Below, in pieces: positions 1-52,135 of a DNA stretch of 52,135 bases. Where the stretch lies: assembly GCA_007132725.1 (NCBI GenBank), contig SLOD01000031.1, positions 1-52,135 of the forward strand, in the 5' to 3' direction. Position 1 is the stretch's first letter. Every line of letters starts with the position of its first letter. The position numbers and the translations under genes were made by a program. Origin of the DNA: Candidatus Sumerlaeota bacterium (GTDB taxonomy: Bacteria; UBP6; UBA1177). The notes under the pieces are model-generated. The model did not search any database. It saw only the letters and a program-made list of their open reading frames with translations, and was not told where the DNA came from.

Positions 1-1887
1 AGTGATCCTTCAAAGTCAGACCTGAATTTTCCTTATGACAGAGAAAAACATTTCTGTGGTTGTCCACTCAGTACATTAGAGGGTCAGGCATCCGATTACT
101 GGTGCTATGATGATGGAAGACAGGGAAGAGAGTTCTATTATTTCATTAAAGTACAGAACTGGGGAGATGAGGATACAGGTGAGGTCAGAGTTTGGGATGA
201 ACTTGATCCTCAGCTTGAATATGTCCCGGGAACCACAGAGTATGCGACGAACTATGTTCCTGAAACTGATAAATTCGATGACTGGACAGAGATAAAAGAT
301 AAATCCGGTGGAGCATTTCCTCTCTCCGGAGATGGTGTTGTGGTAAGTCCCAGAATGAGAAACTGTGATGAAAGCACCTGGAGTTGCCAAGATACGGTCC
401 TTATCAGGTATAAGGTGAGGCCCAGACCCGGTGTTCCGAAAAACTATGTTTTCAGGAACATTGCCAACATTAAGGACCAGAACGATGACATGCCTTACAG
501 AACAAACAGATCTTATCCTCTTTTGCTTTCTCCTGCTCAATGTGTAAGGGATACCGAGTGTCCGTCTCCCACACCTGAAATGTGTGGTGGAACCAACATT
601 CCCAAGGAGTGTGGAGAACCGGGTCTTCCTGAATGTGGTCCCGGACTTGTCTGCGAAGACTATGAATGTGTAGATGATCCGGCAACTACCTGTACCAACA
701 CGGTTGCCAATTTTGACAAAGGACGTAATTCTCCGCTTGATATGATCGTCCCCAAAGATAATGACGGTATGTATCTGAATGTCGGGCAGTTTACAGTTCA
801 GGCAAACAACTGTGAAGAAAACATGTACTATAATATTGATGCTATAACAGTTAACATAGATGCGGGAAATGACCAGAGGTTTAAATTCACCGACCTTGAA
901 CTCTTCCACGATGTGAATGGTAACGGAGTTGTAGACGATGGAGATATTCTTCTTGCTACGGCATCTGACGAGGCCAGAAGTGTAAAGTTTTTTCTTAAAG
1001 ATAATAAAAAGTTTAAGGGCAGGATTAACCATCACTTTATAATAAGGACAAAAATTGACTATACCGGTGATGAAATTTTAAGAAATACAAAATTTAATTT
1101 CCTGATAGAATCACCAAGTGCCATTGAAGTGAGTGATCTTGGAACAGCTATGACTACGGGAAGTCCTATTGATTTTGCTTCTTTTACACTTGAGCCTACA
1201 GGAGATTATTTTATTATAACCAGAGGGGCAAATGATCCTCCGGTTCCTAATATAGAAAAAATGAATGACAATATTCCTGTCCTTCAAATAAGGACAAAAG
1301 CCCTCTCCAAACCAAATGAATTGACTAGGATGTCCATAAGGGTTCCAGGAAACTATGTCAGGTTTGGAGAAGAGCATGGAATAGAGGAAATTTCACTTTT
1401 TATAGATACAAATGGAGATGGAGAAGGGAACATTAAAATAGCGGAGCTTTCTGATTTCAATACAGTGACTACTTCCGTTATATTTGAAAACTTTACTCAG
1501 AAACTTACATATGCTCCTTATGAAATGAAATATTTTGTGATATACGCAAAATTCAACATGGTTGATGTCGGTGAAGGTGAGAGTCCGATGGCAGCAAGGA
1601 TAGAGATTCCTACAGGAGGTATCAGACTTAGCGATACTTCTCCGACTCCGGTCGAGCTTCCTATACGTTCGAAAGAATTTATTTACGAATGCAGACCCGG
1701 GGATCCCGGTTGTGATCTTCCTCCGGATTCCTCTAAAAAAGGCTGTGACTGCTCGGTTATCTCTTTTGAAAGTAGTGATGTTTCAAAGCTGTTAGGATTT
1801 TTAATTGCTTTTTTTACTGCGTTACTGCTTGGAAGAGGAGTGATCTTTTCACGACTTAGGCGGCATCGTTGGTCTTCAAAGACATAG
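1..1887 (+). CDS. Exported DUF11-like/Ca-loop protein with Cys-containing C-terminal anchor (5' partial)
   Basis: The reading frame is open from base 1, so the N-terminus lies outside the window. What remains begins in a DUF11-like beta-sandwich (VQNWGDEDTGEVRVWDEL, then YVPGTTEYAT), the repeat seen in bacterial surface proteins. A Cys-rich knottin-like segment follows (about bases 540-700), then two related beta-sandwich domains. Each of these carries a dockerin-like calcium loop (DVNGNGVVDDGD near base 912; DTNGDGEGN near 1408). The C-terminus has a GCDC motif, a hydrophobic span and an Arg cluster (RLRRHR), which resembles MYXO-CTERM-type sorting tails. It is clearly paralogous to the protein at 3274-6258 over its whole visible length. 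It is likely exported and anchored at the envelope. The function is unknown; adhesion or surface architecture is inference. Confidence 0.85.
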   Translation, partial: SDPSKSDLNFPYDREKHFCGCPLSTLEGQASDYWCYDDGRQGREFYYFIKVQNWGDEDTGEVRVWDELDPQLEYVPGTTEYATNYVPETDKFDDWTEIKDKSGGAFPLSGDGVVVSPRMRNCDESTWSCQDTVLIRYKVRPRPGVPKNYVFRNIANIKDQNDDMPYRTNRSYPLLLSPAQCVRDTECPSPTPEMCGGTNIPKECGEPGLPECGPGLVCEDYECVDDPATTCTNTVANFDKGRNSPLDMIVPKDNDGMYLNVGQFTVQANNCEENMYYNIDAITVNIDAGNDQRFKFTDLELFHDVNGNGVVDDGDILLATASDEARSVKFFLKDNKKFKGRINHHFIIRTKIDYTGDEILRNTKFNFLIESPSAIEVSDLGTAMTTGSPIDFASFTLEPTGDYFIITRGANDPPVPNIEKMNDNIPVLQIRTKALSKPNELTRMSIRVPGNYVRFGEEHGIEEISLFIDTNGDGEGNIKIAELSDFNTVTTSVIFENFTQKLTYAPYEMKYFVIYAKFNMVDVGEGESPMAARIEIPTGGIRLSDTSPTPVELPIRSKEFIYECRPGDPGCDLPPDSSKKGCDCSVISFESSDVSKLLGFLIAFFTALLLGRGVIFSRLRRHRWSSKT

Positions 1888-1938
1888 CTGTTCTTATAAG
1901 TAGTTTGATGTTGTAAGCTGATCACGGGAGAAAATCCA

Positions 1939-3165
1939 ATGAAAAACTACCTTTTTGTTTTTTTATTATTCATGCCTGGTCTTTATTGTTTTGCTTCGGC
2001 ATGGGAATGTGTTTCAGATTCCGATTGTTCCGAAGCAATGAGTTGTAATCAAGGTACTTGTAGAATGGTTTCCGGAAAATTCAGTGACTATGCACAGGTA
2101 GAAATTAAGATAGGAGACAATACTCCAACAGGTGGAGGTTCCAGAGATATTATTGTTCCTCATCCGGCTGAAAATATTGTACTGGGTCAGTTTGAAATAC
2201 ATGCAAATCAGCCGGGAAGCGAAGGAAAATTCTTTCTTTTCAGGGGAGTTGAAGTCAGGGCCGGTTCTTCAAGCCCAAACATTAAATTCTCAAACATAAA
2301 GTTGGTACATGATAAAAACGGCAACGGTATATTTGACAGTTCTGATGTTGTTGTCGCTTCTGTAGATGACCCCGAAAAAAGCACATTGAATCTCGCCTTA
2401 GACCAAAAGCATGCAACATATAAGATGAATGTGGGGAACAGTTTTATAGTTGTCGGTGATGTTGAGTTCGAAGGGAGTATTGATAATCTTTATCCTTTCG
2501 GCTTAGAGATAGCTCCTTCTGATCTTTTAATTTCAAATACAGGGGATGTGTTTATTACTTCGGGAAACAGACTTATTTTTACTAAGTACATTTTTGAACC
2601 TCAAAAGGGTTATTTTATTTTTACCTCCGGAGGAAACTTCCCTGTTGTTCCTGAGGATTGGAGAGATATGAACAAGTTGCAGGAAGTGATGCATATCAGG
2701 GCAAGGTCAGTGGATGGAGCTAATGAGATAAAAAACATAAGTCTCCGGACTGTCGGTTCCTCAGCAAAATTTGGAGAAGGTGTCAGGTCGGTATTTTTAT
2801 ATCTTGACGAAAATGGGAACGGAAAGGGAGACAGGTTAATAGCTGAGCAAAGTTTTACGTCTGAAAATCCGACAGCTTTTGCTATGTTTAATATTTCCGG
2901 AGAAAATTTAAATTTTGATGAAGGAGAGGAAAAACATTTTGTGATCAAGGCTGATATTGATCTTTACAGTGGTCAGACTTTGCAATTCAACATAGGAGCG
3001 GGAGATGTTGCACTTGGCAGATCCTTAAATATTGCAGGAACTCCTTTAAATACCGGGAATTATAGATATGTGTGTGATGAAAATGATCCGGAATGCAATG
3101 TTCTGGAAGAAGAAGTGGTTGAGCCTGAACCCGAAAGCGGAGGTTGTACGGTTGTTATTCTTTGA
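1939..3165 (+). CDS. Short exported paralog with two Ca-loop beta-sandwich domains
   Basis: This 408-residue protein starts at ATG 1939 after GGGAG, 51 bases behind the previous gene. It has a signal peptide (residues 1 to about 20, ending CFASA) and a short Cys segment (CVSDSDCSEAMSCNQGTC). Two beta-sandwich domains follow that match the C-terminal halves of both neighbours, including the loops DKNGNGIFDSSD and DENGNGKGD. It lacks the long N-terminal region and the DUF11-like domain. The last residues are GGCTVVIL, which aligns with the start of the GCTCTVV anchor motif of the 3274 protein but stops before any membrane span. It may therefore be a released or processed partner, or a copy whose anchor has decayed. 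Function unknown. Confidence 0.85.
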   Translation: MKNYLFVFLLFMPGLYCFASAWECVSDSDCSEAMSCNQGTCRMVSGKFSDYAQVEIKIGDNTPTGGGSRDIIVPHPAENIVLGQFEIHANQPGSEGKFFLFRGVEVRAGSSSPNIKFSNIKLVHDKNGNGIFDSSDVVVASVDDPEKSTLNLALDQKHATYKMNVGNSFIVVGDVEFEGSIDNLYPFGLEIAPSDLLISNTGDVFITSGNRLIFTKYIFEPQKGYFIFTSGGNFPVVPEDWRDMNKLQEVMHIRARSVDGANEIKNISLRTVGSSAKFGEGVRSVFLYLDENGNGKGDRLIAEQSFTSENPTAFAMFNISGENLNFDEGEEKHFVIKADIDLYSGQTLQFNIGAGDVALGRSLNIAGTPLNTGNYRYVCDENDPECNVLEEEVVEPEPESGGCTVVIL

Positions 3166-3273
3166 TATGCTTTTTATGCAAAACTGTTTGACTTTGAATT
3201 ATGAATGCTTAACATGTTAAAGTTGATGTTGATTATTTGTATTTTAACATAGTTTTTTAACTTGAGGTGTGTG

Positions 3274-6258
3274 ATGATTAAATTTAGATTTATTGTTGTA
3301 TTGATGATTTTTATTTTTTCCGGTCTTCTCTTTGCTTCTTCTCCTTTAGGCCCCGATCCCTCTGTTTACGGAGACAGGAGCCTTAAATGGGAAGATGGAG
3401 CTTACGGATACCATGTAATGTTCAAATCGCTCCTTAAAAGCATGAACCCTAATCCTGACAACCCGCAGGCGGATACCTGCATAGATCCAGCTATTGGCAG
3501 TACATATACTTTGGAAATGGACCATATTCCGGTCGATGCATATATTCAGGATGCTTTTCTTGTGTGGTCAGGTGCAGTAAGAACTACTAAGCTGAACGAC
3601 CCTACGGATAATGAAGTTCAGTTCAGTTTTGTTTCTAGTGATGGCAGAATTACTGAAAATCAAACTGTAAGAGGAAGACAGGCTTTCAGAGTTGTTGAAT
3701 CTGAAGGTTTTGAGTTTGAAGCGTTCCGTGATTTAGATAATCCAAACCACGCCTTTTTTACCTACAGGGTTGATGTAACTGACTTTTTTCAATCAATTCA
3801 CGAGAAGGGAAGGGCTCTTGAAATAGACTATGACGGGTTTTCTCTATATGGCAACTACACTCTTTCCGGTCTTGAATGTACAGATGAAAAGAGCTATGCA
3901 GACACTACCGAACTAGTTTCAGGGTGGAAGGTGGTGCTTATCTATACATCCAGTGAGATAAGTCCTAAAAAGGTTTATTTTTATAACGGATTCCAATCAT
4001 ACTGGCATCAGGAAAGTGAAATAAGTGTTACCGGTTTTGAGTTTCCTATAGATCCTGAAGTTAGACTTACTCTTGCTGTTCTCGAAGGAGACATCAATCT
4101 TGCAACAATTAACAATCCCAGAGGCGGCCCGTTCATTCCCGAAGGGCTTCATGTTCAGGGAGATCAGTATGGATGGCTCATGATAAGCGATATATGTAAT
4201 CCGGAAGCATACATAGCTGACGGCTTTGAGAAGCGGTACTATACTGAAATATTTAACCAAATATCCTCTGTGTACGGTTGGGCGGACGAAGAGCCTACAT
4301 GTATAGGAGGTGTTCCTCCTGCGTATAATTATGATGAAATCGAGTGGAGCCTGGATGTTGATACATTTGTTATGGATTCTTCCAGAGACGGGGCTTATGC
4401 CGCACATTTCAACAGAGGCGGACAAAGAATCGGTTTGAAGATCGGGGCAAATCAGGATATGATCATTACAAACTTTATGATAGTTTCTGTTGATACAAAA
4501 GCTCCTACATTTGATATTCCAAACCAGCCGGAAAAAATTGCATGTACCCCGGCAAATGACCCTGAAAAATGGTGTGAAACAGGGGAACATACTTTTGCAA
4601 TAAGGGTTCAGAACTGGGGAGACGATCTCACAGGAAGAGTAACCGTAAGAGATACCGTGCCTGATGGAATGACTTATGTCCCCGGTTCCACTGAGTATGC
4701 TACAGAGTTTGATGTGGTAGATGGAGAAAAGATAGCAAGAAGATGGACATCTGTTCCTGATCAGGGTGGGTTTCCACTTGAAAACGGGATCAGGGTAAAA
4801 GACACTATGGAGTTTTGCCCTCCCGGATCCAACTACCTTGACTGCGAAGAGCTTGTTATTGTCAGATTCAGGGTTACTGTAAATCCCGGAATTCCGAAAC
4901 ACACTGTTATTGAGAATGTGGCACAGATAGAGACGCCGGGGTTTACACCATACAACACAAATCTTGGTATTCCTGCAAGGCTCACTTTTGCTACATCAGG
5001 ATGTGTTTCCAATCAGGAAGATGTCGATTTGAGCAAGTGTGGTGGAGAAGGAGCGGCAGGATGCGAGGAAGATACTGATTGTGAAGATTTTTATATATGT
5101 GATCCTGATGCAAAAGTGTGTGTGCCTGATCCCGATATCGAAAGATGTAAAGACAGCGATGTAGAGGTAAAACTCGGAAGGAACACTTCTTCTCCTGATG
5201 ACACGGTTTTTATTAAACCGCAATCAGATCTGGTCGTTGGACAGGTTCAAATAGTAAGTGAATCCGGCAAGGATTGTTATTTCAATCTCTCATCTCTCAA
5301 GTTGAGGTATGATATAGATGACTCTAATATTCAGCTTTCTAATTTCAGGTTAGTTAAAGATGAAAAAGGAAGCGGGGCTGTTGACAGCGGTGATGCAGCA
5401 ATAGCATCTGCAGAATCTTTAATTGGTGGTTTGGCTGACTTTTCTCCGACAGATCCTGCCAACAGGCTTTGGTCTAACACTGCCAACCACTTTTTATTTC
5501 TTGTTGATGTCGGATACAGAGAAGGGGAAACTGTTCCAAGAGACTCGATATTTAGGCCCTCAATAGAGGCAGAAGGAATTATGATGTCTGATGAGGGAAG
5601 CCCGAAGATCAGCGGACTTCCTTTAAAATTCAGTAAATTCCAGATACAGCCTGAAGATGCATTTGTTGTAACGAGAGGTTTGAAAGATCCGCCGGTTCCT
5701 CCTAAAAATGAAATGAACAAAACAAGGGATATACTGCAACTGAGAATCTTTTCAGGGAAAACTGATGATAAAATCAACAGTATCAGAGTAGCTATACCCG
5801 GAGGAGAACTGGTAAGATTCGGCACAGGTATTACATCCCTTGCGATTTATGAAGATACGAATAACGATGGAAGTGGAGATAAAGAGATAGCTTCTGTAAC
5901 TTCAACAGATGATGCTTTGAGGCATACTTTCAGGGATTTGAACATAGCAATGGAAGCAGACAAAGAGAGATTCTTTACAGTTCGTGCGGGTCTGAGTCTG
6001 AATGATGTTGATAAAATGCAGATACAGGTTTCTCATGTTACTGTTGAAAGTGGAAGAGATGTTCTTGGTCTTCCTGTGAACTCGAAACTATATGAATATG
6101 AATGTAATCCGCTTCTTGAAGATTGTGGGGAAGAAGGCTGTACCTGTACGGTTGTATCGGTAAATAGTTCTGATGGAACAAAAGCTTTGTTAATGTTCTT
6201 TTTGATGGCTCTCATGCTGCTTTTTTCAAGAAAAATCAGTGGAGTTATCAAGCAGTAA
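3274..6258 (+). CDS. Large exported DUF3344-like/DUF11-like/Ca-loop protein with C-terminal anchor
   Basis: ATG 3274 is chosen because TTGAGG lies 6 bases upstream and the signal peptide (MIKFRFIVVLMIFIFSG) starts there; a TTG at 3262 is in frame but poor. The product has 994 residues. Residues 21-410 resemble DUF3344-type domains (YIQDAFLVWSG; GWKVVLIYTSS; VYFYNGFQ). Residues 435-572 are DUF11-like, and 575-625 are Cys-rich. Two beta-sandwich domains follow, with loops DEKGSGAVDSGD and DTNNDGSGD. The tail is GCTCTVV, a hydrophobic span and a basic end (RKISGVIKQ). It is the full-length version of the two upstream paralogs, probably a surface-anchored structural or adhesive protein. Domain names are by eye; the localisation is inferred from the signal peptide and tail. 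Confidence 0.85.
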   Translation: MIKFRFIVVLMIFIFSGLLFASSPLGPDPSVYGDRSLKWEDGAYGYHVMFKSLLKSMNPNPDNPQADTCIDPAIGSTYTLEMDHIPVDAYIQDAFLVWSGAVRTTKLNDPTDNEVQFSFVSSDGRITENQTVRGRQAFRVVESEGFEFEAFRDLDNPNHAFFTYRVDVTDFFQSIHEKGRALEIDYDGFSLYGNYTLSGLECTDEKSYADTTELVSGWKVVLIYTSSEISPKKVYFYNGFQSYWHQESEISVTGFEFPIDPEVRLTLAVLEGDINLATINNPRGGPFIPEGLHVQGDQYGWLMISDICNPEAYIADGFEKRYYTEIFNQISSVYGWADEEPTCIGGVPPAYNYDEIEWSLDVDTFVMDSSRDGAYAAHFNRGGQRIGLKIGANQDMIITNFMIVSVDTKAPTFDIPNQPEKIACTPANDPEKWCETGEHTFAIRVQNWGDDLTGRVTVRDTVPDGMTYVPGSTEYATEFDVVDGEKIARRWTSVPDQGGFPLENGIRVKDTMEFCPPGSNYLDCEELVIVRFRVTVNPGIPKHTVIENVAQIETPGFTPYNTNLGIPARLTFATSGCVSNQEDVDLSKCGGEGAAGCEEDTDCEDFYICDPDAKVCVPDPDIERCKDSDVEVKLGRNTSSPDDTVFIKPQSDLVVGQVQIVSESGKDCYFNLSSLKLRYDIDDSNIQLSNFRLVKDEKGSGAVDSGDAAIASAESLIGGLADFSPTDPANRLWSNTANHFLFLVDVGYREGETVPRDSIFRPSIEAEGIMMSDEGSPKISGLPLKFSKFQIQPEDAFVVTRGLKDPPVPPKNEMNKTRDILQLRIFSGKTDDKINSIRVAIPGGELVRFGTGITSLAIYEDTNNDGSGDKEIASVTSTDDALRHTFRDLNIAMEADKERFFTVRAGLSLNDVDKMQIQVSHVTVESGRDVLGLPVNSKLYEYECNPLLEDCGEEGCTCTVVSVNSSDGTKALLMFFLMALMLLFSRKISGVIKQ

Positions 6259-6293
6259 TTATCAAAGGTTCTCAAATTAATTCTAAATAAAGT

Positions 6294-6321
6294 TTGACAA
6301 TATCTTCCCGGTAAATACCAT
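6294..6321 (+). promoter_or_regulatory. Promoter of the initiator tRNA gene
   Basis: Consensus -35 TTGACA (6294-6299), a 16-base spacer, then TACCAT (6316-6321). The predicted start near 6328 lies about 12 bases before the mature tRNA 5' end. The -10 matches the sigma-70 consensus at only four of six positions. Confidence 0.5.
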
Positions 6322-6339
6322 TATGTCTGCAATTAAGGT

Positions 6340-6415
<76 letters not shown>

Positions 6416-6446
6416 TTTTTTTTTGTTCTCAGGTTTCGTTTCAATA

Positions 6447-6474
6447 TTGACTATCAGGTAAAAACATGCATTAT
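6447..6474 (+). promoter_or_regulatory. Candidate promoter of the hydrolase lipoprotein gene
   Basis: TTGACT (6447-6452), a 16-base spacer and CATTAT (6469-6474) lie about 40 bases before the ATG at 6513. The -35/spacer form is the same as at several other promoters in the window. Confidence 0.4.
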
Positions 6475-6512
6475 TAAATGGTGTGTCATTTTTGTGTGTG
6501 AGGATAAAAGCT

Positions 6513-8078
6513 ATGCGTCAGATCAAGATTTTGAGGTTTTTTGTTCTGTCTGTTTTTGTTGTTTCTTTGCTGGGGTTGTCATGTTCAAAAAGTGATTCGG
6601 AGCTGGATGATGATCCGGTAACGGATGAAGAAGAGATTGTAATTCCTGATGAAGAGGAAGAAGAAGAGCTTGATGATGCGGTTGTTGAAGAGCCGGACGA
6701 AGCTGAAGAGCCTGATGAGATAGAGTTCCCTGACGATATTGAAGAAGATGACGAAGATCCCGATATTGAGCCCGAGCCCGAACCTTATGATCCGAGAGTT
6801 GCTCCTGCACTTTGCGGAATGGAGGAATATCAGTGGGTTGATGATCCTACACTCGGCTTTATTCTTGAACATAAAAGAATTCTTGTTGATTCTCTGACGG
6901 GTGCAAACCTTACTTCACAGGCATTATTACTTGCCGCTAAAACTACCCAGCTTGGTGATACTGTAAAACTGAGAAGGAATCCTGCACATAGTGTAAAAGT
7001 TTATGTGGTGAGATATCAGACTCAGGATAAAGGAAACCTTGTTGATGCGACAGGATTTATTGCTGTTCCGGATAAAGAAGGTGTTTTCCCGGTTTTAAGT
7101 ATATTGCATGGAACAGTTGGACTTTCTGATGAATGTTCCCCGACAAGAGATACTTCAATTGATGGTCCGGCAGGAATTGCCGCACTCCTTGCATCATTTG
7201 GATATATTGTTGCAGTTCCCGATTATATCGGGCTGAAAAGTATGGGAACCCCATCAACTGAGCTTCATTCCTATTTGATAGGTGAACCGACAGCAATAGC
7301 ATCTCTTGATATGATAAGAGCTGTTCCTAATTTTCTTGCGATCGCAGGAGAAAAAGCAACAGCAGGTGATTCAATAATCTCTGGGGGTTCACAGGGCGGT
7401 CACGCGGCAGCATTCCTCACAAGGCTTGCACCTTACTATGCTCCTGAAATAAATATTAAGGGTGCAGTATGGGGAATACCTCCAACTGATCTGGAAGTAC
7501 ACATGGAAAAAGCATTGAATGAAATGATAAGTGCTTCCGGCAACACTGCTCTTTTTCTTCTTTCTTCAAATGAGTGGTACACAAACAATCCCGATAACTA
7601 TTCCCAAGTATTTATTCCTCCTTTTGATACTGATCTTTATACTGCGGCACTAACAGGTTGTGACCTTGGAAAAGAAATAAAGGATGTTGATAAACTTGAA
7701 GATTTTTTTGCACAACCTCTTCTTGAAAGTGCTTCTACAGATCCTTTCCTTTTTGACTATGAACCATGGGCATGCTATGTGAGAGAAAACTCAGTTGTAA
7801 CAACATCAATTCCAAGAATTGATAATACTCCCGCATTTATGATCCTTTCAGAAAATGATAACCTCGTTTTTCCTGATATCGAAAGAGATTCTTTCCTGAA
7901 ACTTTGTGAACAGGGATATCAGATACAATTTAAAGAATGTGCCGGAGCAAGCCATTCTAGAGGATTTCTGTGGTCGCTTGACGATCAGCTGGATTGGCTT
8001 GATGCAAGAATGAGAGGAGAACCTCTTACCGATTACTGCGTATTGCACGATCCTGTTGAGTGTTCTTCTACACCATAG
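6513..8078 (+). CDS. Alpha/beta-hydrolase lipoprotein (secretory-lipase/esterase-like)
   Basis: ATG 6513 follows GAGGA by 8 bases and opens a lipoprotein signal (VVSLLGLSC). An in-frame GTG at 6483 is rejected because it would bury the signal peptide. A very acidic Glu/Asp tether fills roughly residues 26-90. The rest (to 521) is an alpha/beta-hydrolase with an oxyanion-type strand (VLSILHGTVGL), the nucleophile elbow GGSQGGH (Ser about 293), a likely acid in SENDNLVFPD and a late His in GASHSRG. It resembles bacterial members of the secretory-lipase or prolyl-peptidase-like superfamily. The substrate is unknown; an esterase or lipase acting on extracellular material is inference. The gene is convergent with the cassette ending at 8103. 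Confidence 0.88.
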   Translation: MRQIKILRFFVLSVFVVSLLGLSCSKSDSELDDDPVTDEEEIVIPDEEEEEELDDAVVEEPDEAEEPDEIEFPDDIEEDDEDPDIEPEPEPYDPRVAPALCGMEEYQWVDDPTLGFILEHKRILVDSLTGANLTSQALLLAAKTTQLGDTVKLRRNPAHSVKVYVVRYQTQDKGNLVDATGFIAVPDKEGVFPVLSILHGTVGLSDECSPTRDTSIDGPAGIAALLASFGYIVAVPDYIGLKSMGTPSTELHSYLIGEPTAIASLDMIRAVPNFLAIAGEKATAGDSIISGGSQGGHAAAFLTRLAPYYAPEINIKGAVWGIPPTDLEVHMEKALNEMISASGNTALFLLSSNEWYTNNPDNYSQVFIPPFDTDLYTAALTGCDLGKEIKDVDKLEDFFAQPLLESASTDPFLFDYEPWACYVRENSVVTTSIPRIDNTPAFMILSENDNLVFPDIERDSFLKLCEQGYQIQFKECAGASHSRGFLWSLDDQLDWLDARMRGEPLTDYCVLHDPVECSSTP

Positions 8079-8102
8079 TTGTCTGAAAAATCTTTTGAAA
8101 TT

Positions 8103-11799
<3,697 letters not shown>

Positions 11800-11822
11800 T
11801 ATTGACTCCATTTTTTGAAAAT

Positions 11823-13454
<1,632 letters not shown>

Positions 13455-13510
13455 ATTTATTTGACCTCCCTAAATTTCGACACTTGTCATATTTTACAGA
13501 AAATAACGCT

Positions 13511-15007
13511 TCAGTCAAGGAAAAGGTCATCAAAAATATCAGCAAACTTTTCTGAAAATGAAAATGAATCCAGCCACTTATTGTCTTGTGTTTTTTTGAA
13601 CCACTGTCTCCGTTGAAGTGATTTTAAGAAGTAAAAAAGATTCGTCCTGTAAAGGTCATTGTTTTCAGCAACTTGACTGTAATTAAGAAATCTTGATATT
13701 TTAAGCAGAGATACAATGTTGTCCCTCACGTCATTTTTAAAAGTATAAAGTGCTGTTCCTCTGCATAAATTTAGATTTTCAGGAATCCCTGTTTTTTCAA
13801 AAAGTGGTACTCCCGGTACAGGGTAAAGGGGACTGAGACCGCATTTTATGTTGTTTTTATAAAGTATTTTCATTGTTTCTGCTGTTTCCATCAAAGATGT
13901 TCCCGGCAGACCCGGTATAAGGTAAACTTCAACATCCATTTTTCCTTTGACGGCTTTTACAATTTCCATTATATCGCTAATGTCATGTGGTCTTTTCATT
14001 TTTTCTGATGCGGATTGAGATGTTGTAACAAGAGAAAGATCGAGTTTAAAAAAACCTGCTTTAGGAAATTTGTCAATGATCGGGAGAATATTCCTTGCTG
14101 TAAGTCCGTTCATAGCAGTGAATGCAAAACCTTTTTTATGGAAATCTTCAAGCAGATCGAGTAGCTTTAGAGAATAACAGTCACTTCCAAAAATATCATC
14201 ATCTTCAATGTCGATAATTTCAGCTCCGGCCTTGAACAAATAATCCAGTTCATCACGAATACTTTCAATGCCTCTCTGTTCAAAACTGTTTTCGCGGTGG
14301 ATAGAGCAGAAAACACACTTGTTTTTACATCCTGATGAGAATATTGTTTTTGCGACCGTTTTTTTTCTAAATGTTCTGAAGCTTTCTCTTATGGGAACGA
14401 TGTTCCCTTTCCAGGGGGGATCTTTTGAAGGTTTGTTGCGATATATCTGCCGGTTTTTCTCATAAATGAGCCCCGGTACTTTTGAGGCATCAAGGTTTTT
14501 TAATAAAAACTGTACAAAAAGTGGCATTGAAACAGTTCCACATCCTGATATCATATAATCGGCAGCAGATTTTTTTACAGCGGTTTCAGAAAGAGAGTTT
14601 ACAGCGGCACCTCCTATTACAAGGGTAGATCGGGATGCTTTTTTGATCTCGGAAGCAAGTTTTTCAACATCGGGATGGTAAGCTGAAAAAAGAGAACTGA
14701 TCCCGATAATATCGTAATTTCCATTTTCGCAAAACTGGATTATCTTTTTGAAACTATCGCCAAATCTTTTATACCCGTTATGTAAAGAGAAAGGAGAAAA
14801 ATCTTTTTCATAATATTTGTCAAGGTGTTTAAATTCAGGTGGAGTTTTAATCTTTTTTACTTTTCCGGATGCAGTTGCATCGTAAATATCAACATCATTT
14901 CCATGGCTTTCCAATGCTGTTTTTATATATAAAAGCCCTAAAGGTTCCATTCGGTGAGGAGAGTTGTAAAAATCAAAAACAGGGGGTGAAATAAGAAGTA
15001 TTTTCAA
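13511..15007 (-). CDS. B12-binding-domain radical SAM protein
   Basis: A 498-residue protein starting at ATG 15007, two bases after the rpiB stop, so co-transcribed with it. Residues 1-150 form a cobalamin-binding-like Rossmann domain (LLISPPVFDFYNSPHRMEPL; GNYDIIGISSLFSAYHPD). The radical SAM core follows, with the CxxxCxxC cluster motif in SGCKNKCVFCSI (about residues 225-232) and the later strand EVYLIPGLPGTS. It resembles the B12-binding radical SAM class of methylases and elongation-type enzymes. The substrate cannot be read from the sequence. Its position between rpiB and a lipoprotein cassette may be chance. Confidence 0.85.
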   Translation of the reverse strand: MKILLISPPVFDFYNSPHRMEPLGLLYIKTALESHGNDVDIYDATASGKVKKIKTPPEFKHLDKYYEKDFSPFSLHNGYKRFGDSFKKIIQFCENGNYDIIGISSLFSAYHPDVEKLASEIKKASRSTLVIGGAAVNSLSETAVKKSAADYMISGCGTVSMPLFVQFLLKNLDASKVPGLIYEKNRQIYRNKPSKDPPWKGNIVPIRESFRTFRKKTVAKTIFSSGCKNKCVFCSIHRENSFEQRGIESIRDELDYLFKAGAEIIDIEDDDIFGSDCYSLKLLDLLEDFHKKGFAFTAMNGLTARNILPIIDKFPKAGFFKLDLSLVTTSQSASEKMKRPHDISDIMEIVKAVKGKMDVEVYLIPGLPGTSLMETAETMKILYKNNIKCGLSPLYPVPGVPLFEKTGIPENLNLCRGTALYTFKNDVRDNIVSLLKISRFLNYSQVAENNDLYRTNLFYFLKSLQRRQWFKKTQDNKWLDSFSFSEKFADIFDDLFLD

Positions 15008-15009
15008 TT

Positions 15010-15438
15010 TTATATTTCAATTTTATCTGTTCTTTGCTGGTGCCGTCCCCCATCAAAAGGGGTTTTCAGAAAAATACTGATATATTCTTCAGCATCTTCA
15101 AAGGGAGTAAACCTTCCTCCCAGAACAATTATATTTGCATTGTTGTGTCTTCTGGAAAGTTCCGCAAACTCTTTCCGGGTTACAAGAGCGGCTCTTATAC
15201 CTTTGTGCCTGTTTGCAGCTATGGAAATACCGATTCCGCTACCGCAAACTAAAACACCGAAATCGGCCTTTTTGAGGGATATATCCTTTACAACAAGTTT
15301 TGCAAAATCGGGATAGTCAACAGAATCTGACGAAAATGTTCCGTTATCTATCACCTCATAGCCGGAATTTTTTAAAAAACTTACAATTTTTTTTTTCAAT
15401 TCAAAACCACCGTGGTCGGCACCAACTGAAATGATCAT
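15010..15438 (-). CDS. rpiB: Ribose-5-phosphate isomerase B
   Basis: 142 residues, the usual RpiB/LacAB length. It interconverts ribose 5-phosphate and ribulose 5-phosphate in the pentose phosphate pathway. Visible hallmarks are GADHGG near the N-terminus, the active-site Cys in VLVCGSGIGISIAANRHKGI, and the HNNAN segment with the second catalytic His, followed by LGGRF. The start ATG follows a strong GGAGGAGGT. It is first in a two-gene unit with the radical SAM gene. Confidence 0.95.
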   Translation of the reverse strand: MIISVGADHGGFELKKKIVSFLKNSGYEVIDNGTFSSDSVDYPDFAKLVVKDISLKKADFGVLVCGSGIGISIAANRHKGIRAALVTRKEFAELSRRHNNANIIVLGGRFTPFEDAEEYISIFLKTPFDGGRHQQRTDKIEI

Positions 15439-15539
15439 ACCTCCTCCTGAAGAAATCGTTTAACAGATATTACAAACTACAGAAAGGTTTTGCAAATTTC
15501 CTTTAAAAGATTTGTGGGGAATTTCAGGGAGACACACTG

Positions 15540-15567
15540 TTGATTTTTTACTGCTCTGTGTTAGACT
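15540..15567 (+). promoter_or_regulatory. Candidate promoter of the MopE-type lipoprotein gene
   Basis: TTGATT (15540-15545), 16-base spacer, TAGACT (15562-15567), about 45 bases before ATG 15614, in the gap divergent to rpiB. Confidence 0.35.
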
Positions 15568-15613
15568 CTTACAGTTTAGCTTGGTAAACCAACTTTGCTC
15601 CGGAGGTATTTTA

Positions 15614-17287
15614 ATGAAAAGTTTATGTCTGGTTATTTTATTTTCAATTGTCATATTTTTTTCGTGTGTAGAAGAGGACGATTACTGGGAAGAATTTAAT
15701 GGGCAGGATTCTTCAGAAAGAGACGACAGTTCCGGCACAGAAAACGGAGATTTGCCGGATCGGGAAAGCTCAGGAGCTGTTGATAGTGATGTTAACGGAG
15801 AATCTCCGGACGAAACAAGTGGTATAATAACAACCTGTGAGCCGGGGATACAAGTTGAATGTTATGAAGGTCCTTCAGGGACAAAAGATGTGGGGATATG
15901 CAGAGCAGGAGTCAGAACTTGTCTTTCTGATGGAACATGGGGTGCAAAATGTGAAGGACAGGTGCTTCCTGAACCGGAGATATGCGGAGATGGAATTGAT
16001 CAGAACTGTGATGGACAGGACTGGACAGTTGACAATGCTTATGACATAGATGGGGACGGCTACACTTATTGTGACGGTGACTGCTGTGAAATGCCTTATG
16101 AATGTCCCGGTGCTGATCCTGCTATGGTTAATCCGGGAGCTTTTGATATACCGGGTAATGGAATAGATGACAACTGCAGCGGTGTCATAGATGAAGAGTT
16201 GATCTGTGATGAAGGGCTTAAGCTGGTAGTTGATGATTATGAAGGAAATGCCATGAAGCTTGCCAAAGCTATGGGTGTCTGTGATGAATGGATAATTTCT
16301 GCGGAACTTTCCCTTGCCGGAGAACCTGTTTCAGAGTACATAGCGGATGAACAGTGTACAGTGCAAGGAGAAGACTGGTCCAAAGTTCACAGAATGAGCC
16401 TTCCTATGCCTTATTTTGATGAAAAATACCAAACCTTTGCTGTTCAACCTCAATTTGGAGATGCAATGTTCCCCCTTATGGGAAACAAGTTTGCGATTTT
16501 ATCAACCGGACACTGGAGCAACCCTACTAAAAATGCAAGCTGTGCAACTCTAGATGCCGGCGACATGAAGACAGCAAGTACGGTACCTGAAGACTGGATA
16601 AACATGATGCCCGATTGTAAAATACCCAAAGCTCCTTCCTGCGGGGGGGCTCTGCCTCAGGACGGTCTGGTCAACACCTGTGAGGGAAAAGAAATTCCCA
16701 CTGTTCAAGACCCTGTCATGCTGACTCTAAAATTGAAAGTCCCAACCAATGCAAGGGCATTTGAATTCAAGCTGTTTTTTATGTCTATAGAGTATCCTGA
16801 AACAGTATGTGATCCAAGTGATTATAACGATTTTTTTATAGCTTTGCTTGACTCGGGATACAATGAAGAATATCCGAATGCGGAACATCGGAACCCTTAT
16901 GATAAAAACCTTGCAAAAGATGAAATGGGTAACCCTGTCGGAGTTGACCTTGCACCGGCCGGTCTTTTTAAAGCATGTCATCCCGACTGCTCTACGATGG
17001 GCATGAACAATACTAACAAATGGGGTTTTTGTGAAGATGACTTTATCCTTGCCGGAACAGGTTTTGAAGCCAAGTCATCTTTTATGGGATGCAGTGGGCA
17101 TGGCGGAACAGGATGGCTTACCACTGTAGGGAATGTTGTTCCGGGTGAAGAGATAACGCTGAGGTTGGCTATATGGGATCAGGGAACAGTACAATACGGA
17201 CCTGACCATTCATGGGATTCAACTGTTGTTCTTGATGGATTCAGGTGGCTTCCTGAACCTGAGAAGCCGGGAACCGGTCGAAAATAG
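15614..17287 (+). CDS. MopE-type metal-motif lipoprotein
   Basis: ATG 15614 follows CGGAGG by 7 bases and opens a lipoprotein signal (VIFFSC); an upstream in-frame extension is rejected. The product has 557 residues. An acidic/Ser tether (about 20-75) leads to a Cys-rich part with MopE-like motifs DGIDQNCDG (about 126), DIDGDGYTYCDGDC and NGIDDNCSG (about 182), likely Ca or metal-binding. The C-terminal two-thirds is a conserved-looking domain with ILSTGHW, DYNDFFIALLDSG and VVLDGFRWLPEP, similar in style to the choice-of-anchor families of myxobacterial secreted proteins. It is probably surface-exposed; no enzymatic motif was seen. Confidence 0.82.
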   Translation: MKSLCLVILFSIVIFFSCVEEDDYWEEFNGQDSSERDDSSGTENGDLPDRESSGAVDSDVNGESPDETSGIITTCEPGIQVECYEGPSGTKDVGICRAGVRTCLSDGTWGAKCEGQVLPEPEICGDGIDQNCDGQDWTVDNAYDIDGDGYTYCDGDCCEMPYECPGADPAMVNPGAFDIPGNGIDDNCSGVIDEELICDEGLKLVVDDYEGNAMKLAKAMGVCDEWIISAELSLAGEPVSEYIADEQCTVQGEDWSKVHRMSLPMPYFDEKYQTFAVQPQFGDAMFPLMGNKFAILSTGHWSNPTKNASCATLDAGDMKTASTVPEDWINMMPDCKIPKAPSCGGALPQDGLVNTCEGKEIPTVQDPVMLTLKLKVPTNARAFEFKLFFMSIEYPETVCDPSDYNDFFIALLDSGYNEEYPNAEHRNPYDKNLAKDEMGNPVGVDLAPAGLFKACHPDCSTMGMNNTNKWGFCEDDFILAGTGFEAKSSFMGCSGHGGTGWLTTVGNVVPGEEITLRLAIWDQGTVQYGPDHSWDSTVVLDGFRWLPEPEKPGTGRK

Positions 17288-17318
17288 TTAAATATTCTAT
17301 AGAGAAATTCAGACAGAG

Positions 17319-17348
17319 TTGACTTTATGAAATTTGTTCCTATATAAA
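17319..17348 (+). promoter_or_regulatory. Promoter of htpG
   Basis: TTGACT (17319-17324) with TATATA at a 16-base spacer (17341-17346), or TATAAA at 18. This is sigma-70-like. No CIRCE element or sigma-32 consensus was recognised in the 105-base gap. Confidence 0.5.
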
Positions 17349-17392
17349 AACCAGCATTTTTTGTATATTCACATAACTTAACGGAGGCGATA

Positions 17393-19336
17393 ATGGGAAA
17401 AAGGGTTTTCAAAGCTGAGACAAAACAACTGCTTGATCTGATGATCAATTCGATCTATACAAACAGAGAGATCTTTCTCAGAGAGTTGATATCAAATGCG
17501 AGCGATGCTATTGATAAGCTTAAATTCAACTCTCTTACAGACCCCGATCTGGTGGGCGAGGATAGCGGTTTTGAGATAAGGATAGAGATAGATAAAGAAA
17601 ATAAAACCCTTACAGTTTCAGACAATGGCATAGGTATGAGCTACGAGGAGGTTGTAGATAATATAGGCACGATTGCCAAAAGCGGCTCAAAGGAATTTTT
17701 AGAAAAACTTAAAAACAGTGATGAAAAAAGTGCCCAGGAACTCATAGGTCAGTTTGGGGTAGGTTTTTACAGCTCATTCATGGTTGCAGACAAAGTAAAA
17801 CTGAAAACCAGAAGTGCTTTGCTTGATCCTTCAGATGGTGTAGCGTGGGAATCAACAGGAGATGGCAATTATAATATTGAAAGATCTGAGGTTGAAAGAA
17901 GAGGGACTTCGATCACTCTTTATTTAAAAGAAGATGCGGTCAAAGAGCATGGACTGTTAAGTCAATATGTTATTGAAGAACTGGTTTCCAAGTACAGTGA
18001 TTATATCCGTTATCCTGTTAAAATGGAGGTTGAAACAGTCCATCCTGAAGAAAAAGATGAAAATGGCAAAGTAGTAAAGGAAAAAGAGACTGTTCTTGAA
18101 GATAAAATCCTTAATTCTATGAAGCCTATATGGCATAGAGATAAGTCTGAAGTAACAGATGAAGAATACAATGATTTTTATAGACATGCTTTCCACTCTT
18201 ACGATGAACCTGTAGATATTATACATACAAAAGGTGAAGGTACTGTAGAGTATACTGCTCTCATTTTTATTCCCGGAACGATTCCTTTTAATTTCTATTC
18301 CAGCCATTATGAAAGAGGGCTTAAACTTTACAGCAAACAAGTTTTTATAATGGAAAAGTGTAAAGAGCTTGTGCCGGAATATCTTGGTTTTATAAGAGGT
18401 ATTGTTGACAGCCCTGATTTTTCCCTCAATATTTCAAGAGAAATACTTCAACATAGCAGTCAGCTTAAAATAATAGGTAAAAATATTGAGAAAAAAGTAC
18501 TCGGTGCCTTGAAGTATATGCTTGAAAATGACAGGGAAAAATATGTGAAATTCTGGAAAGAATTTGGCAGAGCTGTAAAGGCTGGAATTTACTCCGATTT
18601 CGGGTCGAACAAAGATAAGCTTCAGGACTTGCTGCTTTTTGAATCTACCCATAGCGATGAACTTACAACTCTCAATGAATATATAAAAAGAATGCCGGAA
18701 GGACAAAAAGAGATCTACTATGTTGCGGGAAAAGATAAAACTTTCCTTAAAAACATCCCTCAAATGGAAAATATTACTGATAAAGGTTATGAGGTGCTTT
18801 TCTTCACAGATAAAATTGATGAATTTGCTTCTGCTGTTCTTGTAAGTTATCAGGAAAAACCTTTAAAGAATATTTCGGCATCCGATCTTGATCTTGAAAG
18901 TGATGAAGAGAAAAAGGAAAAGGAAGAGAAAAGAAAAGCCATTGAAGAAAAAAGCAAGTCTCTTCTTGAAACGCTTAAAGATCACCTTAAAGATGAAGTG
19001 AAAGAGATCAGACTTTCTTCAAGACTTAAAAACAGTGCGGTTTGTCTTGTCAGCGGGTCTGATGGAATAAGTCTTAATATGGAACAAGTTCTTTCCGAGT
19101 CTCCTATGTCTGACATGCCTCCCCCAAAAGCATCCCGCATACTTGAGATCAATCCCGATCATAAGGTGTTTGTCAAACTGAATGAAATATACAGCAAGTC
19201 TCCTGATTCAGAAAAGTTAAAAGATTATGCTGAAGTACTTTATAACCAAGCTCTTCTTATTGAGGGAATAGTTCCGAAAGATCCTGCAAAATTTGCTTTG
19301 CAGATATCTGAACTTATATCGGATGCTCCTGCTTGA
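17393..19336 (+). CDS. htpG: Chaperone HtpG (Hsp90 family)
   Basis: 647 residues, normal for HtpG; ATG 17393 follows GGAGG by 6 bases. The GHKL ATPase domain shows the classical helix ELISNASDAIDKLKF, the G1 box DNGIGMS and the lid/G2 segment GQFGVGFYSSFMVAD. The middle domain holds the catalytic-loop Arg region SLNISREILQ, and a charged linker near residue 500 precedes the C-terminal dimerisation domain. It is a cytoplasmic ATP-dependent homodimeric chaperone. It is a single-gene unit, convergent with pal. Confidence 0.98.
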   Translation: MGKRVFKAETKQLLDLMINSIYTNREIFLRELISNASDAIDKLKFNSLTDPDLVGEDSGFEIRIEIDKENKTLTVSDNGIGMSYEEVVDNIGTIAKSGSKEFLEKLKNSDEKSAQELIGQFGVGFYSSFMVADKVKLKTRSALLDPSDGVAWESTGDGNYNIERSEVERRGTSITLYLKEDAVKEHGLLSQYVIEELVSKYSDYIRYPVKMEVETVHPEEKDENGKVVKEKETVLEDKILNSMKPIWHRDKSEVTDEEYNDFYRHAFHSYDEPVDIIHTKGEGTVEYTALIFIPGTIPFNFYSSHYERGLKLYSKQVFIMEKCKELVPEYLGFIRGIVDSPDFSLNISREILQHSSQLKIIGKNIEKKVLGALKYMLENDREKYVKFWKEFGRAVKAGIYSDFGSNKDKLQDLLLFESTHSDELTTLNEYIKRMPEGQKEIYYVAGKDKTFLKNIPQMENITDKGYEVLFFTDKIDEFASAVLVSYQEKPLKNISASDLDLESDEEKKEKEEKRKAIEEKSKSLLETLKDHLKDEVKEIRLSSRLKNSAVCLVSGSDGISLNMEQVLSESPMSDMPPPKASRILEINPDHKVFVKLNEIYSKSPDSEKLKDYAEVLYNQALLIEGIVPKDPAKFALQISELISDAPA

Positions 19337-19388
19337 TTGCTACATTTCTTTTCTGATGATGCTGAAAGAAGTTACATATCTCTGTCTA

Positions 19389-20090
19389 TCAGTTGACCCT
19401 TTTGAATTCAGCACGACGGTTCAGAAACCACGCGTCTTCATTTGATCTGGGATCTAGCGGTCTTTCTTTACCGTATGAAACGATTCTTATTCTGTCAGAA
19501 TCTATTCCTAACTGTATCAGCCTGTTTTTTACAGCCCGAGCCCTGTTTTCACCAAGAGACATGTTGTAATCTCTGCTTCCTCTTTCATCGCAATGTCCTT
19601 CTATCCTGATAACTCTTTCAGGGAAATTTTTCATCCATCTTGCCACAAGCTCTACTTTGCTTTGATCTTCGTATCTTATTGTATAGTCGTCAAACTCAAA
19701 ATGGACAGTCGGATACTCAAGGTTCGGATCTTCTGCGGGATCCAGTATCTCATCAAAATCGTCCTTTTCCTCCTCAATAACATCTTCTTTTGGCAGACAC
19801 TCATCGGGGTGTGTTCTGTAATATTCAATTATTTCGTCGCTTTTTTGTTTTACCGCAAGAAAAAGCTCTCTTGCTTTTTTGTAGTTCTTGTTATTGTACT
19901 CTTCTCTTGCCCGATTGAGCAGCTCTTCGGCAGCCAGATAGTTTTCTCTGTCGCAATCTTTCCCTACAGCTGCATTTCTGAAAGCTCTTTCGGCCAGCTC
20001 TCTTTCAGCAGTCGGAGGTTTTTGACATCCAACAAAAACTGTGGTTAATACGGACAGCACAATCAAAAGAAATGCGATGTTTTTTTTCAT
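19389..20090 (-). CDS. pal: Peptidoglycan-associated lipoprotein Pal
   Basis: ATG 20090 follows GGGAG and opens a lipoprotein signal (TTVFVGC); the in-frame TTG at 20108 is rejected. The product has 234 residues. An N-terminal helical, TPR-like or DUF4398-like segment (about 25-95, NYKKARELFLAVKQK) replaces the short tether of classical Pal. An acidic linker leads to the OmpA-like domain (about 130-234) with IEGHCDERGSRDYNMSLGE and ENRARAVKNRLIQLGI, the peptidoglycan-binding signature with its key Asp and Arg. It anchors the outer membrane to peptidoglycan and binds TolB. It is the last gene of the tol operon. Confidence 0.95.
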   Translation of the reverse strand: MKKNIAFLLIVLSVLTTVFVGCQKPPTAERELAERAFRNAAVGKDCDRENYLAAEELLNRAREEYNNKNYKKARELFLAVKQKSDEIIEYYRTHPDECLPKEDVIEEEKDDFDEILDPAEDPNLEYPTVHFEFDDYTIRYEDQSKVELVARWMKNFPERVIRIEGHCDERGSRDYNMSLGENRARAVKNRLIQLGIDSDRIRIVSYGKERPLDPRSNEDAWFLNRRAEFKRVN

Positions 20091-20119
20091 TTTTAACAAC
20101 TCCCTCAATATAAAAGTTA

Positions 20120-21427
20120 CTATTTAACAACCTCTGGTGACCAGGTAGGCGTAATGGCTTCTCCCTGACCGGAATAAACAAGCACCTGCCTGTCCCCTTG
20201 CAAATTGGAAAGGAACAGTGATGTTTTACCGGTTCTATCGGACGAGAAGACCAACAGCCTTGAATCAGGAGAAAACGAAGGTGTTTCGTTTTTCTTCTGA
20301 TTCTGAGTTACCCTTGATATGGCTCTAGTTGACATATCAAGGAGAAAAATATCGTACATAAAAAATTCATCTCTTCCTGTAAAGGCAATATATTTTCCAT
20401 CAGGACTGTAAATAGGGTCCTGATTATACCTTCCCTGTGTAGTGAGCCTTTCAACTCTGCTTGGATTGTCAACAAAAAGTCGGTAAATATGGGGATTCCT
20501 CGATCTGTTAGAGACAAAAGCGATCTCTTTTCCATCCGGAGAGAAACTGGGTGCGGTATCTATTGACATGTTTTTTGTCATTCGCGTAATATTTTTTGAA
20601 ACAGTATCCATAAGATATATTTCCGCATTACCATCTTTAGAAAGTCTCAAAGCAATGGTTCTATTGTCGGGGGCTGCCGAAGCGGAAGTATTCAGCCCTT
20701 CGTACCCTGAAACAAGGGTGATCCTTTTTGTTCTTACATCTATTGAGTAGAGATTAGGATTGTTTTTTTCATAAGATGTAAAAAATATTCTTTTTCCATC
20801 GGCTGACCATGCAGGAAGTAAAATAACCCTTTTGCTTGAATATATCACATTTCTGTTGGAGCCGTCAAAATCCATTGTAACCAGATTATATCTTCCATCA
20901 CTGAATCTCTCGACAAAAGCTATTCTTGCAAACATGAATAAAAGCTCTTCTCCTGTAAGCATCTGAACAAGCTCATTTATAAATCTGTGTGCCGCTTTTT
21001 TTGCTGTTGCTGGAGAAGCTTTATATTTTTTGTGAAGAAGTTGTTTTCCCTCTGCAACATCAAAAAAATGAAGATCAAGCTCGGTGTTTCCTTCTGTTGT
21101 TTTTATGCGACCTTTAATTAACCCGTTTGCTCCCACATTAAGCCAGTTTTTAAATTCTATTGACTGAACGGGTGTTTCAGGTTTTTCCAGAAAAGATCTT
21201 TTGTCAAGAACTCTAAAATAACCCGTAAGGTTTAAGACCATTTCAATGGACTCTGAAATTTCATTTGCCAATGCTTTGTCTTCTTTGTTTTCAGCAAAAA
21301 CAGGTGACACCGCAATGTTGTATTCGGCAATGGCTCCATCTGTCACCTCCACTCTTACTTGAGCAAAAAGTGCGCAACAGCTTAATAAGATTATAAAAAA
21401 GCTTATTGTCCTGGGGTAAATGGACAT
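20120..21427 (-). CDS. tolB: Tol-Pal system translocation protein TolB
   Basis: 435 residues; ATG 21427 has GGAGG 7 bases upstream and lies inside the end of tolA (25-base overlap). It has a cleavable signal peptide ending LLSCCALFA. The N-terminal domain (about 25-165) precedes a six-bladed beta-propeller with repeated WD40-like motifs: LPAWSADGKRIFFTSYE, APSFSPDGKEIAFVSNRS, DPIYSPDGKYIAFTG and TPSFSPDSRLLVFSSDRTG. It is periplasmic and links the inner-membrane TolQRA complex to Pal. Pal starts 29 bases downstream. Confidence 0.96.
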   Translation of the reverse strand: MSIYPRTISFFIILLSCCALFAQVRVEVTDGAIAEYNIAVSPVFAENKEDKALANEISESIEMVLNLTGYFRVLDKRSFLEKPETPVQSIEFKNWLNVGANGLIKGRIKTTEGNTELDLHFFDVAEGKQLLHKKYKASPATAKKAAHRFINELVQMLTGEELLFMFARIAFVERFSDGRYNLVTMDFDGSNRNVIYSSKRVILLPAWSADGKRIFFTSYEKNNPNLYSIDVRTKRITLVSGYEGLNTSASAAPDNRTIALRLSKDGNAEIYLMDTVSKNITRMTKNMSIDTAPSFSPDGKEIAFVSNRSRNPHIYRLFVDNPSRVERLTTQGRYNQDPIYSPDGKYIAFTGRDEFFMYDIFLLDMSTRAISRVTQNQKKNETPSFSPDSRLLVFSSDRTGKTSLFLSNLQGDRQVLVYSGQGEAITPTWSPEVVK

Positions 21428-22167
21428 TCAAATCCCTCCTGTAAAACAAGTCTTCTTAATTCTCTGTCTTCCGGTAAAGGAAGATTCCCTGTTCTTTTTA
21501 TAGCCTCAATAACGGAACTGTCAAATATATTGTTCCCCGAAGAGTTGACAATTTGTATATTATAAACATCACCGGAGAATGTTATTCTGAAATAAGCTGT
21601 GGTTTGCAGCTCTTTAAGCTGCTCTTTTGTTATTATGCTGGGGATGTTCCAGTTTTGTCGTATAAGAGCACTGATCCTGCGTGTATACATGTTTGCTTTA
21701 AGTGCAAGAGCAGGGTCGGAAACATCTCCATCCTGTACTCCGTCTTTTGCCCCTTCTTCAGGTTCATCTGCCCGCTCATCTTTTTTGATGTCGGCAGCGG
21801 CAAGAAGTTCAGCCAGAGTGGGGGGTCTTTTGCTTTCAACTTTTTTCTGTTCTTTTTCTTTTGGGGGAGCTTCTTTTTTTTCTTCCGGTTTTTTAAGAGT
21901 GTTCCCTTTAACATCTTCTTTCTGTGCCGGAGCCGGTTGCTTTTGGGTTATTCTGGGAAGAAGCCTCTCGTCTCTTTCTTCACCAAGTTGTACAAGCCTG
22001 GCTTGCACAGATTCAAATTCGATTTTTCTGCTTCTTTGAAACCACATGTCGGAAACTACAAAATAAAGAACAATAATGTGTATTATCAAGGAATAAATGA
22101 CAAATCTGTTTAAAACTCTGTCTTCGTTTTTCCCTGAAAAAATATATGTTGCCGTTCTTGTTGCCAT
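21403..22167 (-). CDS. tolA: TolA/TonB-type energy transducer
   Basis: 254 residues with one N-terminal membrane anchor (about 22-40, FVIYSLIIHIIVLYFVV). A Lys/Glu/Pro-rich periplasmic arm follows (about 60-130), then a small C-terminal domain (about 170-254) ending GNLPLPEDRELRRLV with the TonB/TolA fold pattern AYFRITFSGDVYNIQIVNSSG. Gene order identifies it as TolA of the Tol-Pal system; the C-terminal domain itself is closer in style to TonB, so the family call rests on context. It starts 6 bases after tolR and overlaps tolB. Confidence 0.88.
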   Translation of the reverse strand: MATRTATYIFSGKNEDRVLNRFVIYSLIIHIIVLYFVVSDMWFQRSRKIEFESVQARLVQLGEERDERLLPRITQKQPAPAQKEDVKGNTLKKPEEKKEAPPKEKEQKKVESKRPPTLAELLAAADIKKDERADEPEEGAKDGVQDGDVSDPALALKANMYTRRISALIRQNWNIPSIITKEQLKELQTTAYFRITFSGDVYNIQIVNSSGNNIFDSSVIEAIKRTGNLPLPEDRELRRLVLQEGFECPFTPGQ

Positions 22168-22173
22168 TTTTTA

Positions 22174-22611
22174 TCAGCCCTTTTCTTCAAGAGGTTCCGT
22201 AACAAGATTTATGTTGTTTACCCCTGCTTTTTTTAATATAGCCATAATTCTAACTACATAACCGTAACTAAGCTCTTTGCTTGCATGTAGAAAGACTTCT
22301 TTTTTTTCCTGAAGCCTCACATTGTGCTTAAGTTTTTCTTCAAGCTCCTCTATTGCTATCTCAGCTTTGTCAATAAAGATCTTTTTTTCGGTTTTATCTC
22401 TGCTTCTAAAAACTCTGATAATAAACTTATCCTGAGGACTTTCTATGGGCACGGTCTCTGTTTGAGGAAGATCAAGATCCACACCTTGTTCTATCATGGG
22501 TGCCGCAACCATAAAAATAATGAGAAGAACAAATACAATATCAACCATAGGAGTGATGTTAAGATCAGCACGCACTTTTCTTTTTAAGCCGTTGCTGTTA
22601 ATCTTCATCAT
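22174..22611 (-). CDS. tolR: ExbD/TolR biopolymer transport protein
   Basis: 145 residues, typical for TolR/ExbD. The N-terminal cytoplasmic stretch ends in LNITPMVDIVFVLLIIF, the family membrane segment with the conserved proton-path Asp. The periplasmic domain follows, with SYGYVVRIMAILKKAGV. Its ATG overlaps the tolQ stop codon (TAATG), indicating translational coupling. Confidence 0.95.
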   Translation of the reverse strand: MMKINSNGLKRKVRADLNITPMVDIVFVLLIIFMVAAPMIEQGVDLDLPQTETVPIESPQDKFIIRVFRSRDKTEKKIFIDKAEIAIEELEEKLKHNVRLQEKKEVFLHASKELSYGYVVRIMAILKKAGVNNINLVTEPLEEKG

Positions 22612-23339
22612 TAGACATTGCTCCGTTTAATATGGTTGATAAAATCCGATATGACATTGAGAGATTCATTCTCAAATTTTTGGAGAATAGAGTTAAAGTG
22701 ATTGAAAAATATTGTTGCCGGTATAGCAGCTATAAGTCCGAAAGCAGTGGTAACAAGAGCTTCTGATAAGTGGGGGGCTATTGTTCCAAGAGTTGCACTG
22801 CCCGTTTTTCCTATTTGATGAAAAGCGTTCATTATACCGTAAACAGTGCCGAAAAGTCCTATGAAAGGAGCTGCGGAAGCGGTAGTGGCAAGAAAAGGAA
22901 GCCTGTTTTCAAGTATTTGAATTTTCGTTTGAGCTTCTCTCCTCATTGATCGCTCTACATTTTCTGTAAGTTCCTCAACTTTTGATCCTATGACAGCTAT
23001 ACCTTTCTCTTCCCAGCTTTCTCTTGTTTCTTTTAACTCATTGTATCCTGCAAGAAAAACCATTGCAACAGGAGATTCCGACATTTTATTACATTTTGTC
23101 CTAACTTCATCATGAGGAATATTTTTCCAAAAGATCGACATGAATTTTTCTGTTTCTAAAACAGCTTTCCTGTATTGGATGAATTTGTAAGCTATGATCC
23201 CCCAGCATGCAATAGAGACAATGAGAAGGAAAAAAAGAATGATGTTTACAACTAAAGAGGAGTTGCGAACTGTATCAACCAAATTTATTCCGCCATAGAC
23301 AGTTGTCGTTAGTTCTGTTAAGTTTAACACATTCATCAT
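22611..23339 (-). CDS. tolQ: ExbB/TolQ proton channel protein
   Basis: 242 residues, three membrane segments (about 28-50, 145-165 and 188-210). The MotA/TolQ/ExbB core is clear: LPFLATTASAAPFIGLFGTVYGIMNAF and ALVTTAFGLIAAIPATIFF. With TolR it forms the proton-driven inner-membrane motor. First gene of tolQ-R-A-B-pal; GGAGG lies 9 bases before the first of two adjacent ATG codons. Confidence 0.96.
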   Translation of the reverse strand: MMNVLNLTELTTTVYGGINLVDTVRNSSLVVNIILFFLLIVSIACWGIIAYKFIQYRKAVLETEKFMSIFWKNIPHDEVRTKCNKMSESPVAMVFLAGYNELKETRESWEEKGIAVIGSKVEELTENVERSMRREAQTKIQILENRLPFLATTASAAPFIGLFGTVYGIMNAFHQIGKTGSATLGTIAPHLSEALVTTAFGLIAAIPATIFFNHFNSILQKFENESLNVISDFINHIKRSNV

Positions 23340-23385
23340 ACCTCATTTCCTCCGAAAATCACCTACATAAACAAGAATTTCTATA

Positions 23386-23452
23386 GGAATATTCCATAAA
23401 AATGCAACTTTCAAGTCAAAAAGACTACAAAAATCCCCTATATACTATAGGA
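23386..23452 (-). promoter_or_regulatory. Candidate tol operon promoter with two palindromes
   Basis: On the minus strand TTGACT (complement at 23414-23419) lies 15 bases before TATGGA (23393-23398), upstream of tolQ. A perfect palindrome GGAATATTCC (23386-23395) overlaps the -10, and CCTATA-TAC-TATAGG (23438-23452) lies upstream of the -35. They could be operators; no known regulator is recognised. Confidence 0.35.
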
Positions 23453-23490
23453 AAGGTTAAAAAAAACAAGCTTACAGTAAAAAAAACAGG

Positions 23491-24516
23491 TTAATTTTTG
23501 CATAATTTTTCAGAATAGAGAGAAATTTTTTCGGGAGGAACTGCATCAGACAGTCCCATTACAACAAAAGTTCCGTCTTGCAATGTTAAAGGGATTTCAC
23601 TTCTATCTTTTGCACAGATTATGGATAACGATTCGTCTCTTTTTTTGATCAGCAGGTAAGCACTTTCTCCCTCTCCTCCTCTATCGATCAAAACAAAATC
23701 GGTTTCCGGTTTTTCAGCCAGAGATATCTTTGCCATATCCATCGCTTTTTTTACTTCTCCTGAACGGGTTAGAAGAATTTTTAGCTCCTGCCGGATAGAG
23801 GGTTCTTCTTTAAGACTTTCTGGAACCAGCTTTATCGCTTCTTCATGATGCCCAAGCATTTGACCGATTTTCATCATATTGGAAAGAATAAGAGGGTTGC
23901 TCAGGTCAACTTTGTCTTTTATGTTCCACGAAGATATGTAGTCTTCTTTTTGCAACTTTACCGCAAAAACAGCATCCCAAAGCTCAGTTTTTTCAGGTTC
24001 GCTTTTTAAACCTTTTTTATAAAAATCAAGAGCTTTATCCAGTTTGTTTTCTATGAAGTAAAGGCTTCCCATAAAATAAAGAGCTCCTGTATGTCCGGGA
24101 GTGATCTCCAGTCCCTTTATCATCATCTCTTCAGCTTTTTTTCTGTTATTTTTTTCAAAAGCTATCAAACCGAGATTGTAGTAAGCCTCAACTTTAAGGG
24201 TGTTATTTTCCAGACATTGTTTAAAGAGTTCTTCAGCTCTATCAAATTCCCCTTTTTCCTGCAAGATCAGTGCCATGTAAAAAACAGCTTGACTGTAGTT
24301 GCTTTTTTCAAAAAATTTAAAAGCTTCTTCAGGTTTATTTTCATCGAGGAGTTTTTTCCCACTTACAAAATATTGATCGGTACTTTCAACGCTTTTTGCA
24401 AGAAGTTCAGCGTTTCTGGCATCTTTTTCTTTACTTCTCTTTGCATCACTGGTCATACATGACATTGAAAAAAAGACTAAAAACAAAAGAAATCCTGTAA
24501 AAATTACACTTTTCAC
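23491..24516 (-). CDS. TPR-repeat lipoprotein
   Basis: 341 residues from a GTG start with GGGAGG 6 bases upstream. The lipoprotein signal is LVFFSMSC. Tetratricopeptide repeats cover about residues 45-200 (AEELFKQCLENNTLKVEAYYNL; ALYFMGSLYFIENKLDKALDF), followed by further helical repeats and a small C-terminal domain (YLLIKKRDESLSIICAKDRS). It sits 19 bases behind the thioredoxin-like gene and upstream of tolQ, so it may act in envelope assembly. The partner is unknown. Confidence 0.87.
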   Translation of the reverse strand: MKSVIFTGFLLFLVFFSMSCMTSDAKRSKEKDARNAELLAKSVESTDQYFVSGKKLLDENKPEEAFKFFEKSNYSQAVFYMALILQEKGEFDRAEELFKQCLENNTLKVEAYYNLGLIAFEKNNRKKAEEMMIKGLEITPGHTGALYFMGSLYFIENKLDKALDFYKKGLKSEPEKTELWDAVFAVKLQKEDYISSWNIKDKVDLSNPLILSNMMKIGQMLGHHEEAIKLVPESLKEEPSIRQELKILLTRSGEVKKAMDMAKISLAEKPETDFVLIDRGGEGESAYLLIKKRDESLSIICAKDRSEIPLTLQDGTFVVMGLSDAVPPEKISLYSEKLCKN

Positions 24517-24535
24517 TCGATACCTCCCGGGGCGT

Positions 24536-25114
24536 TTAATCCTTTTCCCCTTCTATCATATTTAAAAGCTCTTCATAAGTATGAACGCCGCTGGTGTTGA
24601 CAAAAACTGTTCCATTTTCATCAGCTATGACGGTAAAAGGCATAAGTATCCCAGCATTTATGAGAGATTCCGGGGCTTTTAACACCTCAAACTCCGCCCC
24701 TTCATTTTTCATTATCTTTTTCGCTTTTGCAGGTAGAGGGTCAAGGTTAATGGAAACTACTTTAACTTTCCCTGCTTCATCTTCCATTTTTCTTTTCAGT
24801 TCATTAAAAACAGGAAACATGCCTATACATGGAGCACACCAGCTTGCCCAGAAATCAATAACGATTTTTTTTCCTTTAAAACTTCCTAAAGAAACAACTT
24901 CTCCTGTCTTTAAAGAAACCATACTCAGTGAAGATACATCCATACCTTCTTTAAAATGTTCGTCTGTTATTTTAGAGTCCAACTCAAGATTGACAGTCTC
25001 TTTTACAGCAACTTTTTCAGTGGGGATTTCTGTTGACCGGGAATCTTCTTTCCTTGGACAACCTGCAAAAAAGAGAAAAAAAGAGATGGGAAGAAGGATA
25101 TACAGATATTTCAT
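24536..25114 (-). CDS. Thioredoxin-like (TlpA/ResA-type) lipoprotein
   Basis: 192 residues. The lipoprotein signal is FFLFFAGC. The thioredoxin-like domain (about 60-192) shows the AhpC/TlpA entry VSLGSFKGKKIVIDFWASWC and the redox motif WCAPC near residue 88, then the cis-Pro region MPFTVIADENG. It is expected to face the periplasm and to reduce or exchange disulfides, for example in cytochrome c maturation or envelope proteins. Its ATG overlaps the purM stop by one base (TAATG). Confidence 0.92.
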   Translation of the reverse strand: MKYLYILLPISFFLFFAGCPRKEDSRSTEIPTEKVAVKETVNLELDSKITDEHFKEGMDVSSLSMVSLKTGEVVSLGSFKGKKIVIDFWASWCAPCIGMFPVFNELKRKMEDEAGKVKVVSINLDPLPAKAKKIMKNEGAEFEVLKAPESLINAGILMPFTVIADENGTVFVNTSGVHTYEELLNMIEGEKD

Positions 25115-26154
25115 TATTTCCCTCCGTCAAAATATTTTTTTGAAAAAACAGTCCTTTCTCCGTTCTCATTTTTTATTATTCTGCCAAGATAAAATCTGTC
25201 AGAATTTTCTAAAATATCTTCTTTTTGAGATTCAGGAACGATAATGACAAAGCCGGTGCCGCAATTGAAGGTAGTGAACATTTCTTTTTCAGAAAGTCCG
25301 GCAACATCTTTCATCCACTTAAAAACAGGGAGTACCGGGATTTCTCCATCAATGTTCACAGATAGACTTTCAGAAATGATCCTGGGGATATTTTCATAAA
25401 ATCCTCCACCGGTAATATGGACCATTCCTTTTACATCAAACTTTTTCACAATTTCAAGCACTTCTTTGACATAGATCCTTGTCGGTTTTAAAAATTCTTG
25501 AGCAACTGTCATTCCAAGTTCTTCAACAGTATCATTTACACTAAGCCCCATTTTCTCAAAAACTATTTTTCTGACAAGAGAATATCCGTTTGAGTGAATA
25601 CCCGATGAAGGGATCCCTATGAGACAGTCACCTTTTTCTATTTTTGATCCGTCAATAATTTTCCCTCTGTCGGCAACACCGACACAGAACCCTGCAAGAT
25701 CAAATTCTCCATCCTTATAAAAACCGGGCATTTCGGCTGTTTCGCCACCGACAAGTGCACATCCTGCCTGATAACACCCTTCTGCAATTCCTGCAACCAC
25801 TTCAGCACCCACATCACTGCTTAACTTTCCTGTTGCAAAATAATCAAGGAAGAAAAGAGGTTCAGCACCGCAAACAACAACATCATTAACACACATTGCC
25901 ACAAGGTCGATCCCTATTGTATCGTGTTTCTGAGCTTTGAAAGCAAATTTCAATTTAGTTCCGACCCCGTCAGTTCCACTGACAAGTACCGGGTTTTTTA
26001 TTCCTTCCGGTATTGAAACCAAAGATGCAAAACCGCCAAGACCTCCAATTACTTCAGGTCTCATAGTTCTTTTAACAAGGAGCTTGATCTTATCAACCAT
26101 TTTTGCACCCTCTTCAATGTCAACACCTGCATTTTTATAATTCAGTTCAGACAC
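25114..26154 (-). CDS. purM: Phosphoribosylformylglycinamidine cyclo-ligase
   Basis: AIR synthetase of purine biosynthesis. The frame is open further upstream, but GTG 26154 (after GGGGGAT) gives the family start SELNYKNAGVDIEEG and 346 residues, the normal length. Visible hallmarks are VSGTDGVGTKLKFAF, GIDLVAMCVNDVVVCGAEPLFFLDYFATGKL (in two adjoining motifs), GGETAEMPGFY and the GIPSSGIHSNGYSLVRK loop. Cytoplasmic. It is the first gene of a unit with two lipoprotein genes, which have no evident link to purines. Confidence 0.96.
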   Translation of the reverse strand: MSELNYKNAGVDIEEGAKMVDKIKLLVKRTMRPEVIGGLGGFASLVSIPEGIKNPVLVSGTDGVGTKLKFAFKAQKHDTIGIDLVAMCVNDVVVCGAEPLFFLDYFATGKLSSDVGAEVVAGIAEGCYQAGCALVGGETAEMPGFYKDGEFDLAGFCVGVADRGKIIDGSKIEKGDCLIGIPSSGIHSNGYSLVRKIVFEKMGLSVNDTVEELGMTVAQEFLKPTRIYVKEVLEIVKKFDVKGMVHITGGGFYENIPRIISESLSVNIDGEIPVLPVFKWMKDVAGLSEKEMFTTFNCGTGFVIIVPESQKEDILENSDRFYLGRIIKNENGERTVFSKKYFDGGK

Positions 26155-26260
26155 TTCATCCCCCGGAAAATCTATCAAACAAACAGTGACAATATATTGC
26201 AAGGTTTGAAATAAGTCAAATAGCTTTCCCTTCCTCATATATTTAAGCGAACTTTACTGA

Positions 26261-26287
26261 ATAATTTCAGGATTTCAAAAAAGTCAA
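26261..26287 (-). promoter_or_regulatory. Candidate purM promoter
   Basis: Minus-strand TTGACT (complement 26282-26287), 15-base spacer, AATTAT (26261-26266). Weak -10; placed about 107 bases before the chosen GTG. Confidence 0.3.
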
Positions 26288-26316
26288 TACTTTTAGGAGT
26301 AGAGAAAATTTAAAAA

Positions 26317-26345
26317 TTGACGGCAGGAATAAATTAAAATAGATT
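26317..26345 (+). promoter_or_regulatory. Candidate promoter of the Mpv17-like gene
   Basis: TTGACG (26317-26322), 17-base spacer, TAGATT (26340-26345), about 41 bases before ATG 26387. Confidence 0.3.
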
Positions 26346-26386
26346 CCATTGTCAATGTTCAATTATATTTTGAGAGGATATTTGTG

Positions 26387-27082
26387 ATGAAGAAAAAGGA
26401 TTTTGTTTTTATCGGAGTTGTGGCTTTGTTCCTCCTTCCTTTTTTTGTATGCCCGGAAGTTTATGAAGCTTACAACAGTTTCAATATTTCTAACGGAATG
26501 ATAATGAGCTTTATCAAATTTGCAGTTCTTGCAACTTTGGGGGAAGTTATCGGACTCAGGATCAAAACCGGAGATTACCATAGAAAAGGTTTCGGAGTAA
26601 TTCCAAGAGCAATAGTCTGGGGACTTCTCGGTCTTGGAATTAATGCCGCTTTCATAATATTCAGCACCGGGACACCTTATTTCCTTTCCTACATAGGTTT
26701 TGATGTTTCCCCTGAAACCATAAAAAACCCCGCTTTTTCAGGGATAAAACTACTCACCTCATTTTCGATAAGCCTTTTCCTTAACCTTATTTTTGCTCCG
26801 GTTTTCATGACTGTCCACCGGATCACAGATGTTCATATTGAAACGACTGGAGGAACTTTAAAAGGTTTTTTTACTCCCATAAAGTTTGGAAAACATTTTA
26901 CTGAACTTAACTGGGCAGTTCAATGGAATTTTGTTTTTAAAAAGACTATCCCTTTTTTCTGGATACCGGCTCACACAATAACTTTTATTCTTCCTGAGCA
27001 TTTCAGAGTTCTTTTTGCCGCTGCACTTGGAATAGTTCTCGGTGTTTTTCTTGCTGTTGCCTCGATACTTGGAAAGAAGTAG
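26387..27082 (+). CDS. Mpv17/PMP22-like integral membrane protein
   Basis: 231 residues from ATG 26387 (AGAGGA 8 bases upstream; an adjacent GTG at 26384 is possible). Four or five hydrophobic segments: about 6-22, 40-55, 72-90, 118-140 and 208-228. The stretch ELNWAVQWNFVFKKTIPFF with WIPAHTITFILPEHFRVL matches the C-terminal signature of bacterial Mpv17/PMP22-family proteins as I remember it. The role of the bacterial proteins is not established. Single gene, convergent with the kelch lipoprotein 4 bases away. Confidence 0.75.
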   Translation: MKKKDFVFIGVVALFLLPFFVCPEVYEAYNSFNISNGMIMSFIKFAVLATLGEVIGLRIKTGDYHRKGFGVIPRAIVWGLLGLGINAAFIIFSTGTPYFLSYIGFDVSPETIKNPAFSGIKLLTSFSISLFLNLIFAPVFMTVHRITDVHIETTGGTLKGFFTPIKFGKHFTELNWAVQWNFVFKKTIPFFWIPAHTITFILPEHFRVLFAAALGIVLGVFLAVASILGKK

Positions 27083-27086
27083 TTTT

Positions 27087-28757
27087 TTACAGGTTATCTA
27101 TCTCAATGACACTTACAATTATTCCATCGGGGTTTAGGGAATCTGTTCCCCCTGTTATAAAAAGCCTGCTATCATTATCTATTACTCCTCTGGGTAACAC
27201 CCTCTTAAACCTCAGTGGATAAGAACGGTCTCTGTCAAGATCGAAAGGGTTTATTCCAACGAACTGGAAAAGATGATTTCCGTTGTTTATTCCGTTTTCA
27301 CCACCGGCACCCCCGAGTAGTACAAAATGGTTCTTTTCCCGGTGGTAGACTACATCACTGAAAAACAGGGAGCCTCCATAGCTCATAAGGCCTCCACCGG
27401 ATGAAGAGTGTGTTTCCTGAGCAATGTTGTACCTGTATCCGGGATTCCTTTTTTCAGCTATTTTTTCATCCTCAATATCAAGCCCTCCAAAGGAGTAGAG
27501 GTTTTCCCCTACAGTATAGCAGGCGGTATAGAAAAGGTTTGGAGCTTCTTCGCCCCAGTTGGAAACACTTTGTTCAGAGTAAATTGCCCCGGAATGATCT
27601 GCTTCAATTCTTCTTCCTCCAACGGAAAAAACAGAGTTTTGGTAAATTCCTGCACAGGATAAGAGAGAAGGTTCTTTTTCTCCTGTAGCGATCTCTCTTA
27701 CAGAAGAAACTGTATATTCAGTTCCGGTGTCAATGATATCAAATGTATAAACTTTGTCGGAAGACTTGAATCCCTCTGACGCAGTCCCGGTCATACCTCC
27801 CACCAAATAAGCTGTGATTTTGGCAGGGTTAGATTTGTCAACAGCATAGCTTTGGTTAGGTAGAAAAGGCATTTTATCCAAAGCCATGGTGCGGGTTGTA
27901 TTTTGAATTTCCATTCCGATATTGTTGTTTCTCATGTTAAGTTTTGGATATAGCGGCATGTAGTTTTCAACACTTGTTGCCTGAACATGAAAAGAATAGG
28001 GGAGTTCAGGGTAACCTTCTACATCTATATTTTCAACACGAAGTTGCCTTACTCCTCCAAAAATAATAACACTGCCGTCCGGCATTGGTACGACATGATG
28101 CATGGCCCGTTCTTCATGCATGTCTGCAAGTTGTTCAATAACTCCGGATTCTACATCTATTATTTCAACTGATTTTCCTGCGATCCATGTTTTGCCGCTT
28201 GCTTGAATAAACCCCCCTGTTAAAAGTATTCTGCCATCAGGAAGAAGAGTTGAAACATGTCCAAATCTCGGGATGTTAAGTCTGTCAGGCAGACAGCTCC
28301 GTCCTTGTAACGGATAAAGAACAATGTCTATGGAAGTGGTTTCTCCTTTTTTGAAGGTGAGGTTTGTTATCCGTCCTTGCCATCTCACTTCATTGGGGTT
28401 GTCAAGATCAAAACCTGAAATAGTCAATATGGCATTTTCTGCATCATCTATTCCTGACACTTTCATTTCCGTTGATATTTCGTTTCTTGTGAATGACTGC
28501 TGAAAGATGTTGTTCCCTGCGAGGTCATCTATTTTTATTGTAAGACTTCCCAACCTTGCGATACTGTGTTCCCCTATAGTGTCTTGAGCACATGGATCTG
28601 CGAATCTTATTCTGAATTCCCTTGATTCTTCTGCGGAAGAAGTGTTTTCGGTTTCATTGCAGTTTTCGCCATCACAAATGCCTTCACATGAAGTAAAAGT
28701 GAAAGCCCCGGCAGCAATGAAAAAGAGAGCCAACAGTGAAATTTTTTTAATTGTCAT
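27087..28757 (-). CDS. Kelch/galactose-oxidase-type propeller lipoprotein
   Basis: The start is one of two adjacent ATG codons (28760 or 28757) after AGGGGAA; longer extensions into the upstream gene are rejected. About 556 residues. The lipobox is FTFTSC, followed by a short Cys/Glu segment. An N-terminal beta-sandwich (about 35-160) is followed by kelch-type repeats: RFGHVSTLLPDGRILLTGG, RAMHHVVPMPDGSVIIFGG, FYTACYTVGENLYSFGG, NHFVLLGGAGGENG and RGVIDNDSRLFITGG. A six- or seven-bladed propeller used for binding is likely. No oxidase residues could be assigned. Confidence 0.85.
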   Translation of the reverse strand: MTIKKISLLALFFIAAGAFTFTSCEGICDGENCNETENTSSAEESREFRIRFADPCAQDTIGEHSIARLGSLTIKIDDLAGNNIFQQSFTRNEISTEMKVSGIDDAENAILTISGFDLDNPNEVRWQGRITNLTFKKGETTSIDIVLYPLQGRSCLPDRLNIPRFGHVSTLLPDGRILLTGGFIQASGKTWIAGKSVEIIDVESGVIEQLADMHEERAMHHVVPMPDGSVIIFGGVRQLRVENIDVEGYPELPYSFHVQATSVENYMPLYPKLNMRNNNIGMEIQNTTRTMALDKMPFLPNQSYAVDKSNPAKITAYLVGGMTGTASEGFKSSDKVYTFDIIDTGTEYTVSSVREIATGEKEPSLLSCAGIYQNSVFSVGGRRIEADHSGAIYSEQSVSNWGEEAPNLFYTACYTVGENLYSFGGLDIEDEKIAEKRNPGYRYNIAQETHSSSGGGLMSYGGSLFFSDVVYHREKNHFVLLGGAGGENGINNGNHLFQFVGINPFDLDRDRSYPLRFKRVLPRGVIDNDSRLFITGGTDSLNPDGIIVSVIEIDNL

Positions 28758-28825
28758 CATATTTCCCCTGTAAAACAAAAACATTCGATACATATTTATT
28801 CTTTTTATCGGTTTAATGTCAAATT

Positions 28826-29335
28826 TTATCTTTCGGTTGTTTGCCATTCATCTATTTTTTTTCCTGTTTCGGCATTAATTATTTCTATTGATATGATCAG
28901 TTTTTTTTCAATTTTAACAGAAGCATATGATTTTAATCCGGTTAAGCCGGTTTTTCCCAGTGAGCCCGGATTGAGATAAATAATACCATTTCTCTCTTCC
29001 AGTAGGGGAGAGTGTGTGTGTCCAAAAATAACGAGTCTTGGTTGACAGTCTGAAATTTTTTTTAAATTTGAAGATATGATCCTGTGCGGGGCACTTAAAT
29101 TATGAACAACAAAAATTTTAATTTCTCCAACCTCACAGCATAAAGTTTCCGGAAGGTTGACACAGGATATAAAGTCGGTGTTCCCGGCCACAGCATGAAA
29201 AACTCTGAAACAGTAAAAGTTAGAAATAAAGGGGTCGTTTCCGATATCTCCGGCATGTATCACTCCATCATATTCCGAAGATGAAATATCGATCGGAAGA
29301 GAGTTATGTGTATCTGATATAACAAGTATTTTCAT
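28826..29335 (-). CDS. YfcE/MJ0936-type metallophosphoesterase
   Basis: 169 residues from ATG 29335 after AGGAAAG; this start gives the family N-terminus MKILVISDTHN. Metal-site motifs in order are SDTHN (about 7-11), HAGDIG, AGNTD, VVH and FGHTHSP. The second His of the usual HGH motif is replaced (HNL). A cytoplasmic phosphodiesterase of the YfcE class; physiological substrate unknown. It lies 68 bases upstream of the kelch lipoprotein gene. Confidence 0.9.
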   Translation of the reverse strand: MKILVISDTHNSLPIDISSSEYDGVIHAGDIGNDPFISNFYCFRVFHAVAGNTDFISCVNLPETLCCEVGEIKIFVVHNLSAPHRIISSNLKKISDCQPRLVIFGHTHSPLLEERNGIIYLNPGSLGKTGLTGLKSYASVKIEKKLIISIEIINAETGKKIDEWQTTER

Positions 29336-29423
29336 ATAAACTTTCCTTTCCTTAAATGAGCGACAAAATATAACATAAGTAAAAAAATAAGTCAAAAACA
29401 GATTATGCTATAGAAAGTTTTTG

Positions 29424-31172
29424 TCAGGATTCAGATGTCAACCTTTGTTTTAAGCTGAGATCAAGAAATGCCTGAGCACATGCGGGACAGAATTGAGTTC
29501 CGATGTTTTCTTTTATTATTTCAATTGCTTCTTCTTCTGACAATGCTTTTCTGTAAGGTCTGTCAGATGTGATCGCATCAAATGTATCTGCTATGGCAAT
29601 TATTCTTGAACCAAGAGGTATCGCTTCTCCTTTTATCATGGAGGGATATCCTTCTCCATCCCACCGTTCATGATGAAAAAGTATAAGAGGGACAACATCG
29701 TTCAAAGAATTAAGCGGTCTGAGGATTTCTGCTCCGATAACTGCATGTTCCTGAATGGTTGCATATTCTTCCACACTGAGTTTCCCCGGTTTTAAAAGAA
29801 TATCATCTCTGACACCTATTTTTCCAATGTCATGAAGATTTGCCGCTATTTCAAGCTTGTCAAGCTCAAAAGATGACAGCCCCATGTAGTTGCCGAGCAT
29901 AAGAGCATATTTAGAGACACGGTGAGTGTGTCCTTTCGTGTATTCGTCTCTTGCTTCAAGTGCGGTTATCAGAGCCTTAATGGTTGAAAGCATGTATTCA
30001 TATTCTTTCCTGTAGATGTTATATCTTTCAAGAAGAAGTTGTTCAACTACAATGATCAGTTTTTCTATGTCAAAGGGTTTGACAAAATATTTGGCCACTC
30101 CGAGTTTTTCACTTTTTTTGATATCACTTTTTTTATTGCGGCTGCTCATCATGATTACAGAGACATCTTTGATCTCCGCAGTTTCTCTTGCTCTTTTGAT
30201 CAACTCGTAACCGTTGATGCCGGGGATATCAATATCAGTTATTATAACCTCGGGCCGTTCTTTTTTTGCTACATCAAGAGCTTTTTCTCCGTCTGAAACC
30301 ATGATAACATTATGACTGTTCTTTGTGAGAGCATGGGATATCATTTCGGCAGAAACTTTGCTGTCATCAACGACAAGGATCTTGTTCCTTTTTTTTCTGT
30401 CAAGCACCCCGAAATAATCTTTGATCTTTTCCAGCAATTTTTCCGGAGTGACTGGTTTTACAAGATAATCATCTGCTCCGAAATTGAATGCTGTATCAAT
30501 ATCTATCGGTTGACTTTTACTTGACAAGATAACAATCGGGATAAAGCGTCCTTCATTGTTTTCTTTGATCTTTTTGCAAAGGTCTAGCCCGTTCATGTTA
30601 GGCATTTCAATATCAGTAACTATAACATTCGGCAGGTATTCACAATATTTCCTGTATCCTTCTTCACCATCTGCTGCTTCGATCAGCTCGTATCCGGTAT
30701 TTTCAAGGGCTGACCTGACAAAATGATGCATTACAGGACTGTCATCAACATAAAGCAGGGTTTTTTTTGAGGTGTCGACACCATTGTTTTTTTTGTTCAC
30801 CAAAGGCATGTTCTTTCCTGATGGAATAAGTTTGTCAAAAAGTTCTGAAAAGTTGTCTCTGGAGGCAAAGTTCGTGCTTCGATATTTTGAAAGAGAAATT
30901 TCAAGTTTTTCCTGAAGTTCCTGATCTTCCTGTATCATAAAGATTATAATGTCCGAGTTGCTATCCATTCCGATCATTTCAAGAAAATCCGGGACATCAG
31001 TATACATCAGTCTGCTCTGGATAAGGATTATGTCGGGCTGGAACTTTTCAAGATGTTTTTTTACAGTGTCAACTTCCGGGTATGTAAATTCATACTCAAT
31101 GTGCCTTAGCAAGTAGTACTTAGAAAGGACAACTTTTACAATGTTTACATCAACTATATTGAGTATTTTCAT
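29424..31172 (-). CDS. Triple-receiver HD-GYP cyclic-di-GMP phosphodiesterase
   Basis: ATG 31172 is supported by a strong promoter just upstream; the 39-residue in-frame extension is rejected. The product has 582 residues. Residues 1-115 look like a receiver fold whose phosphate-accepting Asp is replaced (DIILIQSR). Receiver 1 (about 133-250) has LLYVDDSPV and VIVTDIEMPN; receiver 2 (about 258-375) has ILVVDDSKV and VIITDIDIPG. The HD-GYP domain (about 395-570) has NLHDIGKIGV and the full HHERWDGEGYP signature. It is expected to hydrolyse c-di-GMP under phosphorelay control. No partner kinase is nearby. Confidence 0.94.
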   Translation of the reverse strand: MKILNIVDVNIVKVVLSKYYLLRHIEYEFTYPEVDTVKKHLEKFQPDIILIQSRLMYTDVPDFLEMIGMDSNSDIIIFMIQEDQELQEKLEISLSKYRSTNFASRDNFSELFDKLIPSGKNMPLVNKKNNGVDTSKKTLLYVDDSPVMHHFVRSALENTGYELIEAADGEEGYRKYCEYLPNVIVTDIEMPNMNGLDLCKKIKENNEGRFIPIVILSSKSQPIDIDTAFNFGADDYLVKPVTPEKLLEKIKDYFGVLDRKKRNKILVVDDSKVSAEMISHALTKNSHNVIMVSDGEKALDVAKKERPEVIITDIDIPGINGYELIKRARETAEIKDVSVIMMSSRNKKSDIKKSEKLGVAKYFVKPFDIEKLIIVVEQLLLERYNIYRKEYEYMLSTIKALITALEARDEYTKGHTHRVSKYALMLGNYMGLSSFELDKLEIAANLHDIGKIGVRDDILLKPGKLSVEEYATIQEHAVIGAEILRPLNSLNDVVPLILFHHERWDGEGYPSMIKGEAIPLGSRIIAIADTFDAITSDRPYRKALSEEEAIEIIKENIGTQFCPACAQAFLDLSLKQRLTSES

Positions 31173-31205
31173 GACAAACAGTTCTCCATACGAAAAACAC
31201 AATAA

Positions 31206-31234
31206 ATTATATCTTGGGTTGTTTATTTTTTCAA
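31206..31234 (-). promoter_or_regulatory. Promoter of the HD-GYP gene
   Basis: Minus-strand TTGAAA (complement 31229-31234), 17-base spacer, perfect TATAAT (31206-31211). The predicted start is about 25-30 bases before ATG 31172. Confidence 0.65.
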
Positions 31235-31341
31235 GCAAAAACATCGAAATTTTCACAAAAAAGTAAACATAAAAATTTAAACACAACAATATGTAGTATA
31301 TTTTGAAACAGAAAAAATGTTGAAGCTATGTGTTTTTTATG

Positions 31342-31369
31342 TTGACTCAAGAACGCACATACTTAAAAT
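31342..31369 (+). promoter_or_regulatory. Promoter of the glutamine synthetase gene
   Basis: TTGACT (31342-31347), 16-base spacer, TAAAAT (31364-31369), about 45 bases before ATG 31414. No sigma-54 -24/-12 motif was noticed. Confidence 0.55.
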
Positions 31370-31413
31370 GACCTGTTATTTGTAGTATGTCAAATGCATT
31401 AAAGGAGAAAACA

Positions 31414-33279
31414 ATGAAGAGCGGATTACAGTGGGTCGTACCGGAAGGTTATAAATCTCCAGACAGTCTTAAAACTTATTTGAATACAAACAGAGAGATC
31501 CGTTTTGTATCCTTAGTGGGAGTTGACTTTTTGGGAAATGATACAGATGAAAGGATCCCTGTAGGTTATTTTGTCAAAAATATTAATGAAATATTTACAG
31601 GAGGAATTCAGACGGATGGCTCCTCTGTTAATTTACCGGGTATAGCAACTCTTAATGATGCAAAAATAGATTTTATCATAGATCCTAATTCCAAGTGGTT
31701 TGTAGACCACAACTTTGATAATATGCTTCCTGACGGAAAGCCTGTTGCGACTCTCAGAATACCTATTTTTTTCAAACACCACGATAAACTGTGTTGTTCC
31801 CGGTCCGCTCTTAAAAACTCTGTTAATTATGTGAAAAAAGAAATGATGCTCCTTTTTGAACAAAACCCCGGTCTTTTACCTTCCGGAGTAAGCTGTGAAT
31901 ACATTAAGGATATTAAGTTCACTCTTGGTACGGAACTCGAATTCTGGGTAAGGACTGTTCTTGATGATGTTCCTGCAAGGGAGTTGGAAGTGTCGCAAAT
32001 GCTCAAAGAATCTTATTGGAAAAGGACAAAAGGACAGGTGAGGACATGTCTTGAAGAAAGTCTTGAAATACTGGAGTCTTACGGTTTCGTTCCGGAGATG
32101 GGACATAAGGAGGTTGGAGGTGTAAAGGGAAAGATTTCCGCTGATGGAAAACTTTTTGATGTTATGGAGCAGATGGAAATAAACTGGAAGTTCGCTGATC
32201 CGATTACAAGCTGTGATAACGAACTTTGGGCAAGAATTGTAATAAAAGAAGTGTTCCGCAGACATGGTCTGGAAGTCACTGTTATGGCCAAACCTGTTGA
32301 AGGTGTGGCCGGCAATGGTGAACATATGCATGTAGGAATGACTCTTTTTCTTAAAGATGGCAGAAAAATAAATCCTTTCAGCATAGACAGTGACACCTAT
32401 TATATGTCATCAATGGGATACGGTGCAATGATGGGGCTTTTGAAAAACTGGGATGTTGTCAACCCTTTTGTTTCTCATTCCAACTCTGCTTTGAAAAGGC
32501 TGAAACCCGGTTTTGAAGCACCTGTTTCGGCAGTTGCATCCCTTGGAGCATCCCCGCTTAAACCTTCAAGAAACCGTTCTGTTCTGGTAGGTCTGATAAA
32601 AGGCAATGATCCGATTTCTTTAAGATTTGAGATAAGAGCTCCCAATCCTCACACTAACAGTTATCTGGCGATGAGTGCTTTTTTGATAGCTATGCTGGAT
32701 GGAGTGAAATATTGTGCCGGAAAAGATATAGAGCATATTCATAAAGAACTGACAAAAGGGGAAAAAGAAAATGCAGAATATCTTGAAAAGGGGAGGCTGT
32801 ATGTTACAGAAAAAGATGTTTTTGAAGATTTTTCTCCGGCAGAGAGAGAATCCCTGTTTGGGAAAACTCCTGCAACCGTTTGGGAGGTGATCAGCAATAT
32901 TTTTGAATTTCCCGAGCTTTACAAGAACTCTCCTCTTTCGAAATCCATTGTTTCTTCATTTTTTTTAAGTGCTTTAAGGAAATGGGAAGTTGAACTCAGA
33001 CAGAAAGAGATCCCTGCTGTTCTTTCTGTGGTTAAAAGTATAAAGAGATTTCCGGAGCTTGAAAATGAGCTGGACTCAAGAGTATGGGAAAGTGTTGACA
33101 GTTTACGCCACCTGATATCTAAAAGCGGTCTAGCACAAAAATCAATAATAGTAAGGTTGACAGAAGCTCTTGATAAAAAGGATTATCCTAAAGCAAGCTC
33201 TATTTTTCTGGAGCTTCAGAGAGTTTTCACAGAGCTTAAAGAGGTTTGGAGTATCTATAGATCCAATATCATGGCATAG
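31414..33279 (+). CDS. glnA: Long, divergent glutamine synthetase
   Basis: ATG 31414 follows AAAGGAG by 6 bases; the in-frame ATG at 31387 has no ribosome site. 621 residues, against about 440-470 for GS-I. The beta-Grasp N-terminus includes GIQTDGSSVNLPGIATLND. Catalytic motifs are TLGTELEFWV (metal Glu pair, about 172), GHKEVGGVKGK, VAGNGEHMHVGMTL (about 302), LKPSRNRSVLVGL and RFEIRAPNPHTNSYLAMS. The adenylylated-Tyr region of GS-I is not recognisable, and about 120 extra helical residues follow the catalytic core. It makes glutamine from glutamate and ammonia if active. The symbol is by family; regulation must differ from enterobacterial GS. Confidence 0.88.
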   Translation: MKSGLQWVVPEGYKSPDSLKTYLNTNREIRFVSLVGVDFLGNDTDERIPVGYFVKNINEIFTGGIQTDGSSVNLPGIATLNDAKIDFIIDPNSKWFVDHNFDNMLPDGKPVATLRIPIFFKHHDKLCCSRSALKNSVNYVKKEMMLLFEQNPGLLPSGVSCEYIKDIKFTLGTELEFWVRTVLDDVPARELEVSQMLKESYWKRTKGQVRTCLEESLEILESYGFVPEMGHKEVGGVKGKISADGKLFDVMEQMEINWKFADPITSCDNELWARIVIKEVFRRHGLEVTVMAKPVEGVAGNGEHMHVGMTLFLKDGRKINPFSIDSDTYYMSSMGYGAMMGLLKNWDVVNPFVSHSNSALKRLKPGFEAPVSAVASLGASPLKPSRNRSVLVGLIKGNDPISLRFEIRAPNPHTNSYLAMSAFLIAMLDGVKYCAGKDIEHIHKELTKGEKENAEYLEKGRLYVTEKDVFEDFSPAERESLFGKTPATVWEVISNIFEFPELYKNSPLSKSIVSSFFLSALRKWEVELRQKEIPAVLSVVKSIKRFPELENELDSRVWESVDSLRHLISKSGLAQKSIIVRLTEALDKKDYPKASSIFLELQRVFTELKEVWSIYRSNIMA

Positions 33280-33408
33280 CATTCGGGCAGATATTTTACC
33301 CGGTTATTTGCATTTTTATATTTTTAATCAAAAAACTTTGCTAAAAACAAAGGAATCTGCTAACCTTGCGATGCGATTTTTAACTTTTGATGTTTTAAGG
33401 AGAAAATG

Positions 33409-34140
33409 ATGAAAAAAATCTTATTTTTAGTGGTTATTTTAATGCTTGTTGTTTTTTTCGGGTGTGAAAAACTTGGAAAAATGGCGGAAGATAAAACTGT
33501 TACTAAACAGGACTTGCAAAATGATGAGGCAAAAGAGAGTTATGCCATCGGTTTGGATATGGCAAGCAATCTCAAAAACAGAGGTTTTGAAATTGATGCA
33601 AGAGCTTTTTTTGCTGGGTTCAATGCAGGTTTAACAGGTTCAGGATCTCTTCTTAGCGAAGAGGAAAAACAGTCCACTTTGATGGCTATGCAAACTAAAA
33701 TGATGCAGAAAATGCAAGAGGAAATGGGGAAAAAAGCGGCAGAAAACAAAGCCAGAGGAGAGGCTTTTCTTGAAGAAAATAAAACCAAAGAAGGGGTGAA
33801 AGTCACAGAATCAGGTTTGCAGTACATTGTTAAAAAAGAAGGATCGGGAGCTAAACCTTCGGCAGAAGATGTTGTTGAAGTCCATTACAGAGGAGCTTTG
33901 CTTGACGGAACAGAATTTGACAGTTCTTACGAAAGGGGGCAGACTGTTAAATTCCCCCTCAACAGAGTTATTCCAGGCTGGACAGAAGGTCTTCAACTTA
34001 TGAGTCCCGGAGCCAAATACAAATTTTTTGTTCACTCTGACTTGGCTTACGGGGATCAAGGTAATAACAGGATAGCCCCGGGCGAAACTCTTGTTTTTGA
34101 TGTTGAGTTGATCTCATTTGAAAAAGCTCCGCAAAAATAA
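33409..34140 (+). CDS. FKBP-type peptidyl-prolyl isomerase lipoprotein (Mip/FkpA-like)
   Basis: 243 residues from ATG 33409, 6 bases after AAGGAG. The lipobox is VVFFGC. An N-terminal Mip-like dimerisation domain (about 30-85, SYAIGLDMASNLKN and FFAGFNAGL) leads to a long helix rich in Lys, Glu and Met, then the FKBP domain (about 135-240): VEVHYRGALLDGTEFDSSYE, VIPGWTEGLQLM and YGDQGNNRIAPGETLVFDVEL. Active-site aromatic and Asp residues are present. Predicted periplasmic folding factor. It follows glnA by 129 bases. Confidence 0.94.
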   Translation: MKKILFLVVILMLVVFFGCEKLGKMAEDKTVTKQDLQNDEAKESYAIGLDMASNLKNRGFEIDARAFFAGFNAGLTGSGSLLSEEEKQSTLMAMQTKMMQKMQEEMGKKAAENKARGEAFLEENKTKEGVKVTESGLQYIVKKEGSGAKPSAEDVVEVHYRGALLDGTEFDSSYERGQTVKFPLNRVIPGWTEGLQLMSPGAKYKFFVHSDLAYGDQGNNRIAPGETLVFDVELISFEKAPQK

Positions 34141-34206
34141 TCTGTCCGATCTGCCGGATCGAACAATAAAATAACCTCAGCGACATCTGTTTTAATGTTC
34201 TAACTG

Positions 34207-34224
34207 ACTGTATTAACAGTTTTT
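34207..34224 (+). terminator. Weak intrinsic terminator after the FKBP gene
   Basis: Perfect stem ACTGT/ACAGT with loop ATTA, then TTTT. The stem is short and AT-rich, so efficiency is doubtful. Confidence 0.3.
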
Positions 34225-34267
34225 CAAGGGTTAGCATTAAAAACTACTAACAGATTGCATTTTCCAC

Positions 34268-34296
34268 TTGATTTTTAAAAGATGAAATGTTACATT
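34268..34296 (+). promoter_or_regulatory. Candidate promoter of the 2-oxoacid oxidoreductase operon
   Basis: TTGATT (34268-34273), 17-base spacer, TACATT (34291-34296), 54 bases before ATG 34350. Confidence 0.35.
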
Positions 34297-34349
34297 CGTT
34301 AGCGGGCTATTCGGTTTTTTTACATAATCAATAATTTTTGGAGGAAAAG

Positions 34350-34580
34350 ATGGCAGCAAAAGGATTTGTAGAAATTTCAGTTGAAGGATGCAAGGGCTGC
34401 GGTCTGTGTGTTCACCACTGTCCGGTGAAATGTCTCAGCCTGAAAATGGATGATACTAACTCTTTCGGGTTGCATTACGCCTATCTCTCGAATGAAGAAA
34501 CATGCATCGGTTGTGCAAACTGTGCAGTTATCTGTCCTGATGCGGCAATTACTGTTTACAGAAAATCAAAGGCAGTTTAA
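34350..34580 (+). CDS. 2-oxoacid:ferredoxin oxidoreductase, delta (2x[4Fe-4S]) subunit
   Basis: 76 residues from ATG 34350 after GGAGG. Two ferredoxin motifs are CKGCGLCVHHCPVKC and CIGCANCAVICPDAA, each CxxCxxCxxxC-type, binding two [4Fe-4S] clusters. It carries electrons from the TPP subunit to external ferredoxin. It is the first gene of a delta-alpha-beta-gamma operon, the order common for VOR/KOR complexes. Confidence 0.95.
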   Translation: MAAKGFVEISVEGCKGCGLCVHHCPVKCLSLKMDDTNSFGLHYAYLSNEETCIGCANCAVICPDAAITVYRKSKAV

Positions 34581-34611
34581 AATTTAAAAATAATTTACGA
34601 TGGAGGCTAAA

Positions 34612-35694
34612 GTGTCTAAAAAAGAAATAGCTTTTATGAAAGGGAACGAGGCTCTTGCGGAAGCAGCTCTCAGAGCGGGTATGACTGGATATTACGGTTA
34701 TCCTATTACTCCTCAATCAGAAATTATGGAGTATCTCACCCGTCAGGCTCCGGAATATCCTCATGTTACAATTCTTCAGGCAGAAAGTGAAGTGGCTTCA
34801 GTAAACATGCTCTACGGAGCAGGCGGGGCAGGCGGAAGAGTAATGACTTCTTCTTCATCTCCCGGTTACTCTCTTATGCAGGAAGGCATTTCATACATTG
34901 CATGTGCCGAAATTCCCTCAGTTTTTGTAAATGTGCAAAGAGGTGGTCCCGGTCTTGGAACAATTCAGCCAAGCCAAGGAGATTACTTTCAGGCAGTAAA
35001 GGGTGGCGGTCATGGCGACTACAGAGTAATAGTTTTTGCCCCTAACTCTGTTCAGGAAATGGTTGACCACACAGTTCTCGCTTTTGACCTTGCAGATAAA
35101 TGGAGAAATCCCGCTCTCATACTCACTGATGGTGCCATCGGTCAGATGATGGAAAAAGTTGAACTTCCGGAACACTATAAGTTTAGAAGTGCTGAAGATA
35201 TGAGAGATGAAAAACCATGGGCGACAAATGGGAAGAAAGGCGGGAGAAAAAAGAATCTCCTTACCTCTTTGAATATTAAATCTGAGGATATGGAAAGGAA
35301 GAATCATGAACTTCAGGCAAAATACGGTAAAATATGTGATGAAGAAGTTCGCTATGAATCTTATCACCTTGATGATGCTGAAATAATTATAAGTGCTTAT
35401 GGTCTTTCAAGCAGAATCTGTAAAAAAGTTGTTGACATTGGCAGAGCACAGGGAATGAAGGTTGGACTTCTCAGACCTATAACTTTATGGCCGTTTCCTT
35501 CAAAAAAGATCGATGAGCTTGCCAAAAAAGAAAATGTAAAACTTTTCATGTCTATTGAGATGAGTGTCGGACAGATGGATGAAGACATCAAGCTTGTTGT
35601 AAATGGAAGGAAACCGGTACATCATTACGGCAGGACAGGCGGTATAATTTTTACCGCTGAAGACATTCTTAATCAGATCAAAGCTAAAATTTAA
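34612..35694 (+). CDS. vorB: 2-oxoacid:ferredoxin oxidoreductase, alpha subunit (VorB-type)
   Basis: GTG 34612 is preferred because GGAGG (34602-34606) ends 5 bases upstream; an ATG at 34600 overlaps that ribosome site. 360 residues. The N-terminal pyrimidine-binding-type domain has FMKGNEALAEAAL, YYGYPITPQSEIMEYL and QAESEVASVNMLYGAG, then SSSSPGYSLMQEGISYI and NVQRGGPGLGTIQPSQGDY, a pattern typical of VorB/KorA. The C-terminal domain II starts near residue 245. Cytoplasmic. Substrate preference (branched-chain 2-oxoacids or 2-oxoglutarate) cannot be settled by eye. Confidence 0.92.
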   Translation: MSKKEIAFMKGNEALAEAALRAGMTGYYGYPITPQSEIMEYLTRQAPEYPHVTILQAESEVASVNMLYGAGGAGGRVMTSSSSPGYSLMQEGISYIACAEIPSVFVNVQRGGPGLGTIQPSQGDYFQAVKGGGHGDYRVIVFAPNSVQEMVDHTVLAFDLADKWRNPALILTDGAIGQMMEKVELPEHYKFRSAEDMRDEKPWATNGKKGGRKKNLLTSLNIKSEDMERKNHELQAKYGKICDEEVRYESYHLDDAEIIISAYGLSSRICKKVVDIGRAQGMKVGLLRPITLWPFPSKKIDELAKKENVKLFMSIEMSVGQMDEDIKLVVNGRKPVHHYGRTGGIIFTAEDILNQIKAKI

Positions 35695-35706
35695 GGGAGG
35701 AGACCA

Positions 35707-36468
35707 ATGAAAGACGGATACGAACTGGTATATAAAAGACCTGATACGCTCCTTAGCAAAAGGATGCATTATTGTCCCGGATGTTTTCATTCAACGATGC
35801 ATAAAATCATCATGGAAGTGGTTGATGAAATGGGTATAGCTGAAGAGACCATAGGTGTGAGCCCCGTTGGATGTTCAGTTTTCGCCTATGACTATATGGA
35901 CATAGATTTTCAACAGGCTGCACATGGCAGAGCATGTGCTGTTGCAACAGGAATAAAAAGGTCTCTTCCTGATAAATTTGTTTTTACATATCAGGGAGAT
36001 GGTGACCTTGCGGCCATTGGTACAGCAGAAACTATTCACTCCTGCAATCGCGGTGAAAACTTCACTATATTTTTCATTAACAATGCTATTTACGGTATGA
36101 CGGGCGGTCAGATGGCTCCCACTACTCTTGAGGGACAGAAAACTTCAACAAGTCCTTACGGAAGAGATGTAAAGCATGTTGGACATCCTTTGAGAATGGC
36201 TGAAATGGTAAGCCAGCTTCCAGGTGTTGCCTATTGCGAAAGATTGGTTCTGAACACCCCTGCAAATGTAAGAAAAGCCAAGAAGTCTATAAAAAAAGCT
36301 TTTGATATTCAAAAACAGGGTCTTGGAATGACATTTCTTGAAGTTGTTTCAAACTGTCCTTCCGGTTGGAAATGCTCTCCTGTTCAATCCCTTGATTTTG
36401 TAGGAGAGAACATGCTTAAGTATTATCCGCTTGGCGTCAAAAAAGATGTCACAGCTAATTCAAACTAA
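35707..36468 (+). CDS. 2-oxoacid:ferredoxin oxidoreductase, beta (TPP-binding) subunit
   Basis: 253 residues; ATG follows GGGAGGAG, 12 bases after the alpha stop. Hallmarks are HYCPGCFHS, the Cys-containing GVSPVGCSVFAYDY, HGRACAVATGIKRS and the thiamine-pyrophosphate motif GDGDLAAIG ending in NNAIYGMTGGQ. It catalyses decarboxylation of the 2-oxoacid to an acyl-CoA with the alpha subunit. Third gene of the operon. Confidence 0.95.
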   Translation: MKDGYELVYKRPDTLLSKRMHYCPGCFHSTMHKIIMEVVDEMGIAEETIGVSPVGCSVFAYDYMDIDFQQAAHGRACAVATGIKRSLPDKFVFTYQGDGDLAAIGTAETIHSCNRGENFTIFFINNAIYGMTGGQMAPTTLEGQKTSTSPYGRDVKHVGHPLRMAEMVSQLPGVAYCERLVLNTPANVRKAKKSIKKAFDIQKQGLGMTFLEVVSNCPSGWKCSPVQSLDFVGENMLKYYPLGVKKDVTANSN

Positions 36469-36486
36469 GTAAAAAGGAGGAAAGAT

Positions 36487-37023
36487 ATGCTTCAGGAAAT
36501 GATTTTTGCAGGTTTTGGAGGACAGGGTGTTCTTTCAATGGGAAAACTTCTTGCCTATGCTGCAATGAAAGAAGGAAAAGAAATTAGCTGGATGCCGTCA
36601 TACGGGCCTGAAATGAGAGGTGGAACGGCAAACTGCATGGTAAATATAAGTGACACTCCGATATCGAGTCCTATTGTTCAGGAATATGATGTTGCTGTTG
36701 TTTTCAACCTGCCGTCACTTAAAAAATTCGAGCCTATGGTTAAGCCCGGGGGTATTTTGATATGGGAAAGTTCTACAATTAAAGAAGCCCCCACAAGAAC
36801 AGACATTAAAGTTTATGCTGTTCCTGCTATTGATCAGGCAACAAATGTAATAAAGAACACACAGGTTATGAACATGCTTGCTCTTGGAAGTCTCCTCAAA
36901 GTTAACCCCATTGTAAAGCCGGAAACTTTGCTTACAGCACTTAAAGACACTCTTCCTGAAAGACACCATAAACTTATCCCGGTTAACGAAGAAGCCATCA
37001 AACTTGGAATGAGCCTTGTATAA
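36487..37023 (+). CDS. 2-oxoacid:ferredoxin oxidoreductase, gamma subunit
   Basis: 178 residues; ATG follows AAGGAGG by 7 bases. The gamma domain signature is FAGFGGQGVLSMGKLLAYAA, then SYGPEMRGGTANCMVNIS and ALGSLLKV. It binds at the CoA side of the complex. Last gene of the delta-alpha-beta-gamma operon; a T-rich stretch follows near 37055-37063. Confidence 0.95.
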   Translation: MLQEMIFAGFGGQGVLSMGKLLAYAAMKEGKEISWMPSYGPEMRGGTANCMVNISDTPISSPIVQEYDVAVVFNLPSLKKFEPMVKPGGILIWESSTIKEAPTRTDIKVYAVPAIDQATNVIKNTQVMNMLALGSLLKVNPIVKPETLLTALKDTLPERHHKLIPVNEEAIKLGMSLV

Positions 37024-37061
37024 AACCATCTTGGAATAGTATCAGTTTCGCTTCGTTTTTT

Positions 37062-37089
37062 TTGCAAAATTCAATACACTTATTATAAT
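37062..37089 (+). promoter_or_regulatory. Promoter of the MopE/propeller lipoprotein gene
   Basis: TTGCAA (37062-37067), 16-base spacer, perfect TATAAT (37084-37089), 44 bases before ATG 37134. Confidence 0.55.
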
Positions 37090-37133
37090 AAATCCAGTTT
37101 GGGAAGCATAGTTAACAAGTGTGTGGGGGAATT

Positions 37134-39344
37134 ATGAAAGCTATTATTTCTTTTTTTCTTGTCATTATAATGATGGCATCCTGTTCTTCAAAACCGTCAA
37201 AATTTGATGGGAACGATGATGATTTTAACTGGACAGAAAAAAGTGACAACGGAGGGTTGCCGGGCAATGATAATGATGTTCCGGAAAATAATGAAAATGA
37301 AAATACAGATGAAGAAAATGATGAAAACGATATCGTGGAAGAGACCAGAGAGTGTACAAATGAATGCGGTTTCGGGATAGAAGAACTTATTGGCGGAGAA
37401 TGGAAGAACTGTTCCGCTCCCGAACATGGTGACACAAGAGAGTGCTTCAACGCAAACGAATACGGTATCTGTGAGGGTACAGAGACTTGCAATCTTGAAG
37501 ATGAAGAAGATGAGTTCGGCTGGACAGAATGTGATGCAAAAACACCTGAGCCGGAAATCTATGACGGCATTGATAACAATTGCAGTGGTGAAATTGACGA
37601 CGGACTGGTCAATCCGGTAACTGACGGAGAAGTTGAAGAAGGACTTGTTTTTATAGATGCTGATGATCCTGATAATCCGACAGATAAAGATGGACTTTCT
37701 CTTTCAACTGTCAGCAGAACCCTTCCATATCTTTGGGCAGCAAATGAACAACAAGGTTCAGTCAGCAAGTTTAATACTCAGACACATAAAGAAGAAGGAA
37801 GGTACTGGGTTGGAACAAATCCGAGCAGAACAGCGGTCGATCTTGATGGAAACATGTGGGTTGGAGGTAGAGATGACGGCAGAGTTACAAAAATTCTTTG
37901 GGACACAACAAAATGTCCGGACAGAAACGAAAACGGCATAATAGAAACATCTTATGTTGATGAAATAGAAAATGTAGTTCAGAAAAACAGTGCAGCAGAC
38001 CCGTTTGCCGATGAATGTGTAGTTTACAGTGCCGTAACAAACCCCTCTTATCCAAGCATAAGAGGAATGGCTGTAGGAAGTGACGGAAGAGTTTGGATAG
38101 GTTACAGTTATGGTGGAATTCAATCTATAGACCCCGATACTTTTGAACTTGGTCCGTATATTCCTGCGACCAATCTTCCTCTTTGGAAACCTGACACAGA
38201 CAATGTTTTTCAGTTGACTGCTGAAACTGTCTCAATGTCCGGTGTTTATGGACTTATTTCAGATTCAAACGGAATACTGTATATCGTTGATATCGGGAAT
38301 AGGGGAAACCTTGGTGCCTATGATAGTGTTAATGAACAATGGATCGGTGTATATCAGAGAGACGGCAACTGTGGGTATGGGATTGCAGTTGACGGAAAGA
38401 ACAGGATATGGATGGGTGGCTGGCCCGACTGCGGCGGAGTTATACTATTTAATCCTGAAACAATGAAGTCCCATACTTTCGTTGTTCCACCCGGGACTGT
38501 GTTGACACCGAAAGGGGAATCGGGTGTTACTTTAATTGAAAGAGGTGCACCCGGAGGTGATCCCTATGACCCTCAACCTGGATGGAGACTTACGAGCACA
38601 ACAGGTGTAACTGTTGACCCTGCGACAGGAAATGTTTGGACATCATTTTTCATACTGGGGTATACAGGAAAGCTGATCGTTAACGAGGAAGACTTTTCTT
38701 CAAGCAAGTGGGAATTTATAGGAACAATGCGAAAAAGTGCCCCGCCTTATGATTTGCTTGACGGAGTTTGGAATAACGATTTAAGAGGAGTTGGGTTTGA
38801 TCCTTATGGTTATGCATGGACTCTGGGTCTTGGGAGTGACCGTGTTTTTAAACTTGATCCGGCAACAAATGAGAGGAGTACTGATTTACCTGTCGGAGTT
38901 ATGGTGGGAGAAGGAGGGGTAACATGGACCCATTACACATACAGTGACTTTACGGGATCAACTGCTTTTAATTTTACAGCTCCCAGGGGGATCTGGAGAC
39001 ACATTTTCGATAAAGCTTCTGACTGTTCTATTCCTTCAAGAATTGATGTAACAGCCTATGTTCCTGAAAAAACCTACATGGGTGTAAGGATCAGACCTCT
39101 TGACCTCGACAGCAATCCAATAGATGGATGGCTGCCGGAGATCGAGAATGGTGATGATTATTTTGATGTGCCGCAGGGAATGGGAGAAACTCTGATAGAA
39201 CTTGATGACTACAGAAGTTATTTTCTGACCGCTCAGAAGTTTGAAGTTGAGGTTTTTATGTCAACGACAGATAAAAACATAAGACCGATACTGAACGCTC
39301 TTAACATTATGTGGAAATATGACAAAGATTCCTGTGCTCAGTAA
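37134..39344 (+). CDS. MopE-motif and streptogramin-lyase-like propeller lipoprotein
   Basis: ATG 37134 after GGGGG opens a lipoprotein signal (IIMMASC). 736 residues. An Asn/Asp/Glu tether (about 25-75) precedes a Cys-rich part with the MopE-like motif YDGIDNNCSGEIDDG (about 143). Residues 200-620 are propeller-like, in the style of virginiamycin-B lyase/NHL repeats: YLWAANEQQGSVSKFNTQT, DLDGNMWVGGRDDGRV, GSDGRVWIGYSYGGI and DGKNRIWMGGWPDCGG. The C-terminal 100 residues form a beta-sandwich (TYMGVRIRPLDLDS). It is likely a surface-exposed binding protein; lyase activity is not claimed. Confidence 0.85.
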   Translation: MKAIISFFLVIIMMASCSSKPSKFDGNDDDFNWTEKSDNGGLPGNDNDVPENNENENTDEENDENDIVEETRECTNECGFGIEELIGGEWKNCSAPEHGDTRECFNANEYGICEGTETCNLEDEEDEFGWTECDAKTPEPEIYDGIDNNCSGEIDDGLVNPVTDGEVEEGLVFIDADDPDNPTDKDGLSLSTVSRTLPYLWAANEQQGSVSKFNTQTHKEEGRYWVGTNPSRTAVDLDGNMWVGGRDDGRVTKILWDTTKCPDRNENGIIETSYVDEIENVVQKNSAADPFADECVVYSAVTNPSYPSIRGMAVGSDGRVWIGYSYGGIQSIDPDTFELGPYIPATNLPLWKPDTDNVFQLTAETVSMSGVYGLISDSNGILYIVDIGNRGNLGAYDSVNEQWIGVYQRDGNCGYGIAVDGKNRIWMGGWPDCGGVILFNPETMKSHTFVVPPGTVLTPKGESGVTLIERGAPGGDPYDPQPGWRLTSTTGVTVDPATGNVWTSFFILGYTGKLIVNEEDFSSSKWEFIGTMRKSAPPYDLLDGVWNNDLRGVGFDPYGYAWTLGLGSDRVFKLDPATNERSTDLPVGVMVGEGGVTWTHYTYSDFTGSTAFNFTAPRGIWRHIFDKASDCSIPSRIDVTAYVPEKTYMGVRIRPLDLDSNPIDGWLPEIENGDDYFDVPQGMGETLIELDDYRSYFLTAQKFEVEVFMSTTDKNIRPILNALNIMWKYDKDSCAQ

Positions 39345-39347
39345 GAT

Positions 39348-41522
39348 TTAATCAAGCAGACTCACTATCTCATTTTTAGTTTCATCATCTTCTGTAAATA
39401 CAAATATTCTCGAAGGAACTTCATCTGAAAGAGGAATGCCGTTTAGATTGACCGTTCTTTGTACATTATTGAAATAGATGTAATCGGGTTCTGTTACAAT
39501 TCCGTTCCTTAACTCAAAAAAGTGGTTGATCCCGATATCATTAGGAACATTAAAAGTGATGTCGGGAAATGCGGGAACAAGCTCCCAGTGAGGATCTTTT
39601 TCGGTCTGGCACTGAAGTTCTGTCAGAGGACCAGTGTTTGCAAGGTTTATAACAACCAAAACAAGTATCTTTTCTCCCCTTAAAAGTGTGGCGATAGTAT
39701 TTTCGTCTGTCGGAAGAACCGATCCGAAATCTGCGACCCTTAGATGATTTCTCAGAGCTCTCACATCTTTGTTCATGTTATGTATCTCATCCCATGTTGC
39801 AGGGTTTGAGTCGGCAAGAGCCATGTTTGTCTGAAAGTACATCAATCCTTTTGCTCCGGCGGCAAGAACGCTTGCGATACTCAATCTCTGCTCCATTGCA
39901 TTGGGGGCCCTTTTAAATTTGTCTCCGACAAGTGGCGGCCATGTTATTTCCCACATTGTTCCAAGTGCCTGAGAATAAAGCCATGTAGGAAGGGGCATAT
40001 GGTTTTCCTTAACTGCAAAAAGCATATCAAAAGCTGCTCTTAGAGGGGGCATGTTTGCTTCAACAACAGTGATATGGGGTGCACATGCAGCAATATAGAA
40101 ATCAAATCCCTGAATATCTGTGCATCCTGAAAATGCACCGTTGTATCTGTGTCTTGAACCTCCAAGATATACAGGGAGCTCAGGATAATGTCTCCATGAA
40201 AATTCTGTGTGGTTTTTATATTTTTCCCACGGTATATTCGCAAATTCACTTCCAGGGTCATTATATATTTTTTTATCCGCTTCATCTCCAGAAAAATATG
40301 CAGCGACCCTTTCTGTATTTGTAATGCCGGGAGTCCCGTCAGGTTTTTTCATTATATTTCTTTCAGGTAACAGCCAGAAGTCATGTTCCACAGCAATATT
40401 TTCGACCATGTCTATATTGTCAAACCCGCAAGTAGGTCCTGTTCCGCCATGGATAAAAAAAGTATCAATGCCTGCATCTCTGTGTTTTTGATAATTGGCA
40501 TCATTAGCTCCGGGGAAAGGACAGTCACTTGTTGATTGCCATGTTTCTATTGGATAAAATTCCCTTATTATCCGTCCTCCGGCAACACTGGGTTTTGCAT
40601 TATCAAACTTTGCAACTACACTCCAAAGTTCTCCAAGTTCCGCTTTTTCACACAGATCAAAAGTCCACATGACATGTTCATTGGGAGCGATGGATTTGTC
40701 AGCAATACAAGCAGAATCGGTAATATCCCTGCCTCCATATAAAAGCTGGATCAAGTTCTGAGTCTGGGAAGTTCTATTATGAAGATGAATGACAATTTTT
40801 GTATAATCATTGGTTGTGGTGACATAAGTTATGGGAATCTCTATCAGGTTTACGGGAAATGTTCCATTAAGTGCAATGCCATTGTCGGTCTCGATCGTAA
40901 CGGTTCCAGTTGCAGAAGTATCCCATGATTTTTCCTGTGAGTGAAAAGCTACCCACACAGGTTCACCAGCCTTCACCTCAAAAGGATATGGATGAGCCCA
41001 CACCATTTTTCTCTCTGCAATTGTATCATCAACCAGTTGTCCGTTTACTTTAAGAGCAGTGACACTTCCTGTAACGGAAGATGTTCCTATAATATGGAAT
41101 CTTCCACCATCTTTGGGAGCTGGGATTGGATTAGTCAGGTCTCCCTCTCTATAATGTTCATAATAGAAATCTTTTCTAAAAGAAGCATATATCGTGCTGT
41201 CTGAAGCCTGAGCCATTGCATCACATGATGAAACAGTCGGAGAACAGGATTTTACTTTTTTTATCAGCCCACTGAAAACATCTTCATCATCAGTCTCAAA
41301 GTTATCAGTGTCAAAATCACTGATCTCTAAATCTTGTGTCTCAAAATCATCTGTTTCCCAATCTCCAGTCTCAAAATACCCATCCTTGGTTTCAGTTTCG
41401 TCTTGCAAGCCAGTTTCAAAATCTTCAGTCTCATTGTCATCGTATTGGGGCAAACCTTTTGTGTTTGAACATCCTGTTAAAACCATAATGTATGCGATAA
41501 AAAAGAATGAAAAAGATTTCAT
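39348..41522 (-). CDS. Acidic-tether lipoprotein with TIM-barrel-like glycosidase-style domain
   Basis: ATG 41522 has AGGAGG 7 bases upstream; lipobox IMVLTGC. 724 residues. The tether (about 22-80) repeats short FETDD/WETDD-type acidic units. Residues 90-330 look like beta-sandwiches. Residues 330-640 resemble a (beta/alpha)8 barrel: HRDAGIDTFFIHGG, YFSGDEADKKIYND, LPVYLGGSRHRYNG, QGFDFYIAACAPHI and AAGAKGLMYFQTNM. A C-terminal beta domain follows. Similarity to glycoside hydrolases is by pattern only and no catalytic pair is assigned. It lies downstream of the membrane-bound AraC regulator gene, which may control it. Confidence 0.8.
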   Translation of the reverse strand: MKSFSFFFIAYIMVLTGCSNTKGLPQYDDNETEDFETGLQDETETKDGYFETGDWETDDFETQDLEISDFDTDNFETDDEDVFSGLIKKVKSCSPTVSSCDAMAQASDSTIYASFRKDFYYEHYREGDLTNPIPAPKDGGRFHIIGTSSVTGSVTALKVNGQLVDDTIAERKMVWAHPYPFEVKAGEPVWVAFHSQEKSWDTSATGTVTIETDNGIALNGTFPVNLIEIPITYVTTTNDYTKIVIHLHNRTSQTQNLIQLLYGGRDITDSACIADKSIAPNEHVMWTFDLCEKAELGELWSVVAKFDNAKPSVAGGRIIREFYPIETWQSTSDCPFPGANDANYQKHRDAGIDTFFIHGGTGPTCGFDNIDMVENIAVEHDFWLLPERNIMKKPDGTPGITNTERVAAYFSGDEADKKIYNDPGSEFANIPWEKYKNHTEFSWRHYPELPVYLGGSRHRYNGAFSGCTDIQGFDFYIAACAPHITVVEANMPPLRAAFDMLFAVKENHMPLPTWLYSQALGTMWEITWPPLVGDKFKRAPNAMEQRLSIASVLAAGAKGLMYFQTNMALADSNPATWDEIHNMNKDVRALRNHLRVADFGSVLPTDENTIATLLRGEKILVLVVINLANTGPLTELQCQTEKDPHWELVPAFPDITFNVPNDIGINHFFELRNGIVTEPDYIYFNNVQRTVNLNGIPLSDEVPSRIFVFTEDDETKNEIVSLLD

Positions 41523-41569
41523 TAATATCCTCCTGATAAAATAAATTTTGAACATTTTATTGCTACTAA

Positions 41570-41690
41570 GTTAACTGCAAAATAACCACCGGGAACACTA
41601 TGTGTTTTGTGCGAGGGTTACATTTATTGTGCCCCCGGCGGTAATCAGCCCGAACGCCAGTATTTTGAGTTACCGTTTGGGTCTTCTGAT
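41570..41690. other. Highly structured intergenic element (RNA or DNA), unknown family
   Basis: A GC-richer island in an AT-rich gap. Inverted repeats: GTTAACTGCAAAATA (41570-41584) with TATTTTGAGTTAC (41661-41673; the repeat is 13 of 15 with one bulge); ACCACCGGG (41585-41593) with CCCGGCGGT (41634-41642); hairpin AACAC-TAT-GTGTT (41594-41606); and ATCAGCCCGAACG (41644-41656) with CGTTTGGG plus CTGAT (41674-41690, TCTT bulge). The outer right arm lies in the loop of the last hairpin, so the set implies a pseudoknot or two alternative folds. Wobble pairs favour different strands for different stems, so orientation is unresolved. On the minus strand it would be a leader of the 41522 lipoprotein gene. 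Confidence 0.5.
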
Positions 41691-41797
41691 GTTTAAAATA
41701 TCATGATAAAAACAAAAATCGTCCTTCCTAAAAAATTCAGACCGATTATTTTTTATGCAGGGTAAGAATTGTTTAGGATGTACCCGGAGGAGTTTTT

Positions 41798-44566
41798 TTA
41801 AGAAAGTTTTTTTCTGTATTCGGTCGGGGTCATATTTGTAAGCTTTTTGAAAGCGGAATTGAATGATGATTTTGTATTAAACCCGGCTTCATAAGCAATA
41901 GAAATTATATTTTCATTTGAGTTTTCAGGAAGACTCAGCTTTTCCATAACTTCGCTTGTTCTGTAAAGACTTAAAAGTGTGTAGAAAGTCATCCCGGTGT
42001 GGAGATTGATGATTTGAGACAAGTAAAGATGTGAGATGGAGAGTTTTTTAGCTATATCATGAATTTTTATGTTAGGATTGCGATAAATTTTTTCATTGTC
42101 CATTAGGCTGAAAAGATTTTCCAGACACTTTGTAGACACTTCTTCACTCAGTTTTGCTTTTTCATATTTTTTTTCAGCAGCTATTGCCCGTCTTTCAAGT
42201 TCCTTATTGGCTTCTTTGATTTTATTTGTTTTCCTGATGTATATTATGGTGAAGGGAACAGCGGTGATCGTCAGAACTATTAAATAGAGAAATATATAAA
42301 ATCCTCTTGTCTGATAAAAAAGAGGTTCAAGAACAAATTCAACTTGATTCCCCTCAAAGTTCCACACACCTTCATTGTTCGATCCTATTACTTTAAACCG
42401 GTACCTCCCGGGTTTAAGATTGGTGTAGTAGGCAACTCTTCTATTCCCGGCATCAATAAAATCTTTATCAAATCCTTCAAGCATATATTTGAACTGAACT
42501 TTTGCCGGATTTGTAAAACTTGTTGCAGTATAATGGAACTCAAACCTTTCACTTCCCGCATCAAAAACAAAAGGTTCTTCATAATTATATACTTGTGAAA
42601 AAGAATTTTTTTCTGAAACCAAAGATTCAATAATAATTTCCGGAACAATGTCGTTAACTCTTTTTACTGAAGGATCAAGCTTGGCAACACCATTTATTGT
42701 TGGAAAAAACAGTTTGTTGTCAGGAGAAATTGCAACTGACGGAACATACCCTCCGTTGCACTCCATGCTCTTCATTCCATCGGAAGAATCATATCGTCTT
42801 ATTGAAGATATTTTTTTTCCAGTTTTTCCATTTTCTTTCAAATCTTTGATCGATGCTTTAAATATTCCTCTATTGCTTGAAGCAAAAAGGTTTTTTTCAT
42901 ATGAGACTATCGCATAAATAGAATCTCCAAAAAGGAAGTCTTTATCTTTTACGGTATAGATCACATCTTTTTTCAGATAATTTAATCCTGCATCAGTTCC
43001 AATCCACAAAATTCCTTCTTTGTCAAAATAAAGTGAGTAAATTGCGTTGCCGGAAAGCTCACCGCCTTTTCCAAACTCTCTGAAGCTTTCTTTATCGAAA
43101 AGATAGAGTCCATTCATTGTGCCTACCCAGAATTTTTCAGGACTCTTTTTTAGAAATGAGAGTACTACTCCATCTCTTAGGCCTTTATCTTTTCCATAAT
43201 TTTCCACAACCTCAAAATTATCGATCCTGAATATTCCTTCTCCGTGAGTTGAAACAAATATTTCTTCCGAAGCAGTCTGAACAATTGTGCTTACAGGTTT
43301 GAGAAATTTTTTTCCGTCAACAGTTACATTTTTATTTGTTCCATCTTTTTTTAGAACTGTTATTCCGGAAACTGTTCCAACCCATATATTTTTATCGGAA
43401 CATTCAGCAAGAGAAAGAATGCGGTTATCTATCAGTCCGTTACGGGTATTGTAATTATAGATGGACCTGTCAGGAGCCATCATATCAAGTCCCTTCAAAG
43501 CGGTTCCTATCCACAGATTACCATAACTGTCAAAAAGTACGGGAAGAATATCCCCGGATGAAAGTCCGTCACTGGTTGACAGTGTCAGTATTTTTCCGTC
43601 TGTAAAAAGGTTGATTCCTCCACCGCTTGTACCTACCCACAAATTTCCTTCCGTATCTTCAATTATTGATCTCACTGCGTTATAGGTGAGTCCATCTTGA
43701 GTAGAGAAAGATTCAAAACTCCCATCTCTGAATCGGTGTAAGCCTTTTTCAGTACCAACCCACAGGCTTCCGTGACGATCTTCATATATGACATTTACGA
43801 AATCAGCCTCAATTGAACCGGGTATAAAAAAAGAATCAATTTTCTCGTTTTTAAAAGAATGGAGAAAACCGTTTTTAGTTCCGGCAAAAAGATCTCCTGA
43901 AGAGTTGACATAGACATTTGAAACATTCGAATTCATAAGCCCATTCTTCTCAGTAAAGATGTTAAGTACGTTCCCATCCTCAAAAAAAACGAGACCTTTT
44001 CTGGTTCCTATATAAACCCTTTTACCATGTCCCGTTACACTTCTTATGTTGTTATCAGGGAGACCGTTCTTTGTAGAATATTTAGATATTTCACTGTTGC
44101 ATATTTTGTTCAGACCATGATTGAAAGTTCCAATCCAGGCACAGTTGTTATCATCAATATATATCGTTCTTACGAGGTTCCCTGACAAACCGTTATCAAT
44201 ATTGAAAACTTTCATTTTTCCGTGTTTAAGGTTAATAGCACCCCCACCGTAAGTTCCGATCCACAAAGAATTATCTTTCCCAAGAGCGAGTGTTCTTATA
44301 TCGTTGCTGCCAAGTTCAGGATAGTTTGTCCGGTTATAAACCCTGAATGAAGCTCCGTCAAATCTAACAAGTCCTTCCTGGGTTGCTATCCAGATAAATC
44401 CATTGTCGCTTTGAACAATTGAGTGTGCTGAGTTTTGAGGCAGGCCGTCAACACTTTGCCATGAACGATGAACATAGTGATGCAGTTTTTTTGAAGGATC
44501 CATTCCGTAAGATAAAAAAGGAGTTGATATTGATAGAATTAAAATTAAGGTTTTAATAAAAAACAT
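41798..44566 (-). CDS. Membrane-bound double-propeller/Y_Y_Y sensor fused to AraC-type DNA-binding domain
   Basis: ATG 44566 (AGGA 10 bases upstream) gives a signal peptide (LILILSISTPFLSYG). 922 residues. About 14 regulator-propeller repeats can be counted (for example GFIWIATQEGLVRFDG, SLWIGTYGGG, GNLWVGTSGGGINLF, GILWIGTDAGLNYL), enough for two seven-bladed propellers. A Y_Y_Y domain follows (about 675-742, LKPGRYRFKVIGSNNEG), one membrane span (about 752-775), a short coiled coil, and an AraC-type double helix-turn-helix (about 830-922: IHDIAKKLSISHLYLSQII; ISIAYEAGFNTKSSFNSAFKK; MTPTEYRKKL). No kinase or receiver is present. Predicted to sense an envelope ligand and act on DNA directly. 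Confidence 0.92.
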   Translation of the reverse strand: MFFIKTLILILSISTPFLSYGMDPSKKLHHYVHRSWQSVDGLPQNSAHSIVQSDNGFIWIATQEGLVRFDGASFRVYNRTNYPELGSNDIRTLALGKDNSLWIGTYGGGAINLKHGKMKVFNIDNGLSGNLVRTIYIDDNNCAWIGTFNHGLNKICNSEISKYSTKNGLPDNNIRSVTGHGKRVYIGTRKGLVFFEDGNVLNIFTEKNGLMNSNVSNVYVNSSGDLFAGTKNGFLHSFKNEKIDSFFIPGSIEADFVNVIYEDRHGSLWVGTEKGLHRFRDGSFESFSTQDGLTYNAVRSIIEDTEGNLWVGTSGGGINLFTDGKILTLSTSDGLSSGDILPVLFDSYGNLWIGTALKGLDMMAPDRSIYNYNTRNGLIDNRILSLAECSDKNIWVGTVSGITVLKKDGTNKNVTVDGKKFLKPVSTIVQTASEEIFVSTHGEGIFRIDNFEVVENYGKDKGLRDGVVLSFLKKSPEKFWVGTMNGLYLFDKESFREFGKGGELSGNAIYSLYFDKEGILWIGTDAGLNYLKKDVIYTVKDKDFLFGDSIYAIVSYEKNLFASSNRGIFKASIKDLKENGKTGKKISSIRRYDSSDGMKSMECNGGYVPSVAISPDNKLFFPTINGVAKLDPSVKRVNDIVPEIIIESLVSEKNSFSQVYNYEEPFVFDAGSERFEFHYTATSFTNPAKVQFKYMLEGFDKDFIDAGNRRVAYYTNLKPGRYRFKVIGSNNEGVWNFEGNQVEFVLEPLFYQTRGFYIFLYLIVLTITAVPFTIIYIRKTNKIKEANKELERRAIAAEKKYEKAKLSEEVSTKCLENLFSLMDNEKIYRNPNIKIHDIAKKLSISHLYLSQIINLHTGMTFYTLLSLYRTSEVMEKLSLPENSNENIISIAYEAGFNTKSSFNSAFKKLTNMTPTEYRKKLS

Positions 44567-44625
44567 ATTTTTAAAATCCTGAACCGTTAACATAAAATCA
44601 ATGATACTTTAGCATTGTCTTATGC

Positions 44626-45702
44626 TTAAACGCAATTTTTTGTATAAACAGTTACAGTATCTTTGTTGCAAGAGTGTTTTTTTATGGGGGAAAAGGTTGT
44701 TTTAAAAAGGTGCTCATCTTCTTTGTTAAACAGCTTTAATCCTTTTCCAAAATTTTCAGGAGAAACTAAAATATGGAACTCATCAATGAGGTTTTCATAA
44801 AAAAATGCCGATATAAGTTTAGAGCCTCCTTCAAGCAGGAGAGAGTTCAAGTTGTATTTAAACCATAAAGTGGAAAGAGTTTCCTTTATAGAAAAGTTTT
44901 TTTCAAGAACTTCAAGCCGGGCACTATACGATTTAAAAGCTGAAAGTTTTGCATCGTCAGTAAACGAAGTGAATATAACAGGGTTCCTTTTTATAATTTT
45001 GGAATCAATATCCAAGGAAAGGTTGTGACTGTATATGACCGGGACAGGGTCTTTGCCTTCTACTTCCCGTACATTAAGAAGAGGATCGTCAGAATTTACA
45101 GTTCCTGCTCCTACAGCGATAGCCATATGAGATGCTCTCAATTTATGGGTGTGTTTTTTTGCTTTTTCAGATGTTACAGCCGTAGGGACTCCTTGTTTTT
45201 TTGTAATGAATCCATCCTTTGATACAGCTGCTTTAGCAGTTACCCAGCAACGCCCGTCTCTTATGTTTTTGAAAAAAAACTTATTTATTTCTTCAACTTC
45301 TTTTGAAAATTCATCAAGAAATTCAACTTCCACACCATTCTGCTTTAAATATTCCGCTCCGCCGCATGATTTTACATTTTCTTCTTTTTTAGCGATAAAA
45401 ACCCTGCTTAAACCTGATTTTACAATAGTGTGGGTGCAAGGGATGGTTTTTCCAAAATGATTGCATGGTTCCAGAGAAACAGCCATATTAAGTCCGTCTG
45501 CTTTAAAATTTAAAGCTTTCAAAGCAGTCGTTTCTGCATGGTCTGACCCGTAACAACCTGTATGTCCTTGAGATAAGATGTTCCCGTGATTATCGAAGAT
45601 AACCGCTCCCACTTTAGGGTTCGGGTATGTCCAGTCAAGACACGATTTTGAGATACTAATAGCTTCCGCCATCATTTTTTTTATGATCTTTTTATTCCGC
45701 AT
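44626..45702 (-). CDS. ribD: Bifunctional riboflavin deaminase/reductase RibD
   Basis: 358 residues, normal length. The deaminase domain (1-145) has NPKVGAVIFDNHGNIL, the zinc motif HAETTAL and SLEPCNHFGKTIPCTH. The reductase domain (150-358) has VTAKAAVSKDGFITKK, VGAGTVNSDDPLLNVR and LLLEGGSKLISAFF. It converts the pyrimidine deaminase substrate of the riboflavin pathway in two steps. Its ATG lies inside the upstream gene (11-base overlap). No other rib gene is nearby. Confidence 0.95.
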   Translation of the reverse strand: MRNKKIIKKMMAEAISISKSCLDWTYPNPKVGAVIFDNHGNILSQGHTGCYGSDHAETTALKALNFKADGLNMAVSLEPCNHFGKTIPCTHTIVKSGLSRVFIAKKEENVKSCGGAEYLKQNGVEVEFLDEFSKEVEEINKFFFKNIRDGRCWVTAKAAVSKDGFITKKQGVPTAVTSEKAKKHTHKLRASHMAIAVGAGTVNSDDPLLNVREVEGKDPVPVIYSHNLSLDIDSKIIKRNPVIFTSFTDDAKLSAFKSYSARLEVLEKNFSIKETLSTLWFKYNLNSLLLEGGSKLISAFFYENLIDEFHILVSPENFGKGLKLFNKEDEHLFKTTFSPIKKHSCNKDTVTVYTKNCV

Positions 45703-46720
45703 CTTTTTTTATAACATAAAATGGTGGAGTTTCTTCTGATATGATCGCCCGTATTTTATTCGTTTCAGCCTTGCTAAGTTTTTTAGAAAAAATATTCAGT
45801 TTTACTTCCTTCATGTTTTGTTCATATATGATTTTTATTTCAAATGAATTTTCAGAAAAAATTTTCGGCTGTTCAGGTTTTATTCCGTCATAAGAAAGTC
45901 TTATTATGTAACTTCCGTGATAACTTGATCCTTGTTCAAAAACTGCAAAGCGGGGAATTCTTACTCCCAAAATGTTGCTGCCCGATATGAGATACCTGCA
46001 TGGTTCAGGAGTTTCTACTTGAAAAACAGATGCTTTCAGACCGATGGTTTCAATGATTTCATCTTTATCGTAAGAGAGGCGGGATTCAGTTATTATTTTT
46101 ATATCAAATGAGGAATCATCCCTGACTGTAAGCTCAAAAAGTTCCCTAAGAGGAGATACATTCCTCCATTTTCCCTCTTTGAAAACAAAATAAGGATAAA
46201 CAGGTCTACCGAATTCATTTGTAAAAAGACTTCTTTCACTGAGATTTAAAATTCTCCCCTCAACATTCTGAAGCTCTCTGAATGGATGGTTTTTCCTGTA
46301 AAAGAGGATGGCATTTCTGCTTCTTATTTTTTCCCACCCGTCTTCCATAGAGTTAATGTGGCTTGCTGTTCCAGTAAATAAAAATACATTTCTGGAAGGG
46401 AAAAACCTGACAGTTTTTAAGCATAACTTTCCGTTTTTAAAGAAATATTCTGACTTGTTATCTTTAAACCCGGAAGAACAGTCAAATATTTCAACTAAAG
46501 GGACTCCCCTGACTTCAATGAGGTTGACACCTTCTTTAAAACACTCTCCTTGCTCTATGACATACTCTCTTATTGTCCGGGGATCGTCCGATGAAGAAAG
46601 CACCTTGCGGTAAAAATCCTCGTTGTTGTTGAGAATATTGGAATTGCATAGTTCTTCACTTGCAAGAGAGTTGAAGTTAGAAAGAAAAAGAAGAAAAAAA
46701 ATAAAAACGGTGTAAAACAC
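45692..46720 (-). CDS. Exported protein of unknown function
   Basis: 342 residues. The start is GTG, sharing one base with the rplS stop (TAGTG). A signal peptide (VFIFFLLFLSNFNSLAS) is followed by a soluble domain with several Cys (about residues 25, 59, 80, 95). The second half is beta-rich (SSYHGSYIIRLSYDG; FEIKIIYEQNMKEVKLNIFSKK). No family is recognised. It overlaps both neighbours and so must be translated from the ribosomal operon mRNA, an odd place for an exported protein. Confidence 0.8.
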   Translation of the reverse strand: MFYTVFIFFLLFLSNFNSLASEELCNSNILNNNEDFYRKVLSSSDDPRTIREYVIEQGECFKEGVNLIEVRGVPLVEIFDCSSGFKDNKSEYFFKNGKLCLKTVRFFPSRNVFLFTGTASHINSMEDGWEKIRSRNAILFYRKNHPFRELQNVEGRILNLSERSLFTNEFGRPVYPYFVFKEGKWRNVSPLRELFELTVRDDSSFDIKIITESRLSYDKDEIIETIGLKASVFQVETPEPCRYLISGSNILGVRIPRFAVFEQGSSYHGSYIIRLSYDGIKPEQPKIFSENSFEIKIIYEQNMKEVKLNIFSKKLSKAETNKIRAIISEETPPFYVIKKDAE

Positions 46721-47079
46721 TACCAGATATTTTTGGGTTTAATTTTAGCTGCGTTGCCTTTACGAAGCCTCTGATAGTAGAGTTTCGCTCTTCTTACTTT
46801 ACCCCGGTTGACAAGCTGGATCTTTTCCACCATCGGTGAGTGAAGAGGGAATATTTTCTCTACACCGAATCCCCCGGAAGATTTTCTCACGGTAATGGTC
46901 GTACGATTATTATTGAGACCGTTTTTTATCGCAATAACATCGCCTTTGAATACCTGGATACGCTGTTTTTCCCCCTCAATGATCCTTGAGTGGACTTCTA
47001 TTTTGTCTCCCGGTTTTACATAATAATGGTCAATTCTCTTCTGTTGTGATTCAAGCTTTTGAATTATCGGTTTTACCAT
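46720..47079 (-). CDS. rplS: 50S ribosomal protein L19
   Basis: 119 residues. Typical sequence KPGDKIEVHSRIIEG, IAIKNGLNNNRTTITVRK, GVEKIFPLHSPMVEKI and VRRAKLYYQRLRKGNAAKI. Located at the 30S-50S interface. In the usual trmD-rplS order, separated here by the SPOUT methyltransferase gene. GGGAGAG lies just before the ATG. Confidence 0.98.
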   Translation of the reverse strand: MVKPIIQKLESQQKRIDHYYVKPGDKIEVHSRIIEGEKQRIQVFKGDVIAIKNGLNNNRTTITVRKSSGGFGVEKIFPLHSPMVEKIQLVNRGKVRRAKLYYQRLRKGNAAKIKPKNIW

Positions 47080-47097
47080 AATCTCTCTCCCTCAAAA

Positions 47098-47661
47098 TTA
47101 CGGGGATTGATAATAATCGGACATATACAGCCTGTCAATAAAAATCGACACTGCACTTCTGACACTGAGGTGATTGTATCCTGTCAAGGCATCTATTGGG
47201 TCAAGCAGAATGTCTAATGAATTTAAAAGCTTGTCCTCTATTCCTCCAGCAGTTCCAAATAGTATCAGAAGGGGTGTTTTTTTATGTTTCACAAGACTTG
47301 ACAAGGGGACAGATTTTTCTTTTTTGAGGGCTGTTGTTCCAACTGTTAACGGATTGACACCCGTTTTTTTTAATATTTCTTTTTTTGCAGACTGGATATC
47401 CGATACGATAGTTACTGTTTTCAATGCTTCATATCTATCAGGATTTTTATCTTTTCCTTCACCGTATACCCAGTGTTCTATGAGCTTTTTGGCAATGGAT
47501 GACATTTTTTCGTCAGGATGCACAATATAGTAGCCCCCTATGTTGTATGTTGCGGCTATTCTTGAGATGTCATGGATGTCCATGTTGGTGATCGAAGATG
47601 TTACAACAGTACCGTTCCTTACAACGGGGTGGTGTATCAGGGCTACATAGATATTTTTCAT
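47098..47661 (-). CDS. SPOUT-type RNA methyltransferase (PF09936/TM1570-like)
   Basis: ATG 47661 overlaps the trmD stop by four bases (ATGA); an in-frame upstream extension lying inside trmD is rejected. 187 residues. The sequence IYVALIHHPVVRNGTVVTSS, ISRIAATYNIGGYYIVHP and the late LILFGTAGGIEDKLL with YNHLSVRSAVSIFIDRL match the small SAM-dependent RNA methyltransferase family often encoded between trmD and rplS. It likely methylates rRNA or tRNA; the target is not established. Confidence 0.88.
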   Translation of the reverse strand: MKNIYVALIHHPVVRNGTVVTSSITNMDIHDISRIAATYNIGGYYIVHPDEKMSSIAKKLIEHWVYGEGKDKNPDRYEALKTVTIVSDIQSAKKEILKKTGVNPLTVGTTALKKEKSVPLSSLVKHKKTPLLILFGTAGGIEDKLLNSLDILLDPIDALTGYNHLSVRSAVSIFIDRLYMSDYYQSP

Positions 47662-48365
47662 TTCAGATTTTCCCAAAATTCCGGTGAAAGTCTGGCTATC
47701 AAGTCGGGGCGGTTGGAAGCGGTTTTTGAAAGTGAATTCCGTATTCTCCATGATTCTATTTTTGCGTGATCTCCGGAAAGAAGTACTTTTGGAACCTTAA
47801 GCCCGCGGAAAGTTCTCGGCATAGTATATTGATCGTGCTCGAGAAGGGGAAGGGAAAAGGATTCGTTTTTAGAGGACTCATCATTCCCCAATACCCCGGG
47901 TAGAAGTCTTATTATCGAATCAATCAACGGTATTGTTGCAGATTCTCCTCCTGTAAGAATGTAGTCTCCTATCGAAAGTTCTTTTGCTCCTGAAATTTCA
48001 ATGAAACGCTGATCGATACCTTCGTAATGTCCGCACACTATTATTATATGCTGACAATTTTCTGCAAAATTCATTGCTGTGGATTGATTGAAAACCTCTC
48101 CTCTCGGTGTCAGATAAATAGTCACTGTTTCTTTTGTTTTTTTTATAGATTCCCATGCAGCAGTGACAACTTCGGGCTTCATTACAAGTCCTGCCCCGCC
48201 TCCGTAAGGTGAGTCATCAACCTGCTTTCTTTTCCCGAGTCCGAAATCTCTTATCTGATGAATATTTACATCAACAATGCCGTTGTCAATGGCCCGCTTT
48301 ATCATGCTCAACGAAAAAGGTGATGTGAAAAAATCGGGAAAAAGGGTGAGAATGTCTATTTTCAT
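47658..48365 (-). CDS. trmD: tRNA (guanine-N1)-methyltransferase TrmD
   Basis: 235 residues. Hallmarks are DILTLFPDFFTSPFS, SPYGGGAGLVMKPEV, IVCGHYEGIDQRFIE and SIGDYILTGGESA, the knotted SAM site. It methylates G37 of tRNAs to prevent frameshifting. ATG overlaps the rimM stop by four bases; the next gene overlaps its stop likewise. Confidence 0.98.
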   Translation of the reverse strand: MKIDILTLFPDFFTSPFSLSMIKRAIDNGIVDVNIHQIRDFGLGKRKQVDDSPYGGGAGLVMKPEVVTAAWESIKKTKETVTIYLTPRGEVFNQSTAMNFAENCQHIIIVCGHYEGIDQRFIEISGAKELSIGDYILTGGESATIPLIDSIIRLLPGVLGNDESSKNESFSLPLLEHDQYTMPRTFRGLKVPKVLLSGDHAKIESWRIRNSLSKTASNRPDLIARLSPEFWENLK

Positions 48366-48835
48366 GTTTCATCCTCCTTAAGCAATATAATTTTACCGGA
48401 GTCCATTGAGACAAAATCATCAGTCAGTGGAACAAAATGTATTCCGCCATCACTTTTTTCAATTTCTGCAATATGATATGAGGGTGTTTTTGAAATGGAT
48501 TTTACTGTTCCTTTTACTTTGCCTGTCAAATCCATGACTGACTTCCCTATAAAAGTATCTATGGATTTCCCTTCTACTTTTTCAACAGGGACAGCAAAAA
48601 TTTCATTTATAAAAAAAGATGCTGTTTTTGAGTCATTGACTTCTTTCAGTTTTATGTGGAATCCTTTTGATACTTTCTTGATAGTTTCAACAGTCCATTC
48701 TGTGAGAAATTCAGCGTGAGATATTGTTTTAATGTCAAGAAGAAATTCACTGTCTTTGAGTTCAGGTGAAAAAAGTAAAGTCCCATCCTGTCTGATAACA
48801 CGGGTAAAGTATCCGATCGTGCGTAAATTTTTCAA
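48362..48835 (-). CDS. rimM: Ribosome maturation factor RimM
   Basis: 157 residues, slightly short. The N-terminal barrel is divergent (IGYFTRVIRQDGTLLFSPEL) and lacks the usual Gly-rich GxxG opening, but the PRC-barrel half is clear (DTFIGKSVMDLTGKVKGTVKS; FVPLTDDFVSMD). Position between khpA and trmD supports the call. It assists 30S 3' domain maturation with S19. Confidence 0.88.
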   Translation of the reverse strand: MKNLRTIGYFTRVIRQDGTLLFSPELKDSEFLLDIKTISHAEFLTEWTVETIKKVSKGFHIKLKEVNDSKTASFFINEIFAVPVEKVEGKSIDTFIGKSVMDLTGKVKGTVKSISKTPSYHIAEIEKSDGGIHFVPLTDDFVSMDSGKIILLKEDET

Positions 48836-48844
48836 TCTTTAAGA

Positions 48845-49078
48845 TCAGTCCTCAATTATTTCAAGGATACATTTTTTATTGTCGCGGGAAGTTGCCGCTC
48901 CGATCAAAACCCGGATAGCTTTTGCAATTCTTCCTTCACGGCCTATAACTTTTCCAAGATCTTCTTTGGCAACTCTCAGCTCTATAACAGTTGTCCTTTC
49001 ACTGTCAACTTCTGTGACTGTTACTTCATCAGGGTTGTCAACCAGTTTTTTTACTATCATTTCTACAAGCTGCTTCAT
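48845..49078 (-). CDS. khpA: KH-domain RNA-binding protein KhpA
   Basis: 77 residues. A single KH domain with the GxxG loop in LGKVIGREGRIAKAIRVLIG. Located between rpsP and rimM, as in many bacteria, with a 10-base gap to rpsP. Small RNA-binding protein that often pairs with KhpB. Confidence 0.95.
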   Translation of the reverse strand: MKQLVEMIVKKLVDNPDEVTVTEVDSERTTVIELRVAKEDLGKVIGREGRIAKAIRVLIGAATSRDNKKCILEIIED

Positions 49079-49088
49079 TGTTTACCTC

Positions 49089-49334
49089 CTATCCATTGAC
49101 TTTAACTTTTTTGATAAGCGATGCCACAGTTGATGAGCACTGTGCTCCGTTTTTTATCCACTTATCGAGTTTTTCCTGGTCTATTACAATTTCTGCAGGG
49201 TCGGTGCATGGGTTGTAATGTCCTATTTTTTCAAGATAAGCCCCATCTCTTCTTGTTCTGCTGTCAAGAACAACAATGCGGTAAAAAGGCTTCTTTTTGG
49301 CTCCGCCTCTCGTAAGTCTGATACTGACACTCAT
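49089..49334 (-). CDS. rpsP: 30S ribosomal protein S16
   Basis: 81 residues, normal length. [39 protein letters not shown] and the later [16 protein letters not shown] are family-typical. 24 bases after ffh; GGAGG before the ATG. Confidence 0.98.
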
Positions 49335-49358
49335 TTTAATCCTCCAAAAATATAGATG

Positions 49359-50699
49359 TTATTGTAGTCCCTTGAACTTTTTCATCAGACTGCCCATTCC
49401 GAGTCTGTTTATGTTTTTCATCATTTTTTTCATTTCAAGGTATTGTTTCATAAATTGGTTTATATCCTGAACTTTGGTTCCGCTTCCATTTGCTATTCTT
49501 CTGCGGCGGGACCCGTTAAGTATTTCAGGCCGTTGTCTTTCTGTTTTTGTCATTGAGCATATGATGGCTTCTATTTTACCGAGTTCTTTTTCAAAATTGA
49601 CTTTTCCCTCTATTTTTTTAAGCTGCTTTCCCATTCCGGGAATCATACCAAGCATATTTTCCATAGGTCCCATTTGCTTTAACATTTTCATTTGAGAAAG
49701 GAAATCTTCAAGATCAAAATGGTTTTTCGCCATTTTTTTCTGCATGCGGAGGGCTTCTTCGGTATCAATTTTTTCTTTTGCTTTCTCAACAAGGGAAAGA
49801 ACATCTCCCATTCCAATAATTCGACTTGCTATTCTATCCGGATGAAACAGTTCAAATTGTTCGATTTTTTCTCCTACACCTACAAATTTCACAGGTGCTC
49901 CTGTTACTGCGTTTATGGAAAGAGCCGCACCTCCTCTGGCATCTCCATCCATTTTTGTAAGTATGACGCCTGTTATAGAAAGTCTGTTGTGAAATTCTCC
50001 GGCAACATTAACCGCATCCTGTCCCGTCATTGCATCAGCAACAAAAAGTATCTCTGACGGATCTACTGCTTCTTTGATGTTTGTAATTTCATCCATCAAC
50101 TCTGCATCTATCTGCATTCTGCCGGCAGTATCTATGATCAATACATCAAAAGCCATATTTTTGCCATACTCAAATGCTTTCAGGGATATGTCTACAGGAT
50201 CCATTTCCGTTGTAGAGTGAAAAACTTCAACATCAATAGCTTCCCCGAGCTTTTTAAGCTGATCGATAGCTGCCGGTCTATATATATCTGTAGAGACAAG
50301 AAGAGCTTTCTTGTTCATTTTATTTTTGAGGTGGAAGGCAAGTTTTCCTGCAGTTGTTGTTTTTCCGCAACCTTGTAACCCGGCCATAAGCATGACGGCG
50401 GGTGGTCTGACATTAAAATTTAAGGAGTGATCTCCTTCTCCAAGAACATTGACAAGTTCTTCATGAAAAACTTTGACAAACATTTGACCGGGGGTGATGC
50501 TTTTCATCACTTCTGTTCCCATAGCCCGTTCTTTTACTTTTTCGACCAGAGATTTTACAACTTTGAAATTTACATCAGCTTCAAGAAGAGAAAGCTTCAG
50601 CTCCCTTATACCTTCCTGAACATTATTTTCTGTTAATTTACCGACACCTCTGAGTTTCTTAAAAGTTTCCTCGAGTTTGTCGGTGAGCTGGTCGAACAT
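49359..50699 (-). CDS. ffh: Signal recognition particle protein Ffh
   Basis: 446 residues. The N domain (1-90) is followed by the G domain with P-loop GLQGCGKTTTAGKLA, DTAGRMQ, TKMDGDARGGAALS and the GVGEKIEQFELFHPDR closing motif. The Met-rich M domain (about 300-446) has RRRRIANGSGTKVQDINQF, the SRP-RNA-binding part. It targets nascent inner-membrane proteins. First gene of the translation operon. Confidence 0.98.
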   Translation of the reverse strand: MFDQLTDKLEETFKKLRGVGKLTENNVQEGIRELKLSLLEADVNFKVVKSLVEKVKERAMGTEVMKSITPGQMFVKVFHEELVNVLGEGDHSLNFNVRPPAVMLMAGLQGCGKTTTAGKLAFHLKNKMNKKALLVSTDIYRPAAIDQLKKLGEAIDVEVFHSTTEMDPVDISLKAFEYGKNMAFDVLIIDTAGRMQIDAELMDEITNIKEAVDPSEILFVADAMTGQDAVNVAGEFHNRLSITGVILTKMDGDARGGAALSINAVTGAPVKFVGVGEKIEQFELFHPDRIASRIIGMGDVLSLVEKAKEKIDTEEALRMQKKMAKNHFDLEDFLSQMKMLKQMGPMENMLGMIPGMGKQLKKIEGKVNFEKELGKIEAIICSMTKTERQRPEILNGSRRRRIANGSGTKVQDINQFMKQYLEMKKMMKNINRLGMGSLMKKFKGLQ

Positions 50700-50731
50700 A
50701 CAGTTCTCCTACACAAAAAAAAGCGAAGATT

Positions 50732-50759
50732 ATTATATGTTTGGAGTTGACCGAGTCAA
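50732..50759 (-). promoter_or_regulatory. Promoter of the ffh-rpsP-...-ribD operon
   Basis: Minus-strand TTGACT (complement 50754-50759), 16-base spacer, perfect TATAAT (50732-50737), about 33 bases before the ffh ATG. The best promoter in the window. Confidence 0.75.
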
Positions 50760-50803
50760 GAAATAATGTTTGGATAGCCAAAAAAACTGGTCTATACAGA
50801 CAG

Positions 50804-52135
50804 TTAAAGGTCTAAACTTTCTGTTTTTTTGTCGGTTATATTTACAAGCCAACTTCCTTTTTTGAAAAGATACAGAGCCACGATCGCTGCAAAAAGATTG
50901 CTGAGTGCCATTCCTGCCCATATCCCTGATGAATAGTACCCGAGAACAAATCCTCCTATTATGGCAAAGGGTATTCTAAAGAGCCAAAGTCTTGCAAACC
51001 CCACTATCATTGCCGGAATATTTGTTCCTGCAGCATTAAATGCAGCTGTTGCTCCTCTTACTATCCCGAACAAAGGAATGGAAAGTCCAAATATAAGGAG
51101 AAAATTACTCCCTTCTGCAATGACTCCTGCATCGCCCGGAATAAACAATCCGATCAATTGTTCTCTGAAAGGGATAACCACAGCAATTTGAAGAGCGATT
51201 ATTCCTGAAATTATTTTTATACCTTCAATGGCACATTTCCTTGCTCGGTCAAAGCTGTGTGCTCCGAGGTTTTGGCCAATTATTGTTGAAAGTCCCTGAC
51301 CAAGTCCCTGTGCCGGAATGAAGATAAAGCTTGTGAGTCTGTTTACTATCCCGTACCCTGCAAGGGCATCCCTTGATTCAGGAAGTTTCGCAATTATTGT
51401 CATAAGCACAATAAACCCGAGAGATTCTGCACTATGTCCCACTGCGGCTGGAAAACCTATTTTAAATATTTGTTTCATCCATTTTTTTTCAGGCAGTATG
51501 TGGGTTAACTCAAGTTTAAGAGTATTTTTCTTTTTAAGCATTATGTAAAGTACGGCAAGAGAAGCCAGAGCAGTACTTAAGAGTGTTGCTGCAGCTGCTC
51601 CGGCAACTCCCATTCTTGGAAAAGGTCCGATCCCTATGATTAAAAAGGGGTCAAGGATAAGGTTGATGATATTTGTGATCAATGTTATTTTAAGAGGAGT
51701 CTTTGTATCACCGGCAGCAGCAGAAAGTATCCTGAAAGATGCGTTGATAAAAATGAATGGCATGCAAGGGAAGAACCATAGAAGATAAGAAGTTGAAAGT
51801 TCAGTTATCCTTCCTGTACCTGTGATGAGAGGAAGCAGTGACGGTGCGACCATGGAGCCACCGAAAGCAACAATAATTCCGGAAACTATTGCAAATGAAA
51901 TGACTTGTGTCGCAGCAATGTTGGCATTTTTAGAGTTGCCAGCACCGGTATGTTGACTTACAAGGGCAGTTCCGCTCATTGCAAAGCCTGCTACGGCTGA
52001 AGCAAAAAACCAGAGCAGAGGAAAAGCGATCTGTAAAGCGGCAACTGAATCTCCGCTCTCTTCTCCGCCAAGTCGTCCAAGCCAGAACATATCGGCAAGC
52101 TGATAAAAAGTTTCAAGCAGAGAAGCAAGCATGAC
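50804..52135 (-). CDS. MATE-family efflux transporter (5' partial)
   Basis: 444 residues visible; the frame is still open at the window edge, and the visible start (LASLLETFYQLADMFWLGRLG) corresponds to the first membrane helix, so a short N-terminus is missing. Eleven to twelve hydrophobic segments can be counted, with MATE-typical AGSGNSK-like loops (VSQHTGAGNSKNANI), GLGQGLSTIIGQNLGA and IVRGATAAFNAAGTN. Na+ or H+ driven export of drugs or metabolites; substrate unknown. It lies upstream of the ffh operon, with 104 bases between that hold the ffh promoter. Confidence 0.92.
   Translation of the reverse strand, partial: VMLASLLETFYQLADMFWLGRLGGEESGDSVAALQIAFPLLWFFASAVAGFAMSGTALVSQHTGAGNSKNANIAATQVISFAIVSGIIVAFGGSMVAPSLLPLITGTGRITELSTSYLLWFFPCMPFIFINASFRILSAAAGDTKTPLKITLITNIINLILDPFLIIGIGPFPRMGVAGAAAATLLSTALASLAVLYIMLKKKNTLKLELTHILPEKKWMKQIFKIGFPAAVGHSAESLGFIVLMTIIAKLPESRDALAGYGIVNRLTSFIFIPAQGLGQGLSTIIGQNLGAHSFDRARKCAIEGIKIISGIIALQIAVVIPFREQLIGLFIPGDAGVIAEGSNFLLIFGLSIPLFGIVRGATAAFNAAGTNIPAMIVGFARLWLFRIPFAIIGGFVLGYYSSGIWAGMALSNLFAAIVALYLFKKGSWLVNITDKKTESLDL

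Follow-up and report, generated by a model that had tools for sequence, protein, structure and literature searches.

A covarying RNA hairpin in one bacterial family, with a conserved loop that may pair with the ribosome-binding site of its own mRNA

A covarying structured RNA hairpin has been identified at a single locus in four genomes of one bacterial family, and its existence is near certain. The locus was analyzed in a stretch of 52,135 nt from Candidatus Sumerlaeota bacterium (GCA_007132725.1, contig SLOD01000031.1, the whole of it hereafter called the window), belonging to the genome coded G000, and in the relatives G001, G002 and G004 from the same family, G001 being the sole further member of the window's genus among the genomes searched. 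The best explanation, which we favor with moderate confidence, is that the hairpin is carried in the 3' portion of a surface-lipoprotein mRNA, the gene for which we term DNFRW, and pairs with the Shine-Dalgarno region of that same mRNA. The hairpin in the window would probably be a recent orphan left after the loss of DNFRW. The coordinates of the features are collected in Table 1.

Table 1. Features of the hairpin locus in the window (positions are those of the forward strand)
Feature	Position	Strand	Basis or remark
Membrane sensor-regulator	41798..44593	-	Pfam scan: Reg_prop propeller, Y_Y_Y, AraC-type HTH; synteny
Apparent remainder of the DNFRW leader/promoter region (upstream part)	41695..41747	-	85% identical to L021 9329-9382 (upstream of G001 DNFRW)
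Scar of the apparently deleted DNFRW (~1.5 kb in G001)	41684..41694	.	Separates the remaining upstream leader segment from the element
Upstream conserved box GACCCAAACGGT (AACCCAAACGGT in G001, G002)	41672..41683	-	Sequence comparison
Entire stretch, matching G001 at 97% identity (3 differences in 103)	41580..41682	-	DNA search
Conserved RNA hairpin	41585..41642	-	14-bp stem, 30-nt loop; covariance model and pair counts
Stem arms	41629-41642 and 41585-41598	-	ACCGCCGGGGGCAC / GTGTTCCCGGTGGT
Invariant loop core TAACCCTCGC[A/T]CAAAACACA	41601..41620	-	20 nt, RNA UAACCCUCGCWCAAAACACA
T-rich stretch TATTTT, terminator-like	41579..41584	-	Directly 3' of the stem
Lipoprotein gene	39348..41522 (ATG at 41522)	-	Downstream of the hairpin element

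One copy of the hairpin is present in each of the four genomes, and it was not found in the remaining genomes searched; the pattern of the loop core matches 4 of 386 genomes, with zero mismatches and at the same locus each time. A shorter DNA-search match to the element was obtained in G004, and no matches were found in viral, phage and plasmid collections. The possibility of an interspersed repeat element (REP or MITE), to be recognized by copy number as the earlier note had proposed, is thus dismissed by the single copy per genome. The same note had correctly placed the element in a GC-richer island (GC content 0.53–0.55 at 41600–41689 vs 0.20–0.33 on both flanks) within the 275-bp gap between the stop codon of the regulator (41798) and the start codon of the lipoprotein gene, and had been right in naming no family for it, as the region gives only chance-level Rfam matches, all of them below threshold. 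Near-matches to the loop in genus g3 (L073, L074, and L075) were rejected: they have no stem and another context, and the model gives 17–20 bits over the loop; all three share CTCGCACAAAACACATCACGTCAA..., which adjoins genes of a different small family and whose likeness to the loop core is fortuitous. G026 and G018 likewise yielded weak model hits (E 0.3–1), which were discarded since the sequences appear to be unrelated. Outside the covarying hairpin, the upstream box ACCCAAACGGT (41672–41683) is the same in G000, G001, and G002. As regards the taxonomic assignment, the GC content of the window is 39.5%, and that of other CSSed genomes, according to the main text of a Sumerlaeota genome paper (PMC8092238), about 65% (contig L055 of G001 is SLGQ01000139.1), so that the Sumerlaeota phylum label may be wrong.

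Folding energy alone makes a weak case for structure, being only moderately better than that of shuffles on either strand: the z-scores are –1.9 (p 0.041) on the plus strand and –2.4 (p 0.019) on the minus strand for the 108-nt core, and –1.6 and –2.0, respectively, for a 141-nt segment. For the G004 gene, a z-score of only –1.8 is reached against codon-preserving shuffles (86 of 2000 are equally stable), so that structure in G004 is also not proven by energy alone. The earlier note had held that an RNA element should covary among its homologs, and it does so: over the four sequences the stem is paired in 55 of 56 cells, with compensatory changes on both sides in 11 of the 14 pairs and 16 further pair types. 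None of 500 shuffles matches any of these values, and pairing falls to 38–55% in a control with the register slid (some 40% for a shift by one position). Without G004, both sides have changed in 9 of 14 pairs in the three other sequences. The G002 stem, AGGCATCCGGTG/CACCGGATGCCT, has been rewritten in the same register as ACCGCCGGGGGCAC/GTGTTCCCGGTGGT of the window, its loop TAACCCTCGCTCAAAACACA is identical save for the single A/T position, and arm swaps between G002 and the other genomes allow only 3–6 of 14 pairs to form. These counts come from four sequences representing three independent lineages, and are to be read with the caveat of their relatedness; chance is unlikely despite the few sequences because of the effect size and the slid-register control. 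The covariance model R1, built from three sequences, scores 84.2 bits in the window, 84.8 in G001 and 77.0 in G002, and picks up G004, which was not in the training set, with 57.3 bits (E-value of the search within G004, 1.6e-10).

Several stems had been drawn at this locus in the earlier note, and several can indeed be drawn, but just one, that around the large loop, is kept in the relatives. The interlocking of stems is likewise real as far as GCCCGAACG/CGTTTGGGT and GGCGGTAAT/GTTACCGTT overlap on the plus strand, but the other drawn stems are not common to all relatives, and the proposed pseudoknot or alternative switching fold is not conserved and not supported. The CGGTAA/TTACCG alternative pairing was also considered as a switch and rejected, being missing from G002 and G004 by eye.

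All wobbles in the stem are G-U on the minus strand and would be A.C if read on the plus strand, and it is this stem that is the longest unbroken one on the minus strand of each sequence, with 14 bp in G000, 14 in G001, 12 in G002, and 18 in G004. Because the wobbles are G-U and the stem is unbroken there, we assign the RNA to the minus strand, where it is co-oriented with the genes for the regulator, DNFRW and the lipoprotein. The initial plus-strand reading is not supported: both in the window and in G004, A.C mismatches break the conserved stem on that strand. A small peptide encoded on the plus strand, corresponding to a 20-aa ORF in G001, was rejected as well: by eye, its start is not conserved and the few differences are not synonymous.

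The strand is also relevant for a diverged AdoCbl-II (cobalamin) riboswitch (RF01689), which would lie on the plus strand and face the 3' end of the regulator. Such an arrangement is found in Listeria, where AspocR involves a cobalamin riboswitch facing the 3' end of a regulator. AdoCbl-II is the lowest-E sub-threshold Rfam match (16.8 bits, E 0.67, plus strand 41578–41667), but its score is less than half of the gathering score (36.5), the 97%-identical copy of G001 yields no match (E up to 10, larger search), and this weak resemblance exists only on the strand opposite to the one indicated by the stem and is not conserved in homologs, the aligned core being different in G002; the riboswitch has next to no probability. 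A strand-specific fold with a variable stem and conserved unpaired bases would also suit folded single-stranded DNA, that is, an attC-like recombination site, as suggested in the earlier note, or another DNA element. We consider it extremely unlikely and find no support for a recombination site: there is one copy per genome at one locus, the loop is conserved here rather than stem boxes, viral, phage and plasmid matches are absent, and the integron integrase (TIGR02249) is over the curated cut-off in none of the four genomes (its sub-cut-off hits also appear in all 14 control genomes).

Comparison of gene order identifies the partner of the hairpin. The regulator is the upstream neighbor of the element in G000, G001, G002 (as a broken copy), and G004. 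The downstream lipoprotein gene is present, within the family, in G000 and G001 only, whereas the element is found in G002 and G004 as well; this gene is not the conserved partner of the element. Its initial designation as the putative target of the regulator was not upheld, given this narrow distribution and the fact that pairing of the loop with the leader of the window lipoprotein gene is no better than with shuffles. The N-terminal part of the lipoprotein (window 41262–41445; L021 7420–7600) carries (D/E)-(F/L)-E-T-(G/D)-D repeats, whose number differs between the two species, and appears to be a fast-changing acidic tether.

In G001 the order on the minus strand is regulator, DNFRW, element, and lipoprotein gene; DNFRW is a Cys-rich surface-lipoprotein gene with DUF4215 repeats, named after its C-terminus, DVDNFRW. 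In G004, the regulator and DNFRW are followed by a 330-aa gene with the element sequence in its 3' part, and in G002 a broken regulator is fused to the 3' part of DNFRW, followed by the element, which starts a few bases past the DNFRW stop codon, and by a convergent gene. In all three genomes, the element lies within the 3' region of DNFRW, the gene adjoining the AraC-type regulator. The DNFRW C-terminal domain is present in exactly these three of 28 genomes of the phylum, and the carriers of the element are the three DNFRW genomes and the window's own. The fused G002 gene (L063 921–2617, G002:C252) encodes a regulator without its middle and HTH end that runs into the DNFRW repeat region, either through a true deletion, in which the DNFRW leader would have been lost, or through a false join in the assembly.

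The invariant loop core is antisense to the ribosome-binding site of DNFRW (GCGAGGGA), about 16 nt of the core pairing with it in two blocks, GCGAGGG and TGTGTTTT, in G001 and G004. The DNFRW leaders of both genomes carry TGTGTT...TTTGCGAGGGA ahead of the ATG, and in each of them (CATTGTGTTTGTGTTTTTTAGTTTCTTTGCGAGGGAAGTCAGTATG in G001 and CACTGTGTTGTGTTGTAAATCATCCTTTGCGAGGGATACCATG in G004) two blocks are complementary to the core, CCCUCGC of the loop pairing with GCGAGGG of the leader. To the G001 duplex the loop contributes CCCUCGCA and AAAACACA, together 16 of 17 consecutive nt, and the leader UGCGAGGG and UGUGUUUU; the paired loop bases fall on the invariant core. The duplexes of the two leaders with their own loops (–20.6 kcal/mol in G001 and –22.5 kcal/mol in G004) take the top two ranks among 60 start regions drawn from the window and the two contigs, and equally good duplexes are formed by 10 of 2000 leader shuffles for G001 and by none of 2000 for G004. 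As the net energy after opening both sites is –14.6 (G001) and only –6.7 kcal/mol (G004), the loop–leader interaction is plausible, but not forced, and in plain cofolding both RNAs stay in their own folds. Two DNFRW leaders are readable, that of G002 being missing from its contig together with the N-terminal part of the gene, and since the G001 and G004 leaders are homologous, they do not double the evidence for pairing. The paired blocks of the loop core are invariant, so that covariation is not possible there, and the Shine-Dalgarno sequence itself constrains a part of GAGGG.

These observations suggest a possible mode of action. The minus-strand hairpin would normally form the 3' part of the DNFRW surface-lipoprotein mRNA, encoded just downstream of the sensor-regulator, with the covarying stem displaying the conserved loop. 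Two blocks of the loop would base-pair with the Shine-Dalgarno region in the 5' leader of the same mRNA, either in cis or via a released 3' fragment; as a search of the four genomes yielded no Hfq, a trans-acting fragment is less easy to envisage. The pairing would block ribosome loading and might expose the duplex to RNase. Because the pairing block contains the Shine-Dalgarno sequence, repression of translation is the expected effect, and the complementarity suggests that such pairing and repression may indeed take place.

The hairpin may also end the transcript, as in three of the four genomes the stem is followed by a T-rich run (7, 9, 8, and 4 Ts in the first 12 nt past the stem in G000, G001, G002, and G004, respectively). 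A GC-rich stem preceding such a run in G000, G001, and G002 resembles an intrinsic (Rho-independent) terminator, and we have considered a hairpin that acts solely as a terminator of DNFRW transcription or, in genus g1, as an attenuator of the lipoprotein gene, with the loop binding a protein or ligand in place of the DNFRW leader. The convergent gene situated right behind the hairpin in G002 agrees with termination, and the start of the g1 lipoprotein gene about 63 nt downstream with attenuation. Nevertheless, a terminator needs no 30-nt loop with an invariant core, the G004 hairpin is located within coding sequence and has no T run, and the lipoprotein gene supposed to be attenuated is absent from G002 and G004; moreover, a terminator scan, which allows for loops of 3–8 nt only, saw no intrinsic terminator here. 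We regard this explanation as possible, but rather unlikely, while a terminator role in addition to the pairing of the loop with the DNFRW leader is compatible with the T-rich runs.

In the window DNFRW is absent, and the element directly follows a segment similar to the region upstream of G001 DNFRW (Table 1). Comparison with G001 indicates that DNFRW has been deleted from this genome between the upstream leader and the hairpin, so that both the gene and the half of its leader with the ribosome-binding site are gone; the genomes are drafts in many contigs, and this junction, like the broken G002 locus, could in principle be an assembly error. The deletion would leave the hairpin before the lipoprotein gene, where no action on DNFRW is possible. 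As DNFRW is gone, the loop has no known partner in the window: GCGAGGG occurs there once, on the strand opposite the loop itself, and TTTGCGAGGGA has a single occurrence in the whole genome, inside coding sequence. The hairpin may still be active in the window as a leader or attenuator of the lipoprotein gene, or as a trans-acting RNA. Action in trans, which we regard as unlikely, would fit with the hairpin being intact though DNFRW is lost, and with the retained leader region lying directly ahead of it. Against action in trans stand the two motif counts and the lack of Hfq, and a recent deletion would account for the intact hairpin with no added function; we thus tend to view the hairpin here as an orphan rather than as an RNA acting on other mRNAs.

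In G004 the element stretch constitutes approximately codons 265–300 of the 330-aa gene (L022 6714–7706, P0001), whose product belongs to a lipoprotein family with no Pfam match, present in 19 of 19 family genomes searched, in several copies per genome. The alignment of the G004 protein with its relatives extends to either side of the element with no insertion, so that the noncoding copies probably had a coding ancestor; stops and a frameshift interrupt the corresponding frame in the window and G001. Coding descent probably explains the origin of the element, not its present function.

Given the coding stretch in G004, the multi-copy protein family and the broken frames, the hairpin could be regarded as a by-product of coding sequence, a decaying remnant of a G004-type 330-aa gene. 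This is very unlikely to be the whole explanation, as neutral DNA would not exchange nine base pairs compensatorily in G002, and a coding origin is compatible with an RNA function now; a pure pseudogene remnant is overturned by the rewritten stem around the same loop in G002. Neutral DNA would also not stay 97% identical between G000 and G001, whose neighboring genes have diverged by 35–52% at fourfold sites (dS 0.55–1.5). Since a few nearby coding stretches, around 37588 and 36384, are equally similar to G001 over 103 bp, the similarity of the element is by itself suggestive, not conclusive. These coding stretches (window 37588–37730 and 36384–36500) reach 97–100% identity to G001 within genes that are 79–89% identical, the former surrounding an EIYDGIDNNCSGEIDDG (MopE-like) motif, and perhaps result from exchange among paralogs.

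The coding origin allows for a more elaborate history, in which a regulatory RNA was born in coding sequence, where it still resides in G004, was freed by gene loss in the sister genera, and in the window's organism has persisted after the loss of that gene and of its own target gene, being now transcribed from the leftover leader and acting in trans on other mRNAs. We consider this history improbable.

The proposed pairing of the hairpin loop with the DNFRW ribosome-binding site has a counterpart in icaR of Staphylococcus aureus, where the UCCCCUG motif in the 3'-UTR pairs with the Shine-Dalgarno sequence of the same mRNA in cis or in trans, leading to repression of translation and possible RNase attack (PMC3868564). 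In both cases the 3' region contains a C-rich anti-Shine-Dalgarno motif that is complementary to the Shine-Dalgarno sequence of its own mRNA. Unlike in icaR, the antisense sequence here occupies the loop of a covarying hairpin shared between genera, is accompanied by a second block and, in one genus, lies inside coding sequence; the gene and the phylum are unrelated. OppZ and CarZ of Vibrio cholerae are autoregulatory sRNAs derived from 3'-UTRs that repress their own transcripts by base pairing (PMC7398697). As in the system proposed here, an RNA derived from a transcript's 3' end is directed at this very transcript, but OppZ and CarZ are sRNAs released from the mRNA, whereas the four genomes considered here lack a detectable Hfq.

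Few bacterial mRNAs are known whose 3' part pairs with their own ribosome-binding site, the staphylococcal icaR being the closest that we have found. If correct, the proposed pairing would provide an evolutionarily conserved example from an uncultivated lineage, with the antisense presented by a covarying hairpin. The four genomes would then display side by side several stages of such an RNA, namely, within coding sequence, as a 3' UTR, and orphaned by gene loss. The hairpin itself constitutes a new RNA family, with no such family in Rfam and with a covariance model at hand.
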